DNA from: Candidatus Methanogranum gryphiswaldense
GTDB taxonomy: Archaea > Thermoplasmatota > Thermoplasmata > Methanomassiliicoccales > Methanomethylophilaceae
DNA length: 64,000 nucleotides
Assembly: GCA_019262145.1 (NCBI GenBank)
Contig: CP076745.1
Coordinates: forward strand, 369,093-433,092
Direction: 5' to 3'
In this document: piece by piece, positions 1 through 64,000 of the stretch
Numbering within the stretch: position 1 is the first letter of the stretch
Layout of the letters: every line of letters begins with the position of its first letter
Translations under genes and position numbers: made by a program
Notes under the pieces: generated by a model
Seen by the model: the letters and a program-made list of their open reading frames with translations, nothing else
The model's database searches: none
Told to the model about the DNA's origin: nothing

Positions 1-2
1 CG

Positions 3-194
3 GAGGTTAAGATCGGTAAGACCGATGTCACAATATTGGATCCGAATGGAAAGGTAAGGTCGATAACCAAATTCTCACCAATAGCAAAAGGCCTTCAGGC
101 AAGAGATCCTTTCGGATGGAAACTGATGGTAGCTACACCGAACGATCTGACTGAGAAGGTGGAGAAGGCGACCCGTAAGGTCCTCAGCCTTTGA
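3..194 (+). CDS. C-terminal end of a protein, possibly an archaeal HD-domain phosphohydrolase
   Basis: The open frame runs in from the left edge and ends at the TGA at 192-194, leaving 63 residues. The tail reads as a mixed beta/alpha domain with the pattern I-L-D-x-x-G-K-V-x-S-I then S-P-I-A and G-W-K-L-M-V-A-T-P. This resembles the C-terminal region of archaeal HD-domain dNTP phosphohydrolases (COG1078), but the catalytic HD motif lies outside the window, so the family call is an inference. It converges on the rtcB gene and the two stop regions overlap by 11 bases, so no room is left for a terminator between them. Confidence 0.4.
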   Translation, partial: EVKIGKTDVTILDPNGKVRSITKFSPIAKGLQARDPFGWKLMVATPNDLTEKVEKATRKVLSL

Positions 195-1644
195 CGACCC
201 CGATAGGTGTCAATTTTGCCACTTTGCCCGTGAGCCCAGCGTCACATACGACCTTTATCACTTCATCGACGTCCTTGTATGCTCCGGGAGCTTCTTCAAG
301 AAGTCCCTCGTCAGATCCGTTCCTGAGGTAGATGTTGTTAGCGGCCAGATCCTCTCTGATCGTTTTGAGGTCCATGCTTTCGATCGCTGTCTTACGGGAC
401 ATCTGTCTTCCTGCCCCATGACATGTGGATCCGAAGGTATCTTTCATGGCGCCCTGTCTTCCGACAAGCACGTATGTGCCTACGCGCATGTCCCCTGGAA
501 TAATGACAGGCTGTCCTGCATCACGATATTTCATTGTGATCTCTTTTCTTCCCGGTGCGAAGGCGCGAGTGGAGCCTTTTCTATGAACGAGAACATCTTC
601 GTTGTGCTGTTCGACAGAATGGCGTTCTTTTTTCGCTATGTTGTGTGCGACATCGTATACAACATCCATTCCCATGTTCTCGGCTGAGTCACCCAGTACA
701 TTCTCGAATGATTCCCTCGCCCAGTGCGTTATCATCTGTCTGTTTGCCCAGGCATAGTTGGCTCCGCAACACATCGCTTTATAGTAGTCGTCACCGAGCT
801 TGGAATCCAACGGTGCACATGCAAGTTGTCTGTCAGGCAGGTCCACGGAATTCTTTCTTATGTACTGTTCCATGTCCTGCAGGTAATCGGTGGCTATCTG
901 ATGTCCGCATCCTCTGGACCCGCAATGCACTGTTATGGTGACCGTTCCTTTTTTGAGTCCAAATATCTTAGCGGTCCGTTCATCGAATACATTGTCGACG
1001 ACATCCAATTCCAAGAAGTGGTTTCCAGAACCCAACGAACCCAATTGAGGTAAACCTCTTTTGCGGGCCTTATCACTTACCACAGAGGAGTCCGCATCTG
1101 TCATGTGACCTCTTTCTTCTGTGACATCCAGGTCCTTTTCCCACCCGTATCCGTTCTCTACGGCCCATTCTGAACCGTTGAGTAGAATATCATCCATTTC
1201 TTTGTTCCCTATCCTGGTAAGTCCTTTCGAACCCAATCCAGATGGGACGTTCTTGTAAAGTTCGTCAACCAAGAGGTTGATCTTACCGTCAAGGTCCTCT
1301 ACAGTGAGATCTGTTTTGATGAGGCGTACGCCACAGTTTATATCGAAGCCTATGCCGCCAGGAGATATGGAGCCGCTATCTGCATTGACAGCCGCCACGC
1401 CTCCGATCGGGAATCCATATCCCCAATGGATATCTGGCATGGCCATCGAGCTACCGACTATTCCTGGAAGGCATGCGACATTGGCAGCTTGTTGAGGAGC
1501 ATTATCACTGCGGATGTGTTCGATCATAGATTCATTGGCATAAATGATGGCGTTGGTCCTCATCCCAGGAAAATAGTCCGCAGGGATTTCCCATCTGTTA
1601 TCATCTATCTTGTTGAGTCTGCCGTTCCACGTCATCAGGATCAT
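184..1644 (-). CDS. rtcB: RtcB tRNA-splicing RNA ligase
   Basis: RtcB joins 2',3'-cyclic phosphate ends to 5'-OH ends, using GTP and Mn2+. In archaea it seals tRNA exons after intron removal. The 486-residue protein has the family signatures in order: GGIGFDINCG near residues 97-105 with the metal-binding Asp and Cys, GSLGSGNHFLE, HCGSRGCGHQ, YDVAHNIAKKE, HRKGSTRAFAPG, and near the C terminus the guanylylated His in STCHGAGRQMSR. The ATG at 1644 (MILMTWNG) is preferred. A longer GTG-start reading would run into the tRNA-His gene. An ATG at 1635 is also possible. It probably shares transcription direction, and perhaps a transcript, with the tRNA-His just upstream. Confidence 0.95.
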   Translation of the reverse strand: MILMTWNGRLNKIDDNRWEIPADYFPGMRTNAIIYANESMIEHIRSDNAPQQAANVACLPGIVGSSMAMPDIHWGYGFPIGGVAAVNADSGSISPGGIGFDINCGVRLIKTDLTVEDLDGKINLLVDELYKNVPSGLGSKGLTRIGNKEMDDILLNGSEWAVENGYGWEKDLDVTEERGHMTDADSSVVSDKARKRGLPQLGSLGSGNHFLELDVVDNVFDERTAKIFGLKKGTVTITVHCGSRGCGHQIATDYLQDMEQYIRKNSVDLPDRQLACAPLDSKLGDDYYKAMCCGANYAWANRQMITHWARESFENVLGDSAENMGMDVVYDVAHNIAKKERHSVEQHNEDVLVHRKGSTRAFAPGRKEITMKYRDAGQPVIIPGDMRVGTYVLVGRQGAMKDTFGSTCHGAGRQMSRKTAIESMDLKTIREDLAANNIYLRNGSDEGLLEEAPGAYKDVDEVIKVVCDAGLTGKVAKLTPIGVVKG

Positions 1645-1672
1645 CCCTGTATTGCTTTCAAAAGTTATAAGG

Positions 1673-1751
1673 TGGGGCCCGAGCCGAGATTTGAACACGA
1701 GTCAAGGGATCCACAATCCCCTAGGATAAACCAAGCTACCCTACTCGGGCC
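1673..1751 (-). tRNA. tRNA-His (GTG anticodon)
   Basis: On the minus strand the acceptor GCCCGAG pairs with CTCGGGC. The anticodon loop TTGTGGA gives GUG (His), closed by a GGGGA/TCCCT stem. Two archaeal tRNA-His identity features are present: a genome-encoded G at -1 (position 1751) and discriminator C73 (1676). A CCA end is encoded at 1675-1673. The T stem has one U-U opposition. A TATA-like TTTATTAA lies about 35 bases upstream. The 3' end lies 29 bases upstream of the rtcB start chosen here. Confidence 0.9.
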
Positions 1752-1819
1752 ATACGATAAGGCGCTGATTATATTGCCATTAATAAATGTTTCCTAATTC
1801 AAACCCGTCCTTGGGAATT

Positions 1820-2326
1820 TCACGTTCTTAGGATTGTTGAGGATTCGATCCATTTTTTGACAATATTTATCGGCGAATCCATTAATCTGGCAGTTTCTTC
1901 GATCGATCCGCATTCAGAGAATATACGCGCTGCCACCGCGGATATATTTTCGCCGACCTCAATTATGTGTTTATCAGGATCGTACAGTCTGATGACTCTC
2001 TGTCCCCATTCATGTGTTTTTAGTGGGTGTACGAGATTTATTTTTTCATAGGATTCCATCTTTTTTACAAAGCAGTCGATATCATCTGTTTCGAAATATA
2101 GTTCCATATCATTGGATCCGAAAATAATGTCGTTCTTGGGTACATTCAACAATTTTTCAAATTTTTCCTGTATGGCGAAACCACCACTGAAAGTAACATT
2201 GATACCAAGATCTAAAACGACCTCCTGGCAGAACAGTTCGCAATAGAATTTTTTTGATAGTTCCACATCATTTACTGCTAACAGAGGAAGTTTGAATGTC
2301 GTCAAGTTTTTGTTCTCTTCTTGCAT
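1820..2326 (-). CDS. VOC (glyoxalase-like) protein with a C-terminal helix-turn-helix-like tail
   Basis: The first 120 residues look like a vicinal-oxygen-chelate fold: LPLLAVNDVELSKKFYCELF opens the first beta-alpha unit, and RLYDPDKHIIEVGE is the usual last strand with the metal-ligand Glu. The chemistry cannot be told from sequence. About 40 residues follow (SECGSIEETARLMDSP then a helix) that resemble a short helix-turn-helix. This tail is seen in some VOC proteins and could serve DNA or partner binding. It is divergent from argF with a 111-base shared promoter region. Confidence 0.7.
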   Translation of the reverse strand: MQEENKNLTTFKLPLLAVNDVELSKKFYCELFCQEVVLDLGINVTFSGGFAIQEKFEKLLNVPKNDIIFGSNDMELYFETDDIDCFVKKMESYEKINLVHPLKTHEWGQRVIRLYDPDKHIIEVGENISAVAARIFSECGSIEETARLMDSPINIVKKWIESSTILRT

Positions 2327-2437
2327 TGTTTCAGTCTTCTGGGGTATTGATCTTTCTGTTGAAAAATGGACAAGAGCCTGTCCGTTATGTCAAAAGATGA
2401 CGTATGAGTATATTAATTCGGGAGGTATTCTCGTATC

Positions 2438-3352
2438 ATGGCGAAAAGAGACCTTATTTCAGTACTCGATATGAAGGAAGATTGGCCAGATCTAGTAGAT
2501 CTATCTATCAAACTCAAAGCAGAGCGCGGTAGACATGGTGCCCCTTTGGAGGGGAAGACACTTGCGATGATGTTCGAGAAACCGAGTACCAGGACAAGGA
2601 TCTCCTTCGATGTGGCCATAACGGAATTGGGGGGACATGCACTTTACATCGATGTCTCCAAGATGCAGATGGGTCACGGCGAGACCGTTGAGGATACGGC
2701 AAAAGTCATGAGCCGTTTTGTTCACGGTATCATGTATCGTGCGTATGACTACAAGATGATGGACAAGGTTGGAGAGAATTCAACGGTCCCTGTGATAAGC
2801 GGATTGGACAATCTCGAGCACCCTTGTCAGGCACTTGCCGACATGGTTACCATAAAAGAGAAGAAAGGATCATTCCGCGGAAAGAAACTGGTGTACTTGG
2901 GAGATGGGAACAATGTGTGCAATTCCCTGCTGTATGCATCCGCTATAATGGGACTTGATATGATAGCGTGCTGTCCGGCTACAAGGATGCCAAATGCAGA
3001 GATCATGCTCAATGCATCACGTATCGCTGATTCCAACGGAAGCAAGATCATCGCATCCCACGATCCATTGGAGGCCTGTAAAGATGCAGATGTTCTTTAC
3101 ACCGATACATGGGTATCTATGGGCGATGATACACCTGTTGAGAAGGCAGTTAAACTGTTCCATATGTATCAGATAAATAGCGATCTGTTGGCAATAGCAA
3201 AACCGGATTGCATAGTCATGCACTGCCTGCCAGCTCATAGAGGACAGGAGATAACTGCAGATGTTATGGACGGCCCTCAGAGCGTAGTGTTCGATCAGGC
3301 GGAGAACAGGCTACACGCTCAGAAGGCGGTGCTTTACACATTACTCAGATGA
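2438..3352 (+). CDS. argF: Ornithine carbamoyltransferase
   Basis: Transfers the carbamoyl group of carbamoyl phosphate to ornithine to give citrulline in arginine synthesis; cytosolic trimer. The 304 residues match the family length. The carbamoyl-phosphate loop S-T-R-T is in KPSTRTRISFD near residue 49, the second carbamoyl-phosphate motif is HPCQ, and the ornithine-binding motif is HCLPAHRGQEI near the C terminus. The ATG at 2438 follows GGGAGGT at a good distance, and a TATA-like TATATTAAT lies at about 2408. The last 8 bases overlap the end of the convergent DHH gene. Confidence 0.95.
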   Translation: MAKRDLISVLDMKEDWPDLVDLSIKLKAERGRHGAPLEGKTLAMMFEKPSTRTRISFDVAITELGGHALYIDVSKMQMGHGETVEDTAKVMSRFVHGIMYRAYDYKMMDKVGENSTVPVISGLDNLEHPCQALADMVTIKEKKGSFRGKKLVYLGDGNNVCNSLLYASAIMGLDMIACCPATRMPNAEIMLNASRIADSNGSKIIASHDPLEACKDADVLYTDTWVSMGDDTPVEKAVKLFHMYQINSDLLAIAKPDCIVMHCLPAHRGQEITADVMDGPQSVVFDQAENRLHAQKAVLYTLLR

Positions 3353-4760
3353 TCTGAGCGGAAACCAGGTCTTCAACTATATTCAGGAAATCTTCTTTCT
3401 TGTTCTCGGGGATGGTTGCGCCGGCGGCAATATTATGTCCGCCGCCATAGCCTCCGACCATCTCCGATGCTTTTTTCATGACGAAGGACAGGTCCAATCC
3501 TCTGTCTGTTAATGCATGGGTCGTTCTTGCTGAGACTTTGACACCATCATCCGAATCTGCGAAGGCTATGATAGGAAGTTCGCGTTTGGCGTCTCCCGAA
3601 TTGAGTAACATGCCGGCAACAATACCAACCACGGTCTCACGTATCTCTGATCCAGAATCAAAATACTGGATGAATCTCCGCTCTCTTAAAAGATGGTTCT
3701 CCCTTATGTAAGTGAGTGCAATGGAGATATTGCGCCTATGATCGTTACGATTCCTTTCAGCATCCTCAAGTGCTGACATATCTCCTTTGCATATCCTCAT
3801 TCCTGTTTCTGCATCATCGTATCTTCCGCATGAGTTCAGGATGGTGGAGTATTCCTTTGAATCCCTTAGTCCGATGTAGGGGCCATATTTGGGCAGGACA
3901 TACACTTCTCCATAAAGACGTGATTTTATTTCCGGGTTGTTCACTTTTGATAGCAAAGCATCGGTCGCTTTTTGTTTTTCTTCAGGTGAAAGGTCGTTCC
4001 ACATTCTCCAGTCTGAACCTTTTTTGAGATTTATCCCCATATCTGAGTAGAATTTGGAGCACTCTTCACGGTTATCTGATATTCCGGGAATATGGGGATC
4101 GTTACTGTACTGTAAGAATTGAACCAGAGGACGACTTTCTCTGCCGAAGAATCTGAGGTCCTTATCAATAATGACATCTCCATTGTCAATTGCATCTTTT
4201 AGGATTATGCGGTTATAACTTACAAGTCTGCATTCTTTATTATCTTGGAAGTCACCCACCGCGCCTATGATGCCAAGATACGCTAGGTCCCTGTTATTCT
4301 GGTCGATCGTACGCGAAAGAAGATATGTCATGCCTGCACCACATATCTCGTATGAGCCATCCACTCCGTATGTATGGGGATTCAGGTGGTAGATCTCCAT
4401 GAAATGATCAATGAATGTTTGTTCTTTTCTGAATTTTGGATCAGGAACATGATGATCGGTTATTATGATATTAGGTCTTTTGAAATCGGATAGATATCCG
4501 CTTCCCAGGTCAGATATCCAAATTATATCGGATGTGCTGTTGTTGACATGCGATATGGTCTCCTCGGTGATCTTTTTTTCAAATCTCACTGAATGGGGAA
4601 TACCTAGGCGTTCAAGCGTGATGGAAGCGATCGACCCTGCTGTTATGCCGTCGGCATCGATATGAGTTATGATTTCGGCACTATTTGCAGATCTCAGGAC
4701 ATTTGCGGCCCTGTTAAGGTCAGTAATAAGTTTTTCCGAAAGTCTGTCGGGCCATTCCAT
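3345..4760 (-). CDS. DHH-family phosphoesterase, RecJ-like (archaeal RecJ/GAN type)
   Basis: Predicted single-strand nuclease of the DHH/DHHA1 superfamily; archaeal members work with the replication helicase (GINS-associated nuclease) or degrade oligonucleotides. The 471 residues carry the N-terminal metal motif in ITHIDADGITAGSI (D-x-D), the DHH motif ITDHHVPD, a later Asp motif GAVGDFQD and, near residue 440, the DHHA1 motif GGYGGGHNIAAG. All metal ligands appear present, so the enzyme should be active. It is transcribed away from the metallophosphoesterase gene, and the 85-base gap holds both promoters. Confidence 0.85.
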   Translation of the reverse strand: MEWPDRLSEKLITDLNRAANVLRSANSAEIITHIDADGITAGSIASITLERLGIPHSVRFEKKITEETISHVNNSTSDIIWISDLGSGYLSDFKRPNIIITDHHVPDPKFRKEQTFIDHFMEIYHLNPHTYGVDGSYEICGAGMTYLLSRTIDQNNRDLAYLGIIGAVGDFQDNKECRLVSYNRIILKDAIDNGDVIIDKDLRFFGRESRPLVQFLQYSNDPHIPGISDNREECSKFYSDMGINLKKGSDWRMWNDLSPEEKQKATDALLSKVNNPEIKSRLYGEVYVLPKYGPYIGLRDSKEYSTILNSCGRYDDAETGMRICKGDMSALEDAERNRNDHRRNISIALTYIRENHLLRERRFIQYFDSGSEIRETVVGIVAGMLLNSGDAKRELPIIAFADSDDGVKVSARTTHALTDRGLDLSFVMKKASEMVGGYGGGHNIAAGATIPENKKEDFLNIVEDLVSAQII

Positions 4761-4845
4761 TCAGTGCACCTTGTCATACCGTCATCCACTGATGGGTCAA
4801 AATACTTTTCAGAGAAGATAAATCCTGGTTCGTGTTCTAGGGTGT

Positions 4846-5571
4846 ATGGATTCCATAGAGATACTTCCGGGGGTCAGGATCACAAATGACAGATGTTTGA
4901 TCCTGGATGATGACGGTCCTACGGCCGTTTTGGGAGATCTTCATTTGGGATATGAGAAGGCAATGGAAGAAGAGGGTATGTATCTCCCAAGGATGAATAC
5001 GGATTCAATAAGAATGAATCTCAACAGGATCCTTTCTAAGTACGAGCCCAAGCGCGTGGTTCTTTTAGGGGATATTAAACATGATTTCCGTCGTTCCAAA
5101 TATGAGGCGAGGCAAGAGGTCGCGACAATATTGAATCTTGTTTCCGAGGCAGCCGAGACGGTGGTTGTTAAAGGCAATCATGATAATTTCTTGCAGAACA
5201 TGCTTTCAGGAATGGGTATGCTAGCCGTTGAGTATGTCGATATAGCTGGGTTCAGGTTAGAACACGGGCATGTAGATACTGGAAAGAGACCAGTCATAAT
5301 AGGTCATGAGCATCCCTCTGTTAGGATACCAGGTAGTATGACTGGCGGCATGAAGATACAGTGTTTTGTTCATGCAAGGAAAGATGGAGTAATCGTGTTG
5401 CCTCCATTTAGTCCATTTTCATCAGGTAATGATATTTCATTGGATCCAGGATGTTTAATGGCCGATGCTCTAAAAAAATCCGATTTGCCCAGTGCCGAGA
5501 TATATGGAATTTCTGATGTTGGATTGATGCCTTTAGGGACTCTCAAAGAGGTCATGGAATTGGAATTATGA
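4846..5571 (+). CDS. Calcineurin-like metallophosphoesterase (archaeal YfcE/COG1407 type)
   Basis: The 241 residues hold the metallophosphoesterase metal motifs in order: GDLHLGYE near residue 32, LLGDIKHDF near 77, VKGNHDN near 110, and LEHGHVD / IGHEHPS toward the C terminus. The motif set is complete, so a two-metal phosphodiesterase or phosphatase is expected. COG1407 members are often found next to helicase or nuclease genes, which fits the divergent DHH gene. The start at 4846 follows a short purine-rich stretch. The natural substrate is not known. Confidence 0.8.
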   Translation: MDSIEILPGVRITNDRCLILDDDGPTAVLGDLHLGYEKAMEEEGMYLPRMNTDSIRMNLNRILSKYEPKRVVLLGDIKHDFRRSKYEARQEVATILNLVSEAAETVVVKGNHDNFLQNMLSGMGMLAVEYVDIAGFRLEHGHVDTGKRPVIIGHEHPSVRIPGSMTGGMKIQCFVHARKDGVIVLPPFSPFSSGNDISLDPGCLMADALKKSDLPSAEIYGISDVGLMPLGTLKEVMELEL

Positions 5572-5618
5572 GTGTAATTACGGTCATTCTTGGCACAAGT
5601 ATGCTTTTACGGTCACCC

Positions 5619-5632
5619 TTTTTATAATATGA
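5619..5632 (+). promoter_or_regulatory. TATA box of the methyltransferase gene
   Basis: The run TTTTTATAATATG stands about 32-40 bases before the ATG at 5662. This predicts a transcription start near 5650, past the upstream TTG at 5590, so it supports the shorter protein start. Confidence 0.6.
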
Positions 5633-5661
5633 TGCCATTCCAACACCGAGGAGAAATCATC

Positions 5662-6699
5662 ATGTCAATGACTCCAAGAGACAGAGTAATCGCAGCAATG
5701 AATAAGGAAAAGCTCGACAGGCCACCAGTGGCCATTTTCACCCAGTCCGCAACACTCGGACAGATGGATAAAGTCGGAGCAGCATGGCCAGAAGCTCACA
5801 AGAATGCAGAGCTTATGGCAAAACTCGCGGCAGCACAGGCTGACGTCTTTGGATTTGAGGCAGTAAGGGCATCCTTCTGTCTTACCGCAGAGGCGGAGAG
5901 GCTCGGATGTAAGGTCCAGGTCGACAAGAAAGACGCAGCACCTATGCTCAAAGCACACCCATTCAAATTCGACCCTATGATGGGCGAGTATGATGACCCC
6001 ACCACAATAATGTCCCCTGAGGAATTTATTAAGGCGGGAAGGGTCAAGATCGTTCAGGACGCAGTGGGAATCTTGAAAAAGACCCACGGAAAGAACTATG
6101 CAATCGTAGCAGGAAACACAGGACCATTCACACTTGCAGGACACCTTGTCAGCACCGAGAACCTCGTTTTCGGAATGATGATGGCACCTGAAGAGGTTGA
6201 TAAATGGGTCGATGCGGTCACACCAATTGTGAAAGCATACACTCAGGCACTTTTGGACGCTGGAGCAGACATTGTTCAGTGTTCTGAGCCTTCCGCATCC
6301 ACAGATATGCTCGCACCCGACATGTTCGAGGAAGCAGCAGGAAAGGCAGTCAAACACAGCCTCGCAGAGTGCAGTGGTATGACAGTCCTCCACATCTGCG
6401 GAGACACATACCCGATCCTTGACCAGATGGCTGGAACAGGTGTCACCGGACTCTCAATCGAAGAGAAAGTTGACCCATTCAAGGCAATGGAGAAGGTCGC
6501 TGGTTCGATCGCAATGGTTGGAAACGTCGGATCCGTCAGGCCTCTCTTCCAGGGAACACCTGAAGAGGTCAAGAAGGCATCGATCCACTCTGCTGAGGCA
6601 GGATTCAATGTCATCTCTTCCGGTTGCGGTATCGCAGTCGGTACACCTGATGCCAACATGCAGGCAATGGTCGACGCAATCAAACACTTCCACAGATGA
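5662..6699 (+). CDS. Methylcobamide:CoM methyltransferase, MtaA/MtbA family
   Basis: Moves the methyl group from a methylated corrinoid protein to coenzyme M, giving methyl-CoM for MCR. The 345-residue TIM barrel of the uroporphyrinogen-decarboxylase family opens MTPRDRVIAAMNKEKLDRPP, as both MtaA and MtbA do, and has WPEAH, the zinc ligands His and Cys in LHICGD near residue 238 and the final Cys in SSGCGIAVGTP. The ATG at 5662 follows GAGGAGAAATC and a well-placed TATA box. It is monocistronic with its own terminator, and its codon use looks like that of highly expressed genes, similar to mcr. Whether it serves methanol (MtaA) or methylamines (MtbA) cannot be decided here. Confidence 0.88.
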   Translation: MSMTPRDRVIAAMNKEKLDRPPVAIFTQSATLGQMDKVGAAWPEAHKNAELMAKLAAAQADVFGFEAVRASFCLTAEAERLGCKVQVDKKDAAPMLKAHPFKFDPMMGEYDDPTTIMSPEEFIKAGRVKIVQDAVGILKKTHGKNYAIVAGNTGPFTLAGHLVSTENLVFGMMMAPEEVDKWVDAVTPIVKAYTQALLDAGADIVQCSEPSASTDMLAPDMFEEAAGKAVKHSLAECSGMTVLHICGDTYPILDQMAGTGVTGLSIEEKVDPFKAMEKVAGSIAMVGNVGSVRPLFQGTPEEVKKASIHSAEAGFNVISSGCGIAVGTPDANMQAMVDAIKHFHR

Positions 6700-6740
6700 A
6701 GTTCTGATTTAGACGTTTAAAGCTATTAACAAACCATTTT

Positions 6741-6777
6741 CCTTTCGAGGTATTCAATTTACCTCGAAAGGTTTTTT
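6741..6777 (+). terminator. Intrinsic terminator of the methyltransferase gene
   Basis: A perfect 11-bp stem CCTTTCGAGGT / ACCTCGAAAGG (6741-6751 with 6761-6771) encloses a 9-base loop and is followed by TTTTTT. It lies 42 bases past the stop codon. Confidence 0.8.
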
Positions 6778-6797
6778 GTCCTATTGTTAACATACCT

Positions 6798-7511
6798 ATG
6801 CTCATGTCACGGATCTTGCAGACCAATGCAGAATACGCAGAAAAATTGAAAACAATCTTGGGCCTTAGATATGAGCCCGTTGCTGTTAAACTGATAGAGG
6901 CCAATGAATCATATCCAAGTTGCTGTAAGGTTCCCTCGGAACAGATGAGCCATTGTCAGGCTGTTTTCAGAGCTAAGAATGGAGAGTGTTTGAACATGCC
7001 TCTTGACAAACAGTCATGTCATGTCGGAGCATCTGCTTTGAATATGATAGCTACGCCTGATAAAGTGGCATCTGGTGAATTCCATGCAGGTATGGGAATT
7101 CATGATTCAGCGGCTGCAGCGGCAAAAATGATATCTGACCGTATTCTTCCTAAAGAATGTGTAGGGGAAGTTGTATGTCCTCTTTCAAAGGCAGATTTCA
7201 TACCAGATGTTGTTATATTGGTCGATATTGCGGAGAGAGTATATTGGATCGTTCCTCTACTGACTGCTGAGAAGGGCGGACGTGCAACATTTAGCACATC
7301 TCCTTTCCAGTGTGCGTGTGAGGATGTCACGTCTGTACCCATTGTGACAGGTAGTGCAAATGTGTCCTTGGGATGTTTTGGATGTAGGAAGAAAACAGAT
7401 ATGAAAGCGGATGAACTTGCATGTGGAATTCCGTATTCTGCGATCCCGGGCTATGTAGAGCACCTTGGGAAATACGGTTCTGGTGTTATGACGAAGGCGA
7501 AACGCGATTGA
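6798..7511 (+). CDS. DUF169 family protein
   Basis: A 237-residue protein that matches DUF169 by its opening LGLRYEPVAVKL, the Cys-rich core (SCCKVPSEQMSHCQAV, SCHVGA), the PLSKADFIPDVVILV segment and the GCFGCRKKT motif near the C terminus. About ten cysteines suggest metal or Fe-S binding, but the function of this family is not established. DUF169 genes are common in methanogens and other anaerobes that use corrinoid methyl transfer. The ATG at 6798 lacks an obvious ribosome site, and an ATG at 6804 is an alternative. The gene lies between the methyltransferase and mcr operons. Confidence 0.8.
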   Translation: MLMSRILQTNAEYAEKLKTILGLRYEPVAVKLIEANESYPSCCKVPSEQMSHCQAVFRAKNGECLNMPLDKQSCHVGASALNMIATPDKVASGEFHAGMGIHDSAAAAAKMISDRILPKECVGEVVCPLSKADFIPDVVILVDIAERVYWIVPLLTAEKGGRATFSTSPFQCACEDVTSVPIVTGSANVSLGCFGCRKKTDMKADELACGIPYSAIPGYVEHLGKYGSGVMTKAKRD

Positions 7512-7545
7512 GCGGTTCATATTCAATTCATATCAAAAAACATAA

Positions 7546-7582
7546 AGAATAGGCTCATTTAGTATGTGCCTATTCTATCATT
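7546..7582 (+). terminator. Terminator after the DUF169 gene
   Basis: A perfect 9-bp inverted repeat AGAATAGGC / GCCTATTCT (7546-7554 with 7568-7576) is followed by ATCATTTTT. It lies 35 bases past the stop codon, ahead of the AT-rich mcr promoter region. Confidence 0.65.
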
Positions 7583-7711
7583 TTTATTACGATGAATAAT
7601 CATTAAATACTAGACATCGGCAGCTGACTGTTAGTTGTAGTGATTTCTGGCAATTATTTTTTAATCAAAAACAAGCTACTTATTCAAAAAATAGGCATTT
7701 CTAGTATTGTT

Positions 7712-7797
7712 TTTATAATGAGGATGTATACCCCTTTTTGCAAGGGGAACACGGAAAACCCCTATTTTCCGTAAATTATTGAAAAAGGAGGTATGAA
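7712..7797 (+). promoter_or_regulatory. mcr operon promoter and structured leader
   Basis: The TATA box TTTATAAT is at 7712-7719, predicting a start near 7741. The leader then has GGGG (7744-7747) and an 8-bp hairpin ACGGAAAA / TTTTCCGT (7751-7758 with 7765-7772). The hairpin loop starts with CCCC (7759-7762), so it could pair back to GGGG as a pseudoknot. A strong ribosome site AAAGGAGGT (7785-7793) follows. Upstream of the TATA box, 7583-7711 is AT-rich and shows no gene. Confidence 0.6.
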
Positions 7798-9126
7798 ATG
7801 CCAAAATACAAGGACGTAATCGATCTGTACGACGACTACGGGAAACGCATTGCAAAAGGCGTACCGTTGGAATCTATCAGTCCATTGCGCAACAACGCGA
7901 TCAAGAAGATTGCATCTCTCACCAAGAGGACCATAGCAGTCAACCTTGCTGGAATTGAGAAAGCTCTCAAGACCGGTAACATGGCTGAAGCAATGATCAG
8001 AGGTAAAGAGATCGATGTTGAATTGGTCAAGAATGCAACTAAGATTGCAAATGCAATAAAACTCATGGTTCAGGTAACTGAGAACGACGGCACAGTTGTC
8101 ACTGTTAAAGGAGACGGAAAGAGCCTAGTTGTCATTGTACCTGAGATGAGGGCTGAAGCCGGTGTCGAGTACATCAACGGATTCACAACTGTCGCAGCCG
8201 TGACCACACAGGTGATCATTGATATGTTCAAGGTCCCAATGTACAAGGCTAACATGGTCAAGGGTGCCGTTTGGGGAAGATATCCTCAGACAGTAGGATT
8301 TGATGGTGCAAACGTCAAATGTATCCTTGAGGTCCCTCAGAACAATGAAGGAGCAGGTTTCGCACTTAGGAACATCATGGCAAACCACGTCGTTGCATTG
8401 GTCAACAGGAACGCAATGCAGGGATCTGCACTTTCATCGATATTCGAGACATGTGCAGCATTCGAGATGGGAGACGCAATCGGTCCATTCGAGAGAGGAC
8501 ACCTCCTCACACTCGCATATCAGGGACTCAACGCCAACAACATCCTCTACTCTATAGTCAAGAAGAACGGAAAGACCGGAACAGTCGGTACTGTTGTTGA
8601 GTCACTGGTCGGAAAGGCAATAGAGGATGGAGTTATCCGCGTAAAAGAGGAACTCCCATCTGGATACAAGATCTACACAACAGACGATCTTCCACTTTGG
8701 AACGCATATGCCGCAGTCGGACAGACCGCAGCAGTCATGGTCAACGTCGGAGCAGCAAGGGCAGCACAGGGTGTACCTGGAACAGTCCTTTACTACAACG
8801 ATCTGCTTGAGCATGAGACCGGACTCCCTGGTGTCGATTATGGACGCGCAGCAGGAGTCGGTGTCGGTATGTCTTTCTTCTCTCACTCCATTTATGGAGG
8901 AGGAGGACCTGGTCTCTTCCACGGAAACCACGTCGTTACAAGGCACGCAAAGGGAACCCTTATTCCATCAGTCACGGCAGCAAACTGTCTGGACGGCGGA
9001 ACACAGACGTTCTCTGCTGAGGCAACATCCGGACTCTACAAAGAAGTGTTCGGTGACATGAAAGAATTCCACTCGCCTATGCAATTCGTAGGTGCAGAGG
9101 CAAAGAAGATTGCAAAGAAGGTCTGA
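7798..9126 (+). CDS. mcrB: Methyl-coenzyme M reductase subunit beta
   Basis: Beta subunit of the (alpha beta gamma)2 enzyme that makes methane and the CoM-CoB heterodisulfide from methyl-CoM and coenzyme B. The 442 residues match the family length. The opening [16 protein letters not shown], the [19 protein letters not shown] stretch and the [20 protein letters not shown] motif lining the coenzyme channel are all typical. First gene of the operon, with strong ribosome binding and the smooth codon use of a very highly expressed gene. The next gene, mcrD, starts 4 bases after the stop. Confidence 0.98.
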
Positions 9127-9130
9127 GTTT

Positions 9131-9553
9131 ATGTCTAAGCCGGCAGCAGAATACGCGGGAATACCTTTACCTGAAGTAGAGGTCTTTTCCAACCGCCTCC
9201 TTTGTGTTGATACCACTGAAAAGGTGCTCAATGCACTCAATGATATCGAGAACATCAGACAAATAAACATGACTGGTGAGAGTCTCCCGAAAAAGATCAA
9301 CAGCGGAGCTAATAAAGGTCTTGACAACAACCATTCCGAGCGCAAGGTAATAAAGGTCGGCGGGCAGGATGTCGAGATCCGTTACTTAGTTGGCGCGTTC
9401 TATATCGAACTTGCCGTGGAGAACGAGGAGCAGTTAGATTCTGCGGTAGAGAAAATAAAGATGGCGGTAGAACCCCATCTTACGTTTGGCTATTCAGTAA
9501 ATGTCGGCAGATATTCGAAATTCAGAGATTCTTTAACAGATTATAAGGAATGA
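9131..9553 (+). CDS. mcrD: MCR operon protein D
   Basis: A 140-residue McrD homologue; McrD is thought to be a chaperone or carrier for MCR or its F430 cofactor and is not in the mature enzyme. Family features include the opening IPLPEVEVFSNRLL, a GESLPKKINSGANKG segment and the SVNVGRYSKFRDSLTDY tail. The ATG at 9131 gives the usual N terminus, while a longer reading would overlap mcrB. No clear ribosome site is visible, so translation is probably coupled to mcrB. Codon use is less biased than in mcrB, G and A, as expected for an accessory protein. Confidence 0.93.
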   Translation: MSKPAAEYAGIPLPEVEVFSNRLLCVDTTEKVLNALNDIENIRQINMTGESLPKKINSGANKGLDNNHSERKVIKVGGQDVEIRYLVGAFYIELAVENEEQLDSAVEKIKMAVEPHLTFGYSVNVGRYSKFRDSLTDYKE

Positions 9554-9558
9554 TTAAT

Positions 9559-10335
9559 ATGGCAGCATACAAAAGACAGTTCTACCCTGGATCATCCACT
9601 CCTGCAAAAAACAGGAGGAGATATATAGATCCCAAGGTCAAGCTGAAAAAACTTCGTGATGTCTCAATGGATGACGTCGTAAGACTCATGGGACACAGGA
9701 ACCCTGGAGAGGACTACAAGTCCATGCACCCTCCGATAGAGGAAGGCAAGGAACCAGATTGTCCTATCAGAAAACTCGTCACACCTATCGAGGGAGCAAA
9801 GCACGGAGACCGTGTCAGGTATATCCAGTTCACTGACTCCGTTTATTTCGCACCCATCTCCCCATACCAGAGGGCATGGATGTACCTGTCCAGGTACAGA
9901 GGAATCGATACCGGAACACTTTCCGGAAGGCAGATCATCGAGATGAGGGAGAGAGACCTTGAGGTCCTCGCCAAAGAAATGATCGACAATGAGACATTCG
10001 ACCCTGCACTCACCGGTATCAGGGGAGCGACCGTTCATGGACACGCATGCCGTCTCGACGAGCACGGCTTGATGTTCGATGCATGGCAGAGATATGTCTG
10101 GGATGACGCAAAGAAAGAAGTCGTCTACGTAAAAGATCAGGTTGCATTGCCTCTCGACAGGAAGATCTATGTCGGAAAGCCCGCATCCATGAGCGATCTG
10201 AAGAAGAGAACAACAATCTTCAGAGCAGATGGCGTAGACATGAGGGACGACAAAGAGGTCACCAAATACGGACTCAGAATACACCTTCTGAGGACACTCG
10301 GCGGTTACCAGCCCTTCAACGTAAAAGGTGAGTAA
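9559..10335 (+). CDS. mcrG: Methyl-coenzyme M reductase subunit gamma
   Basis: Gamma subunit of MCR. The 258-residue product begins [20 protein letters not shown], typical of McrG, and carries [17 protein letters not shown] and [16 protein letters not shown] 9559 is chosen because the ribosome site AAGGA at 9545-9549 is 9 bases away; ATG 9550 overlaps the mcrD stop and is too close to that site. The protein helps to hold F430 and coenzyme B at the subunit interface. mcrA follows after 2 bases. Confidence 0.97.
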
Positions 10336-10337
10336 AC

Positions 10338-12002
10338 ATGGCAGCAAAGAAAGATCAGAAACTCTTCATGGATTCAATGAAGAAAAAATTCAAAGAAGAC
10401 CCTACTGACATGGAGACCAAGTACTACTGCTACGGAGGCTGGAAACAGTCGAAGAGCAAGGTCGAGTTCCAGAAGTCAGCCGATGCCATCGCCAAAAAGC
10501 GTGGCATCCCCATGATGAACAGGGACATTGGAGTTCCGCTCGGACAGAGGTCCTGGATGCCTTACCAGCTTTCCCATACAGACATGTATGTCGAGGCTGA
10601 CGATCTGCACTGTGTAAACAACTGTGCAATTCAGCAGGCATGGGACGACATAAGGAGAACAGTCCTCGTCGGACTTGACTCTCCTCACCACACAATCGAG
10701 AAGAGGCTCGGAAAAGAGATTACGCCTGAGACAATCAACGCATATCTCGAGACCGTAAACCACACCATGCCTGGAGGAGCAGTCGTTCAGGAGCACATGG
10801 CTGAGATCAACCCCGCTCTCGTTTGGGATTCATATGTCAAGGTATTCTCCGGAGACGACGAGCTCATTGATGAGATCGACCCCAGGTTCGTCATCGATAT
10901 CAACAAGCTCTTCCCCAAGAACCAGGCAGACCAGTTGAAGAAAGCAGTTGGAAAGACCCTCATGCAGGCAGTCCGTGTACCTACCATCGTTGGAAGGCTC
11001 ATGGATGGAGGAACAGTATCAAGACATGCAGCAATGCAGATCTCGATGGCATTCATCTCCTCGTATAAACTTGCAGCAGGAGAGGCAGCAATTGCAGATT
11101 TCGCATACGCAGCAAAGCACCAGTCCATCAACATGGGAACCATGATGCCTGCAAGGCGTGTAAGAGGACCAAACGAACCCGGCGGTATACCCTTCGGATA
11201 CTTCGCAGACATGTGTCAGTCTGACCGTGTCTACCCTGACGATCCCGGACGTGCAGTTCTTGAGACAGTCGGTCTCGGAGCAGCGGTCTTCGATCAGATC
11301 TACCTCGGCGGATACATGTCCGGCGGTGTTGGATTCACTCAGTATGCATCAGCGACATACACTGATAACATCCTTGAGGACTATGTTTACCACACCATCG
11401 ATGTCATCAAAGACAAATACGGTGGATTCTGCGCAATGAAGCCTGACAACATGGATAAGCTCCTTCAGCTCGGTGACGAGATCAACTCTTACGCACTCGA
11501 GATGTACGAGAGATATCCAGCTGTCATGGAGACCCACTTCGGTGGATCCCAGAGGGCAACTGTTGCAGCAGCAACAACCGGTATCGCAGGCGCAATGGCA
11601 ACAGGAGTTGCCGACTGTGGTCTGAACTGCTGGTACCTCTCCATGTTACAGCACAAGGAGAGAACCGGAAGGCTCGGATTCTATGGATACGATCTGCAGG
11701 ACCAGTGTGGTTCCGCTAACTCCTTCAGCTACAGGTCCGATGAGGGTCTGCCCATGGAGCTCAGGGGACCAAACTACCCCAACTACGCAATGAACGTCGG
11801 TCACCTCTCCGGATACGCTGGTATCCCCAAGGCAGCACATGTTGCCCGTGGAGACGCTTTCACCGCAAGCCCACTCATCCGTGTCGCATTTGCTGACCCA
11901 AGCCTTGTCTTTGACTTCGCTAACGTCACAAAAGAATTCGGACGTGGAGGACTCAGAGAGTTCGTCCCTGCCGGTGAGAGATCCGCCGTCATCAAAGGCT
12001 GA
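10338..12002 (+). CDS. mcrA: Methyl-coenzyme M reductase subunit alpha
   Basis: Catalytic subunit, 554 residues. By comparison with the Methanothermobacter enzyme, the Ni(F430) axial ligand is Gln151 (in AVVQEHM). The usual modification sites are all kept: His261 (AAKHQ, N-methyl), Arg274 (PARRVRG, 5-methyl, the Mmp10 target), Gln405 (GGSQRA, 2-methyl), Gly450 ([12 protein letters not shown], thioglycine, the YcaO target) and Cys457 (S-methyl). Which are actually modified cannot be read from DNA. The start at 10338 follows GGTGAGTAA. The stop overlaps the start of the next small gene, so the two are translated together. Confidence 0.99.
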
Positions 12003-12295
12003 TGTCTATGATGGAGGGAGACATCCTCAAGTATATGCCGACGTCAACGGTTGGAAAAGTAACGGAGATCAGAAATAGGGACGGAAAGATCTGGGTAAAA
12101 CTGGATTTCACGAATCTATACTATGATGCTTCGTATCTTGTTCCGGCCGATGTATCGGAATACAGGGAAGTCTCCTTCAAAGAGCGTGAAAGATCCTCCG
12201 AGGACTACAAAAAGACTGGCAATTCGCCTCAAGACTCCGATGAAATGGAGAAAGATGTCGACATTGGCGGTTATATGCCGTCCGGTGGTGGATAA
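12002..12295 (+). CDS. Small DUF2098-like protein at the end of the mcr operon
   Basis: A 97-residue protein whose first 60 residues (STVGKVTEIRNRDGKIWVKLDFTNLYYDASYLVPA) look like the DUF2098 family of methanogens, a small SH3-like beta barrel. The last 35 residues are acidic and low-complexity, ending GGYMPSGGG. The ATG overlaps the mcrA stop (TGATG), so it is the fifth gene of the operon and its level should track MCR. The function is unknown. Position and restriction of the family to methanogens suggest a role in MCR assembly or maturation, which is an inference. Confidence 0.75.
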   Translation: MSMMEGDILKYMPTSTVGKVTEIRNRDGKIWVKLDFTNLYYDASYLVPADVSEYREVSFKERERSSEDYKKTGNSPQDSDEMEKDVDIGGYMPSGGG

Positions 12296-12321
12296 GTAAA
12301 CCTTTTAGGAATTCTATTCCA

Positions 12322-12357
12322 GCCCCTCCGCGAGGAGGGGCAAAACCCAATTTTAAA
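12322..12357 (+). terminator. mcr operon terminator
   Basis: GCCCCTCC and GGAGGGGC (12322-12329 with 12334-12341) form an 8-bp GC-rich stem capped by a GCGA tetraloop of the GNRA type. An A/C-rich stretch and TTTT follow. It stands 26 bases after the last stop of the operon. Confidence 0.75.
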
Positions 12358-12424
12358 AAATATAATATTTTATATTCAGTTCATTAAATGTGCATCGGTT
12401 TCCGAGTAAAGAGATCAAAAAAGA

Positions 12425-13633
12425 TCAATTTTGATTCCAAACGCCTTGAATTCTTGCGCCCACGCGGTCCGGATCCATTGTTGTAACTTCTAAGCCAGGT
12501 ACCACTGCTCTTACGCATGGAACATTCACATCATCTCTTGTCAGATCCACAATTGCTACCGTATCGAATCCATTGATCATGAGTCTGTCAAGGACGACCT
12601 CAATATCATCAAGGACGTAAGGTGTTGCCAGATTTGGAATGTCATTCAATCTGATCTTATTTTCGAGATCATGATACCATACGCCATTCAGTTGTTTGAT
12701 CTTATCATATCCTAGGTCGACAGCGGTCTTTTGGAGCTGTGCATTGATCTTCATACCGTGTTTATGTGTGGTCCTGCTTTGAGCAACTTCAGTTATTGCA
12801 CGTACGCATGCGATCTCCGGGTTCAGATGTGTGCCAACACCGATGGTCAACATCTCAGGGTCTTTCGTCCTAATATCATCCGCTGCGGCACCTATCGTAG
12901 GTATCCCAAGATCGCTTGTTAGGTCCTTTAAGTGGATCTTTGTGCCCACAGTTTCGAATTTTTTCAAGAGCTGGCCAGGAATGGAATCTTCTTCAACGAT
13001 GATGTCCGCGTTTGCGATATTCTTATCCTCGGCTATCGACCAGGCATCCCTTTCGATGAGTTCCAAAAGCGAATGCAATATTGCTTCTTCGATCGTGTTT
13101 CCCGTCGCGATGCCGTTCGTATGGTATTTGAAAAGTTGAAGGTCGGTATCGTTGTAATAAGGATAGAACACAGCACATGCTGGTACCCATATGGGACATC
13201 CTCTGAAAAGTTCATAACCTTCAATCCATGCTATTTCCGAATCCAGATAATAGTTCAACACATTGATCGGAAGTATCAGATCTTTTGGATCGATAGTGGT
13301 TCCAACGTCCTTTGCTTGAGCATATGTGCCATAGATCACTTCATCGGTATCGCGTTGTTCTGCACTGTATCTTTCCATTGCTTCCATAAGTCCGGATGCC
13401 AGAGCCTGTTCTTCCGTCGGGCCCTTGCCATTATAGTATTTTCCTGCTGGAGCATTGGGGCGTCCGATCGAATACACTGGGATCCCGATGTTGTCTGTCG
13501 CTGTGATATTCTCAGGTTCCATCATTCCTGCTTTGGAAAGCATAGGCAGGACCTTTTGGATAGTTTCTTCCGGAGGGACCACTCTTATTCCGGTTCCGGG
13601 TGAGTATTTCGGGCAGCGGTTAAGTTGCAACAT
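12425..13633 (-). CDS. ycaO: YcaO-type McrA-glycine thioamidation enzyme (methanogenesis marker 1)
   Basis: The ATP-dependent YcaO cyclodehydratase family activates a peptide amide; the methanogen member is needed to make thioglycine in McrA, usually with TfuA, which is not in this window. The 402 residues include TEEQALASGLMEAMERYSAE, ATGNTIEEAILHSLLELIERDAW and CVRAITEVAQSR, which hold the Glu and Arg residues of the YcaO ATP/Mg site. A TATA-like TTTATTAA lies about 30 bases before the ATG, so the mRNA is nearly leaderless. The gene has its own promoter downstream of the terminator at 13671-13698. It converges on the mcr operon that encodes its substrate. Confidence 0.92.
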   Translation of the reverse strand: MLQLNRCPKYSPGTGIRVVPPEETIQKVLPMLSKAGMMEPENITATDNIGIPVYSIGRPNAPAGKYYNGKGPTEEQALASGLMEAMERYSAEQRDTDEVIYGTYAQAKDVGTTIDPKDLILPINVLNYYLDSEIAWIEGYELFRGCPIWVPACAVFYPYYNDTDLQLFKYHTNGIATGNTIEEAILHSLLELIERDAWSIAEDKNIANADIIVEEDSIPGQLLKKFETVGTKIHLKDLTSDLGIPTIGAAADDIRTKDPEMLTIGVGTHLNPEIACVRAITEVAQSRTTHKHGMKINAQLQKTAVDLGYDKIKQLNGVWYHDLENKIRLNDIPNLATPYVLDDIEVVLDRLMINGFDTVAIVDLTRDDVNVPCVRAVVPGLEVTTMDPDRVGARIQGVWNQN

Positions 13634-13670
13634 AGCGGGCGCGAGATATTATCTATTGTTAATAAATTAT

Positions 13671-13698
13671 GGCACGAGCATCATTTCGTGCTCGTGCC
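13671..13698 (-). terminator. Terminator hairpin downstream of the 13705 gene
   Basis: A perfect 10-bp stem GGCACGAGCA / TGCTCGTGCC (13671-13680 with 13689-13698) encloses an 8-base loop. On the minus strand it follows the stop at 13705 and is itself followed by ATAATTTATT. It separates the upstream minus-strand genes from ycaO. Confidence 0.7.
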
Positions 13699-13704
13699 GT
13701 TATT

Positions 13705-14259
13705 TCATGACTTTATTCTGTTGAATCCGATAAGTACTGATGCCAGTTTTGAGTCATCATTATATTTCATGTATTTTCTCATCATGAGGTCGCAAGTAGG
13801 TGCGGGGCTGCATGAGATCACATCTTTACATCCGTTGCTCTCATTGAGTTCCGGGAAAGGTACGGGTGGCATGATAAAGTGTTCACCGCCCTTCACTTTG
13901 ATCTTTGGGAACAATACAAAGGCATCCGATAGCCAGACCACGTCATCCCTGCTCATGTACTCTTTGGCAGTCCAGGGGAAAACCTCCACGCCCATGACCT
14001 CTCCCTCTCCGGAGAGCAGTATGACCGTAGGTTCGGGCGGAGGCCTGAATCGGGGGTCTTTGATTATACATATCACGGATTCGCGTTCGAGTGCCTGGGC
14101 GAAACCCTGGTTATCAACGGTTATATCGCCGGCGGCACGGACTTTGGTCTCTTCTTCGCGCATCTGTCCAAGAATGGTCTTGTCAAGGTAGAACGCATGG
14201 ACGACACCACGCATTTTGCGTACTATCTCCAATGGTTTGTCTACGACTTCCTCTGTCAT
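13705..14259 (-). CDS. Uncharacterised protein of a methanogenesis island
   Basis: I do not recognise this 184-residue protein. It has no membrane segment or signal peptide. The middle (SVICIIKDPRFRPPPEPTV) and the stretch GEHFIMPPVPFPEL are proline-rich, and the C-terminal third has three Cys (SNGCKDVISCSPAPTC) that could bind a metal. A TATA box TTTATAT at about 14282-14288 stands 26 bases before the ATG, so the mRNA should be leaderless. The setting between ycaO and other methanogen-type genes suggests a link to MCR maturation or its control, which is an inference from position only. Confidence 0.65.
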   Translation of the reverse strand: MTEEVVDKPLEIVRKMRGVVHAFYLDKTILGQMREEETKVRAAGDITVDNQGFAQALERESVICIIKDPRFRPPPEPTVILLSGEGEVMGVEVFPWTAKEYMSRDDVVWLSDAFVLFPKIKVKGGEHFIMPPVPFPELNESNGCKDVISCSPAPTCDLMMRKYMKYNDDSKLASVLIGFNRIKS

Positions 14260-14311
14260 AAATGTACGAATCTGTTCGGGAATATAAACGTATAACGTAG
14301 ATGCTGAATCA

Positions 14312-14635
14312 TCACTCGATGGTTATCGTCACATTCTTCTTCAGACCGAGTCCTCCGGCAACTTCCAGTGCTTTTACGATAGCACAAGGCACGGGGCAGG
14401 CGAGGTGCGCGATTGTATCGTTCGCGGCTTTGTAGATCTCGGAATCAAGGTAATGGCTTCCGACCTCGCTATATGGTGAGATCGGCGGAAGTTTCTCTGC
14501 CAATTTCTTGACGCTCTTGCAGTCGCTCTGTATATCGAATGTCACATTCATATCGTCGTCCATTTTGGCGACAATAACGGTCTTCATCTTACAGACCCCG
14601 GGGTCCACTGTTACTTTGCATGTTCCATCCATCAT
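14312..14635 (-). CDS. Small Cys-containing protein, paralogue of the product at 40167
   Basis: A 107-residue protein that aligns over its length with the product of 40167-40505. Shared points are an N-terminal VCK/TCN cysteine, the SDC-x-x-V-K core followed by AEKL, and a CPVPC / PCLTP motif. The three shared cysteine positions suggest a metal or Fe-S site. The family may be the one catalogued as DUF6951, but I could not check the name. The ATG overlaps the stop of the upstream DUF4443-like gene (ATGA type), so the two are translationally coupled. Confidence 0.65.
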   Translation of the reverse strand: MMDGTCKVTVDPGVCKMKTVIVAKMDDDMNVTFDIQSDCKSVKKLAEKLPPISPYSEVGSHYLDSEIYKAANDTIAHLACPVPCAIVKALEVAGGLGLKKNVTITIE

Positions 14636-15588
14636 TCATCACTTCTTAGACGTATCAGGTTGTTTACGCCAGCCATGGACCTGATATCCACGACGCCGAT
14701 CGCGGCGATCACCTTATTGTCAAGTTCTATTGGTGTTACAATGACCTTGATCCCTTTGTATGGTCCAGACGTAGCAATCTTACGTATCGTCGTACCGACA
14801 TTTATGACCTCCTCAAGTACAGCACCTGTATAGGCGTTGTCGATGACCATACCGGATTCGATCCTTATTCCTAAATTATCTCTGCTCTTTGCACAGACTG
14901 GAAGTCCTCCCACAAGGTCATGTATTGCGAAGGCTAATGAAAGTAGCTCATTTCCCGTGCTTCTTTCTGTCAGCATGCCTTCCAGGTCACGGTTTATATG
15001 TAGACCACCTAAAAGTTCAAGGCCGGACGTGATGGCGCCCAGTTCAGCAGTTCTATAATCGTCTGCTGTGCCTATTATTATGACATCATCATTTCTAATG
15101 ATGAACTTCTCTTTTATCTTGGATTCTATTTTGGGATCTACGCGATATTCTGAGCCAGGGAATATTATGGTCCCTTCACTGCATATCAACGTGGTTGCTC
15201 CAATGGCTCCTGCTTTTATGGCGTTGTCCCTCTCTTCGCATCCGTATTTCACTTTGGAAGCAATCGCCGGTATACGGATCACGCAGTCAGCCTTTCCAAT
15301 TGTAAGCTCACCCATATCCAATGCCTGCAATTCCATGTAGGCGGAGTTCCAGCAGTTTCTCCCCTCAGGGGTCATCATTACCCCGTTCTTGTTGATCACG
15401 ATAAGTCCGTTGTCTTGCAGTAGGTTAAGGATAGTTCTTGTGCTTCCTTCTCCAATGCTGAGCATGGTAGCCAGTTTCTTTCTTCCGACAGGACTGTTCT
15501 CGTTGAGGCAATACAGTGTTTTCCAGATGTGATAGTCTCTGAACTTGGGTATCGGTCCGCCAAGTCTAGGGCCGCGTTGCAAAGTCAT
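14632..15588 (-). CDS. wHTH/DUF4443 protein fused to a DUF2111-like domain
   Basis: A 318-residue putative regulator. Residues 1-75 form a winged helix (FRDYHIWKTLYCL, GRKKLATMLSIGEGSTRTILNLLQDNGLIVINKNG), a middle part reads like DUF4443, and from about residue 215 a DUF2111-like domain follows (LAFAIHDLVGGLPVCAKSRDNLGIRIESG then GPYKGIKVIVTPI and IAAIGVVD), which is a methanogen family. ATG 15588 is chosen because the TATA box at about 15611-15619 places the transcription start on it; ATG 15609 would fall too close to that box. The fusion suggests a DNA-binding sensor. It is divergent from the A2-mcrC-mmp operon and could regulate it. Confidence 0.7.
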   Translation of the reverse strand: MTLQRGPRLGGPIPKFRDYHIWKTLYCLNENSPVGRKKLATMLSIGEGSTRTILNLLQDNGLIVINKNGVMMTPEGRNCWNSAYMELQALDMGELTIGKADCVIRIPAIASKVKYGCEERDNAIKAGAIGATTLICSEGTIIFPGSEYRVDPKIESKIKEKFIIRNDDVIIIGTADDYRTAELGAITSGLELLGGLHINRDLEGMLTERSTGNELLSLAFAIHDLVGGLPVCAKSRDNLGIRIESGMVIDNAYTGAVLEEVINVGTTIRKIATSGPYKGIKVIVTPIELDNKVIAAIGVVDIRSMAGVNNLIRLRSDE

Positions 15589-15747
15589 GTGGATGCACAG
15601 TCCATCCATCCATATAAAATTAATGTGTGTTTATGGTTTTTTTGTATAATAAAAACATAACTGATTTTATGGTATTTAACCACCGTTAAGTAGATTTTTA
15701 ATAGCGATTCCTACTGTTTTATATCTTAGTAAAGGCTCACACGCACC

Positions 15748-17361
15748 ATGGCAAAGACGGTCGATCTTCTGGTAATCGAGAACGTAACGAAAAAATTCGA
15801 CGGCAGAACTGTCCTTAACAATGTCAGTGCGAAAATAACTACAAGCTCCATTCTCGGCCTTATCGGAAAAAGTGCGGCTGGAAAGAGTGTTTTGATCTAT
15901 ATGCTCAGAGGCAGTGAGGAATATAGGCCCGATTCAGGACGTGTTCTCTACAACGTCAATGTATGTTCGAAATGCGGTAATGTCGATCTTCCGTATCCTG
16001 GTGTAAAATGCACAAGATGCGGATGTGATACCAAGACTCAAATGGTGGACTATTGGACCCTCAAAGAATTCGATCCACTCAGACAGGAGATAAGGGGACG
16101 CATATCAATCATGCTTCAGAGGACATTCTCTTTATTTGGTGACAGAACCGTCGTTGAGAATGTGCTTGAAGCGATTCCTGAGAACAGTCCAAAACGTGTG
16201 GAGAGGGCGATCGAATTATTGGAATTCGTCAATATGACACATAGGACGACCCACATTGCAAGAGACCTTTCTGGAGGGGAGAAACAGAGGGTCGTAATGG
16301 CGAGACAGCTTGCCAAAGACCCGTTGTTCTTCCTTGCCGATGAACCCACCGGTACTCTTGACCCGAATACGGCAAAATTGGTACACAAGAGACTTGTGGA
16401 ATATGTCAAGGACAAAGGGATATGCATGGTATTCACATCTCACTGGCCAGAGGCCATCGAGGAAATGGCGGATTATGCGATATGGCTTGATTCCGGTAAT
16501 GTGGTCGGAGAAGGCAAACCAAGGGCCATATGCGAGAAATTCATGGAGGAGTACCATTTCGAGAAAGGCGAGTCACATGAGGTCGGAGAGCCGATCATCG
16601 AATTGAAGGATGCTGAGAAGCATTTCTTCTCCGTGATCAGAGGAGTGGTCAAGGCCGTTGATGGTATAACATTCGATATCAAGGAGGATGAGGTGTTCGC
16701 CATAATCGGAACATCTGGAGCTGGGAAGACGACAACCTCCAGGATGATCGCAGGGATGTCCACGGCAACGAAAGGCTCTGTAAAGGTCAGAGTGGGAGAA
16801 GATTGGGTCAACATGTCCGAGGAAGGATATGCTGGGAAAGGAAGGGCCACACCATACATCGGTGTACTTCACCAAGAATATACCCTGTACCCTTTCGATA
16901 CGATACTTCAGAATCTTTCCACATGCATCGGTATGAAAATGCCTGCAGAACTTGCAAAGATGAAAGCCATACAGGTACTTTTGAGTGTTGGATTCCCGAA
17001 GAAGGATGTGGAGAAGATATTGTACGCATATCCTGACACCCTGAGTGTGGGCGAATGTCAGAGGATAGCTTTTGCTCAGGTCCTGATAAAGGAGCCCCGT
17101 ATAGTGATATTGGACGAACCGACAGGGACCATGGACCCGATCACGAAGACGATAATTGCCAAGTCTGTGCTGAAAGCAAGAGAGACATTGGGTGAGACAT
17201 TCGTCGTGGTAAGTCACGATATGGACTTTATTTTGAACTGTTGTGACCGTGTAGCCTTCATGAAAAACGGAAAGGTCGCAGCCATCGGAAAGCCAGAGGA
17301 TATAATCAAGCAGTTCGATATGGATGAGGAACTGAGTGAGCCGGAAGGTGAAACCGAGTGA
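15748..17361 (+). CDS. atwA: MCR component A2, double ABC ATPase
   Basis: Component A2 drives ATP-dependent reductive activation of MCR. The 537 residues hold two ABC domains. The first has Walker A GKSAAGKS near residue 40, an inserted CSKCG...CTRCGC zinc knuckle near 75-95, signature LSGGEKQR and Walker [10 protein letters not shown]. The second has Walker A GTSGAGKT near 330, signature LSVGECQR and Walker [10 protein letters not shown]. All nucleotide-site motifs are intact. A TATA box at about 15716-15724 makes the mRNA nearly leaderless. It is first of nine genes with overlaps or very short gaps; mcrC overlaps by 4 bases. Confidence 0.96.
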
Positions 17362-17975
17362 AGCAACAGATTGGAAGGCATCTAAGTTTTGTTGAATGTA
17401 GGGAGTCCATGGGACTCGGTGTAGGTGGAGGTCTGGCGCAGAGAGCGACCATTTCAGAAAGCGGTCGTGATGTCGTGGTCATAGCCATGGGTCCTGGGAG
17501 AAGGCACATAACCAAACCGGTATGTGAGATAACCTATGCGCTCAGGGAAGAGGGGATCGACACGAGCGTATTGGTCGTCAATGCTGGATCAGGCGTACCA
17601 GCCGATGCTCCAGATGTTACTACTGGAACAAATTTTGGGTTGGACCCCATCGAGGTGGAAAGGATACAGCAGTACAAGCTCGCATTGATACACCTTGGAA
17701 ATGTCCGCCTTCACATAGTATACAAGGCAAGATTGATACTCAGGAATGTCAACATACCTGCAGTCATCGTATCTCAGTGTCCAGTCGATTACGAGGATTT
17801 TGCTGCGATAGGCGTCAAAACATCCGTGGTTATGCCTTCTGATGAGAATATCAACACAAAAGGAGAGATAGTTGACATCGTCACCGGGGTTATCAGGGGA
17901 GTAACATGCCCCCAGGATAAGCTGGATGAGGTGGTTTCAAAGATACAGGCGCATCTGCCGAATAAGGGGGCATGA
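17358..17975 (+). CDS. mcrC: McrC, MCR activation protein
   Basis: A 205-residue McrC with the family core [54 protein letters not shown] and [13 protein letters not shown]. McrC was named from its place in the mcr operons of other methanogens and belongs to the ATP-dependent activation complex. Here it lies beside atwA instead of in mcrBDGA. Translation appears to start at GTG 17358, overlapping the atwA stop by 4 bases. It shares a core with mmp7 at the other end of the operon, so the two are probably distant paralogues. Confidence 0.93.
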
Positions 17976-19489
17976 CATTGAAGGTCATAGTCAACGGAAA
18001 AGAGAAGAATTTGAAATCCGGGGCTAAGTTAAAGGATGCCATATCAAAGGAACCTTATGTGAAGGATTCGTTGATCTCCATTCATCTTTCGACAGATAAA
18101 CTCGTTAAAGATACCAACGATTTCGAACTTGTGATGTCGTCTGGCGTGATGGTACTGCATTTGGATGATAGCGATGACGCCAAACTTTGGAAGTCGATAA
18201 CAAACAAGATAATAGGGGTCACATCGAGATGGGTGACCAATGAGATAGTGGCGTTCGGGTCCTTTCCAACCGACATAGTTACAGATAGAACGGAGAGAAA
18301 GTACGAACCCTTCGAATGTTTCTTTTCTCTGGGCGGATTCGATAATCAAACCACATACATCATGATAGCAAGGAAGGATCATTACAGATCCTACGGGGCA
18401 GGTACAGGAAGGATCGGCAAGATCACTGTTGGAAGACATCTTCTGGGCTTGTTGAAGGAAGGAGAGGAGATAAAGGAGATACGTCCACTGATGTCTGAGA
18501 CCAGTAGTGAGAATGTAGTGATCACCAAGGACCTTGAATATCCATTAGAGGAGAATAACAGGATAGAGACATGTGTCAATGTTGTTCTGGATCAACACTC
18601 GCATGCATCATCTGAGCAAATACTCATAATAGGTTCCAAAGGTTACATCAATGTAAGTGAAAGCACCGGAAGTTTTCTTGGATGCAGGGACGACATGGAC
18701 GTTCAGATCCCGGATGAGAAGCATCAGATAAGGGAAAGAGGGACGGTCGCTGTCAGGACATCAGGGAACGGAGAAGGGCATGTTCTATTCTACAGAGAGA
18801 CTAGACAGATCACACAGGCCCATAACTATGCAGGGCATGTCGATAGAGGTCTGGCATTGATAATGCGTGCCGGAAAGGATGAGAAAGTATCGATCACCAC
18901 CGAGCCTGCACGTGTATTGTCCGTCGGGATGACCCAGGCAAAGGGGGAAGAATTCCTTTCACAATTCAATATCAAACAGAAAAGGACAGGCGATCTGTCC
19001 GATGAAGCCATCATAGCAGAACAGAAACCAGAGATGACCATGGAGGCTCTAGAGAAAGGAGAGGTGGAGACCTTTGCGGTTCCAAGGGATAAGGTCTTTA
19101 AGATCTCGATCAACGATGGCGATCCCCTAACTTCTCATTATTTCAGAAAAGTGACAGGCCTGAGTCATAAGTCCGTGGGTCTGTTGAAGGTGCAGTTTAC
19201 TTTCCCAGGTATGCCGATGGTGACATTCTATGGTGATGAGGTAAGGGCCATGAGCCTTTATCCTCAGGACCCCTTCAAGAAATGCAAGAAAGGAGACATA
19301 GGTGTGACCAATCAGTCCAGACCGCATCATGGTCTCATGGGCATAAGGCTTCAGGACAGCAAGGAGTATGGGCCGTCCGGAGAGGAGCCGTACGGAACAA
19401 ACATGATCGGCAGATTCCTTGACGATGTCAAGAAATTAGAGGAACTCGACGAAGAGGATACCATATACGTAACGGAGGAGAAGATATGA
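17972..19489 (+). CDS. mmp3: Methanogenesis marker protein 3
   Basis: The 505 residues match the usual mmp3 length. It opens with a ubiquitin-like [22 protein letters not shown], continues through a [22 protein letters not shown] region and ends with a domain containing [29 protein letters not shown] split by short loops. Mmp3 has been reported as a part of the MCR activation complex with McrC, Mmp7, Mmp17 and A2. The ATG overlaps the mcrC stop by 4 bases. Confidence 0.9.
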
Positions 19490-19908
19490 GCGAAGAAAGG
19501 GAGACCAGACTTTTCATGATCTCTCCTGATTCCATGCTTACACCTGACCAATTGGTCCGTATGGTGCATGCCATGGGCATGGAGGCCACGGTAAAGGAGA
19601 CCTGTTATGGTTGTCTTGTCGAGGGTCCAAGCAAGCTAGTGAGAGAGATCCTGGCCGCGGTCAGGGAGAAATATCCATATGAGGTATTCTCCAAGGTAAG
19701 GGCGTACCCCTGCGGAGATCCGAGAAGATGTCGTGCACAGCACGGTACGAGGCCCGGATTTGCGCAGTTGGAGGCTGAATGGGCGGCATTACCGTTGATA
19801 GAGCACGGACTAAAGTGTTCTGATGAAGGTAAAAAATACAAGGCCCATGAAGAAGAGAAACAACTTCCATTAGATGATTTTAAGAAGATATGCGAGGCGA
19901 GCAGATGA
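19486..19908 (+). CDS. mmp6: Methanogenesis marker protein 6
   Basis: A 140-residue protein with the mmp6 pattern: RLFMISPDSMLTPDQLVRM, KETCYGCLVEGP and YPCGDPRRCRAQHGTRPG. Four conserved-looking cysteines lie in two pairs, suggesting a metal site. Its biochemical role is not known, but the family is confined to methanogens and related archaea. The ATG overlaps the mmp3 stop by 4 bases, and the end overlaps the mmp5 start by 4 bases. Confidence 0.88.
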   Translation: MSEERETRLFMISPDSMLTPDQLVRMVHAMGMEATVKETCYGCLVEGPSKLVREILAAVREKYPYEVFSKVRAYPCGDPRRCRAQHGTRPGFAQLEAEWAALPLIEHGLKCSDEGKKYKAHEEEKQLPLDDFKKICEASR

Positions 19909-20339
19909 AGGTATTCATAGATCCCCCCAACAGCATGATATTATACGACTTGGTGGAGAGGTTCGGACATGAGCCTTTGTCCGCTATGGCGGCCATCCAG
20001 AACAAGATAGACAACATAGAGGTCGATATGCCGCCTATGAATGTGACCCTCGACGACGTGATCAGGGGTCTAAAGTACGCAGGAGTGGAGGTGCCTTCCG
20101 GAATAAGGGGCAGGTTGGCCATGTGGGGCCCGTTGATAGAGCAGGCGGATGCTGCGGTCATAATGATCGATGCACCGTTCAGTTTCGGTTGTGTTGGATG
20201 TGAACGTTCCAATGAGATGGTCAAATATCTTATCAAAAGACGTGGGATTCCCACAGTGACGGTCTACTACCCCAAGAATGAAGAGGAAGCAGAGACGGTC
20301 GTAGGGCAGGTAAAGGAGTTTTTGGAGGGATTGAAATGA
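19905..20339 (+). CDS. mmp5: Methanogenesis marker protein 5
   Basis: A 144-residue protein starting [21 protein letters not shown], with the [17 protein letters not shown] motif (two Cys separated by two residues) near residue 100. This gives the family its likely metal or Fe-S site. ATG 19905 overlaps the mmp6 stop as ATGA, the same pattern as elsewhere in the operon, and is preferred over ATG 19890. Function unknown; co-transcription with the MCR activation genes is clear. Confidence 0.88.
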
Positions 20340-21559
20340 CCATAAAGATCGCGCAACTTTCATGCGGAACAGAATATAGTAGCGTTCAGTACGAGATCGA
20401 TAAGGCAGCACGTTCAGTTGGTGCGAAGGTCGTCTATCCTGATGTATCATTTGAGGACATAAACGAGGCCGTTAAGAGGTTTGGATTCAATCCAAGATCG
20501 CCTCAGTTGAAGCTCATGATAGCAAGAGCGATCAAACTGGCTGATAAGAAATACGATGCTGATGCCGTTTTCATAACATCATGTTTCAGATGTGCTGAGG
20601 CCGCATTAGTAAGGAACGAATTGAGAAGATTCATACAGGAGAACACGAACCTGCCAGTGGTCACATATTCTTTCACAGAGAGACTCAAGGCAGCTCAGTT
20701 GCTTACGAGGATGGAGGCACTGGTGACGATCGTTACAAAGAAAGACCTTCTCGCGAGAGAGAGACAGACGGGACTTACCGCAGGCCTAGATTCTGGATCC
20801 AGTACCACCAAGGCCGTGATAATGCAGAATAACAAGATCATCGGGAAGGATTGGACAAGCACAGGGGATGTGGTCAAGTCAGCACAACAGGTGCTTGAGA
20901 ACGCCATGAAGGAAGCAGGAGTTGAATTCAAACAGATAGAGGCCCTGGGTACAACCGGGTACGGTCGTTTCAATCTTGGAAAATTCTATAATGCCAAGTT
21001 GGTCCAAGAAGAGCTTACGGTCAATTCCAAGGGCGCTGTGTGGCTTGCAGACAGGCAACGCGGGGAAGCAACGATACTCGATATCGGAGGAATGGACAAC
21101 AAGGCCATCACCGTAAGGAACGGTGTTCCCGATAACTTCACAATGGGAGGCATATGTGCCGGTGCATCTGGAAGATTCTTAGAGATGACGGCCAAGAGAC
21201 TCAAGATAGAGATAGAGGAACTCGGGAAGCTTGCAGACAAGGGAGATTGGAGAAATGCGAAGATGAACTCCTATTGTTCCGTCTTTGGTATCCAGGACCT
21301 TGTTACAGGATTGGGAGAGGGAAAATCCTTTGAGGATGTCGCGGCGGCTGCATGTCATTCTGTTGCTGAGCAGGTCTATGAACAGCAGCTTCAGGAGATC
21401 GACGTCAGGCATCCAATAATACAGGTCGGCGGCACATCTTTGATATCAGGGCTTGTCAAGGCCGTTGGAGAGGTATTGGGAGAGCGTCCGATAGTTCCAC
21501 CGAATTCACAATACATCGGAGCTGTCGGAGGTGCCCTGCTGAGCTCAGGGCTCCTGTGA
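20336..21559 (+). CDS. mmp15: Methanogenesis marker protein 15, BadF/HgdC-type ATPase
   Basis: A 407-residue protein. Residues 1-140 form an N-terminal domain with Cys ([15 protein letters not shown]); from about 145 an ASKHA ATPase of the BadF/BadG/HgdC type follows, with [15 protein letters not shown] (phosphate 1), [14 protein letters not shown] (phosphate 2), [14 protein letters not shown] and CSVFGIQDL holding the cluster-binding cysteines, and [11 protein letters not shown] (adenosine). In other systems such proteins are ATP-driven low-potential electron donors holding a [4Fe-4S] cluster. A similar part in reducing the MCR activation clusters is a fair inference. Confidence 0.9.
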
Positions 21560-21568
21560 GGGGAATAA

Positions 21569-22129
21569 ATGGACATTGAAGTAGAAAGTACTGAACAGTA
21601 TGGGATAGATTCATACAAAGCCCTATTCGAAGAGATAATGTCAGATATAGGTAAGGCCGCGTTGATCGATAAGGCAAAGTTGGTCTTGGATCCTCACCGT
21701 CCGCTTTTCATATTCTCGATAAGGCTCAGGTCAGAGCCTGCAAGCAAGAAGATAGGGGATGTGGCCAATATAAGGTCGGAGGGAAATAATGTGCACATCA
21801 CAACCACCGATGAGAGGTATGCACCAGACATCCTCAGTCAGCTTTGGAAGGTCTATGGTAGGGGAGCCGTTGTACAGCAGACGCGTTTCGACATGGATGT
21901 CAAGGGAGCGAAGGGGGACGTCATCAGTTCCATGATCATAGCCTCAGGTGAAGAATCGATGAAAGAGATCGTCGGGTCCCTCTGGAGGACAATGCCAGAA
22001 GGGATAAAGAACAGGCACACGTACATAGATGGTCCTGTAGTGACCGTAGTGGCCACTGAAGAGATACTCCTGAAAGATATGTTGGAGGACGGTCTCAAGG
22101 TCCACAAGGAAATGAGAGGTGTTGTCTGA
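21569..22129 (+). CDS. mmp17: Methanogenesis marker protein 17
   Basis: A 186-residue protein recognised by QYGIDSYKALFEEIMSDIG at the N terminus and the RHTYIDGPVVTVVATEE segment near residue 150. Mmp17 has been reported as a subunit of the MCR activation complex. A GAGGGG ribosome site stands 9 bases upstream. The last base of the TGA is shared with the first base of the mmp7 ATG. Confidence 0.85.
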   Translation: MDIEVESTEQYGIDSYKALFEEIMSDIGKAALIDKAKLVLDPHRPLFIFSIRLRSEPASKKIGDVANIRSEGNNVHITTTDERYAPDILSQLWKVYGRGAVVQQTRFDMDVKGAKGDVISSMIIASGEESMKEIVGSLWRTMPEGIKNRHTYIDGPVVTVVATEEILLKDMLEDGLKVHKEMRGVV

Positions 22130-23058
22130 TGTTCAAGGTCATAATGTATGACGGTGGAGTATACCGCTCGGATGAGCTTTATGAGATGATAGAGGATGTG
22201 GGAGGTGTCGTAATTCAGAAGACCAAAAGTGCCCAGATGCTTACTGTCATAATGTCCATACCGGAGGAAGATTCCGCTATGATCGAGGCGTTATGCATCG
22301 ACATCGGTGGTGTGGTCAAGCCAGTTCCGCTCGCCGGTACGGAGATAGCGGTTGTGGGCCCTACACTGGGACGTCATCATATGCCGCATCCAATATGCGA
22401 CATCGCCGAGGAACTCAGGAGATATGGGGCTATCACCGTTGTCATGGGTCTTGCAAGAGGAAGAGGTAAGGCAACTGCTCAGATTAGTCTCGAGGAGAGA
22501 CTGATAATAGAGGAGTACGACGCCGCTGTATTTTCTCTTGGTAATTTCAAAGAGTGCATTGAAGCAAAGAAGGATCTCTTCAAGGATGTGAGGATACCTG
22601 TAGTGTTGGTATCTGGTCCTCAGACGGAAGGTTTGGAGGGATACTGTGATGCAATGGTATCCGGTGTTGGAAGAAAGGCATCCAGGATGAGGACTGCATC
22701 TGAAAGGGCGAAATTGGACGAGATAGCGGATCGCGTCGAGGATGTTCTGAAGCAAAAGAAGAAGCTAATGGAGGAGGATCCCCTATTCGTAAATCCCGGA
22801 GAGATAAAAGTGCTTCTTGAAGATTATGAGCCGATCAATATGTGTCTGAGGCCTGCACCGATAGTTCTGCACATGGACGGCCTCAGATTAAAGGTCTCAT
22901 ATGAGGAACATGCAAAGATAATAGGGGAGATGGAAGTCTACGGCCGTAAACTATCAGATGTATGTAAAATCACACCGTCAAAGATCGATGATAGTAGCAT
23001 AATCATGCGCATCAAGACCCTCTCAGAGATCGAATACGAGGACTCTAGGAAGAAATGA
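22129..23058 (+). CDS. mmp7: Methanogenesis marker protein 7
   Basis: A 309-residue protein with an N-terminal MFKVIMYDGGVYRSDELYE and a McrC-like core: VVGPTLGRHHMPHPICDIAEELRRYG, VVMGLARGRGKATAQ and VFSLGNFKECIEAKKDLF. Mmp7 has been reported in the activation complex with McrC, Mmp3, Mmp17 and A2. The shared PICDI / PVCEI pattern with McrC indicates common ancestry. TGATG overlap with mmp17; the end overlaps the DUF123 gene by 4 bases. Confidence 0.9.
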   Translation: MFKVIMYDGGVYRSDELYEMIEDVGGVVIQKTKSAQMLTVIMSIPEEDSAMIEALCIDIGGVVKPVPLAGTEIAVVGPTLGRHHMPHPICDIAEELRRYGAITVVMGLARGRGKATAQISLEERLIIEEYDAAVFSLGNFKECIEAKKDLFKDVRIPVVLVSGPQTEGLEGYCDAMVSGVGRKASRMRTASERAKLDEIADRVEDVLKQKKKLMEEDPLFVNPGEIKVLLEDYEPINMCLRPAPIVLHMDGLRLKVSYEEHAKIIGEMEVYGRKLSDVCKITPSKIDDSSIIMRIKTLSEIEYEDSRKK

Positions 23059-23462
23059 TACGAAAAGGAACATATGTTCTATTCGTGGTCCTTTCGAGAG
23101 AGATCGAAGTGGATATCGGTTCTCTGGGTCTTTGTCATTTTGATCCTGGGACATATTGTTATGTAGGTAGTGCCATGGGGGGTATCGATCAGAGAGTGAG
23201 AAGGCATCTCTCGGATAATAAGAAGATACGCTGGCATATTGATAGACTGACCTTAATATCAGATCATAAGGAGGCGTATGAATCATATCCAGATTTTGTT
23301 CCCGAATGTGAATTGGCGTACATCGCAGAAAGGTGTGGTGCCATGCCAGCAATCAAAGGGTTCGGATGTTCAGATTGTTCTTGCATGACACATCTTTTCA
23401 TGGTCACAGACGAGGTCAAAGATCGGTTGATCCTTGAAGCGGGTCTAGTTCCTTTCAAATGA
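23055..23462 (+). CDS. DUF123 GIY-YIG-like nuclease domain protein
   Basis: A 135-residue DUF123 protein: GTYVLFVVLS and CYVGSAMGGIDQRVRRHL take the place of the GIY-YIG core, followed by RWHIDRL and a Cys-rich tail (ECELAYIAERCG, FGCSDCSCMTHLF). DUF123 proteins are related to endonuclease III/GIY-YIG enzymes and presumably act in DNA repair. It overlaps mmp7 by 4 bases and so belongs to the MCR activation operon by position, although no functional link is evident. Confidence 0.82.
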   Translation: MIRKGTYVLFVVLSREIEVDIGSLGLCHFDPGTYCYVGSAMGGIDQRVRRHLSDNKKIRWHIDRLTLISDHKEAYESYPDFVPECELAYIAERCGAMPAIKGFGCSDCSCMTHLFMVTDEVKDRLILEAGLVPFK

Positions 23463-23831
23463 ATTTTATTCATCAAGAGGATATTTAAGGAAAATGGGTC
23501 GTTGAAATTCTGTCCGTATTTGTTATATCGTAAAAGATGTTCCTCCAATAATCCGAAGAAAATGGTAACTCTGTCGGGTACTGAGGTGAGAAAAGTTCCC
23601 TCTCTACTATCCGGGTAGCCCCGTCCCGAACCAGTGATTCACATGTCCACGCCTGCGAAGTACACTTTCCTCTAATATGCGGCGAGTGGCGTACATTAAT
23701 TGGCTACAAAATACAACAATTAGTGTGAGAATCAAAAACGGGGCTTACAAATTCAAAGTACTGGACTTTTCTTTGATAACAGATATATTTTCAATCGTTA
23801 GAGATTTAATGTCAGAGGATAATCGTGTATC
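23463..23831 (+). other. 369-base intergenic region, possible small RNA at about 23510-23700
   Basis: A TATA-like ATATTTAAGG at about 23480-23489 would start a transcript near 23510. The part 23560-23700 is richer in G and C than its flanks and has local pairings: CTAC/GTAG around 23605-23618, ACGCC/GGCGT between about 23649 and 23692, and GTAGCC (23615-23620) with GGCTAC (about 23701-23706). It does not match tRNA, 5S, SRP or RNase P RNA on my reading. A second TATA-like GATATATTTT at about 23780 probably serves the DUF2975 gene. Confidence 0.25.
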
Positions 23832-24356
23832 ATGGATGAGATGGAAAAAGAACGAAATCTAAAAAAATTAGGCGAAATAAGCCATTACGCGTCAATAGCT
23901 ATTTGGTTAGTATTGATCGTTTCGTTGATATCCATAGTCGTTTCTTTAGCGATAATCACCATGATCGCTATGAATTATCCTCCGATGATGGAGATGATAA
24001 TGCATATGAGGACCACTAAAGAGAATGCACTTTACAATTACTCGTCCACAGCAATAATAAGCGCGGTCTCATTCATCATGATGTTGTTCATGATCCGTTT
24101 TTTCGAAAACATAAGGGCGTCTTACACACCCTTCACGTTGGAGAATGCCAAGATTCTCAAGGATTCGTCAATAGTTATGTTGTTATCAGCAGGCTTGATG
24201 CCCATAACATTTGTTATTCTTGCCTCTTTGTTGAAACAAAAATACGAGATAAATATCGAATTGTTACTTTTCGTATTGGCACTGATCGTTTACTGCATAT
24301 CATTAGTGTTCCGTTACGGTGCTTTACTGCAAAAGGAATCCGATGAAACTCTCTGA
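23832..24356 (+). CDS. DUF2975 membrane protein
   Basis: A 174-residue protein with four predicted membrane helices, at about residues 19-45, 75-95, 115-135 and 142-162, and a short charged N terminus. The layout fits DUF2975. Family members are typically encoded next to a small YozG/HTH_26 regulator, exactly as here (the HTH gene starts 9 bases downstream). The function of the pair is unknown. It is probably a membrane stress or signalling module controlled by its partner. Confidence 0.8.
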   Translation: MDEMEKERNLKKLGEISHYASIAIWLVLIVSLISIVVSLAIITMIAMNYPPMMEMIMHMRTTKENALYNYSSTAIISAVSFIMMLFMIRFFENIRASYTPFTLENAKILKDSSIVMLLSAGLMPITFVILASLLKQKYEINIELLLFVLALIVYCISLVFRYGALLQKESDETL

Positions 24357-24365
24357 GGTGTAAAA

Positions 24366-24587
24366 ATGGCGATCATCTTGAGATTGGACAGAGTGATGGC
24401 AGATAGAAAGATGTCACTCAACGAACTTGCCCAGAGAGTGGGCATATCTAATGTCAATCTTTCGAATATAAAGACCGGAAAGATATGCGCCATAAGATTT
24501 TCTACGCTTGACGGGATCTGTAGGGTATTGGATTGTCAGCCCGGGGACATTCTAGAATATTGTGATGAAGATGACGATTCGAAATGA
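24366..24587 (+). CDS. Small XRE/HTH_26 transcriptional regulator
   Basis: A 73-residue protein, almost entirely one Cro/C1-type helix-turn-helix: ILRLDRVMADRKMSLNELAQRV, GISNVNLSNIKTGK and FSTLDGICRVLDCQPGDIL, ending in an acidic tail DEDDDSK. This is the standard partner of DUF2975. The spacer GAGGTGTAAAA supplies a ribosome site. Likely autoregulates the two-gene unit. Confidence 0.88.
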   Translation: MAIILRLDRVMADRKMSLNELAQRVGISNVNLSNIKTGKICAIRFSTLDGICRVLDCQPGDILEYCDEDDDSK

Positions 24588-24717
24588 TCGTCTTTTTATG
24601 TTGTGGATATCAAACGTCCAGGTATGATTTTCCAAGTCACAACGCTTATAACATATCAGTCAATACCCTTCCTTATTATAATAGGTCACACTTTAAATTA
24701 AAAGTGGAGGACTCAAT

Positions 24718-27438
24718 ATGAATTGTGGGGACAACCAGACCAAAAAATTGACGGCCGATGCCGTAGAAGAGCTCCAGATCGCATTCGCTGGTAAGACCAA
24801 AGTGTGCGAGTCCGGAAACAAAGTAAAAGCAGCCATTTGCATCCAACCCTCGACCGTTGAAGAGGTCAAGGAGATCATTACATACGCTAAGAAGAACAAC
24901 TATTCGGTTACTTCCAGCAACAAATCAGTATGGACCATTGATGCTCAGAAGACAGAATGTGGTGGCATCTTTGTGTGCCTACGTTCCTTTGAGAAGATAG
25001 GTGATGTAGACCCCGTTGCCATGTCAGTAAGGGTAGGGGCCAGTGCAAAGTGGAAGGATGTTCTGGAAAAAGTCTCGAAGGCAGGTTTCACAGTCGGTTC
25101 CCGTCCTACAGATCTTGACAAGAGCGTAGGTTCATGGGTAGTGACAAATGGTGTCGGGGTAGGATCTTACAAATATGGATCTGCCAAGGACAACGTACTA
25201 AGTGTACAGGCCGTCACGGCTGAGTCACTTATCGTCGAGACAGGGTACGATAATATCGGATACTACATGTCCGGTTATAATCTCACCCAGCTCTTTTCAG
25301 GTTCTGAAGGAACCCTTGGAATTGTGACAGAGGTCACATTGAGACTCGCACCTGCAGGGGTCACAAAGATCGTTGCGTACAAGTTTGCAAACACCGTCTT
25401 AATGAATGAGGCAATTCAGAAATTAGTACATCATCCAAGCGTGAAACCATATGATATTTCGTTCTGCAGCGAGAACACGGCGCTGCTTCTTGCTCTTCAG
25501 GGAGCACAAGAATTCGTAGATCTTGAGGAAATAGAACTGGATGCAATATTCGCAGGTTCTGCAAAATTGGAGTCTTCCGAGGCTGACAAATATTGGACAA
25601 TAAGATCCAACCATAAGATACACGGTGAACATGTTATAATTCCAGCCAAGAATTGGGAAAAACTTGTAAATGTGATAAGCGGAAAATATCACGGATCCAT
25701 ACCAGATCGCAGTTCTGCAGTGTTCACGACAGGTTCCGATGGAGCCGAGGCAGTTGCGGAGAAGGCGAACGAACTTGGCGGAAGGAAGATAACCGGCGCC
25801 TCTTTCGAATGGACGCCGTATTGTCTCAAAGGCGAAGCAGATAAGGACCTTGACAGAACGGTAACGCCTGAAATAATAGCAGCATTGAAGGATATCGTAG
25901 GCGAAGCGAACGTAGCGACAGAGGGAATGGAACTAATGCTTTACAGCAAGGACATGGCCCCCCTTCCCAAAATGGCGGGTTTTGCGTTCAATAACATTCC
26001 AGATGCTGTTGTGAGGCCTTCTACGGTAGATGAGATCTCTAAGGTCGTAGCACTTGCGTACAAGCACGGCATACCTGTGATCCCAAGGGGCAATTCGTCG
26101 TGGGGTCTTGGCGGATGTCAGCCAACATGTCGCGGAATAGTCATCGATATGTCATCCAAATTCAACAAGGTCCTTAAGATGGACACAGAGGGGATGGCAG
26201 TCAAGGTCGGTTGCGGATGCACATGGAAATCATTGTTGGATGAGTGCATGAAGAAAGGTTACATCATCGGATCGTATCCATCATCCTTCCCTTCTGCAAC
26301 GTTAGGAGCCTGGCTCGCTACGAACGGAATGGGTATCGGATCATACAAATATGGGGCTGCCAAGGACAATGTTCTCAATATGCAGGTGGTCTTAAGCGAT
26401 GGGACGATCCTTCAGACCGGAGACGATAATGTCGGTGCATACTACAAAGGATACAACCTTAACCAGATATTCTCAGGTTGCGAAGGGACGCTCGCGGTCT
26501 TCGCAACAGTGACCTTTAGGCTTCACCCGATGGGAAAGATCAGGCCTTTGGCATACGAGTTCGATCAGTTGGCGCAGGCCAACGGAGTGATCCAAAAGAT
26601 CGTCAATCATCCAAGTATCAGGCCGTTGCATGTTGCATGGTCCGATTCCCTTCACTTTGCTAACCAGAGGAAGGCAGGTTTCCCGGCACCAGATGTGAAG
26701 AATCTGCTTCTTGTGACACTTCAGGGAGATGAGAAGTTCATCGCTTTGGAAGAGAAGGTCATAGATGAGATTGTCGTAGAGGACGGACTTGGAAAGAAGA
26801 TAACCGATGAACATATTCCTGCACACGAGTGGGAAGAGAGATGCTATGAGTTCAGGGCCAGGAAGGTCGGTGTCGGAGAGATACCCGCTGAAGTCATAGT
26901 TCCAGCACATGAATGGGGAGCTTTCGTCGGTGCGTGTTACAAAGGTTTCGAGGAGATGAAGATGGAAGCGGGAGGTGTGATCGGCGTAATGGTCGACCGC
27001 AACACTACGCTTTTCATGCCTTACTATTTCAAGGACGATGAAGGAATGCTCGGAATGACGGCATTCGGATTCAACTTCTATCTGGGAGATGTTGCTTCCA
27101 AATATGGCGGAAGGACGACCGGATTCGGTATATTCTTCGCGTGGAACCTCGATAATGTCCATGATTCCGATACAGTGGAGTACATGAGGGATCTTAAGAC
27201 GATCATGGATCCTCACGATGTTGTCAATCCAGGTCATGTAGTTTGCGGAAAGACGAGATTCGGGGTCAACATGAGCAAGCAGCTTATGGGACTCGGAAGC
27301 GGAATGATGCAACTTATCAAGAAGATGCTTCCTGCCAACACAACATTCGCGGACAACAATAAAAGATTCAGGTACATCGAGCTCGAAGAGCGTAAAGAGC
27401 GCGACAGATTCCACAAGCTCGGTGACGGTTCACAGTAA
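24718..27438 (+). CDS. Tandem-duplicated GlcD-like FAD-dependent oxidoreductase
   Basis: A 906-residue protein made of two GlcD/lactate-dehydrogenase-like units in one chain. Unit 1 spans about 30-400 and unit 2 about 425-860. Both contain near-identical blocks: PSTV-E-EV/EI, NGVGVGSYKYGSAKDNVL against NGMGIGSYKYGAAKDNVL, and GYNLTQLFSGSEGTL against GYNLNQIFSGCEGTL. The FAD loop is canonical only in unit 2 (IPRGNSSWGLGG) and degenerate in unit 1. No Fe-S domain is present. GlcD-type proteins in Methanomassiliicoccales have been discussed as partners of HdrD. A TATA box TTATTATAATAG precedes it, with ribosome site GGAGG. Substrate unknown. Confidence 0.82.
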   Translation: MNCGDNQTKKLTADAVEELQIAFAGKTKVCESGNKVKAAICIQPSTVEEVKEIITYAKKNNYSVTSSNKSVWTIDAQKTECGGIFVCLRSFEKIGDVDPVAMSVRVGASAKWKDVLEKVSKAGFTVGSRPTDLDKSVGSWVVTNGVGVGSYKYGSAKDNVLSVQAVTAESLIVETGYDNIGYYMSGYNLTQLFSGSEGTLGIVTEVTLRLAPAGVTKIVAYKFANTVLMNEAIQKLVHHPSVKPYDISFCSENTALLLALQGAQEFVDLEEIELDAIFAGSAKLESSEADKYWTIRSNHKIHGEHVIIPAKNWEKLVNVISGKYHGSIPDRSSAVFTTGSDGAEAVAEKANELGGRKITGASFEWTPYCLKGEADKDLDRTVTPEIIAALKDIVGEANVATEGMELMLYSKDMAPLPKMAGFAFNNIPDAVVRPSTVDEISKVVALAYKHGIPVIPRGNSSWGLGGCQPTCRGIVIDMSSKFNKVLKMDTEGMAVKVGCGCTWKSLLDECMKKGYIIGSYPSSFPSATLGAWLATNGMGIGSYKYGAAKDNVLNMQVVLSDGTILQTGDDNVGAYYKGYNLNQIFSGCEGTLAVFATVTFRLHPMGKIRPLAYEFDQLAQANGVIQKIVNHPSIRPLHVAWSDSLHFANQRKAGFPAPDVKNLLLVTLQGDEKFIALEEKVIDEIVVEDGLGKKITDEHIPAHEWEERCYEFRARKVGVGEIPAEVIVPAHEWGAFVGACYKGFEEMKMEAGGVIGVMVDRNTTLFMPYYFKDDEGMLGMTAFGFNFYLGDVASKYGGRTTGFGIFFAWNLDNVHDSDTVEYMRDLKTIMDPHDVVNPGHVVCGKTRFGVNMSKQLMGLGSGMMQLIKKMLPANTTFADNNKRFRYIELEERKERDRFHKLGDGSQ

Positions 27439-27632
27439 TTAAATTTTCCAAACTTTTTCAATTTATTTTTCATGATATTTTTGATATTTGCACGGGGTGC
27501 CGTCGATATTTTGCAATTATTATCAAAGATATCTTTATCTGAATTTCATATTAACACTACTTATTTATTCGTGTTATTTATTACGTTACCTAGATCAGTA
27601 TTGTGTTAAATGATTGATCTTGAGGCATTTGA

Positions 27633-28712
27633 ATGAACAATAAACAACTATATGCAATAGTAATCGTGCTTGTAGTGGTGATCGCTGGTGCAGGGGTTGC
27701 CGTTCTAGTAATGAAGGATGACAATAACAACGGAGGTTCGGTGACCGTGACCGATAGTCTTGGCAGGGAAGTAACTGTTGAAGATACAGATTCAATATTC
27801 TGCATAGGTGCGTGTTCGCTTAGGCTGGTATCGTATTTTGATGCTGTTGATGACGTATGTGCTATGGAAACCGAAGGAACCTTTAATTGGAGTACCGGTC
27901 AGACATATTATGTGGTCTATCAGGACTTCTTCGAGTCTCTTCCTGAGAGTGGGACTGACGCTGAAAGTGTCGCTGTGCTCAATCCGTCTGTTGTGATAAC
28001 ATCAACATTAGCTGATGTTTCAGCTGCGGATACTTTCCAAGACAAATGCGGATGCCCCGTATATGTCATAAATGCTGATGTTGAATTTGATGCTGATTAT
28101 TTCTATGAGCAGATAACCTCGTTGGGAGATTTGTTTGGCGAGAAGGCGAGAGCAACTGAATTGAACAGCGGTATCAAAGCAATGATCTCTTCAATAGAGT
28201 CAGCCGTATCAACATCTTCGTCCACAGCATATGCATGTGGAATGTTCTATTACGGTGGGTCTTCTCTGTTAAAGGCATCAGGTAACTATCTGCCATTCGA
28301 CTATTCTGATGTTACTAATGTAATGCCCGGATCCTCCAACAAACAACCCTACACCATAACCCTTGAGACCCTGTGCAGTTATGATCCAGATTATATTTTC
28401 ATAGATGATGTTAATATCGAATCTGTACTTTCAACAATAAGAACTGATATTACTGACAATACAGGTCTCGAAGACGTAAGTGCAATCGAGAATGATAAGA
28501 TATATTCTACTATGATCTACAAATATTATGGAACTAACTGGGACAATCAACTTATCAATTCGTATTTCATTGCGGTCTTAATGGATTCTGACAGTACATG
28601 GACATTTGAAGACATGGCGAATAATGTTCTTGAGTTGTTTTACGGAGACGATGCTGTAACTTATGAAGCTCTTGCTGAGATTCAGGGTGGTTGCGCAAAA
28701 GTAGTACTTTGA
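27633..28712 (+). CDS. Substrate-binding lipoprotein-like component of a FecBCD/BtuFCD-type importer
   Basis: The 359 residues start with an uncleaved or cleaved membrane anchor (LYAIVIVLVVVIAGAGVAVLV), then a periplasmic-binding fold of the TroA/FepB/BtuF class: VTDSLGREVTVEDTDSIFCIGA, SVAVLNPSVVITST, FYEQITSLGDLFGE and LETLCSYDPDYIFIDD. Such proteins bind Fe-siderophore, haem, cobalamin or free metals outside the cell. The ligand cannot be told. It heads a four-gene unit with permease, ATPase and a methyltransferase. The 194-base upstream gap is AT-rich, with a 12-base palindrome AAAGATATCTTT at 27525-27536. Confidence 0.85.
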   Translation: MNNKQLYAIVIVLVVVIAGAGVAVLVMKDDNNNGGSVTVTDSLGREVTVEDTDSIFCIGACSLRLVSYFDAVDDVCAMETEGTFNWSTGQTYYVVYQDFFESLPESGTDAESVAVLNPSVVITSTLADVSAADTFQDKCGCPVYVINADVEFDADYFYEQITSLGDLFGEKARATELNSGIKAMISSIESAVSTSSSTAYACGMFYYGGSSLLKASGNYLPFDYSDVTNVMPGSSNKQPYTITLETLCSYDPDYIFIDDVNIESVLSTIRTDITDNTGLEDVSAIENDKIYSTMIYKYYGTNWDNQLINSYFIAVLMDSDSTWTFEDMANNVLELFYGDDAVTYEALAEIQGGCAKVVL

Positions 28713-28753
28713 GAGTGCTTTAAACATTTTTCAAATTTTTTAATAGGGAGAGG

Positions 28754-29881
28754 TTGCCGATTACAGACAAAGCAAATGATACTGAACATGAGAAGTCCCA
28801 GTTCTCCGATATATATTCCTACGAAGGTACTGATATAGGGCCATCATCAGTTAAATATCAAGGATACGTCAAAAGGAAGCGCTTGGTAATTGGGGTCAGT
28901 ATAGTGATACTGTTGATATGTATCATTTTGGCTGCTTGCAACGGTCCTATGAACATACCTATTTTAGAGGTCATAAAGGACATATTCACATTCAATACAT
29001 CTGGTGATGGACGTATCGTATGGAACATAAGAATGGTCAGGATATTTGCCGCTATACTTGCTGGTGCCGGACTCGCAATATCTGGAGTGGTCATGCAATG
29101 TATCCTTCGTAATCCCTTGGCCTCCCCTTACACATTAGGACTGTCTAGTGCCGCGGCTTTCGGTGCATCCTTCGCGATAATATTTGTAGGTGCTGGCACA
29201 AGCATAACTTCAGCAGTGTCCATTACTAATCCATATGTAACGGTGCTTTGTGCCTTCATAGCGTCAATGATAGCAACGGTAATGATATTGGTGTTGACAA
29301 AGGTAACCCATGTAAGTGCTGAGACAATGGTGTTGGCAGGTGTTGCCATCAGTGCAATATTCTCTGCAGGTCTTTCATTCATGCAGTATATCGCCACGGA
29401 TTCACAACTTGGAAACATAATCACCTGGATGTTTGGGGACCTTGGTAAGGCGACGTGGAGTTACAATACTCTGATATTGTTCGTTCTGACCCCAGTTGTT
29501 CTATACTTTTTCTATAAGAGATGGGACTATAATGCCATGGAATCTGGGGAAGAGAGCGCAAAGGGATTAGGTATACATACCGAAAGGGAAAGGATAATCG
29601 GACTTGTATTAGCTTCCCTTTTGTGTGCGACCATCGTATCTTTCTTTGGCATTATTGCGTTCATAGGTCTTTTGGCGCCGCACATAGCAAGGATGCTTAT
29701 CGGTAGTGACCATAGATATCTGATACCCTTATCAATAGTGATAGGTGCAATAATAATAGTGGTCTCAGATGCCGTAGGTCAGATCATACTTTATCCAAAA
29801 GTTCTGCCTGTGGGTATAATAACCTCGATGTTGGGTGGACCTATGTTCATATATCTGTTGGTCAGGAGGTATAGGCGCTAA
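28754..29881 (+). CDS. FecCD-family ABC transporter permease
   Basis: A 375-residue integral membrane protein with about ten helices and the FecCD signatures VRIFAAILAGAGLAISGVVMQ and RNPLASPYTLGLSSAAAFGAS, plus GLLAPHIARMLIGSDHRYL near the C terminus. A 50-residue hydrophilic N-terminal extension precedes the first helix. Translation appears to start at TTG 28754 after GGGAGAGG; there is no in-frame ATG before the first membrane segment. The stop shares a base with the ATPase start (TAATG). Confidence 0.92.
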   Translation: MPITDKANDTEHEKSQFSDIYSYEGTDIGPSSVKYQGYVKRKRLVIGVSIVILLICIILAACNGPMNIPILEVIKDIFTFNTSGDGRIVWNIRMVRIFAAILAGAGLAISGVVMQCILRNPLASPYTLGLSSAAAFGASFAIIFVGAGTSITSAVSITNPYVTVLCAFIASMIATVMILVLTKVTHVSAETMVLAGVAISAIFSAGLSFMQYIATDSQLGNIITWMFGDLGKATWSYNTLILFVLTPVVLYFFYKRWDYNAMESGEESAKGLGIHTERERIIGLVLASLLCATIVSFFGIIAFIGLLAPHIARMLIGSDHRYLIPLSIVIGAIIIVVSDAVGQIILYPKVLPVGIITSMLGGPMFIYLLVRRYRR

Positions 29882-30633
29882 TGTTCTTCAAGGTGGACGG
29901 GATGGAATTTTCGTATAAGAGTGAGAAAGTTTTGGAAGATATCTCATTCGAGATCGAACGTAAAGAGATGGTTGCATTGCTTGGACCGAACGGCGTTGGA
30001 AAGACAACTTTGATGAAATGTATCAATCGGATATTGAAGCCGTCCTGCGGGTCAGTTCTATTGGAAGGTTTGGATCTTACCGATACGGATAGACGTACAA
30101 TATCAAGGAATGTTGGTTATGTCTCTCAGAGAGGCGAAACATCAAGACTTACTGTATTCGATTCGATACTTCTTGGAAGAAGACCTCATATTGAATGGGA
30201 TGCGACTGAAAAGGACATATCCATAACCAGCAGAGTGATACATTTGATGGAACTCGATCATTTATCTCTAAAATATGTGGACGAGATCAGTGGCGGGGAG
30301 TATCAATTGGTACAGATCGCACGTGCAATAGTTCAACAGCCACGTGTGATATTATTGGATGAACCGACGAGCAATCTTGATCTTTCCAATCAGCATATGA
30401 TAATGCACATGGTGTCAAATCTAGTCTCATGTAATGACATGGCCGCGGTCATGACGATACACGATCTCAATCTAGCGATAAGACATTCTGATAAATTCAT
30501 TTTAATGAAAGATGGACGTATATTCGCTGCTGGTGATAAAGGAATAATCACGCCCGAGAATATCAAGAGAGTTTACAATATTGATGCTTACGTAGATGAG
30601 ATACGGGGGTATCCGAGGGTAATGCCTATTTGA
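29881..30633 (+). CDS. FecE/BtuD-type ABC transporter ATPase
   Basis: A 250-residue ATPase with Walker A GPNGVGKTT, Q-loop YVSQRGE, signature ISGGEYQLVQIARAIVQQP, Walker B VILLDEPTSNLD and switch His in MTIHDLNLAIRH. It completes the importer with the two preceding genes. The ATG overlaps the permease stop by one base. Confidence 0.94.
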   Translation: MFFKVDGMEFSYKSEKVLEDISFEIERKEMVALLGPNGVGKTTLMKCINRILKPSCGSVLLEGLDLTDTDRRTISRNVGYVSQRGETSRLTVFDSILLGRRPHIEWDATEKDISITSRVIHLMELDHLSLKYVDEISGGEYQLVQIARAIVQQPRVILLDEPTSNLDLSNQHMIMHMVSNLVSCNDMAAVMTIHDLNLAIRHSDKFILMKDGRIFAAGDKGIITPENIKRVYNIDAYVDEIRGYPRVMPI

Positions 30634-30642
30634 GGGATCATT

Positions 30643-31254
30643 ATGGAAAAGATGAATACAAATCCAAAACAAAGGGAATTTTTCAATGAACATGCAGCTC
30701 ATTGGGACAACATATCAATACATGATATTCAGAAGGTCAGGCGCATAGTTTCATTGTTAGAGTTGTCTGGAAATGAAAGAATACTCGATATTGGTACTGG
30801 GACCGGGATAATGATACCATTCTATGAAGAAAATCTGAGATCAGGTTCGATACTGGCAATAGATTATTCAGAGAATATGATAAAGCAGGCTATGATGAAA
30901 TATCCTGAGACCATACACAATATGGTCAGATACAAGGTTGTCGACATATATGATATGGAAATGGACGAAAAATTTGATGATATTGTTTGTTATTCATGTT
31001 TTCCTCATTTTCCGTATCAGGAAAGGGCAATACGAATATTGGCGAGTTATCTTGAAAAGGATGGTAAATTGATGATTGCCCATTCTTCTTCTAAGAAGCA
31101 TATAAATGAAGTACACAGATCGGGAGGGGAGGTCATTTCCAATGATTTCCTTCCGAAGATCGAAGATCTAAGAGATATGATCATAAACGCTGGTTTAAAA
31201 CCAATATTCGAACAAGATGATGAGGATTTCTATATCATTATTGGAAAATTTTGA
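30643..31254 (+). CDS. Class I SAM-dependent methyltransferase
   Basis: A 203-residue protein with motif I ILDIGTGTGIMIPF, motif II ILAIDYSENMIKQA and later motif VCYSCFPHFPYQERAIRIL, typical of the UbiE-like small-molecule methyltransferases. It starts 9 bases after the ABC ATPase, with a GAGGGATCATT ribosome site, so it is co-transcribed with the importer. It may modify the imported ligand, such as a corrinoid or metallophore, but this is inference from position. Confidence 0.85.
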   Translation: MEKMNTNPKQREFFNEHAAHWDNISIHDIQKVRRIVSLLELSGNERILDIGTGTGIMIPFYEENLRSGSILAIDYSENMIKQAMMKYPETIHNMVRYKVVDIYDMEMDEKFDDIVCYSCFPHFPYQERAIRILASYLEKDGKLMIAHSSSKKHINEVHRSGGEVISNDFLPKIEDLRDMIINAGLKPIFEQDDEDFYIIIGKF

Positions 31255-31365
31255 GGCATACGAGTCGTTTTGTAGAGTAGTAAATTCAAGGTGATAATAT
31301 ATGAAATGTGGGGCATTTCGCTTACATCTTCATTTTATGAATGTTTTTACATATTTTATTGGCCC

Positions 31366-31393
31366 CATCATTAATTGAGTTTTTTTAATGATG
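31366..31393. terminator. Bidirectional terminator between convergent genes
   Basis: CATCATTA and TAATGATG (31366-31373 with 31386-31393) form an 8-bp stem. The 12-base loop contains a run of T, and A/T-rich sequence stands on both sides. It lies between the convergent methyltransferase and marR genes. Confidence 0.5.
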
Positions 31394-31422
31394 AGGTCAA
31401 ATATGTTTTTGTTGGTTGAAGA

Positions 31423-31914
31423 TCATGTTTGATTTAATGTGTCTCTTAAATATTCCAATGTTTTCGTATATTCACCATTTCTGTCGACATTTTGACACAT
31501 TGTATTGATAGTATGAATGAAGCTTTCGATCTCTTCGTCAGATATTCCTTTAAAAAATGTCTCTATCACAGAATCAATATCTTTTTTCAAATATTCTGTT
31601 ATCTCTTTTCCACTTTCGGTAAGGAACAAATCGTATTTCCTTGAAGTTTTTGAAGTTCTATTATCATAAACATAACCTTTCTCCTCAAGACATCTTATTG
31701 CACGTGTAGTATTCGCCTTATTAAAAAAAAGACCGTCGGAGAGTTCCTTCAAGGTGCACCCTCCGGCGTCTAATGCTAAAAGATATCTTACATGTATCTC
31801 TGAGATCTCATAGAGTTCCTTGGTCATTACATGTCTTTTTTGAATTTCTTTTTCCATGATTCTTGTGACCACAGGCATGAATAATTTCCAATACTCTTTG
31901 ACATCTTTATCCAT
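31423..31914 (-). CDS. MarR family transcriptional regulator
   Basis: A 163-residue winged-helix protein: ISEIHVRYLLALDAGGCTLKELSDGLFFNKANTTRAIRCLEEKGYV is the DNA-binding part, followed by the beta wing RKYDLFLTESGKEI. MarR proteins usually repress a nearby exporter and release DNA on binding its substrate. It starts 4 bases after the MFS exporter gene, in the same direction, so it is a downstream member of the exporter operon and probably autoregulates it. Confidence 0.88.
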   Translation of the reverse strand: MDKDVKEYWKLFMPVVTRIMEKEIQKRHVMTKELYEISEIHVRYLLALDAGGCTLKELSDGLFFNKANTTRAIRCLEEKGYVYDNRTSKTSRKYDLFLTESGKEITEYLKKDIDSVIETFFKGISDEEIESFIHTINTMCQNVDRNGEYTKTLEYLRDTLNQT

Positions 31915-31918
31915 ATAA

Positions 31919-33466
31919 TCACTTCTCTAACAACTCGCCTTCTTCTGGTGTGAGTTCAATTTCACGATTCTTTTTAGCATTTATGAATAATCCGACAAAC
32001 ACCAACAACAGCATTATTATTCCACCAATCAAAAATGCAAAATCTACACTGTTGGCAAAGGCTGTAAGCACGCCATCATATGCATCTTTTCCATATTGCT
32101 GTAGTATCTGTGACAGATAATTCAGGACTCCCGTATCATGAGGAATATTGTTGTATACCTCAGGAGACAAATTGGTTGCCAATTCAGAAGAGATCTTCTG
32201 TGTTATCAGCATTGAGAATACCGCTGTACCAGATGTTGCACCGACTGAACGCATCAGATTTACTGATGATGTGGTCATTCCCATTTCATTTGGTTTTGCA
32301 CGGTTCTGTGCAACTACCATGACAATGGACATCATACAGCCCAATCCCAGTCCTAATAGGAATAAGCAAAAGACCATCCCCATCACATCCCCTCCATACT
32401 TGAGGCTCGACATCATCCAAAAAGAAATGAATGTCAATATGGGGCCAATAATCAACCATGGTCTGTATCCTGTACGAGATAGCAGATTTCCGCTCGCAAT
32501 TGATGTGATCACCATACCGGCGACTAGTGCTATACTTACCTCTCCTGCTTCAAGTGTTGTGAGTCCATATACATAGATCATAAACATGGATGAATAGGTC
32601 ATTGCGCCCATCATTCCTAGACCGAATATAAGCATGAATATGCCACAAGCAAGCAAAGTACGGTCTTTGAAGATGTGCGGTGCAAGAACCGGATCATCAG
32701 CTTTCTTTTCAATTCTAATGAATAGAAGCAAAAGGATTATTGCTACCATTATCATTAGGAATGATTCTATGCTGACCCATTGTACCTCATCGCCTCCCCA
32801 TTCAAAGAAGAGCAGAAGAACAATCAAGAAGCTGGATAGTACTGCCATTCCCGTGTAATCGACCTTGTGAAGTGAATCGACCTCTGCTTTTGGGAATTTC
32901 TTAATTGTAAGAGCTAAAGCTATGATCGCGAGTGGGACATTGATATAGAATACCCAGCGCCAATCCATGTATTCTGTTATGTATCCTCCTAGAAGAGGGC
33001 CGATAGCACTTCCGAGTCCAAATATTGCACCCAGAACTCCTTGCATCTTGCCTCTTTTTTCTGGAGGGTAAAAATCTCCGACTGCAGCCATTGCAACAGG
33101 AATCAGAGCACCTCCGCCGAATCCTTGTATAGCACGGAATATGATCAGCTGTTCCATCGATGTTGACATTCCAGAAAGTATGGAACCTCCGATGAATAGA
33201 CCCAATCCCATTAAGAATATGGGTTTTCTTCCATAATGGTCGGACATTTTTCCGCTAATGGGGATCATTATTGTTTCACACAGCATATACGCTGTGATCA
33301 TCCAAGCATAAAGTTCAGTACCGTTAAGATTTGCTGCAATAACTGGTCCGCATGTACTTACAATAGTTCCATCCAAACAAGCAATCAACATTGCTAAGGC
33401 TAATCCCAACATGGTAATGTTACGTATCTTTGGATCGATAGAGTTCCATGTTGTTTTGTTTTCCAT
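31919..33466 (-). CDS. DHA2-type MFS multidrug exporter (EmrB/QacA family)
   Basis: A 515-residue exporter with about 14 helices. The DHA2 marks include LDGTIVSTCGPVIAANL, GKMSDHYGRKPIF between helices 2 and 3, and motif C LGAIFGLGSAIGPLLGGYI. It is expected to use proton drive to export drugs or toxic metabolites. ATG 33466 follows GAGGAAGG and is preferred over ATG 33502. It is the first gene of an operon with marR. Confidence 0.9.
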   Translation of the reverse strand: MENKTTWNSIDPKIRNITMLGLALAMLIACLDGTIVSTCGPVIAANLNGTELYAWMITAYMLCETIMIPISGKMSDHYGRKPIFLMGLGLFIGGSILSGMSTSMEQLIIFRAIQGFGGGALIPVAMAAVGDFYPPEKRGKMQGVLGAIFGLGSAIGPLLGGYITEYMDWRWVFYINVPLAIIALALTIKKFPKAEVDSLHKVDYTGMAVLSSFLIVLLLFFEWGGDEVQWVSIESFLMIMVAIILLLLFIRIEKKADDPVLAPHIFKDRTLLACGIFMLIFGLGMMGAMTYSSMFMIYVYGLTTLEAGEVSIALVAGMVITSIASGNLLSRTGYRPWLIIGPILTFISFWMMSSLKYGGDVMGMVFCLFLLGLGLGCMMSIVMVVAQNRAKPNEMGMTTSSVNLMRSVGATSGTAVFSMLITQKISSELATNLSPEVYNNIPHDTGVLNYLSQILQQYGKDAYDGVLTAFANSVDFAFLIGGIIMLLLVFVGLFINAKKNREIELTPEEGELLEK

Positions 33467-33789
33467 TTCAATCCTTCCTCTTATTGTCCGGAATAATCCC
33501 ATTAAATGGGACCTTTGATTCTGGTTTCAACAACATCGGTCAATGTGAGTTCATATAAAAATATATTGACGACTCAACTTAATCTTGATTTTACTTATCA
33601 TCTAATTAAAGATTGTTATGAGTTGGGTACTTTAACAAATAAGAAGAGTATGAAAATATTCGATTAAAAACAGTTGCTTGCAGTTATTCTTGTAAATTAT
33701 TTCCGTTCTTTCACTATTTGATACATGATTTTTAAGTTTGCCAGTTATAAAAATAATTTATGATTTGCGATTGTATTTTTAATTCATAC
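33467..33789. promoter_or_regulatory. Divergent promoter region of the exporter operon and sensor gene, with TTGA-N4-TCAA repeats
   Basis: For the minus-strand exporter, the AT-rich 33553-33565 is a TATA candidate. Just upstream of it lie TTGACGACTCAA (33566-33577) and an overlapping TCAA-N7-TTGA (33574-33588). These half sites are suitable for a dimeric MarR or TetR repressor. For the plus-strand sensor gene the TATA box TTATAAAAATAA is at about 33744-33755. The rest is AT-rich and holds no gene. Confidence 0.45.
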
Positions 33790-35709
33790 ATGATACCATA
33801 CGGTATGTACGGAGTGTTGTTGATCTCGTCAGATGAGGTCCTGTTACAACAGGCTCGGAGATTCATCACGAATATCAACGATAGTATGGATGTACACATT
33901 TTAAGCGATCCTGCTGGTCTGAATGCTATTTTGAAATCCGAATTGCATTTGGATGTTATCGTATGCGATCATGATCCACCTAATGTCAATGCCATTTCGA
34001 TTTTCAATGAAATGAGTCGTATGAACGATCTTCGCCCCTTCATTATCATGACAAAAAAGGCTGACGGTAATGTGGCCATTAAGGCATTTGAATTGAAAAT
34101 GGATTATTATGTCAGTCGTGAAAATGTAATGAATTTCTACATGGATCTATCGTCAAAGATCATTCTGTGTGCGGAAAAGGTCAAAATAGAGGCATATAGG
34201 CAGCTTAGCGAGAGAAGAATGAATGCTTTGCTTTCGATGGCTACAATGCACGATAAGGAATTCGGTGAGATACTCAATTATGCTTTGGAATCCAGTGTCA
34301 AATTGACCAACAGTACGATCGGTTACATTGCAATGTATGAAGAGGATACCAAGAAACTCAAGATGGGTTCCTGGTCATTGGGTGGACCTGAGAAATGTAA
34401 GATGAAGAATAGGCAGATTACATACGATTTTGATTCTACGGGTGTTTGGGGAGAGCCAATACGTCAAAAAAAGGCAATAATCATTAATGATTATTCCAGT
34501 GACCCCAGATGTCATGAGAACGAATTGCCAGCGGGTCATGTAGAATTGAAAAGATTGTTAATGATACCCATATTCCATAATGGGCAGATCCTTGCTACAG
34601 CAGGTGTTGGAAACAAGTCTTTGGAATACACTGAAGACGATACCATACAATTCACTCTTTTTATGGAGGGTCTAATTTCCATCTATCACGAAAGAATGCT
34701 GGAAGAAGAAAATGTAAGAAGTGAACGTAATCTAAGGGAAGTCATGCTCAACGCACCCGTAGGCATAATGATCGTTGATAATGACCTCTCAATTTTAGAG
34801 AATAACGAATATGCAAGGTCACTTTTGACATCTCATTCTTTGTGTCTGTCCAAGGAGCCATTGAAGGCTTTTTCTAACGATCTTTCACGTATGATCTCAT
34901 CTGATATAGACGAAGTACGTGAGTCAGGGGAGCCAAGGGAATTTCGGCATTCTGTAGACAATAATGGCGTAGATGTGGTTTTTAAGATCAATGTAGCTAA
35001 AACAGTTGGAAAAAAGGATGAGATCACAGGGTTCATAATAATAATTGACGATATAACTGAAATCGCTCATGCTGATAAGGTGTTGCGTCAGACAATGGAA
35101 AGGATAAATGTTCTAGATTCTTTGATGAATGAGGATATAAGGAAATCATTGAAAGATCTAAGATTCGATGCAGATGGTATTTCAAATTCTTTAGAAAAAG
35201 AGAGCATATTGGACAGTATAGGAGCTTTGGATAATATCATGAAGTTCGTCCAGGAATACCACGATGTAGGTCTTGTCGATCCACAATGGCAAAGTTTGGA
35301 CGACATAATAGACATTGCAGTCAAATCCAATCATCTAGAACCAAATTTTATGGATCGTAATGTAAAAGGTGCAAAGATACTTGCCGATCCAGCATTTTAT
35401 AATGTTTTTTCCAATCTTGTGATGTATTCTTTGATACAGGGTGTTCGTGTCACCAAATGCTCAATAAAATGTAGGATCGACAATGGAAGTCTGGTCATAG
35501 TTTATTCGGATGATGGTGTCGGCATACCATATGATCAGAAAGCATCATTTGTTTCCGGAGCCTCCATGGAGTACGGGAGGGGAGCATATCTGGCGTTCAA
35601 TATTCTGAGAGCCTCAGGATTCCGTTCTAAAGAAGTGGGAGTTCCAGGTAGAGGAATGATAATCGAGATAACAGTGCCATCATCCAATTATTCAATCAAT
35701 TGGGAATGA
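33790..35709 (+). CDS. Receiver-GAF-PAS sensor with a kinase-like ATPase domain lacking the phospho-acceptor His
   Basis: About 639 residues. Order: receiver-like domain with VIVCDHDPP holding the acceptor Asp (about 5-120), GAF (about 145-320), PAS (NAPVGIMIVDNDLSILENNEYA), a coiled dimerisation helix pair, and a HATPase_c domain (G1 box SDDGVGIP, G2 box GRGAYLAFNI). In archaeal kinases the dimerisation helix reads like LLSSITRHDILNQ; here it is VLDSLMNEDIRKS, with Glu where the His should be, and the N box SNLVMYS lacks the second Asn. A non-phosphorylating sensor or scaffold is inferred. ATG 33760 lies before the expected transcription start; ATG 33790 or 33805 is likely. Confidence 0.75.
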   Translation: MIPYGMYGVLLISSDEVLLQQARRFITNINDSMDVHILSDPAGLNAILKSELHLDVIVCDHDPPNVNAISIFNEMSRMNDLRPFIIMTKKADGNVAIKAFELKMDYYVSRENVMNFYMDLSSKIILCAEKVKIEAYRQLSERRMNALLSMATMHDKEFGEILNYALESSVKLTNSTIGYIAMYEEDTKKLKMGSWSLGGPEKCKMKNRQITYDFDSTGVWGEPIRQKKAIIINDYSSDPRCHENELPAGHVELKRLLMIPIFHNGQILATAGVGNKSLEYTEDDTIQFTLFMEGLISIYHERMLEEENVRSERNLREVMLNAPVGIMIVDNDLSILENNEYARSLLTSHSLCLSKEPLKAFSNDLSRMISSDIDEVRESGEPREFRHSVDNNGVDVVFKINVAKTVGKKDEITGFIIIIDDITEIAHADKVLRQTMERINVLDSLMNEDIRKSLKDLRFDADGISNSLEKESILDSIGALDNIMKFVQEYHDVGLVDPQWQSLDDIIDIAVKSNHLEPNFMDRNVKGAKILADPAFYNVFSNLVMYSLIQGVRVTKCSIKCRIDNGSLVIVYSDDGVGIPYDQKASFVSGASMEYGRGAYLAFNILRASGFRSKEVGVPGRGMIIEITVPSSNYSINWE

Positions 35710-35711
35710 TC

Positions 35712-37694
35712 TCAGATCATCTGTTGAGGTTTTCCTGTAGCCGTTACAGATATGAGTATGTCGAGTATTGTCTTGGTCCCCTCGATATCATATGTTCTTT
35801 CTTTGACATCAAAAGATACATCTGTGGAGTAGGCACCGGCCTGTTTTGCCGTGGTATCGGCAAATTTTCCACCTTCTATCCTTGCGTATTCCATTCCTTT
35901 TTGTATCGTATCGAAATTCATTTTTCCGAGTTTTGAAAATACGGTACAAGGTCCGGAATAATCAGAACATGTGCCCTCTGGTTCGATCAGGATATCGATC
36001 GATTCTACGATGCATCCAGATATTGCACCAATCGCATTTCCCACCATCGAGTCGTGAGGTTCAATGAATCTCGTATTCAGTCTTTTTGCCACATTAGGAA
36101 GCCAAGCGCACACTGGTGCACCTATTCCGATTATTGGTTTGTTCAGTGTGATGGTGCAATCATAATCCCGTCCAGGGTTTCCAGTGATGACCTTATTGAT
36201 AATGCTCTCGCAAATGTCACAGGATTTGGAATTGGAAGTTTCATCGAATATGACCTTCATAAGGATTTCACGAGTTATCTTCTCATAAACCATGGTCCTT
36301 ATTTTCTTAATGAACTCTTCTTTAGTGGTTCCCGTCCTCCTGCACATATATTCCATTCCTAATTCGGAAGCTTTGGCGTTATATTGTACATAACTTCCTT
36401 CAGCATGGAGGATATCTGTCGGTGTCAAACCGATCCTTTGTATCAGACCGTGTTCTTCCATTTTGGTTATATTGAAATTCAGGGGATGTACATTTAAGAT
36501 CGAAGCTGCCCGGTTCAAAGTAAGCGGACGCTGTTTGATCAGACCAAGGAATTCACGATCTATCTGTGAAAGTATCTCGGTCGAAAGTGGTTTCGATCCT
36601 GTAAAAAATTCTATGTTCGAAATGACATTTCTGTCATCAAAGGCTCTGTGATTGGTCACTGGTTGTTTGATCGTCTCTTCAAGATCACCGATTATCTCTG
36701 GATGTTCATATGCTGCTATGCAGAGAGGTACAACACGTTGTGGTTTAAGGCAGACCTCATTCCCATTAAGGAAGATGCGGCTGTCCCCTCCAATACCAGA
36801 TGTAGAGATCTCGGCTGCAAGGACATGGGTCCTATGACCGCCGATGGTAGCTCCACAAGAATTGATGCTGGGAAAACCATTCCTAAGTATGCCTATATCG
36901 GTCGTTGTACCGCCCATATCCACAACCACTGCATCTTTGATCCCGGTAAGCACCTTTGCACCGGTAAGGCTTGCAGCAGGACCGCACAGTATGGTCTCGA
37001 CCGGGCGTTCCTCTGCCATTTTAACGTTCATGATGGAACCGTCTCCTTTCACGATCATTATCGGTGCGTGTATCTCGTGGCTGTCCATCACTTTGCTTAC
37101 AGATCCAATGAGGTCTTTTATTACGGGTATCAGCCTTGCATTCATTATTGCGGTCACGGTCCTTTCATTGAATCCAAGGCTGGACGATAACTGATATCCG
37201 CAAACTATGGGTTTGTCAATGGTCATCTTGACCAGTTTTTCAACGTCAATCTCGTGTTCAGGATTTCTGACGCTCATATAGCCTGTTATCGCAATACAAT
37301 CGATCTTGTCCTTTACATTATTTAGAAATCTTTTTATCGAATCTATATCAAGTTCTTCTGTTATTTCGCCGTTCAGATCGTGACGTCCGCTGACTTTGAT
37401 ATATTCGTCCACTCTGACCGAATTGTTGTATTCTCTTCCGATACATATCAGGCCGACTCTGCATCCTTTTCCTTCGACCACCGAATTTGTTGCAAGAGTG
37501 GATGATAAAGAAACGATTGAGATGTTAGATAGCAACTCTTGATCGAAATTTTTAATTGCATTCTCGATCCCTATGACAAGGTTCTCTTTTGTTGTGAGTG
37601 CCTTTGCCTTTTGAAGAACCGTGCCGTTTTTCATATCGAGGATCACGGCATCTGTGTACGTTCCTCCAGTGTCGAATCCTAGACCAATATACAT
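35712..37694 (-). CDS. HyuA-like (hydantoinase/oxoprolinase family) ASKHA ATPase
   Basis: A 660-residue protein with the hydantoinase/oxoprolinase A fold: GLGFDTGGTYTDAVILD (phosphate 1) at the N terminus, LSSTLATNSVVEGKG, AVVVDMGGTTTDIGILRNG (phosphate 2) and ISTSGIGGDSRIFLNG. No HyuB partner gene is nearby, so a plain oxoprolinase role is unlikely. It follows a zinc-ribbon gene and a corrinoid methyltransferase pair, which suggests an ATP-dependent activator of the corrinoid protein. ATG 37694 follows AGGTGATCT. Ends 2 bases from the convergent sensor gene. Confidence 0.85.
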   Translation of the reverse strand: MYIGLGFDTGGTYTDAVILDMKNGTVLQKAKALTTKENLVIGIENAIKNFDQELLSNISIVSLSSTLATNSVVEGKGCRVGLICIGREYNNSVRVDEYIKVSGRHDLNGEITEELDIDSIKRFLNNVKDKIDCIAITGYMSVRNPEHEIDVEKLVKMTIDKPIVCGYQLSSSLGFNERTVTAIMNARLIPVIKDLIGSVSKVMDSHEIHAPIMIVKGDGSIMNVKMAEERPVETILCGPAASLTGAKVLTGIKDAVVVDMGGTTTDIGILRNGFPSINSCGATIGGHRTHVLAAEISTSGIGGDSRIFLNGNEVCLKPQRVVPLCIAAYEHPEIIGDLEETIKQPVTNHRAFDDRNVISNIEFFTGSKPLSTEILSQIDREFLGLIKQRPLTLNRAASILNVHPLNFNITKMEEHGLIQRIGLTPTDILHAEGSYVQYNAKASELGMEYMCRRTGTTKEEFIKKIRTMVYEKITREILMKVIFDETSNSKSCDICESIINKVITGNPGRDYDCTITLNKPIIGIGAPVCAWLPNVAKRLNTRFIEPHDSMVGNAIGAISGCIVESIDILIEPEGTCSDYSGPCTVFSKLGKMNFDTIQKGMEYARIEGGKFADTTAKQAGAYSTDVSFDVKERTYDIEGTKTILDILISVTATGKPQQMI

Positions 37695-37698
37695 TAGA

Positions 37699-38013
37699 TC
37701 ACCTGTTGTATGTGCGTATGCCGAGGCCATCGTAGTGTTGGTTCACAACTTCACAAATGTGATTTGCGATCATTTTTTGTTGTTCTTTTCCGTGTATCTC
37801 TGGTGTTTCGTTTATGAAAAATTCGTTATCGCATTTCGAGCATCTGACCTTAGGGCACCCTTTCACAGATTCAGAGCATCCTTGACATGCGAAAGTACGT
37901 GCATATACAAGGGAGAATCTAAAACCACATTTTGGGCATTCGAATTTTCTAATAGATGCTGTGGTTTCATAAGAGAACCCTCTACTTCTCATCGATTCAT
38001 AGAAGCCGTTCAT
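37699..38013 (-). CDS. Small zinc-ribbon protein
   Basis: A 104-residue protein with three or four C-x-x-C-type knuckles: FECPKCGFRF, TFACQGCSESVKGCPK and VRCSKCDNEFF. The spacing fits two zinc ribbons or a rubredoxin-like pair. It ends 4 bases before the HyuA-like start and the ribosome site for that gene lies within its end, so the two are co-translated. Function unknown; a zinc or Fe protein partner of the ATPase is possible. Confidence 0.75.
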   Translation of the reverse strand: MNGFYESMRSRGFSYETTASIRKFECPKCGFRFSLVYARTFACQGCSESVKGCPKVRCSKCDNEFFINETPEIHGKEQQKMIANHICEVVNQHYDGLGIRTYNR

Positions 38014-38047
38014 TTGATCATCCTTTATATTTATCTAGTTTGGAGGA

Positions 38048-38108
38048 AGACGGACCTCTATGCTGCAAGAGGAAGACCATTTTGTAACGGTCGCACTTCG
38101 GTCCGTCT
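38048..38108 (-). ncRNA. Predicted three-way-junction RNA element in the leader of the zinc-ribbon/HyuA genes
   Basis: A perfect 9-bp closing stem AGACGGACC / GGTCCGTCT (38048-38056 with 38100-38108) encloses two smaller hairpins: CTCT/AGAG and GAAG-ACC/GGT-CTTC. The whole element is 61 bases and lies 35 bases before the ATG at 38013. On the minus strand, at 38144-38127, a five-codon frame (M-T-L-L-K-stop) follows a strong AAGGAAGGAGTA site just upstream of the element. A riboswitch or attenuator is possible. I do not match it to a known class. Confidence 0.4.
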
Positions 38109-38181
38109 ATGGTAAAAAGTTTAGCGTTATTTTAGAAGGGTCATTACTCCTTCCTTGTAAATTGTTTATTTTAAGTGGTTT

Positions 38182-39270
38182 TTAATTATCCATTCTGCCG
38201 TATTTTTTCGTTGTTTCGACCATTGCGGAGATATTCTCCAATTTGCATGAGATATCTGGTGGCACTTCGCACCCAGATGCAATGCAATATGTGGAATTCA
38301 GTCCGCGCTTGCACAAAGCGGTCTTGACCTCATGGCATAGGTCCCTCGTAGCATTGGTCACTTGTTCTACGGTTCCTCTGATGAAGAGCTGTGGATCAAG
38401 CTGCCCTGCGACAAGACATTTGTCGGCATATCCGTCTTCGATCACTTTTGTCGGAGACGGGGACCCCTCGATAAGTGGATAGTAGGCCATCGAGTAGATC
38501 GAAGGCTTGTATTCTTTTATCTGGGTGTTTAGGTGTGGAAGATCGGCGCAGTTATGTATTGCCATAGCCATTCCGTTTTTTAGGACCAATTTGTTCAGTT
38601 TCTCAGCGTATTTTGCTTCGAATTCCTTGTATTCTTGGTCTCCTAGAACCGAATAGTTTCCCCAAAGGTAATCCCACATCAATGCTTTTATTTCTGTATG
38701 TCCAAGGGCCTCGACGATCTGCGAATCGTATTCGGTCATGGTTTTTAGGGCTTTATGGACCGGAGCAGGGTCAGTGAACATATCCATGAACAGTCTTTCT
38801 GCTCCAACGGTCTGTGATAATGCAAGTAGAGGTCCTTCTACAAATGCGGAGGTTATTACCTTCCCATTCAATCCACTTGCCATCAGTTTTGTACCTTTTA
38901 TCAGAACGTCAGTTCTACCTTTTTTAATGTCAGGTACCTTAAGATTCTCATAATCTTCAGGTCCATTGTTTACATGTTTATCTACGAATGGAGTATTTTG
39001 TTCGTCCATTCTTACATGTGCACCCAGGTCTCCTGCCATGACCGAAAGATCCATCAATCCGACCGCAAAGTCTAATCCGAATCTTTTTTGTCCTTCTACG
39101 AAGGCCTGTGCAAACAGCTTAGGATCACTACACCATTCGCGGTAGGTCAGTTTTCCATCACCTATGAGCTTTCTGCAGACACCGCATGCGATGGGGTAGA
39201 CAGTGAGTCTGTCAACCTTCTCATTGTTGATTGCAGCAGTTGCTCTTTCAACTGGTGTCATTTCTTTCAT
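38182..39270 (-). CDS. UroD-family corrinoid methyltransferase (MtaA/CmuA-like)
   Basis: A 362-residue TIM barrel of the uroporphyrinogen-decarboxylase-like methyltransferases. It opens MTPVERATAAINNEKVDRL, and the zinc-binding His and Cys lie in MAIHNCADLPHL near residue 240 with a third ligand Cys in IASGCEVPPD near 335. The length and motifs differ from the MtaA/MtbA-type protein at 5662, so it is probably the substrate-side or an alternative CoM-side methyltransferase. No in-frame amber codon is seen, so it is not a pyrrolysine enzyme. ATG 39270 overlaps the corrinoid protein stop (ATGA) and follows AAGGAGG. Confidence 0.85.
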   Translation of the reverse strand: MKEMTPVERATAAINNEKVDRLTVYPIACGVCRKLIGDGKLTYREWCSDPKLFAQAFVEGQKRFGLDFAVGLMDLSVMAGDLGAHVRMDEQNTPFVDKHVNNGPEDYENLKVPDIKKGRTDVLIKGTKLMASGLNGKVITSAFVEGPLLALSQTVGAERLFMDMFTDPAPVHKALKTMTEYDSQIVEALGHTEIKALMWDYLWGNYSVLGDQEYKEFEAKYAEKLNKLVLKNGMAMAIHNCADLPHLNTQIKEYKPSIYSMAYYPLIEGSPSPTKVIEDGYADKCLVAGQLDPQLFIRGTVEQVTNATRDLCHEVKTALCKRGLNSTYCIASGCEVPPDISCKLENISAMVETTKKYGRMDN

Positions 39271-39908
39271 CTGAATTCCTCCTTGAGCCAGTTAACGCAA
39301 TTCTGTGCATTTGCATCCCTATGGTCTGCCCCAATATCTTTTGCAAATCCAGGAGATGTTGGTGGACCGCCAATAGTTACGATCACTTTAGAGCGGTAAC
39401 CCGTTTCTTTCAGCACATCGATTGTTTTTTTCATATTCTCCATTGTTGGTGTCATGAGGGTGCTGAGGCACAGACAGTTTATTCCGTCGTTCTCCGCTTT
39501 CTTCACAATTTCTTCAGGAGAAATGTCCTTTCCATAGTCAATCACAATGTATCCGCCTGCGGTGAGCATTGTTCTTACTATGTTCTTTCCGATGTCATGC
39601 ACGTCGCCTTCAACGACTGCGGCTGCACATTTTTTTGCATTTTCAAGTTTGGATTTTGGGATTGCAGGTAGAAGGATGTCCAATCCTGCGTACATGCAAC
39701 GTGCAGAGACCAATACCTGTGGGAGATAGACCTTATGTTCCGCATAGTTCTCTCCAACAACACTCATTCCCTTTACAAGGCCCTCGTTAATTGCTTCTAT
39801 AGGGTCCATTCCGGTACTGAGTGCTTCTTGTGCGGCACTTTTTGCAACCTCGATCTTGTAATTTATAACCGAGTCGCTTAATTTTTTCAGTATTTCCTCC
39901 TTCGACAT
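39267..39908 (-). CDS. Corrinoid (cobalamin-binding) methyl-transfer protein
   Basis: A 213-residue MtaC/MtbC-like protein: an N-terminal four-helix cap (EALSTGMDPIEAINEGLVKGMSVVGENYAEHKVYLPQVLVSA) and a Rossmann-like B12 domain with the base-off motif GDVHDIGKNIV (Asp-x-His) and later TIGGPPTSPGFAKDIGAD. It carries the methyl group on cobalt between two methyltransferases. ATG 39908 follows CGGAGTGATAAA. Translationally coupled to the UroD-type methyltransferase, which must be its partner. The methyl donor substrate is not known. Confidence 0.93.
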   Translation of the reverse strand: MSKEEILKKLSDSVINYKIEVAKSAAQEALSTGMDPIEAINEGLVKGMSVVGENYAEHKVYLPQVLVSARCMYAGLDILLPAIPKSKLENAKKCAAAVVEGDVHDIGKNIVRTMLTAGGYIVIDYGKDISPEEIVKKAENDGINCLCLSTLMTPTMENMKKTIDVLKETGYRSKVIVTIGGPPTSPGFAKDIGADHRDANAQNCVNWLKEEFR

Positions 39909-40166
39909 TTTATCACTCCGATTCTTGCCTTGCAAAGCTTATAGTTTAAATTCCCTCCATCTATATTTATATTGATTACATGGTTGGATGAAATCTCCAT
40001 AAAGTAATAGCTTAGTTACTTATTTTTTGGTTGATTAGTATATAAAGAAACGCATTTTAACGGCTATTAAACAATTTATTGGTTGGATATAACTATGAAA
40101 TAATAGATTTGAATGAAAATTTGTAGAAATTAATATATAAACATATTTACTATATACATCGATAAT
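39909..40166. promoter_or_regulatory. Divergent promoter region between the corrinoid gene and the 40167 gene
   Basis: AT-rich 258-base region without a gene. TGGTTGGAT occurs twice, near 39981 and 40080, each followed about 15-20 bases later by a purine-rich AAGTAATAG / AAATAATAG. AGTAA-N8-TTACT forms an inverted repeat around 39996-40021. ATATATAAACATA at about 40130-40142 is the likely TATA box of the plus-strand gene. The repeats could be binding sites for a regulator of both genes. Confidence 0.35.
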
Positions 40167-40505
40167 ATGAGTTCTACTGTCATAGCAAAAATGAACACTT
40201 GTAATAAAGTCAATAAAGTGACGGCTAAGATGCAGGAGGATGGGACGATTCAGATCGAGATAGTTTCAGATTGCCCCAATGTCAAGGCCTATGCAGAAAA
40301 ATTAAAAACAATAACGATGGAAGATGCAACAAATTATAATGGAAGTAAAGTCGTGGATCCGGATATAAGGGCGACATTATCGGTGCCATGTCTTACGCCG
40401 ATTGCGGTCTTTGATGCGGCATGGATGGAATTAGGAATGCTATCCAAATCTCGTGCTAAAAATGTTAAAACCAATGACATATCGTTCGAGAATTGTAACG
40501 AATGA
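40167..40505 (+). CDS. Small Cys-containing protein, paralogue of the product at 14312
   Basis: A 112-residue protein with the same layout as the product of 14312-14635: MNTCNKVNKVTAKM at the start, SDCPNVKAYAEKLKTI in the middle and a VPCLTPIAVFDAAWMELG helix near the end. The three cysteine positions are shared. Function unknown; possible DUF6951 family (name not verified). It is divergent from a corrinoid methyl-transfer gene pair, while its paralogue lies in the methanogenesis island. Confidence 0.7.
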   Translation: MSSTVIAKMNTCNKVNKVTAKMQEDGTIQIEIVSDCPNVKAYAEKLKTITMEDATNYNGSKVVDPDIRATLSVPCLTPIAVFDAAWMELGMLSKSRAKNVKTNDISFENCNE

Positions 40506-40516
40506 AGGGCGAGTCA

Positions 40517-41197
40517 TCAGATCATATATAGGAGGTTCTTGACACTATCCAGCAATTGTACATCATCGTTAATCGCTTTCCAATTGTTGATATCATAGTT
40601 ACCAGAAAGTACACCATAGAATCCAGCTCCCGAATCTCTCGCGGTCATCCAATCGAATACATGGTCTCCGAGATAAAGGATCTCATCCGGTCTGACGCCT
40701 ATTGCATTTGCCACATGTTGCATTGCAATGGGCGATGGTTTGGATTCATTATCTGGATAATCGTCTCTTGCAACGATGACATCGAAATCGTTCAAGATAT
40801 CGAAGAGATTGAGGACACATTCTGCGTATCTGCGTCCTCCGCGTGTAAGAATACCAGTTTTGTATCCTTTTTTCTTTAGAAGGTCTAAAACCTCAAGTGA
40901 ACCTTCGAAGGGTTGGGCCAGATGTGCATTTTCTAATTCTACGTCTGTCGCTCTTTTTGATATCCTTTTACCTATGGAATTTATCTCTTCGGTCATTCCG
41001 TTGGCTTTCATCCATTCCATTCCGCTGCTAAGTTCGGATCTGGATCCATTGGACCTGTCTATGACATTCTCTGGAACTCCGATGGATCTCATCTCATCGA
41101 ATACCACATTGGAAAGTTTGGTATAGTTAACCTTCGTGTTCATGAAGGTGCCATCCATATCGAAAACGACAGCTTTGTACTTGGGGTCCAGTGCCAT
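40517..41197 (-). CDS. HAD-superfamily phosphatase (phosphoglycolate-phosphatase-like)
   Basis: A 226-residue HAD enzyme: motif I VVFDMDGTFM with the nucleophile Asp, motif II GILTRGG, a Lys in SKPSPIAMQHV, and motif IV YLGDHVFDW. A helical cap lies between motifs I and II (residues about 20-95), as in phosphoglycolate phosphatase and pyrophosphatase-like members. Substrate not predictable. ATG 41197 is preferred over an upstream TTG. It follows the feo operon in the same direction after an 18-base gap. Confidence 0.85.
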   Translation of the reverse strand: MALDPKYKAVVFDMDGTFMNTKVNYTKLSNVVFDEMRSIGVPENVIDRSNGSRSELSSGMEWMKANGMTEEINSIGKRISKRATDVELENAHLAQPFEGSLEVLDLLKKKGYKTGILTRGGRRYAECVLNLFDILNDFDVIVARDDYPDNESKPSPIAMQHVANAIGVRPDEILYLGDHVFDWMTARDSGAGFYGVLSGNYDINNWKAINDDVQLLDSVKNLLYMI

Positions 41198-41215
41198 GAA
41201 CCCCAAGTATGTTGC

Positions 41216-41380
41216 TTACTTATTTTTATTCTTCTTTTCAGGACGGCATTCCTTGTTCGTACAACATTTCTTGCATCCCTCACATCCTCCGCATCTGAAG
41301 CTCTTGTATGAATAATACACGGCGATCATCAAGATCACAGCTATTACCAGAGCTATCAGTATTGTGGCACCATTCAGCAT
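41216..41380 (-). CDS. Small FeoB-associated Cys-rich membrane protein
   Basis: A 54-residue protein: one membrane helix (TILIALVIAVILMIAVYYS), then a cytosolic tail CGGCEGCKKCCTNKEC with six cysteines and a Lys-rich end. This is the layout of the FeoB-associated Cys-rich proteins found after feoB in many anaerobes, sometimes called FeoC-like or virus-attachment P12 family. The ATG follows AAGGAGGCGATAAA and overlaps the feoB stop by 7 bases, so it is co-translated. The cysteines may sense or shuttle iron or redox state. Confidence 0.85.
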   Translation of the reverse strand: MLNGATILIALVIAVILMIAVYYSYKSFRCGGCEGCKKCCTNKECRPEKKNKNK

Positions 41381-43497
41381 TTTATCGCCTCCTTGGATTT
41401 GTTATTAAAATATTTGAATGGGTCCTTTGCAATGAGTAGATAGATCATTAGGATGGTTATGATGATCGTAGGTATCAGCCATAAACTGAATGTCCCGTAT
41501 ACGATGATCGAACCGAACTGGAATATCATCATTGCGATCACATATGCTAAAGCGCACTGGTATGTGACAGCTAACAGTGTCATTTTCCATGTTCCCAGTT
41601 CTCTCCTCATTGCACCGATCGCTGCAAAGCAAGGTGCACATATCATGTTGAAAGCAAGGAATGACAATCCGCCCACGGTTCCTAGCATGGCTGCGATAAC
41701 AGTCCATATCTCTTCTCCTGCTTCTGAGATTTCATTGAATCCGAAGAGAACACCGAATGTTCCAACGACATTCTCCTTTGCGAGCAGTCCAGTTATGGTA
41801 GCCACCGAGAACTGCCAATCACCCCCCCATCCTAATGGAGTGAATATCCAGCATATGGCTTGTCCTATCGATGCAAGCATCGAGTCGTTGATGTCATCAA
41901 CCATTGTGAGGTTCCAGCTGAAAGCAGAGAGGAACCACACTATCGCACATGCGAGCAGTATGAATGTTCCAGCTTTCTTTACAAAGGCCCATCCCCTGTC
42001 AAGGGTCGTTTTCACAACGTTCATGAATTTGGGTGTGTGGTAAGGGGGCAATTCCATAATGAACACGGATGGAGCTCCTGCGAACGTTCTCAATTTCTTA
42101 AGTATTATTCCGGAGATCAATACACAGCCTATTCCTAAGAAGTAACAGAATAGTGCCACTAGAGCAGAACCTCCAAACAATGCTCCGGCGATCAGAGCGA
42201 TTATTGGGAGTTTTGCTGAGCATGGCATAAAGGTAGTTGTTACGACTGTTAGTTTTCTGTCGGTCTCATTCTCTATGGTCCTCGATGCCATGATACCCGG
42301 AATTCCGCATCCAGTCCCTACAAGTAACGGTATGAAGGATTTTCCGGAAAGATTGAATTTCCTGAATATGCGGTCCATGACAAAACATATTCTTGCCATG
42401 TATCCGCAATCTTCAAGGATGGTCAGCAGTATGAACAATACCAATACCTGAGGTAGGAAACCTAGAACAGCACCTACACCAGCAAGTATACCATCTACGA
42501 TGAGGCCGATCAGTACAGGATCAACATTCATACTCTCAAGCCATGACTGTACTCCTGGGAGAACCCATTCTCCGAAAAAAACATCATTGACCCAGCCAGA
42601 GAAATATGCACCGACGGTGGTCATTGCTATATAGTAAGTGATGAACATTATGCCTGCGAATATGGGAAGTCCCAGCCACTTGTTCGTTACGATCTTGTCT
42701 ATCTTATCCGAGATCGTCTCTTTGTTATCCTTTGTTTCTTTTCTGACACCAGATACAATGGTCCCTATGGCATTGTATCTTTCTTCTGCGATGATACCAT
42801 CGCCGGTGTCATCTTTGGATTTTTCCAAGGTTTCGATCAACGGAGTGATCTCGTCTAATATATCCTCATATTCAGATTGTGCCAGTTCATCTCTTTCCAA
42901 AAGTTTTATCGCATACCATCTTGAGGTGGCATGATTGCGGTTGTCAATTAGTTCGCTGACCTTGAAGATGCAGTTCTCTGTTTCATCGGAAAATCTAAGG
43001 TATCCTGGAACATGGCCTACTTCGGCAATTGCAGTATCAGATACATCATCCAATCCATCGTTTTTGAGAGCGCAAGTAGGAACAACCTTGCAACCGAGTC
43101 TCTTTGATAATTCTTTAATATCAATCAATATGCCACGATTCTCGGCAATATCCATCATATTAAGTGCTATCACGACGGGTATTCCCATTTCCATCACTTG
43201 TGTGGTAAGGTACAGGTTCCTTTCGAGATTGGATGCATCAACGATGTTAATTATAACGTCCGGAGACTCATGAACAAGATAATTTCTTGTTATTATCTCT
43301 TCCGGCGAATAAGGAGATAAGGAATATACCCCTGGAAGGTCGACAATATCAACATCTTTTTTTCCTCTGAGCTTTCCTACTTTCTTTTCGATGGTAACTC
43401 CTGGCCAGTTTCCGACACGTTGAGAGCTTCCAGTCAATTTGTTGAAAATTGTAGTTTTACCGCAATTCGGGTTTCCGACAAGTGCGACAGTGGTCAT
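41374..43497 (-). CDS. feoB: Ferrous iron transporter FeoB
   Basis: A 707-residue inner-membrane Fe(II) transporter. The N-terminal G domain has G1 GNPNCGKTT at residues 8-16, the DLPGVYSLSPYSPEE G3 region, and G4 as NMMD rather than NKxD, which is usual for FeoB. About ten membrane helices follow in two Gate units, with VGTGCGIPGIMASRTIENE and MPCSAKLPIIALIAGA carrying the iron-path cysteines. ATG 43497 gives the canonical MTTVALVGNPN start and follows GAGGTGG. Confidence 0.97.
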   Translation of the reverse strand: MTTVALVGNPNCGKTTIFNKLTGSSQRVGNWPGVTIEKKVGKLRGKKDVDIVDLPGVYSLSPYSPEEIITRNYLVHESPDVIINIVDASNLERNLYLTTQVMEMGIPVVIALNMMDIAENRGILIDIKELSKRLGCKVVPTCALKNDGLDDVSDTAIAEVGHVPGYLRFSDETENCIFKVSELIDNRNHATSRWYAIKLLERDELAQSEYEDILDEITPLIETLEKSKDDTGDGIIAEERYNAIGTIVSGVRKETKDNKETISDKIDKIVTNKWLGLPIFAGIMFITYYIAMTTVGAYFSGWVNDVFFGEWVLPGVQSWLESMNVDPVLIGLIVDGILAGVGAVLGFLPQVLVLFILLTILEDCGYMARICFVMDRIFRKFNLSGKSFIPLLVGTGCGIPGIMASRTIENETDRKLTVVTTTFMPCSAKLPIIALIAGALFGGSALVALFCYFLGIGCVLISGIILKKLRTFAGAPSVFIMELPPYHTPKFMNVVKTTLDRGWAFVKKAGTFILLACAIVWFLSAFSWNLTMVDDINDSMLASIGQAICWIFTPLGWGGDWQFSVATITGLLAKENVVGTFGVLFGFNEISEAGEEIWTVIAAMLGTVGGLSFLAFNMICAPCFAAIGAMRRELGTWKMTLLAVTYQCALAYVIAMMIFQFGSIIVYGTFSLWLIPTIIITILMIYLLIAKDPFKYFNNKSKEAIKC

Positions 43498-43561
43498 TTG
43501 ATGCCACCTCTGATCCATAGCTTACGCTGTCCTATCATTTTTTCACCTTTAAATTAGAGAT

Positions 43562-43783
43562 TCATTCGATCTCGACGATCTCTGCTTCTTTGTTCCTAAG
43601 GCTTAATTCATAATCTCTGACCTTGACCTCGATAGGATCTCCAAGAGGTGCTCTTTTTACTGCAATTACCTTTGCACCTTTGGTTATGCCCATGTCCAAG
43701 ACACGTTTTCTTATCGGTCCAGTGCCGTGTACTTTGATAACAACGGTTTCGTCCCCGGGTTTCATATCCTTTATTGTTTTCAT
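43562..43783 (-). CDS. feoA: FeoA-like protein (short form)
   Basis: A 73-residue SH3-like FeoA: MKTIKDMKPGDETVVIKVHGTGPIRKR then VLDMGITKGAKVIAVKRAPLGDPIEVKVRDYELSLRNKEA split over the barrel. FeoA binds FeoB and tunes iron import. ATG 43783 is preferred to an upstream GTG. It lies between a longer FeoA-type protein and feoB. Confidence 0.93.
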   Translation of the reverse strand: MKTIKDMKPGDETVVIKVHGTGPIRKRVLDMGITKGAKVIAVKRAPLGDPIEVKVRDYELSLRNKEAEIVEIE

Positions 43784-43788
43784 TTTCC

Positions 43789-44103
43789 TCACATCGGTAC
43801 GAAATAGAGTCTGGATGCTACGGAGGCATCCATTGCTATACGAGAACCTTTTATGTCCACGATCAGGTCTTTTGATACTTTCTTTATGACAGATACTTTT
43901 GATCCTGCAGTGAATCCAAGGTTCGACATATACTTCCTGGTTTCCTGGTTTCCAGTGATCCTGATTATTGTTCCAGTATCACCTTCGGATGCCATGGTAA
44001 GAGGTATTCCTCCCATGGTAGGCATGGTCGTATCTACGTTGGCATCCGAGCCCTTATGGCATCCGCAGCATGAACTGCATGAAGCGCATTTGCTACATTC
44101 CAT
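43789..44103 (-). CDS. FeoA-domain protein with a Cys-rich N terminus
   Basis: A 104-residue protein. The first 18 residues (MECSKCASCSSCCGCHKG) hold seven cysteines. A FeoA SH3-like domain follows from about residue 38 (GDTGTIIRITGNQETRKYMSNLGF ... DLIVDIKGSRIAM). The Cys cluster could bind iron, zinc or an Fe-S cluster and so make this FeoA a sensor. It is the first gene of the feo operon, nearly leaderless, directly behind the two palindromes at 44108-44149. Confidence 0.88.
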   Translation of the reverse strand: MECSKCASCSSCCGCHKGSDANVDTTMPTMGGIPLTMASEGDTGTIIRITGNQETRKYMSNLGFTAGSKVSVIKKVSKDLIVDIKGSRIAMDASVASRLYFVPM

Positions 44104-44107
44104 AGTT

Positions 44108-44149
44108 TTAGGTATGCCTAATTAATATTTAAATTTAGTCAAGACTAAA
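44108..44149 (-). promoter_or_regulatory. feo promoter with two palindromic operators
   Basis: TTAGG-TATG-CCTAA (44108-44121) lies between the TATA box and the start codon, and TTTAGTC-AA-GACTAAA (44134-44149) lies just upstream of the TATA box. The TATA element (TTTAAATATTAA on the minus strand, about 44122-44133) is placed between them, some 25 bases before the ATG. The first palindrome matches the TTAGG...CCTAA half sites of DtxR/IdeR-type iron repressors. A repressor bound at both would block TBP and RNA polymerase. Confidence 0.6.
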
Positions 44150-44193
44150 AATTGATGTATCAATTATTTGGAGGTCCTAAATATAAAAAGTGC

Positions 44194-44490
44194 CTAGTGT
44201 GGGTAGTACCCCCCTTTCTGTTTCAGGCAGCATTCGACTATGCGCTCTACCCGCCGGTCTCGGGCCGATCATTCCGGCTGTATGAGTTTGCTCCGATGAG
44301 GTGTCGCCGTTTCACCAGATCTCCGGGAATGTCACCGACGCACGGATCATCCTATTTACCGGAACTGTGTCGTTTCTGGGCCCTTGCCAAGACTCTCGCC
44401 CTATTGGATTTCCCAATTCATCTTGCCCTATGGAGAGGGGAAGTTCCTCAGCTGGACAAAGTCCTACCGTCGGCTGCCCTCCCACTCTAG
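44194..44490 (-). ncRNA. rnpB: RNase P RNA
   Basis: On the minus strand 297 bases are closed by CTAGAGTGGG / CCCACACTAG (P1, ten pairs with one mismatch; 44490-44481 with 44203-44194). Conserved archaeal RNase P segments follow in order: GAGGAACTTCCCC, CAGAAACGAC, GGTGAAACGGCGA, TCGGAGCAAA, GAGACCGGCGGGTAGAGCGCATAG and ACAGAAAGGGGGG near the 3' end (each judged by eye). It is G+C-rich against AT-rich flanks. A TATA-like TAATTAATAC at about 44515-44524 is correctly placed. The three-base-periodic signal of a protein gene is absent. The RNA processes the 5' ends of tRNAs. Confidence 0.85.
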
Positions 44491-44716
44491 ACATTCGGAA
44501 CCAAGGGTTCGCAGTATTAATTACTGTCGTGTGAACATTATCAGATTTGGTTATTCATAACGATAAAAGTCATTAAATAACAAATGTATTTTTTGAACGT
44601 TCATATTTGAGAAATGATCGATTTCATTGAATGTTTAAAGTTGTTTTTGATATGTACCAATATGAATATTTTTTTAAAAAAAGATTATTCCAATTAATTA
44701 AATGGATAGGGTATTA

Positions 44717-44745
44717 TTGACGCATCAATTCAATTTTTATACTTA
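44717..44745 (+). promoter_or_regulatory. TetR gene promoter with TTGACGCATCAA palindrome
   Basis: TTGA-CGCA-TCAA at 44717-44728 is followed by a TATA box TTTTATACTT at about 44735-44744, about 25 bases before the ATG at 44764, so the mRNA is leaderless. The 12-base palindrome matches TTGACGACTCAA in the drug exporter promoter at 33566-33577 except in its central bases. The region 44491-44716 is AT-rich and apart from the RNase P promoter holds nothing recognisable. Confidence 0.45.
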
Positions 44746-44763
44746 CAAGTTAATCAATTAATC

Positions 44764-45321
44764 ATGTCTTCAGAAAGGAAGGACAGAATCCTAGAGGCCA
44801 CCATATTCCTCTTGGAGAATTGTCAGGACGTCAAGGAGGTAACCACAAGGGCGATAGCAGGAAACGCAAGCGTTAATCCAGCATTGGTCAACTATTATTA
44901 TGGTTCTAAAGACGAACTGATGGTTTGTGCCATGAAGAGCATAATGGCTAGTTTTCTGTCCGATGATAGCATACAATACGGCACTGGCAATCCCAAAAAG
45001 GTTTTGGAGGAGGCACTTACGTCTTTTGCTAGGAAGATCGTGTTGTTCAGGAAGCACTTGAAGACCGCTGTTCCGAAGATCCTTTTGGATGATGAGATAG
45101 TGCTTTCCAGGATGGTATATCCTTTGATCAAGGAATATTACGGTGACAGGCTGTCGGAACAGGACTCAAAGCTATTGGCATATCAGATCGTTAGCTTCAT
45201 ATTGCTGGTTTTCTACCGTTCTGATGCTGTAAAGAAATACTGCGGTGTCGATTTCATGGATGAATATCAGTGCAGTGTCCTTGTAAAGAAAGAGGTAAAT
45301 CTTGTTCTCCAGACAGTTTGA
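44764..45321 (+). CDS. TetR family transcriptional regulator
   Basis: A 185-residue TetR-type protein: the N-terminal helix-turn-helix is KDRILEATIFLLENCQ ... TTRAIAGNASVNPALVNYYYGSKDELM, followed by a helical ligand-binding part typical of the family. Probably autoregulated through the palindrome overlapping its promoter. No obvious target gene is adjacent; the drug exporter at 31919 has a similar site and may be one. Confidence 0.88.
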   Translation: MSSERKDRILEATIFLLENCQDVKEVTTRAIAGNASVNPALVNYYYGSKDELMVCAMKSIMASFLSDDSIQYGTGNPKKVLEEALTSFARKIVLFRKHLKTAVPKILLDDEIVLSRMVYPLIKEYYGDRLSEQDSKLLAYQIVSFILLVFYRSDAVKKYCGVDFMDEYQCSVLVKKEVNLVLQTV

Positions 45322-45407
45322 TAGATTATCCTTTCAACAAAACATTTTCTTATCTTACTTCTCTAATGGCAAAGCTTATTAAGTCCATACTTATCGGGGA
45401 TTTAGCT

Positions 45408-45491
45408 GCAAGGGTAGTCAAGCATGGCCAAAGACGCTAGGTTGAGGGCCTAGTCCTTAGTGGTCCCTGGGTTCAAATCCCAGCCCTTGCA
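45408..45491 (+). tRNA. tRNA-Leu (GAG anticodon)
   Basis: Acceptor GCAAGGG pairs with CCCTTGC. The anticodon stem CTAGG/CCTAG closes the loop TTGAGGG, giving GAG. A long variable arm (TCCTTAGTGGTCC region) marks a class II tRNA, and the T arm is CTGGGTTCAAATCCCAG. Discriminator A at 45491; no CCA is encoded. A TATA-like CTTATTAAG lies about 33 bases upstream. The following 45492-45678 is AT-rich and holds the promoter of the DUF1638 gene. Confidence 0.95.
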
Positions 45492-45678
45492 CTATTCCGC
45501 TTATCTTATGGTTTTGATTGTTACATCCTACTGTTGTAGTTTTGTCATGCTTAAAATCTCATGTCCAAAGTAAATTGATGTTTTTATCGATATATCCTAT
45601 CGATTCATTCTCCAATCAAGATACATATCAATTGAATAGTAACTATCTTTTATATAGCGATATGACATCTTGTTTCCA

Positions 45679-46527
45679 ATGACTTCTGGTACGCTTGGAA
45701 TAATTGCCTGTCCCATGCTCGAGAACGAACTTGTCCATTCGTTGAAGAAAGATGATGAGACAAAGAATATCTATGTCATCGAGACAGAGTACTGTGGCAG
45801 TCTTAAAGGAAAACTAAGCGTCAGTGGAATTCCATTTGAGCTTCTATCTGAGAAGGAATTCTTTAGCGGAAGATGTGATATCTCCAGCTCGTTGTTCAAC
45901 ATTGTGATCAAGATGAATAATCTTGGATTGCATGCAGAACCAAAGGATCTGAAGACATTTGTAGAAAAACAGATAGAAGAATTCCAGCCACACATTGACG
46001 TTCTAGGCGTCTATTACGGACTGTGTGGAAATTATGGCTGGGACGTTACATCTTGGTGTGAAAGCAAAGGATACAAACCTACTGTTGTTTTCCGTGATGA
46101 AGGTGGACACGTATGCGATGATTGTGTTGGCGTATGTGTGGGTGGCGGGCCAAGATATCTGGATCTTGAAAAAACGTATACCGGTATGCTGTATGTAACA
46201 CCCGCCATTGCTTCTAATTGGAGGGATTTTCTTGCGGCGGGGGACATCATGAAAGGGATAGATTCCATGAACAGGATCGAATCACTCAGAGAGCTTGGAA
46301 TAAGGACTCCAGATGATTACATGAGGTGGATGTTTGAGGTCTGTGGCTATAAGAACATGGTACAGATAGACAACGGTCTATGTGATAGGGATGAGTTCGA
46401 TAAACACATCGATGAGATGTCCAAAAATCTGAATCTGAGTATAATACAGGTGGAATCTGGATGGGCTACCCTCCAGCCTGCAGAGGATCTGTATACGGCC
46501 TGCAAATCAAATCTGGAACATACGTGA
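45679..46527 (+). CDS. DUF1638 family protein
   Basis: A 282-residue DUF1638 protein: LGIIACPMLENELVHSL, a VLGVYYGLCGNYG core with CDDCVGVCVGGGPRYL, then MLYVTPAIASNWRDFLA. The cysteines in YGLCGN and CDDCVGVC suggest a metal or cofactor site. To my knowledge DUF1638 genes often lie near corrinoid methyltransferases; the function is not established. The TATA box TTTATATAG at about 45650-45658 is about 26 bases from ATG 45679, so the mRNA is leaderless. No ribosome site is present. Confidence 0.82.
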   Translation: MTSGTLGIIACPMLENELVHSLKKDDETKNIYVIETEYCGSLKGKLSVSGIPFELLSEKEFFSGRCDISSSLFNIVIKMNNLGLHAEPKDLKTFVEKQIEEFQPHIDVLGVYYGLCGNYGWDVTSWCESKGYKPTVVFRDEGGHVCDDCVGVCVGGGPRYLDLEKTYTGMLYVTPAIASNWRDFLAAGDIMKGIDSMNRIESLRELGIRTPDDYMRWMFEVCGYKNMVQIDNGLCDRDEFDKHIDEMSKNLNLSIIQVESGWATLQPAEDLYTACKSNLEHT

Positions 46528-46533
46528 GATTTC

Positions 46534-47454
46534 TCATTGATTCGGTATTATTGGGTGTCCGTGTACTATAGTCGGGTTACGGTAGTCCTCAATGGAGAAC
46601 AGATCCGAGTCTTTGTTGTAAGGCCCCATGCTGTCGAACATGATCCCGTCTTTGGTGAATCCTATATCCATGGGGACGACAGTCCATTCATCATCGGAGG
46701 TCATACTATGTTCCAGTCTTGGTGACATATTCACCACTGAAGCATCCGAGAATATCCTGACCTTGTTTGCTATTGTCTTTATCGATGAGATCATACCGTC
46801 TTCAAAGAAGGTTATCGACCCCGTATCTGCATTTATTCCCAACGCAGTAGGATCGAATGCGACAATATTCCCAATTGGCGTTGTGATCTTAATAGGATCC
46901 GCTGGTTCTATGGACCTTATCTTACCGTTCTCATACAACGAGAATCCGTTCCTAATGCGTATACGTCCGCATGGAGAATCCACATAGATCTTTTCTCCAG
47001 GCCATAACGTAACAGATCTGATATTTCCAGATCTATAGAAGCAGATATTTATGATCCTTGATCTGAACTTGGAGAACGGAAGATCGAGATTTAAGACCGG
47101 GCAGATCTCCTTTTCGTCTTGTTCGGACCAGTAACCGCTTATCTTTCCATTAACTGGGAATACTCTCTTGATCTCCCCTGTATCGTAAAATGTCACTAGT
47201 TCTGCCGGCATTGGGCCCAGAGGGGTGATTATCTCTGTCGTATCTTCCAATGAGACGGAACGCAGGTGGCCGTCCTTTGAAATGGAGATTGAGCCGTTGT
47301 ATTTCTTACGCACATCACCTTCGCTGTGTTGCGGTATCAATGTTCCGCATTTGCACTTTATTATATTCTTTGAATTCAGAGTGTATATGGTGCTGTCACC
47401 ATATTCTGACATGGCCGTTATGCCTTTTAGGTCATCTTTTTGAATTATTGGCAA
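46534..47454 (-). CDS. Beta-repeat protein of unknown function next to anfO
   Basis: The 306 residues contain six or seven copies of a short beta unit, pattern (Y/F)-x-x-(G/D)-x-I-(R/S)-(S/R)-(V/I), for example KDGHLRSVSLEDT, DTGEIKRVFPV, RSGNIRSVTLWP, ENGKIRSIEPAD and EDGMISSIKTIA. This looks like a MORN/YwqK-like hairpin repeat. Between repeats stand TPLGP / TPIGN / SPCGR turns. It starts at TTG 47454 after a strong AAGGAGAGG and overlaps the end of the AnfO-like gene by 23 bases, so the two are coupled. No known function. Confidence 0.65.
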   Translation of the reverse strand: MPIIQKDDLKGITAMSEYGDSTIYTLNSKNIIKCKCGTLIPQHSEGDVRKKYNGSISISKDGHLRSVSLEDTTEIITPLGPMPAELVTFYDTGEIKRVFPVNGKISGYWSEQDEKEICPVLNLDLPFSKFRSRIINICFYRSGNIRSVTLWPGEKIYVDSPCGRIRIRNGFSLYENGKIRSIEPADPIKITTPIGNIVAFDPTALGINADTGSITFFEDGMISSIKTIANKVRIFSDASVVNMSPRLEHSMTSDDEWTVVPMDIGFTKDGIMFDSMGPYNKDSDLFSIEDYRNPTIVHGHPIIPNQ

Positions 47455-48067
47455 TACATCCTCTCCTTATTGTTGCTTTGATCTTTTCGTCATTCTTTGA
47501 TATCGAAATGTCCATGTTATTCTGTTCTACCAGTTCTTCGATCCAAGGAGGAACATGTTCGCAGACCAGTACGAATGAAACGAATGGCGTTTTATCTAAG
47601 AAATCACGTAGAAGCATTTTCGAGGACAGGTCCGGGCGTTCAGATTGTGCGGCGACCAGATCGAATATGTAATTCCCATCGCAATTGGGAGATACAGGTG
47701 TCATCGTAGTTCTTTCGCTTTCACATGTTTCGACATTGATCAGACCTTCTAGATACTCAAGGTCGTCAATGTTAAATTCCCGGACCTCCAGTATCTTAAG
47801 TCCTGCTTTATCGAACATACGGTATGGGAGACCATTGATCGATGTGCTAATCACTGCTGTGCAGTCCGATATGTCATCACATATCTTTTTCATAGAATTC
47901 CTGATATTTTCAAGGTTTCCAGATATATCTAGGGTATAATCAATTCTTGAATATTCGGTCCAATCAGGACCCGATCCTTCGAATTTAATTATTATTTTTC
48001 CTTCTGTGGCCGAAGTGATCTTTTCATCTGTATCGGCGATCAATGCCATTCTTTTTTTTTCAGTCAT
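47432..48067 (-). CDS. AnfO-like nitrogenase accessory protein
   Basis: A 211-residue protein with AnfO features: MALIADTDEKITSATEGKIIIKFE at the start and DCTAVISTSINGLPYRMFDKAGLKILEV in the middle, where the family has a conserved GIPY-like turn. AnfO is an accessory protein of Fe-only nitrogenase clusters in bacteria, with unclear function. Here it is divergent from nifH, although no anfG is visible and the structural genes look Mo-type. ATG 48067 follows AAAAGGAATGC. Confidence 0.7.
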   Translation of the reverse strand: MTEKKRMALIADTDEKITSATEGKIIIKFEGSGPDWTEYSRIDYTLDISGNLENIRNSMKKICDDISDCTAVISTSINGLPYRMFDKAGLKILEVREFNIDDLEYLEGLINVETCESERTTMTPVSPNCDGNYIFDLVAAQSERPDLSSKMLLRDFLDKTPFVSFVLVCEHVPPWIEELVEQNNMDISISKNDEKIKATIRRGCIANNSKR

Positions 48068-49155
<1,088 letters not shown>

Positions 49156-49168
49156 GGAGGTCTTTGAA

Positions 49169-49492
49169 ATGTATATGATAAAAGCAATTGTTAGACCTGA
49201 AAAGTCTGGAAAAGTGATGTCTGACCTTATGGACGCAGGATTTCCTGCAGTCACAAAAATAGATGTCTTTGGTCGCGGTAAACAGAGAGGCATGGTCATC
49301 GGTGATGTCAGATATGACGAGATACCGAAGGAGATGCTTCTGATAGCTGTTAAAGACGAAGATAAGGAAGAAGTGATCAGGAACATACTCCACAGTGCTC
49401 GTACCGGAGATAATGGACATTTCGGAGATGGTCGTATCTTTGTACAGCCGATAATCGAATCGTACACCATAAGCACGGCCTCCAAGGATTGA
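49169..49492 (+). CDS. nifI1: Nitrogenase PII-like regulator 1
   Basis: A 107-residue PII-family protein: MIKAIVRPEKSGKVMSDLMDAGFPAVTKIDVFGRGKQ, a shortened T loop, and GDGRIFVQPIIESYTIST. NifI1 and NifI2 form a complex that blocks the NifDK dimer when ammonium is present and is released by 2-oxoglutarate and ATP. Position between nifH and nifD is diagnostic. Confidence 0.95.
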   Translation: MYMIKAIVRPEKSGKVMSDLMDAGFPAVTKIDVFGRGKQRGMVIGDVRYDEIPKEMLLIAVKDEDKEEVIRNILHSARTGDNGHFGDGRIFVQPIIESYTISTASKD

Positions 49493-49506
49493 ACGGACGT
49501 GACATC

Positions 49507-49878
49507 ATGAAAGAGATCTTGGCCTTCATAAGGCCCGATAAGATGAGGATAACGATAGATTCACTGGCTGATGCAGGGTTTCCTGGGTTGACCTGTAGGA
49601 CATGCATGGGAAGAGGAAAACAGATGTTCCCATCCCATATCGACGGTGTGCCTTCAGAGGTGTTCAGTGCCCCCGCGGACGAGATACTGTTGCAACATTC
49701 CCGTTTGATAGCAAAGAGATGCCTGTCTCTCGTGGTCAATGATTCTGACCTCCAAAAGGCTGTCAGTGTCATAATGGAAAAGAATAGGACCGGAAAACCC
49801 GGTGATGGAAAGATATTCGTTCTGCCTGTCGTGGAATCCTATAGGGTTCGTACGGGCGAATCGCTGTCGGGGGAATGA
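49507..49878 (+). CDS. nifI2: Nitrogenase PII-like regulator 2
   Basis: A 123-residue PII-family protein: MKEILAFIRPDKMRITIDSLADAGFPGLTCRTCMGRGKQ and GDGKIFVLPVVESYRVRTGE, with a longer T loop than NifI1 as in other methanogens. ATG 49507 after GACGTGACATC is preferred over a TTG at 49489. Its stop overlaps the nifD start region. Confidence 0.94.
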   Translation: MKEILAFIRPDKMRITIDSLADAGFPGLTCRTCMGRGKQMFPSHIDGVPSEVFSAPADEILLQHSRLIAKRCLSLVVNDSDLQKAVSVIMEKNRTGKPGDGKIFVLPVVESYRVRTGESLSGE

Positions 49879-49880
49879 AT

Positions 49881-51485
49881 ATGGTCATACCAAGAGAGGA
49901 GATATTGGCAAAATACGATCCCCGTGTGTTCAAGAACAGAAAGGAGCACATAATCACCGTTGACAGTAACGATCCTAACAGTCAGATAACCGCCAATTCA
50001 AGGGCGGTACCAGGTATAATGACGCATAGAGGATGTTGTTATGCAGGTTGCAAAGGAGTCGTATTGGGCCCGTTGAAGGATGTACTCGTGATAACCCACG
50101 GCCCGATAGGATGTGGGTTCTATTCATGGGGTACCAGACGTAACAAGGCATATGATCCTAACGGGGTATGGTTCCAATATTGTTTCTCTACCGATGTGCA
50201 GGAACCTGATATCGTGTTCGGAGGGGACAAGAAATTAAGGAAGGCCATAGACGAAGCATTGGCCACATTCAAGGTCAGACCTAAGGCGATCATGATATGC
50301 TCCACGTGTCCGATCGGACTTATTGGGGACGATATACATGCTGTAGCTGCAAAGGCCGAGGCTGATTACGGGATCCCGTGCATGGCGTTCAGCTGTGAGG
50401 GTTACAAGGGTGTTTCGCAGTCAGGAGGCCACCATATCGCCAACAATACCATCATGAGACGTGTAATAGGGTCCAACATCGAAGCTCCCCAGGCGTCTAG
50501 ATATTCTGTCAATCTGTTGGGAGAATACAACATCGGCGGTGACGGATGGGAAGTTGAGCGCATATTGGAGCGTTGCGGAATAGAGGTCGTATCGATATTC
50601 ACCGGTGACGGTAGTTTCGAAAAGATACAGAAGGCCCATACTGCAACGTTGAACCTCGTTCAGTGTCACAGGTCGATCAATTACATTGCAGAGATGATGA
50701 AGACGAAATATGGAATAGACTGGTTGAAGGTCAATTTCATAGGCATAAAGTCGACCATCAAGTCATTGCATGATATTGCAGATTATTTCGATGACCCCGT
50801 GTTAACGAAACGTATCGAAGATGTCATAGAAGACGAGATGGAAGATATCGCTGACGACATTGTGTATCTGCGTTCTATGCTCGAGGGTAAGACCGCAGTG
50901 ATATATGTCGGAGGATCAAGAAGTCATCATTATCAGCTTTTGATGCGGGACTTCGGTATAAAGTGCGTAGCCGCTGGTTATGAGTTCGCACATCGTGATG
51001 ATTACGAGGGTCGTGACGTCATACCTACCATCAAGGGCGATGCTGACAATAAGAACATCGAATCAATCACCGTTAAACCCGATCCAGATCTGTATAAAAC
51101 ATTCCTCACCGAGGCACGTTACAAGGAACTGAAGGAAAAGATGGAACTCGATGATTATGCAGGCATGATCCCCGATATGGATAATGGAAGCATCGTTATC
51201 GATGATATGAACGAGTTCGAATCAGAGGAGATCATGAGGATATTCAAGCCGGATATGTTCTTCTCTGGGATCAAGGACAAGTATATGTTCGAGAAGTCTG
51301 GGGTCTATTCAAGACAGCTCCATTCCTACGATTATAGCGGTCCGTATTCTGGATTTGCCGGCGCCTGTAAGTTCGGACACGATCTTGTGATGGGGCTTAC
51401 GATCCCGGCATGGAAATTGATAGTTCCAAAGTGGAAGAAGGAATCCGTTCTGGAAGCTTCTTTCGAGAAAAAGGGAGTGCTCTGA
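49881..51485 (+). CDS. nifD: Nitrogenase molybdenum-iron protein alpha chain
   Basis: 534 residues. The P-cluster cysteines are in HRGCCYAGCKG, HGPIGCGFYSWGTR and ICSTCPIGLIGDD. The cofactor ligands are the Cys in LNLVQCHRSINYI and the His in RQLHSYDYSGPYSGF, and GGSRSHHYQLL takes the place of the proteobacterial GGLRPRH. A Mo-type alpha chain of the methanogen/clostridial group is the best reading: AnfD-type GPVGCTYDTW and an anfG gene are absent. ATG 49881 follows GGGGGAA. It overlaps nifK by one base (TGATG). Confidence 0.93.
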   Translation: MVIPREEILAKYDPRVFKNRKEHIITVDSNDPNSQITANSRAVPGIMTHRGCCYAGCKGVVLGPLKDVLVITHGPIGCGFYSWGTRRNKAYDPNGVWFQYCFSTDVQEPDIVFGGDKKLRKAIDEALATFKVRPKAIMICSTCPIGLIGDDIHAVAAKAEADYGIPCMAFSCEGYKGVSQSGGHHIANNTIMRRVIGSNIEAPQASRYSVNLLGEYNIGGDGWEVERILERCGIEVVSIFTGDGSFEKIQKAHTATLNLVQCHRSINYIAEMMKTKYGIDWLKVNFIGIKSTIKSLHDIADYFDDPVLTKRIEDVIEDEMEDIADDIVYLRSMLEGKTAVIYVGGSRSHHYQLLMRDFGIKCVAAGYEFAHRDDYEGRDVIPTIKGDADNKNIESITVKPDPDLYKTFLTEARYKELKEKMELDDYAGMIPDMDNGSIVIDDMNEFESEEIMRIFKPDMFFSGIKDKYMFEKSGVYSRQLHSYDYSGPYSGFAGACKFGHDLVMGLTIPAWKLIVPKWKKESVLEASFEKKGVL

Positions 51486-52852
51486 TGTTAGATCTTACGC
51501 CAAATGAATGTGTTGAGAGGGAAGCACTAAGAATCAATCCCTGCAAGACGTGTCAGCCAGTGGGAGCCGTGTATGCGGCATTGGGTGTTCACAGATGTAT
51601 GCCTTACAGTCACGGGTCGCAGGGATGCATTTCCTATCACAGGACCGTATTGTCAAGGCATTTCAAGGAGCCAGCTCCTGCTGTATCAAGCTCGTTCACA
51701 GAAGGAGCATCGGTATTCGGCGGTGGAAGCAATCTTAAAACGGGTGTCAAGAACGTGTTCGAGATCTATAAGCCGGACATAATAGCGATACACACCACGT
51801 GCCTCAGTGAAACGATCGGAGACGATATCCGTTCGATAATACAGGATATAGAGGTTCCTGATGGCAAATATCTCGTCCATGCCAACACCCCTAGTTACGT
51901 GGGGTCTCATGTTTACGGGTATTACAATATGATGTGCGGTTTCATCAACTATCTGTCGGAATCCACAGGTGTGCCGAACGGGAAGGTCGCAATATTCCCC
52001 GGTTGGATGAATCCAGGGGATCTGGTTGAGATCAAGAGGCTTGCAGATATCTGCGGCCTCAAATACATAATGTTCCCAGACCAGAGCGGCGTCATGGATG
52101 CTCCTCTGCTAGGTACTTATGAGATGTACCCTGAAGGAGGGACCCGTATCTCTGAGATCAAGGACCTAGGAAATTGCAGATGTGTACTTGCATTGGGTGA
52201 AATGATCTCGGCTGAACCTTGTTTCGCATTAGAACGCAAGTGCAAGGTACCTCACAAGATGATCCCGTATCCGATCGGTGTTGAGAATACCGATGAATTT
52301 GTGATGCAGACCGTGAAACTTTCAGGAATAGGCAATGTGCCCGTTTGTTTGGAGAATGAACGCGGGCAGTTGATCGATATGATGATCGATTCTCATCAGC
52401 ATTATTCGCAGAAGAAGGTCGCCATCTACGGGGACCCTGATACTGTATTGGGTGTGATGAGTTTCGTATTGGAACTCGGAATGACGCCAAAGTATGTTAT
52501 CACGGGTACTTTTGGGGAAAGATTCGATCATGAGGCCGCGAGGATCCTGGAGGTATATGGAGTCAAGGATTGCAAAGTAAAGAGCAATGCAGATCTGTTC
52601 GAGCTCCATCAATGGATCAAGAACGAATCTGTGGATCTGTTGATCGGTACTACATATGGAAAGCAGATCGCAAAGGCAGAGAACATACCTCTCGTACGCG
52701 TCGGCTTCCCTGTGTTGGACCGTTATGTGCATTCATACATGCCGATCGTTGGATACAGAGGGTGCATCCGTCTTCTCGAGATGATCACCAATGTATTCCT
52801 GGATGAGCGCGATCGTGAGTGCGAGGACAAGGATCTAGAGATCGTATTGTGA
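51485..52852 (+). CDS. nifK: Nitrogenase molybdenum-iron protein beta chain
   Basis: 455 residues with the P-cluster cysteines in INPCKTCQPVGA, GSQGCISYHR and HTTCLSETIGDD, plus SSSFTEGASVFGGGSNL, typical of NifK. It is shorter than proteobacterial NifK because the N-terminal extension is missing, as in other archaea. ATG 51485 overlaps the nifD stop. After the stop comes a 59-base gap before nifE with a TATA-like ACTTATTAA at about 52882-52890, so nifE may also have its own start. Confidence 0.94.
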   Translation: MLDLTPNECVEREALRINPCKTCQPVGAVYAALGVHRCMPYSHGSQGCISYHRTVLSRHFKEPAPAVSSSFTEGASVFGGGSNLKTGVKNVFEIYKPDIIAIHTTCLSETIGDDIRSIIQDIEVPDGKYLVHANTPSYVGSHVYGYYNMMCGFINYLSESTGVPNGKVAIFPGWMNPGDLVEIKRLADICGLKYIMFPDQSGVMDAPLLGTYEMYPEGGTRISEIKDLGNCRCVLALGEMISAEPCFALERKCKVPHKMIPYPIGVENTDEFVMQTVKLSGIGNVPVCLENERGQLIDMMIDSHQHYSQKKVAIYGDPDTVLGVMSFVLELGMTPKYVITGTFGERFDHEAARILEVYGVKDCKVKSNADLFELHQWIKNESVDLLIGTTYGKQIAKAENIPLVRVGFPVLDRYVHSYMPIVGYRGCIRLLEMITNVFLDERDRECEDKDLEIVL

Positions 52853-52911
52853 TCTATCCTTGTTTTAAACATCTTATCTAAACTTATTAAGAAACATTAG
52901 GATGGAACATA

Positions 52912-54261
52912 ATGAACACAGAACCGGGCACGATATTGGATGAACGTAAGGCGTTCATACGTTATGGTCAGGAGAGCGGCATAAAATGTGAGGCAGACAG
53001 TGTTTCCGGTGCCGTCAGTCAGCGCGCTTGTGTGTACTGCGGTGCGCGTGTAGTTCTGAACCCCATAACAGATGCATTCCACATAGTCCATGGCCCAATA
53101 GGTTGTGCGAGCTACACATGGGATATAAGAGGAAGTCTGACCAGTGGCAGCGATGAGTATCGTAACAGTTATTCAACGGATATGACTGAGAAGGACGTGA
53201 TCTTCGGAGGGGAAAAGAAACTCTCGGCAGCCATTGATGAGGTTGTTGAGAAACACAGTCCTTCGTTGATATTCGTCTATGCAACATGTATCGTGGGGGT
53301 CATAGGTGACGACATAGGTTCTGTCTGCAGAGCAGCGGAGGCGAGGCATCCAAACGTCCGCATAATACCTGTCCAATCACCAGGGTTCTCCGGTACCAAG
53401 TCACACGGCTACAAATTGGCATGCGAGGCGCTGATGGACCTGATAAGGCCGCATTATGATCAGGCAAAGGTCAAAGGTATCAATTTCCTTGGAGATTACA
53501 ATCTTGCCGGGGAAGCATGGATCGTCAGAGGATATCTGGAGTCCATTGGCATACCTATAATCACGACATTCACAGGTGATTCCTGTCATAAGAATTTGAT
53601 AAGGGCCCCCAGTGCTCAGATGAACATAGTTCAGTGTGCGGGGTCAATGACATATCTTGCAAAATGCATGGAGAACGAATTCGGAATACCATATATGAAG
53701 ATCAGTTTCTTTGGTGTCGAGGACACCTCTGCATCTTTGCTGCGTATAAGTCAGGCGGTCGGTACAGAGGAGAACATCTGTGCGGCAAAGGAACTTATAG
53801 CGAGGGAAGAGGCGAGAGTCAATCCGATATTGAAGGAATACAAAAAGCGGCTTCAGGGTAAAAAAGCCGCAGTGTATGTCGGTGGCGGATTCAAGGCGAT
53901 ATCCCTGATAAGGCAGTTCAATGCCCTTGGTATGAAGACCGCCATGGTAGGTACTCAAACTGGAACACAGGAAGACTATGAGATAATCAGACAGATAGCT
54001 GACAGCGATACGGTCATCCTGGATGATGCCAATCCTGCGGAACTCGAGACCTTCATGAAGGAAAAGGACGTGGATATTCTGGTTGGTGGGGTCAAGGAGC
54101 GTCCTTTGGCCTATAAGTTAGGTGTTGCGTTCTGCGATCACAATCATGAGAGGAGACACGCCTTGGCCGGTTATGAAGGGGTATTGAATTTTGTCAAGGA
54201 GATCGATGCATCGATAAACAGTCCGATCTGGAATTATGTAGGGGGCTGTGACAGATCATGA
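52912..54261 (+). CDS. nifE: Nitrogenase cofactor scaffold NifE
   Basis: 449 residues, NifD-like but with scaffold features: SQRACVYCGARVVLNPI, HGPIGCASYTWDIRG, YATCIVGVIGDD and AQMNIVQCAGSMTYLAKCM. The catalytic His of NifD is replaced, as expected for NifE. NifEN is where the NifB-co precursor is turned into FeMo-co by adding Mo and homocitrate. It overlaps the next gene by 4 bases. Confidence 0.92.
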   Translation: MNTEPGTILDERKAFIRYGQESGIKCEADSVSGAVSQRACVYCGARVVLNPITDAFHIVHGPIGCASYTWDIRGSLTSGSDEYRNSYSTDMTEKDVIFGGEKKLSAAIDEVVEKHSPSLIFVYATCIVGVIGDDIGSVCRAAEARHPNVRIIPVQSPGFSGTKSHGYKLACEALMDLIRPHYDQAKVKGINFLGDYNLAGEAWIVRGYLESIGIPIITTFTGDSCHKNLIRAPSAQMNIVQCAGSMTYLAKCMENEFGIPYMKISFFGVEDTSASLLRISQAVGTEENICAAKELIAREEARVNPILKEYKKRLQGKKAAVYVGGGFKAISLIRQFNALGMKTAMVGTQTGTQEDYEIIRQIADSDTVILDDANPAELETFMKEKDVDILVGGVKERPLAYKLGVAFCDHNHERRHALAGYEGVLNFVKEIDASINSPIWNYVGGCDRS

Positions 54262-56105
54262 CAAAGAACCTTGTCAGTCTTAACGTCAATCCTTGCAAGA
54301 TGTGCATGCCAATGGGGAGCGCCACAGCAATGTACGGAATACGCGGGTGCATGACCATATTGCACGGATCACAGGGATGCAGCACATACATAAGGCGTCA
54401 TATGGCCACACATTACAATGAACCTGTGGATATCGCGTCGTCATCGCTCACCGAACAAGGTACGGTGATGGGTGGTGAAGTGAATCTCAAAAAGGGATTG
54501 GATAATATGATCCGTCTCTACGATCCAGAGGTAATAGGTGTCGCCACTACCTGTTTGGCGGAGACGATAGGCGAGGACGTACCAAGGATATTGGACGACT
54601 ACAAGAAGGAGCATCCTGAGAACAAGGTCGAGTTGATACCGATATCATCGGCAGGATATTCCGGTACGCAGTTCGAGGGGTATTTCAAGGCCCTTCGTGC
54701 AGTAGTTGAGAACACTCAAAAGGATTCAACATCTAACGGACGCATAAATGTGGTCGTAGGGCCAATGTCTCCTGCGGATGTCCGTTCTTTAAAGAGGTCA
54801 TTGGATCGTTCCGGTCTTGAATACATATTGTTGCCAGACATCTCGGATAATCTGGATGGGGGTCATGGGTCCAATTATTCCAGACTTCCAAAGAAAGGCA
54901 CTTCGATCGAGGATATTGGAAAGATGTGCGGTGCAAGGATCACATTGGAGATATCTTCCTTTGTGCCAGATCAATTGTCCCCGGCAGTCTTTTTAAAAGA
55001 AAAGTATGGGGTGCCGTTCATTCGTCTAAATGTTCCAGTAGGCCTTCGTGATAATGATCTATTCATATCAGCGATCGAGTCAGTTGGAGGCAAGATAGAC
55101 CATTTGGTCCACGATGAGCGTTCCAGGTATCTTGATGCAATGGTGGATTCGCATAAGCATAATGCCAGGGGGCGCGCGGCCATATTCGGGGAACCTGACT
55201 TCGTATATTCGGTGGTCAGGATGATGAAAGAGAATGGCATCTCCACCAAGGTCATTGCAACTGGATCGTCTTCGCAGATCTTCAAGGAGTCTTTGAAGGA
55301 AGAACTTGGTCTGGAATCGTCCGAATGCGAGATTATGGATGATACGGATTTCGATTCCATAGAGCGTAAGATCCTGGAAAAAGGTGTCAATTTGATGGTC
55401 GGAAGTTCGGAAGCAAGACGTATTGAGGAAAGGGACGGCATACCGCTGATCCGTTCTACTTTCCCAATACATGACCATACCGGAGGTCAAAGAGTAAGGA
55501 TCACCGGGTATGAAGGAGGTCTGGCACTAATGGACAATATCACCAATAGCCTCATAGACGGGGTGGAAACGACCTTCAGGGAGGACCTTAAGGAAAGATA
55601 TTACACATGGGGGCAGAGTTCGCAGATCAATAAAGATCCAGCATACAATAATATTGTATCTGTTCAAGATCCGTGTGGACCAAATTATGCAGAGCTCAAC
55701 GCCGTTAGGCAGGATGCTGAAGAGACATTCTTGATAGCAGTATCTTCAAAGAGTGGAGTTTTAGTGGACCAGCATTTTGGACGTACAGACGATCTTTACA
55801 TCTACGAATGTGGCAGACCGAATGAGGTAAGATTCAGAGAACACAGGAGCGTATCCAAATTCGGTGACGGTTCTGTATGCTGTGGAGGCCCTGGTACGCG
55901 TAAGGATGATGATGGGCAGAATAAGATCGACAAGATCGTAAAGGTCATCGGTGACTGTAAGGTTGTGATATCGATGCGCATAGGTGATGCCCCTCAAAAG
56001 AAACTCAAGGATCTGGGTATATTGAGTTTGATGATGACAGGAAGAATAGAGGAAGCTGTTGATAAAGCAGCAAAGGAAATTAATTCATACGGAGTGATAG
56101 AATGA
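54258..56105 (+). CDS. nifN: NifN fused to a NifX-like cofactor-binding domain
   Basis: 615 residues. Residues 1 to about 450 are NifN: VNPCKMCMPMGSATAMYGIRGC, HGSQGCSTYIRRH, SSLTEQGTVMGGEVNL and ATTCLAETIGED. After a linker, residues about 490-615 form a dinitrogenase iron-molybdenum cofactor domain (NifX/NafY/NifB-tail type): LVDQHFGRTDDLYIYECG, GSVCCGGPGTRKDDD and VISMRIGDAPQKKLKDLGI. The fusion puts a cofactor carrier on the scaffold. No separate nifX or nifB is in the window. Confidence 0.88.
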   Translation: MTKNLVSLNVNPCKMCMPMGSATAMYGIRGCMTILHGSQGCSTYIRRHMATHYNEPVDIASSSLTEQGTVMGGEVNLKKGLDNMIRLYDPEVIGVATTCLAETIGEDVPRILDDYKKEHPENKVELIPISSAGYSGTQFEGYFKALRAVVENTQKDSTSNGRINVVVGPMSPADVRSLKRSLDRSGLEYILLPDISDNLDGGHGSNYSRLPKKGTSIEDIGKMCGARITLEISSFVPDQLSPAVFLKEKYGVPFIRLNVPVGLRDNDLFISAIESVGGKIDHLVHDERSRYLDAMVDSHKHNARGRAAIFGEPDFVYSVVRMMKENGISTKVIATGSSSQIFKESLKEELGLESSECEIMDDTDFDSIERKILEKGVNLMVGSSEARRIEERDGIPLIRSTFPIHDHTGGQRVRITGYEGGLALMDNITNSLIDGVETTFREDLKERYYTWGQSSQINKDPAYNNIVSVQDPCGPNYAELNAVRQDAEETFLIAVSSKSGVLVDQHFGRTDDLYIYECGRPNEVRFREHRSVSKFGDGSVCCGGPGTRKDDDGQNKIDKIVKVIGDCKVVISMRIGDAPQKKLKDLGILSLMMTGRIEEAVDKAAKEINSYGVIE

Positions 56106-56410
56106 TACAGCCAAAATATCATGTTTTTGTCTGCACAAGTTGCAGACCGAACGGAGTGCAGAAAGGACTTTGTGCGACAAAGGGGTCTCCAGGTTTGATC
56201 CAGAGTTTTATTGAAGAGATAGAGGACCGCGGGTTGGAATCGGATGTGCTTGTCACCAATGCAGGATGTTTCGGCATATGTGACAAGGGTCCAGTGGTCG
56301 TGGTCTATCCTGAAGGCGTCTGGTACGGGAATGTCACAGAGGACGATGTCAGCAAGATCGTGGAGAGCCATTTTGAGAATGGCACGCCACTCAAAGAATT
56401 GATTATCTGA
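56102..56410 (+). CDS. Thioredoxin-like [2Fe-2S] ferredoxin
   Basis: A 102-residue thioredoxin-fold ferredoxin with four cysteines in the family spacing: VFVCTSCRPNGVQKGLC and TNAGCFGICDKGPVVVVYPEG. Such proteins are often found in nif clusters, where they may give electrons to nitrogenase or protect it. The ATG overlaps the nifN stop by 4 bases, so it is the last gene of the nif operon. Confidence 0.85.
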   Translation: MIQPKYHVFVCTSCRPNGVQKGLCATKGSPGLIQSFIEEIEDRGLESDVLVTNAGCFGICDKGPVVVVYPEGVWYGNVTEDDVSKIVESHFENGTPLKELII

Positions 56411-56418
56411 GTGAGATC

Positions 56419-57360
56419 ATGGTCAACAGGAATTCCATGAACGCTCAGGATGTAGCTGATGTCCTGAACATAGCCAAGAACACAGTGTACGAACTTGTAA
56501 AGCGCGGAGAGCTCAATTCCTACATGGTCGGTAGGAAGATGCGTTTTACAGCCGATGATGTTGAAGAATATATCAGAAAGTCGAAAAGGATACAAGATGT
56601 AGAGAAGGACACAGAGGACCTACAGATCGAATACGATGAGTCCGTATACTCTAGTCCTGGTTTCATAATATCCGGTCAGGATATAATGTTGGATGTACTC
56701 TCATCATGTATCGACCAACAAGGCGGTGGATTGTGCCTGAGGTCGTATATAGGAAGTTATGACAGTCTTGTGAATCTGTACAAAGGAAGAGTAAATGTAG
56801 CATCGTCTCACCTTTGGGACGGGGACACTGGGGAGTATAACGTACCATATGTCAAAAGACTATTGCCTGGTACTCCGGCAATAATAATACATCTTACATG
56901 TAGGACCCAGGGGTTCTATGTTAAGAAGGGGAATCCTTTGGATGTCAGGGGATGGGATGATCTCATCAGAGATGATATTACTATCATTAACAGGGAGAAA
57001 GGCGCAGGGTCGAGAGTTCTTCTTGATGAGCATCTTCGTCTGATGGGTGTTGCTACCAAAGGCATCAACGGATATGGTCGCGAGTCTCGTTCCCACTTGA
57101 CAGTAGCAACGACCGTTGCCAGAGGCGGAGCAGATCTGGCTGTCGGGGATATGAAGATGATAAGACAGGTATCTGGAATAGATTTCATTCCTCTTCAGAA
57201 AGAGAGGTATGAATTGGTCATCAAAGAAGAGGATATGGGCACTAAGCAGGTCGACATTTTATTACAGACAATAAGGTCCAAGGAGTTCAGACAGGAATTC
57301 TCGAATGTTGATGGTTATGATACCAAGGATATGGGCAAGATAGTAAACGGTATAAATTGA
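56419..57360 (+). CDS. HTH regulator with a periplasmic-binding-like sensor domain, likely molybdate-responsive
   Basis: 313 residues. The N-terminal excisionase/MerR-like helix-turn-helix (NAQDVADVLNIAKNTVYELVKRGELNSYMVGRKMRFTADDVEEYI) is followed from about residue 80 by a PBP-like domain (FIISGQDIMLDVLSSCI, ASSHLWDGDTGEYN, RDDITIINREKGAGSRVLLDEHL). In other microbes this pairing binds molybdate or a related oxyanion. Its place between nif and mod supports control of both. It starts 8 bases after the ferredoxin gene. Confidence 0.85.
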   Translation: MVNRNSMNAQDVADVLNIAKNTVYELVKRGELNSYMVGRKMRFTADDVEEYIRKSKRIQDVEKDTEDLQIEYDESVYSSPGFIISGQDIMLDVLSSCIDQQGGGLCLRSYIGSYDSLVNLYKGRVNVASSHLWDGDTGEYNVPYVKRLLPGTPAIIIHLTCRTQGFYVKKGNPLDVRGWDDLIRDDITIINREKGAGSRVLLDEHLRLMGVATKGINGYGRESRSHLTVATTVARGGADLAVGDMKMIRQVSGIDFIPLQKERYELVIKEEDMGTKQVDILLQTIRSKEFRQEFSNVDGYDTKDMGKIVNGIN

Positions 57361-57371
57361 AACTTTTTTCT

Positions 57372-57408
57372 TTTTTATAATCTTTCATCACTTTTTATAA
57401 TCTTTCAT
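57372..57408 (+). repeat. Two 17-base direct repeats before modA
   Basis: TTTTTATAATCTTTCAT occurs at 57372-57388 and again at 57392-57408, 20 bases apart start to start. That is about two helical turns, so a protein binding both would sit on one face of the DNA. Each copy contains a TATA-like TTTATAAT. Confidence 0.6.
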
Positions 57409-57415
57409 TTTTCAT

Positions 57416-57433
57416 ATTAGATAAATATCTAAT
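57416..57433. promoter_or_regulatory. 18-base perfect palindrome, candidate operator of modABC
   Basis: ATTAGATA-AA-TATCTAAT is an exact 8-bp inverted repeat with a 2-base spacer, between the regulator gene and modA. It is a good size for a dimeric helix-turn-helix protein such as the regulator encoded just upstream. The modA ATG is 157 bases further on. Confidence 0.55.
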
Positions 57434-57458
57434 TAAATACAATATATTTGTACACTTG

Positions 57459-57470
57459 ATTAATTGTATA
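57459..57470 (+). promoter_or_regulatory. ATTAATTGTATA element shared with the nifH promoter
   Basis: The 12-base run is identical to 48213-48224 upstream of nifH. In both it lies upstream of a TATA-like sequence (TATATATG at about 57481-57488 here). Only two copies were noticed in the window, both at molybdenum/nitrogenase promoters. Confidence 0.4.
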
Positions 57471-57589
57471 TGATAACACTATATATATGTCTATTAAATA
57501 TAATTTTATGGCTGAATGTAACGTGACAAGAAGTTCTTTCGAACGTGTCCAATCATTACATTCAACAAAAATGCACGGAGTGAATTTGA

Positions 57590-58480
57590 ATGGAAAAAAA
57601 GAAGATCATGGCTTTTGTCGCAGTAGCGGTGATTGTCGTTGCCGCGATAGGTATCGGGGCCTATGCGTTGAGCAAGGACAACGATAAGGACAGTGTTGAG
57701 GTCAAGTTATTGGTAGCTGCCAGTATGACGGACACCATGAATGAATTGATGGATACATATGTTTCCGAGACTGGTGAAAGTGTCAGTTTCACAGCTTCAT
57801 ACGGATCATCTGGAACATTGGTCACTCAATTGGATAGTATGCCGAATGACGGGGATATCTTGTTAACTGCCAGTTTAAGTACAATGAAAACCGCGGACAC
57901 CAATGGGGACATAACTGAGTATGTTTACTATCTGACAAATGATCTTGTGATCATATGTTTGGCGGAGAACGCTGACGAGTTCGAAGCTGCATTCGCAGAG
58001 GAAGGATTCGCGGCATTTGCTGACAGTGAAATATTCTCATCCGATGATACAGTTGCATTCGGCGGTGCGGGAGTGCCAGCCGGTACATATACACGTACGG
58101 GTCTGTCCAATACTTATGTGGATGGCACTGCATTGTTCAGTGGGGACGTCAAGACAACTGAAGGATATTCTGATCTTATAGTACCTCAGATCAACAACTG
58201 TTCTGATGTAAGGGCGGTACTGTCCGCTGTTGAAACAGGTTCTGCTGTGGTCGGTGTGGTATATGCCACAGATGCATCAATTTCTGAAGAAGAGGTTACG
58301 GTCCTTTATACTGCGACCACTGCTGAGATAGGACAGGTAATCTATTGTCTGGGACTTGTCAACAATACGAACAGCAGTGCAGAATTGGAAGCAGCTGAAA
58401 AGTTCTATGTTTGGTTACAGGATAGCGATACAGCGAAAGAGATCCTTTTGGAGTACGGCTGGACCATCTATAGTAGTTGA
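57590..58480 (+). CDS. modA: Molybdate-binding protein ModA
   Basis: 296 residues. An N-terminal hydrophobic segment (IMAFVAVAVIVVAAIGIGAYAL) anchors or exports the protein. The mature part is ModA: VKLLVAASMTDTMNELMDTYVSETG, ASYGSSGTLVTQL with the oxyanion-binding Ser residues, and a second lobe FGGAGVPAGTYTRT. It binds MoO4 2- (or WO4 2-) outside the membrane. First of modABC, directly downstream of the putative Mo regulator. Confidence 0.93.
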   Translation: MEKKKIMAFVAVAVIVVAAIGIGAYALSKDNDKDSVEVKLLVAASMTDTMNELMDTYVSETGESVSFTASYGSSGTLVTQLDSMPNDGDILLTASLSTMKTADTNGDITEYVYYLTNDLVIICLAENADEFEAAFAEEGFAAFADSEIFSSDDTVAFGGAGVPAGTYTRTGLSNTYVDGTALFSGDVKTTEGYSDLIVPQINNCSDVRAVLSAVETGSAVVGVVYATDASISEEEVTVLYTATTAEIGQVIYCLGLVNNTNSSAELEAAEKFYVWLQDSDTAKEILLEYGWTIYSS

Positions 58481-58488
58481 TCAAAAAC

Positions 58489-58510
58489 AGGGCGCACGAT
58501 TGTGCGCCCT
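58489..58510 (+). terminator. Hairpin between modA and modB
   Basis: AGGGCGCAC-GATT-GTGCGCCCT is a perfect 9-bp GC-rich stem with a 4-base loop, 8 bases after the modA stop. A TAAATTTAAT tail follows in place of a pure T run. It may end part of the transcripts and so raise the ModA to ModBC ratio. Confidence 0.55.
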
Positions 58511-58531
58511 TAAATTTAATATGGTGAACTC

Positions 58532-59215
58532 ATGGACTGGTTAATTACGAATTGGTCGCCTTTCTGGATATCTTTGAAGGTCGCTGGTCTGGCCACAATA
58601 TTCGCAGTCGTGACCGGCATATTGGCGGCCTGGTTAGTGAACAGGGTAAACAGAGGTAAGGCCATACTTGATGCAATATTCATATTGCCTTTGATACTTC
58701 CGCCGACAGTCCTAGGGTTCCTTATTTTGGAAACAGTATCCATACACAGTCCGATAGGAGTTTTCTTTCTCGATATAGGTATAAAGTTTACAATGGATTG
58801 GAAAGGTGCGGTGTTGGCATCCACGATCGTTGCTTTTCCGCTGATGTATCGTTCTGTAAGAGGGTCTTTGGAGGCCTTCGATGATAACATACTCAATGCA
58901 GGAAGGACATTGGGCATGTCGGAAAGATCGATGTTCATATCGGTCATACTGCCTAATATTGTTCCTGGAATCGTTGCCGGTTCGATATTGGCATTCGCGA
59001 GAGCGTTGGGTGAGTTCGGTGCCACAATCATGGTGGCAGGAAATATAATCAACAAGACCCAGACAATGTCTATTGCCGTATGGTCCGCCTATTCTGGAGG
59101 GAATATGGAATTGGCATATAATTGGGTCATAGTGTTGATAGCGATATCTTTCATTGTGATAGTATTGATGAATTGGATAACTTACAGACAAAAAAAGCTC
59201 ATTCGGGGGAAATAA
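58532..59215 (+). CDS. modB: Molybdate ABC transporter permease ModB
   Basis: 227 residues with five or six membrane helices and the ModB/CysW EAA-type loop (SLEAFDDNILNAGRTLGMSE ... ILAFARALGEFGATIMVAGN). LPLILPPTVLGFLIL is typical of ModB. ATG 58532 follows GGTGAAC. modC begins at the base after the stop. Confidence 0.94.
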   Translation: MDWLITNWSPFWISLKVAGLATIFAVVTGILAAWLVNRVNRGKAILDAIFILPLILPPTVLGFLILETVSIHSPIGVFFLDIGIKFTMDWKGAVLASTIVAFPLMYRSVRGSLEAFDDNILNAGRTLGMSERSMFISVILPNIVPGIVAGSILAFARALGEFGATIMVAGNIINKTQTMSIAVWSAYSGGNMELAYNWVIVLIAISFIVIVLMNWITYRQKKLIRGK

Positions 59216-60271
59216 ATGTCGTTATATGTCAGGATAAAGAAGAAACTGGGCAATTTTGATATGGACCTGGAATTCACTACAGATAACGAGACAGTTGCAT
59301 TATTGGGAGAGTCAGGGAGTGGCAAGAGCATGACCTTGAAATGCATAGCTGGAATAGAGAAGCCGGATGAGGGCATGATAATATTGAACGATCGTGTCCT
59401 TTTTGATTCTGAGAAGAATATAGATCTACCTCCGAGGAAGCGCAAGGTAGGGATACTTTTTCAGAATTATGCGCTTTTTCCGAATATGACCGTAGAGCAG
59501 AACATAGGTGTAGCGATGAAGGGGAGGTCCGATGAAGAAAAGAAGAAGAAGGTCGCTGAAATGGTCGAAACGTTCTGTCTTCAGGGTCTTGAAAAGAAGC
59601 GCCCGCTTCAATTATCAGGCGGTCAGCAGCAGAGGGTGGCTACAGCAAGGATGTTGGCATCGGAGCCGGACATAATAATGTTGGATGAACCGTTCTCTGC
59701 ATTGGACAGTCATCTCAGATGGAAACTGGAGATGCAATTGACGGAAGATCTTTCCAGATTCGAAGGGACAGTGATATTGGTCTCTCACAACAGGGATGAG
59801 GCCTATAGGATGTCCAATAAGATAATCGTCATAAAGGACGGAATATGCATGGCACCCATGGACAAGGAACAATTGTTCGACGATCCCCATACCGTTGATG
59901 CAGCCGTGGTCTCCGGATGTAAGAATATATTGCCTGCTGTGAAGATCGATGATCATCATGTTAAGGTCACTCAATGGGATCTTCAATTTGAGACGGAAGC
60001 TCATGTTCCAGATGATCTGGATTCTGTAGGCATTCGTTCACATTATATAACGGAAAATGCGGATGGAAATAAGATCAGCTGTATCGTCCGTAAGGTGATA
60101 GAGAGTCCATTCGAATATTCAGTGATATTGTCTGTGAATTCTATGTTCGGATCTGATAACGATAAACAAAATTCATTGTATTGGCAGATAGACAAGTCTC
60201 ATCCGGCACCGGCAGTGGGCGATAATGTTTTACTCTATGTTCCTGACAATAAGATACTACTGTTGGTTTGA
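59216..60271 (+). CDS. modC: Molybdate ABC transporter ATPase ModC
   Basis: 351 residues. Walker A GESGSGKS, Q-loop ILFQNYALFPNMTVEQN, signature LSGGQQQRVATARML, Walker B IIMLDEPFSALDSHL and switch His VSHNRDEAYRM. From about residue 235 the C-terminal part resembles the TOBE/MOP oxyanion-binding domain of ModC, which lets imported molybdate inhibit transport. Confidence 0.94.
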   Translation: MSLYVRIKKKLGNFDMDLEFTTDNETVALLGESGSGKSMTLKCIAGIEKPDEGMIILNDRVLFDSEKNIDLPPRKRKVGILFQNYALFPNMTVEQNIGVAMKGRSDEEKKKKVAEMVETFCLQGLEKKRPLQLSGGQQQRVATARMLASEPDIIMLDEPFSALDSHLRWKLEMQLTEDLSRFEGTVILVSHNRDEAYRMSNKIIVIKDGICMAPMDKEQLFDDPHTVDAAVVSGCKNILPAVKIDDHHVKVTQWDLQFETEAHVPDDLDSVGIRSHYITENADGNKISCIVRKVIESPFEYSVILSVNSMFGSDNDKQNSLYWQIDKSHPAPAVGDNVLLYVPDNKILLLV

Positions 60272-60353
60272 TTTAATGCGAATATTCTAATTTTGTGCGT
60301 GAACATATCTGAACACAAAGCTATTTTTTCGGTCAGTGTTTAGATTTGATGTC

Positions 60354-61493
60354 TTAATATTGCATCGATTCCCAATCAAGTTCCGTCTTTAAGTCTCTGA
60401 ATGGATCCTTGAATCTGAATCTCTGTGATCTGGTCATTCCTCTTTTTTCCAATATATCCATTTCCACCAGTTCGTTGAGTTTGTTACGTACTGATTGTTC
60501 GCTCAGGTCCGAGACCCATTGTGTCGCCTCAGTCACAGAGAATTCGTCGATCGTTTTTGCCTTTTTTACAATGAATATCATGTTGGCATCCATCTTCACC
60601 CTCAGGTCCTTCTCAGAGAATGCGATGATAGTTTCTTCGTACGATCTGAGTAAAGCTTCTGAGATGTACATTATCAAGGGGCAGTAATCCAATGTTGCCT
60701 CTGTGTAGATGAGCAGGGAATAGTATGTTCCTGTGTCTTTCAAAAGTTCTTTTTCCACCATACAGAGTTTGCTGTTCTTAAGGCCCAATTCCTGAAGCAA
60801 AATTTGGAAAAGTGTGCGGCTGGTCCTTCCATTACCGCTTCTGAACGGATGTATGCTCTCGAATTCATGGAAGAATATTATTGAGGTTATCAGTTCGTCG
60901 AAAGGAGAATATTTGAGCCAGTTTAGAAGGCCATCAAGTTCCTCCTCGATCCTTTTGGGAGGACACGCGATAAAATATTCGAATCCATCCTTATTGATGA
61001 AAGAAGATTCTTCTGTTCTGAATCCTTTCAGGTCTTTTGCCTGTCCGACGTTGTCGAAGAGCATTTCATGTAACATCTTTATAAGAGATAGGCTCCACGG
61101 GAGATTGAACTCGTTTTTAATGAAATATGAGTACATATGGTTGAATATCTCGTGTTTCTCTCCGTTCTTGCTTTCATCTTCGGTCATTCCGCGTGAGAAC
61201 AGCATCGAAAGGCGATTGAGTTCTTGTATCGGCAGGTCGTTGCCATCTATCTTCACAGACCAATGGACCTTGTTGGAGTATGTGCTAATGACCAGATTGC
61301 GGTAGTCTGTGTCGCTCAAGATCATCTCGCTTAGGATGTTCTCATCCTTCCTTATCTGGTTTATAACCTGTCTGTATTTCTTATTAAGACGAAAAGATGG
61401 ATTGAAGGGTGTCTTGTCCTTATGTTTTACAGGATAGTCAGTTACTCTGTACTTCGAATATTCTATTATTTTATTATTATAATCAATTATCAT
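60354..61493 (-). CDS. Fic-domain protein with a C-terminal winged helix
   Basis: 379 residues of the common archaeal/bacterial Fic class. The catalytic loop FHEFESIHPFRSGNGRTSR holds the His and the GNGR turn needed for AMPylation, near residue 205-222. The C-terminal part (VTEATQWVSDLSEQSVRNKLNELVEMDILEKRG) is a winged helix that may bind DNA. No antitoxin gene is adjacent, so self-inhibition by an N-terminal helix is possible but not shown. The AT-rich 61494-61633 holds the promoters of this gene and the divergent MFS gene. Confidence 0.88.
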   Translation of the reverse strand: MIIDYNNKIIEYSKYRVTDYPVKHKDKTPFNPSFRLNKKYRQVINQIRKDENILSEMILSDTDYRNLVISTYSNKVHWSVKIDGNDLPIQELNRLSMLFSRGMTEDESKNGEKHEIFNHMYSYFIKNEFNLPWSLSLIKMLHEMLFDNVGQAKDLKGFRTEESSFINKDGFEYFIACPPKRIEEELDGLLNWLKYSPFDELITSIIFFHEFESIHPFRSGNGRTSRTLFQILLQELGLKNSKLCMVEKELLKDTGTYYSLLIYTEATLDYCPLIMYISEALLRSYEETIIAFSEKDLRVKMDANMIFIVKKAKTIDEFSVTEATQWVSDLSEQSVRNKLNELVEMDILEKRGMTRSQRFRFKDPFRDLKTELDWESMQY

Positions 61494-61633
61494 TATATAT
61501 GTAAATCTTAAGTATAATATTTAAAATAACGGAATAATAGAATATAATTGTAATAATATTTTATAACAAAGTAAGAAACTTTTACAAAAGACTAAAATAC
61601 CGTTAGCGGTGGTATTCTACGGATTGACATCTC

Positions 61634-62962
61634 ATGATGATCTCAGAAGAATCCAAGAAAGCAGTTTACAGATACCGTTGGGTCATGTTCGGTATTTTAC
61701 TTGCGGCATACTTCTTCGTGTATTTTCACAGGATGTCGATAAATGCCGTCGGTACCGATATGATCAACGATGTCGGAGGCGGTTCTAAAGAATATCTAAG
61801 TTCGATATACTTCTGGACATATGCTGCCATGCAGATCCCCAGTGGAATAATGGCCGATAGATTGGGTCCCAGGAAGGCCACCACTATATTCCTTGCCGTC
61901 GCCACCGTCGGGTCGTTCATAACTTGTTTGGCAACAGATTTCACGATGCTCGTCATCGGTAAGATATTCATAGCTGCTGGATTGGCAGTGATCTACATTC
62001 CGTTGATGAAAATAATTTCTGTTTGGTATGGTAAGAAGGATTTCCCCCAGTTGAATGGTATCGTCATTGCTGTTGGGAACGTCGGGGCATTGGCCGCTGC
62101 AGCACCTTTGATGTATCTCGCAGATGCAGTGGGGTGGAGAGAGGTCTTCTTGGTCTTGGGATTAGTGACTGTTGTTCTCTGCATACTCTGTCTGGTATTC
62201 ATAAGGGACCATCCGCACGATAAGGGACTGCCAAGTCTTGAAGATATAGAAGAGGATGAGACAGGCGTACGCTCCGAAGACAGGACAGATGCTAAATTGC
62301 CGGTGGTCGCAGGTCTTCTGACCGTCGCTAAATGCGGTAGGATATTCTGGACCTTGGGAATAGCATATTTCCTCATATACGGTACCATAATGGTATTCCA
62401 AGGGACCACTTCAATAGCGTATTTCAAGAGTGATGTCTATGCGTTTGCTCTTGCAGCATGGTTCATAACCATGTTGGGAGTGGGCAAGATAATCAGTACG
62501 ATAATCATTGGCCGTTTGACCAGTCGCAAGATAATAAAATCGAAGAAGAATGTGATGATCTTCGGTACGCTGATGTATGCTTTGATATGGGCGGTCATAT
62601 GGTTGTTCGCGGGAGAATTCAACAGTGAGCCATTCTGGTTCACGATATGTACGCTGTTTGGTTTCTTCTCGGGATTCATGACATTGTCGTTCACACAGGT
62701 GAAGGAGTGGTTCCCAGTATCGATCTCAGGTACGGCGATATCGTTCATGAATGTCCTGTTGTTCTTAGGTGCTGCAGTGTTGACGGCAGTGGCAGGTATT
62801 GTACTGCATAAGGTGTACGTACTTTCCAACTATTCCACGCTCTGGGGTATCATGTTCGCAGCGTCGGTCGTTGCATTGTTATTGGTAATACTCTCCAGAG
62901 AGAAGAAGGATACCGACCACATGGTCACTCCTGTGGTAATGAAAAAAAAGAGTGATGTTTGA
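61634..62962 (+). CDS. MFS transporter
   Basis: 442 residues, 12 predicted helices. GIMADRLGPRKATT between helices 2 and 3 is the MFS motif A. YRYRWVMFGILLAAYFFVYFHRMS at the N terminus resembles sugar-phosphate/nitrate or anion transporters of the family. A long hydrophilic loop (residues about 190-220) separates the halves. Substrate unknown. Co-directional with mmp11, which starts 13 bases after its stop. Confidence 0.88.
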   Translation: MMISEESKKAVYRYRWVMFGILLAAYFFVYFHRMSINAVGTDMINDVGGGSKEYLSSIYFWTYAAMQIPSGIMADRLGPRKATTIFLAVATVGSFITCLATDFTMLVIGKIFIAAGLAVIYIPLMKIISVWYGKKDFPQLNGIVIAVGNVGALAAAAPLMYLADAVGWREVFLVLGLVTVVLCILCLVFIRDHPHDKGLPSLEDIEEDETGVRSEDRTDAKLPVVAGLLTVAKCGRIFWTLGIAYFLIYGTIMVFQGTTSIAYFKSDVYAFALAAWFITMLGVGKIISTIIIGRLTSRKIIKSKKNVMIFGTLMYALIWAVIWLFAGEFNSEPFWFTICTLFGFFSGFMTLSFTQVKEWFPVSISGTAISFMNVLLFLGAAVLTAVAGIVLHKVYVLSNYSTLWGIMFAASVVALLLVILSREKKDTDHMVTPVVMKKKSDV

Positions 62963-62975
62963 AGGAAGCGATGAT

Positions 62976-63944
62976 ATGCAAATATTGAAACCTGATGAAG
63001 TGGAAAAGAAATATGGAAAACTATTCTGTAAGAATTTCTTTACCTTGGTGGATGAGGAAAATGGAATAGGGCAGATAATAGAGGTCTGCAAGGCTCGCGG
63101 CCCTGGACAGTGGGATGTCGTGAACAGGAGACGTTCCGGCGGAGTAATAGAGAACATCCGTCAGGACGGGATGACGCTTGTCATGGATGTTAAGTTGGGC
63201 CGTAAGGAATTGAATTTCGGCCCAGCATCTTCAGATATCGGAGGTCAGGGCGTATCCGCAATGATCGTCGAAGGAGATACCGTGAGGACCACATGGTCTG
63301 GTATCGCAGGGGCCTCCATCGGTGTGGGTGCATGCATTCCGCAGTGTCCTGATGTGATTCATGCCGAGTATCCAGATGATTTCCATATCGGAGGGGCTCA
63401 TGCGGTCAGTTTGGATATCATCACACCAAAGATGGTCAGGGTCATAATAGGTATTGACGATACTGACACAAAGGAAAAGGGAGCATCTTGGGTAGTTTCT
63501 ATGAAAATGGGAGAATTGTGTCCGATAGGAAAATTCATTGAGCACAGGATAATACAATTGAATCCCAAAGTTCCGAACAAGACCACCAATTGTTGTTCTA
63601 CGGCGGTCTCATTCGCTGTTAAGGAAGATAACATTCCAGCGCTTGTCGATTATTGCAAAGAGTTCGTCAAAAAGGAATCCTTCTCGGACGATGCCGTCAT
63701 GACAGTATTCGTCGGTCTAAAGGTGCCAGAAGGTCTTGAGAGATTCGGGAAGGATGCAAAGATCAGGATCCTATCGACCGAGGATGCTGAGAAGGCTGCA
63801 AAGCAATACAATGTCCAGATAATCGAGGTCACGGGTAAAAGAGGCGTCATCGGTGCTGTAGCTGCCATCGGCTGTTTCGATATGGGAGAGGTTGCCGCCG
63901 GATTGCCGGAGGATTTTGACAAAGGTCATGTAAAGAAGGACTGA
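62976..63944 (+). CDS. mmp11: Methanogenesis marker protein 11
   Basis: 322 residues with the mmp11 core: VCKARGPGQWDVVNRRRSGG, GASIGVGACIPQCPDV and a GIDDTDTKEKGASWV motif like that of TiaS-type nucleotide-binding enzymes, followed by LNPKVPNKTTNCCSTAVSFAV. Function unknown; the family is methanogen-specific. ATG 62976 follows AGGAAGCG at a good distance and is preferred over the GTG/ATG at 62952-62957 that overlap the MFS gene. Confidence 0.88.
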   Translation: MQILKPDEVEKKYGKLFCKNFFTLVDEENGIGQIIEVCKARGPGQWDVVNRRRSGGVIENIRQDGMTLVMDVKLGRKELNFGPASSDIGGQGVSAMIVEGDTVRTTWSGIAGASIGVGACIPQCPDVIHAEYPDDFHIGGAHAVSLDIITPKMVRVIIGIDDTDTKEKGASWVVSMKMGELCPIGKFIEHRIIQLNPKVPNKTTNCCSTAVSFAVKEDNIPALVDYCKEFVKKESFSDDAVMTVFVGLKVPEGLERFGKDAKIRILSTEDAEKAAKQYNVQIIEVTGKRGVIGAVAAIGCFDMGEVAAGLPEDFDKGHVKKD

Positions 63945-63958
63945 ATTGCTTTTTATTT

Positions 63959-63985
63959 CGGATGCTGATGCAATACCAGCATCCG
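63959..63985 (+). terminator. Hairpin after mmp11
   Basis: A 9-bp perfect stem CGGATGCTG / CAGCATCCG (63959-63967 with 63977-63985) has a 9-base loop. It is 14 bases after the mmp11 stop, and T-rich sequence lies on both sides. Confidence 0.6.
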
Positions 63986-64000
63986 ACAATATACTTTTGA

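Follow-up and report, generated by a model that had tools for sequence, protein, structure and literature searches.

A probable split methyl-sulfide methyltransferase cassette with a linked HyuA-type ATPase in Candidatus Methanogranum gryphiswaldense

The window analysed here is a stretch of 64,000 nucleotides from Candidatus Methanogranum gryphiswaldense, whose genome consists of one contig of 1,516,968 bases. Between positions 35712 and 39908, the window carries four intact open reading frames on the minus strand, encoding in this order a corrinoid protein, a methyltransferase of the UroD superfamily (MT), a double CxxC zinc protein (ZnR) and an ASKHA ATPase of the HyuA type (Table 1). The reading frames and their Pfam domains agree with an earlier note on this DNA, which had described four sequential minus-strand genes. 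Their packing is operon-like, with the start of MT overlapping the stop of the corrinoid gene by 4 bases. The listed HyuA start, ATG 37730, gives an overlap of 32 bases with ZnR; the ATG at 37694 fits the alignment of homologues and leaves a spacing of a few bases. A second copy of the cassette, with the same gene order, is located in the same genome at 1,069,462-1,073,307.

Table 1. Genes of the cassette and its flanks (positions in the window).
Feature	Position	Strand	Description
Corrinoid protein	39267..39908	-	213 aa; Pfam B12-binding_2 and B12-binding (3e-21, 2.3e-20)
UroD-superfamily methyltransferase (MT)	38182..39270	-	362 aa; Pfam URO-D 1e-43; ligands H239, C241, C334
ZnR, double CxxC zinc protein	37699..38013	-	104 aa; 7 invariant Cys
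HyuA-type ASKHA ATPase	35712..37730, start more likely 37694	-	Pfam Hydant_A_N, Hydantoinase_A (E 7.5e-31, 4.5e-29)
Sensor kinase-like protein	33760..35709	+	Receiver, GAF, PAS, HATPase (Pfam); convergent with HyuA
DUF6951 protein	40167..40505	+	112 aa; Pfam; divergent from cassette

Homologues of the cassette were searched in 61 genomes of relatives, and the neighbouring genes were read from open frames in all frames. We found 40 MT homologues, spread over 33 of the 61 genomes, and a HyuA gene lies within 4.8 kb of 35 of them, a strong linkage in a count whose rows are related by descent. No HyuA was found near the remaining five (G030, G011, G055, G028 and G060:C34). Judged by their coordinates, four of these probably lie near a contig end or on a short fragment, which leaves G060:C34 as the one locus that this does not explain. 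Seen from the ATPase, MT or a corrinoid protein is encoded within 8 kb at 38 of 47 close HyuA loci, compared with 7% of this genome lying within 8 kb of a B12-binding gene; the other nine loci have no corrinoid genes nearby. The linkage of HyuA to corrinoid genes is far above chance. All of the 35 best ZnR matches in the relatives stand beside an MT match, and a more distant ZnR paralogue occurs elsewhere, about once per genome. Across the 61 genomes, HyuA and ZnR travel with corrinoid genes and not with HyuB. The conserved linkage, together with the second copy, supports the proposal of the earlier note that this is a genuine methyl-transfer cassette.

In relatives the cassette is extended by genes for a CobW-type GTPase, a protein of about 160 aa, a short DUF1638 protein and DGC-domain proteins, and in some of them also by genes for CbiO/CbiQ-type transporters. 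Mutant fitness data connect DUF1638 with a RamA-like protein that takes part in B12-dependent methionine synthesis (PMC5764234). Sensor kinases containing GAF and PAS domains are frequent neighbours, and homologues with 34-40% identity across the GAF region are also found near mtsD and mtsH; the sensor kinase-like protein is a probable regulator of the cassette. The DUF6951 gene recurs near the cassette in several relatives, and one Methanolobus mts locus contains a weak match to it (16 bits).

The methyltransferase and the corrinoid protein can be related to a known enzyme. In a UroD tree (IQ-TREE, 36 rows), the sister group of the cassette MTs is the C-terminal UroD domain found in fused proteins of 641-674 aa from Methanosarcina and Methanolobus, assigned below to MtsD/F/H; together they form one clade (100/100, stem 1.13). 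The corrinoid protein is 40-41% identical to the N-terminal corrinoid domain of the fused proteins and falls into the same clade (FastTree 0.94), a wider one that also holds the corrinoid proteins of loci with the order Cor-HyuA-MtaA. Moreover, the gene order Cor-MT equals the domain order of the fused proteins. The two domains are separate reading frames in the window, and none of the MT matches in the 61 relatives has an open frame of fused-protein length. The fused reference proteins occur in exactly three copies in one genome, presumably that of M. acetivorans C2A, which also has a tandem HyuA pair roughly 10 kb past the mtsF-type copy. For M. acetivorans, three fused Mts proteins, MA0859, MA4384 and MA4558 (PMC7374477), as well as a HyuA-type pair, MA4395/MA4396, next to mtaCB2 (PMC11619418) have been reported. 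Because of these matching features, we take the fused proteins to be MtsD, MtsF and MtsH.

With NCBIfam models, MT scored 41.7 bits as MtaA (cut-off 400), 62.4 bits as MtbA (cut-off 600) and 80.6 bits as MtaA/CmuA (cut-off 235.4), so that all three assignments were rejected and the difference from MtaA and MtbA stated in the earlier note holds. All of 30 MT homologues keep the zinc ligands H239, C241 and C334. UroD paralogues can switch substrate and yet retain their zinc ligands. A His-Cys-Cys zinc sphere has been described as the signature of S-methyltransferases (PMC10418091). Together with the sister UroD domain and the kinship of the corrinoid proteins, it suggests that the pair is a split Mts enzyme, which most likely takes its methyl group from a methylated sulfur compound. 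Hence, the methyl donor, given as unknown in the earlier note, can be narrowed by homology to the probable class of methyl sulfides. The label "undescribed" has likewise been overtaken: homologues of MtsD/F/H were already noted in Methanomassiliicoccales, where the use of methyl sulfides was inferred from transcripts (PMC10805028), and the cassette is therefore better seen as a split variant of a known enzyme. Direct growth on methyl sulfides is not known from cultured members of the order (PMC10805028).

ZnR belongs to no family in Pfam or NCBIfam, and its AlphaFold model, of moderate confidence (pLDDT 77.6), has no match in the PDB. Its seven Cys are invariant across 24 homologues. In Methanosarcina, the stretch that separates mtsD from HyuA contains no ZnR, and the protein was not found in three of the four Methanosarcinaceae genomes searched.

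The structure of HyuA was predicted as a single chain (AlphaFold, pLDDT 88.6); the fold is that of HyuA enzymes and not of corrinoid activators. The best PDB matches are N-methylhydantoinase, acetone and acetophenone carboxylase and caprolactamase (6e-29), whereas the corrinoid activator 4c1n matches at E 1.5e-4 only. In Pfam, HyuA matches the two domains of hydantoinase A and also MutL, but no RACo domain. The ASKHA motifs are invariant in the homologues; among 63 of them no Cys is invariant, as an Fe-S cluster site would demand. The statement that no HyuB is in sight extends from the window to the genome, since none is encoded there, nor in 60 of the 61 genomes searched (one has a copy), nor at any HyuA locus examined. 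A role of HyuA as half of a HyuAB hydrolase was therefore rejected.

The association of HyuA with corrinoid methyltransferases is wider than this cassette. In Methanosarcina, a HyuA gene directly follows mtsD at all 11 loci with enough flank, and another lies 5.7 kb from mtsH. A single clade of the cassette HyuA and the HyuA of mtsD/mtsH was rejected (AU test, p 8e-39), and with it the inheritance of HyuA and the Mts pair as one unit; as a different HyuA lineage stands beside mtsD, the pairing has recurred. A second HyuA clade of the order is found beside MtaA and RamA, with RamA within 8 kb of HyuA at 8 of 17 loci (10 of 89 in the broader set). In anaerobic bacteria, relatives of HyuA are located near MttB, a pterin-binding methyltransferase, a corrinoid protein, DUF1638 and RamA, and in a Coriobacteriia genome (L139) near UroD, RamA and DUF1638. 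Proteins named HydA have been mapped in glycine betaine clusters, and in strain DCMF HydA was strongly more abundant on that substrate (PMC9768040). For a glycine betaine system, reduction of the corrinoid protein by RamM was tested in vitro, and the searched portion of that report does not mention HyuA (PMC6855144). Corrinoid systems are not the only setting of the HyuA family. Aerobic rhizobial relatives stand beside P450 and malate synthase genes, and in the whole rhizobial/rhodobacterial group corrinoid genes are not nearby. These loci, the nine close loci mentioned above and 5 of the 17 second-clade loci, which also lack corrinoid genes nearby, indicate that some members do something else.

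Taken together, we favour, with fair but limited assurance, the reading that the cassette encodes a split methyl-sulfide enzyme of the MtsD/F/H type, served by a dedicated HyuA ATPase in an ATP-dependent step other than reduction, and by ZnR. The UroD protein would use its His-Cys-Cys zinc site to move the methyl group of methanethiol, dimethylsulfide or a similar thioether to Co(I) of the corrinoid protein. From there the methyl group would probably pass to coenzyme M, either by the UroD protein itself, as in MtsA, or by the free-standing MtaA-type proteins that this genome encodes. Accidental Co(II) would be re-reduced by RamA proteins encoded elsewhere. HyuA may have the corrinoid protein or its complex as target, in loading, release or remodelling, and ZnR may be an adaptor or metal-site protein.

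The earlier note had remarked that no RamA-like gene is in view and had suggested that HyuA may fill this role, using ATP to drive the reductive activation of the corrinoid protein, while ZnR serves as a redox or docking partner. The remark is right for the window; outside it, however, the genome has two RamA-type genes. The strong linkage of HyuA to corrinoid genes, the ASKHA ATPase fold it shares with RamA and the invariant Cys of ZnR would all suit such a substitution. Yet with RamA also present, and frequently in the same cluster as HyuA, corrinoid reduction is an unlikely task for HyuA. The HyuA-type fold with its weaker match to the activator, the missing invariant Cys and the lack of ZnR in three of four Methanosarcinaceae genomes, a group in which HyuA nevertheless pairs with mtsD, further argue against the substitution, which we regard as very doubtful. 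It also appears improbable that HyuA is a donor kinase, which prepares a carbonyl or amide methyl donor by phosphorylation for demethylation by the UroD protein, as N-methylhydantoinase or acetone carboxylase would suggest. It shares its fold and motifs with HyuA proteins that phosphorylate their substrates, and in the Cor-HyuA-MtaA loci it takes the position of a substrate-specific subunit. However, HyuA relatives accompany methyl sulfide, methanol (MA4395/4396, mtaCB2; PMC11619418) and MttB-type systems, whose donors have no phosphorylatable group in common, and the methylthiol system MtsA/MtsB was described as a two-protein complex with no kinase (PMC7374477). Since the donors vary from locus to locus and the corrinoid protein is common to all, HyuA more likely serves the corrinoid protein than activates the donor, and an ATP-dependent service of this kind is our best guess for the role of HyuA.

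A different purpose of the Mts homologue was considered as well, namely that it recycles methyl-CoM to methanethiol, takes part in methionine or selenium salvage, or uses an oxygen donor. A reverse role has been proposed for MtsF/CmtA (PMC11619418), and UroD enzymes of mlp clusters were assigned to methyl-sulfur and selenium metabolism (PMC10418091). On the other hand, methyl reduction is the energy source of Methanomassiliicoccales (PMC10805028), and the His-Cys-Cys ligands speak against oxygen donors (PMC10418091), so that we consider such a purpose unlikely. Returning to the split methyl-sulfide enzyme with its dedicated ATPase, a broader view can be put forward more tentatively: HyuB-less HyuA proteins, distinct from RamA, may be general partners of corrinoid methyltransferases that were paired with them repeatedly in archaea and bacteria and perform an ATP-costly service, such as loading, release or remodelling of the corrinoid protein.

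These results provide a likely substrate class for a methyltransferase cassette present in 33 of the 61 genomes of a group relevant to gut methane. Moreover, they recast the so far unexplained label "hydantoinase" next to corrinoid methyltransferases as a problem open to experiment in M. acetivorans, for which genetics are available, namely what the HyuA protein after mtsD does.

Compared with known systems, the cassette is closest to MtsD/MtsF/MtsH (CmtA) of M. acetivorans, fused corrinoid/methyltransferase proteins used on methyl sulfides. The sister UroD domain, the related corrinoid domain and their order, the His-Cys-Cys zinc site, the sensor-kinase neighbour and the HyuA gene after mtsD are alike. 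In contrast to the single fused chain, the cassette consists of two separate proteins with ZnR and a HyuA of another sublineage. It shares with MtsA/MtsB of M. barkeri the separate UroD and corrinoid proteins and the expected S-methyl chemistry, but MtsA has been placed with MtaA-type enzymes (PMC10418091). The glycine betaine clusters with HydA, in strain DCMF and others, also have a HyuA-type protein beside a corrinoid protein and a methyltransferase, although of the MttB type and with tetrahydrofolate as acceptor. RamA/RACE activators are likewise ASKHA ATPases linked to corrinoid methyltransferases; unlike them, the cassette HyuA has neither a RACo domain nor an invariant Cys, and RamA and HyuA often co-occur. 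Finally, the cassette HyuA has the fold and ATP motifs of the HyuA/HyuB family of hydantoinases, oxoprolinases and acetone carboxylases, in a genome without HyuB.

The genome carries a second complete cassette (L067), whose methyltransferase is 70% identical to that of the cassette in the window. The 104-aa zinc protein has a stand-alone paralogue, which belongs to no known family. About one copy per genome was found of this distant paralogue, and 60 of the 61 genomes searched hold a match to the zinc protein, either of the cassette type or of the distant paralogue.

In many relatives, a CobW-type GTPase and a protein of about 160 aa lie between the methyltransferase and the zinc protein (e.g. 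at 6869-8070 of the examined region L081). The smaller protein has no Pfam match, and the insert is absent from the window cassette. The DUF6951-type family, with two members in the window, was repeatedly found close to corrinoid methyltransferase and HyuA loci. The long DUF1638 protein is the only DUF1638 match in this genome. The cargo of the nearby importer could be a cobamide or iron.

Further features noted (region coordinates follow the handle)
Feature	Location	Remarks
DUF6951-type genes	window 40167-40505 and 14312-14635	
ABC importer, FecCD/BtuC type	window 27633-30633	binding protein, permease, ATPase; ~5 kb from cassette
Long DUF1638 protein	window 45670-46527	285 aa
Second cassette (L067)	G000:C1:1069462-1073307	same genome
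Zinc protein paralogue	G000:C1:242628-242894; L265, 8620-8970	adjoins GGGP synthase gene
mtsD-type gene; HyuA-type gene immediately 3'	L254, 6351-8303; 9010-10950	putative M. acetivorans genome
Methanolobus cluster	L263, 3570-14562	sensor kinase, RamA, FilR1-type regulator, zinc protein paralogue, OYE-type flavoprotein, corrinoid protein, MtbA
Coriobacteriia cluster	L139, 5985-13280	MtaA-Cor-UroD-HyuA-RamA-DUF1638

Rhizobial relatives of HyuA (L142, L146, L151 and others) occupy a conserved position, with a P450 gene on one side and a malate synthase G gene on the other. The HyuA-type gene following mtsD in the putative M. acetivorans genome offers a tractable site for probing the role of HyuA. 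The Coriobacteriia cluster is a bacterial counterpart of the cassette.
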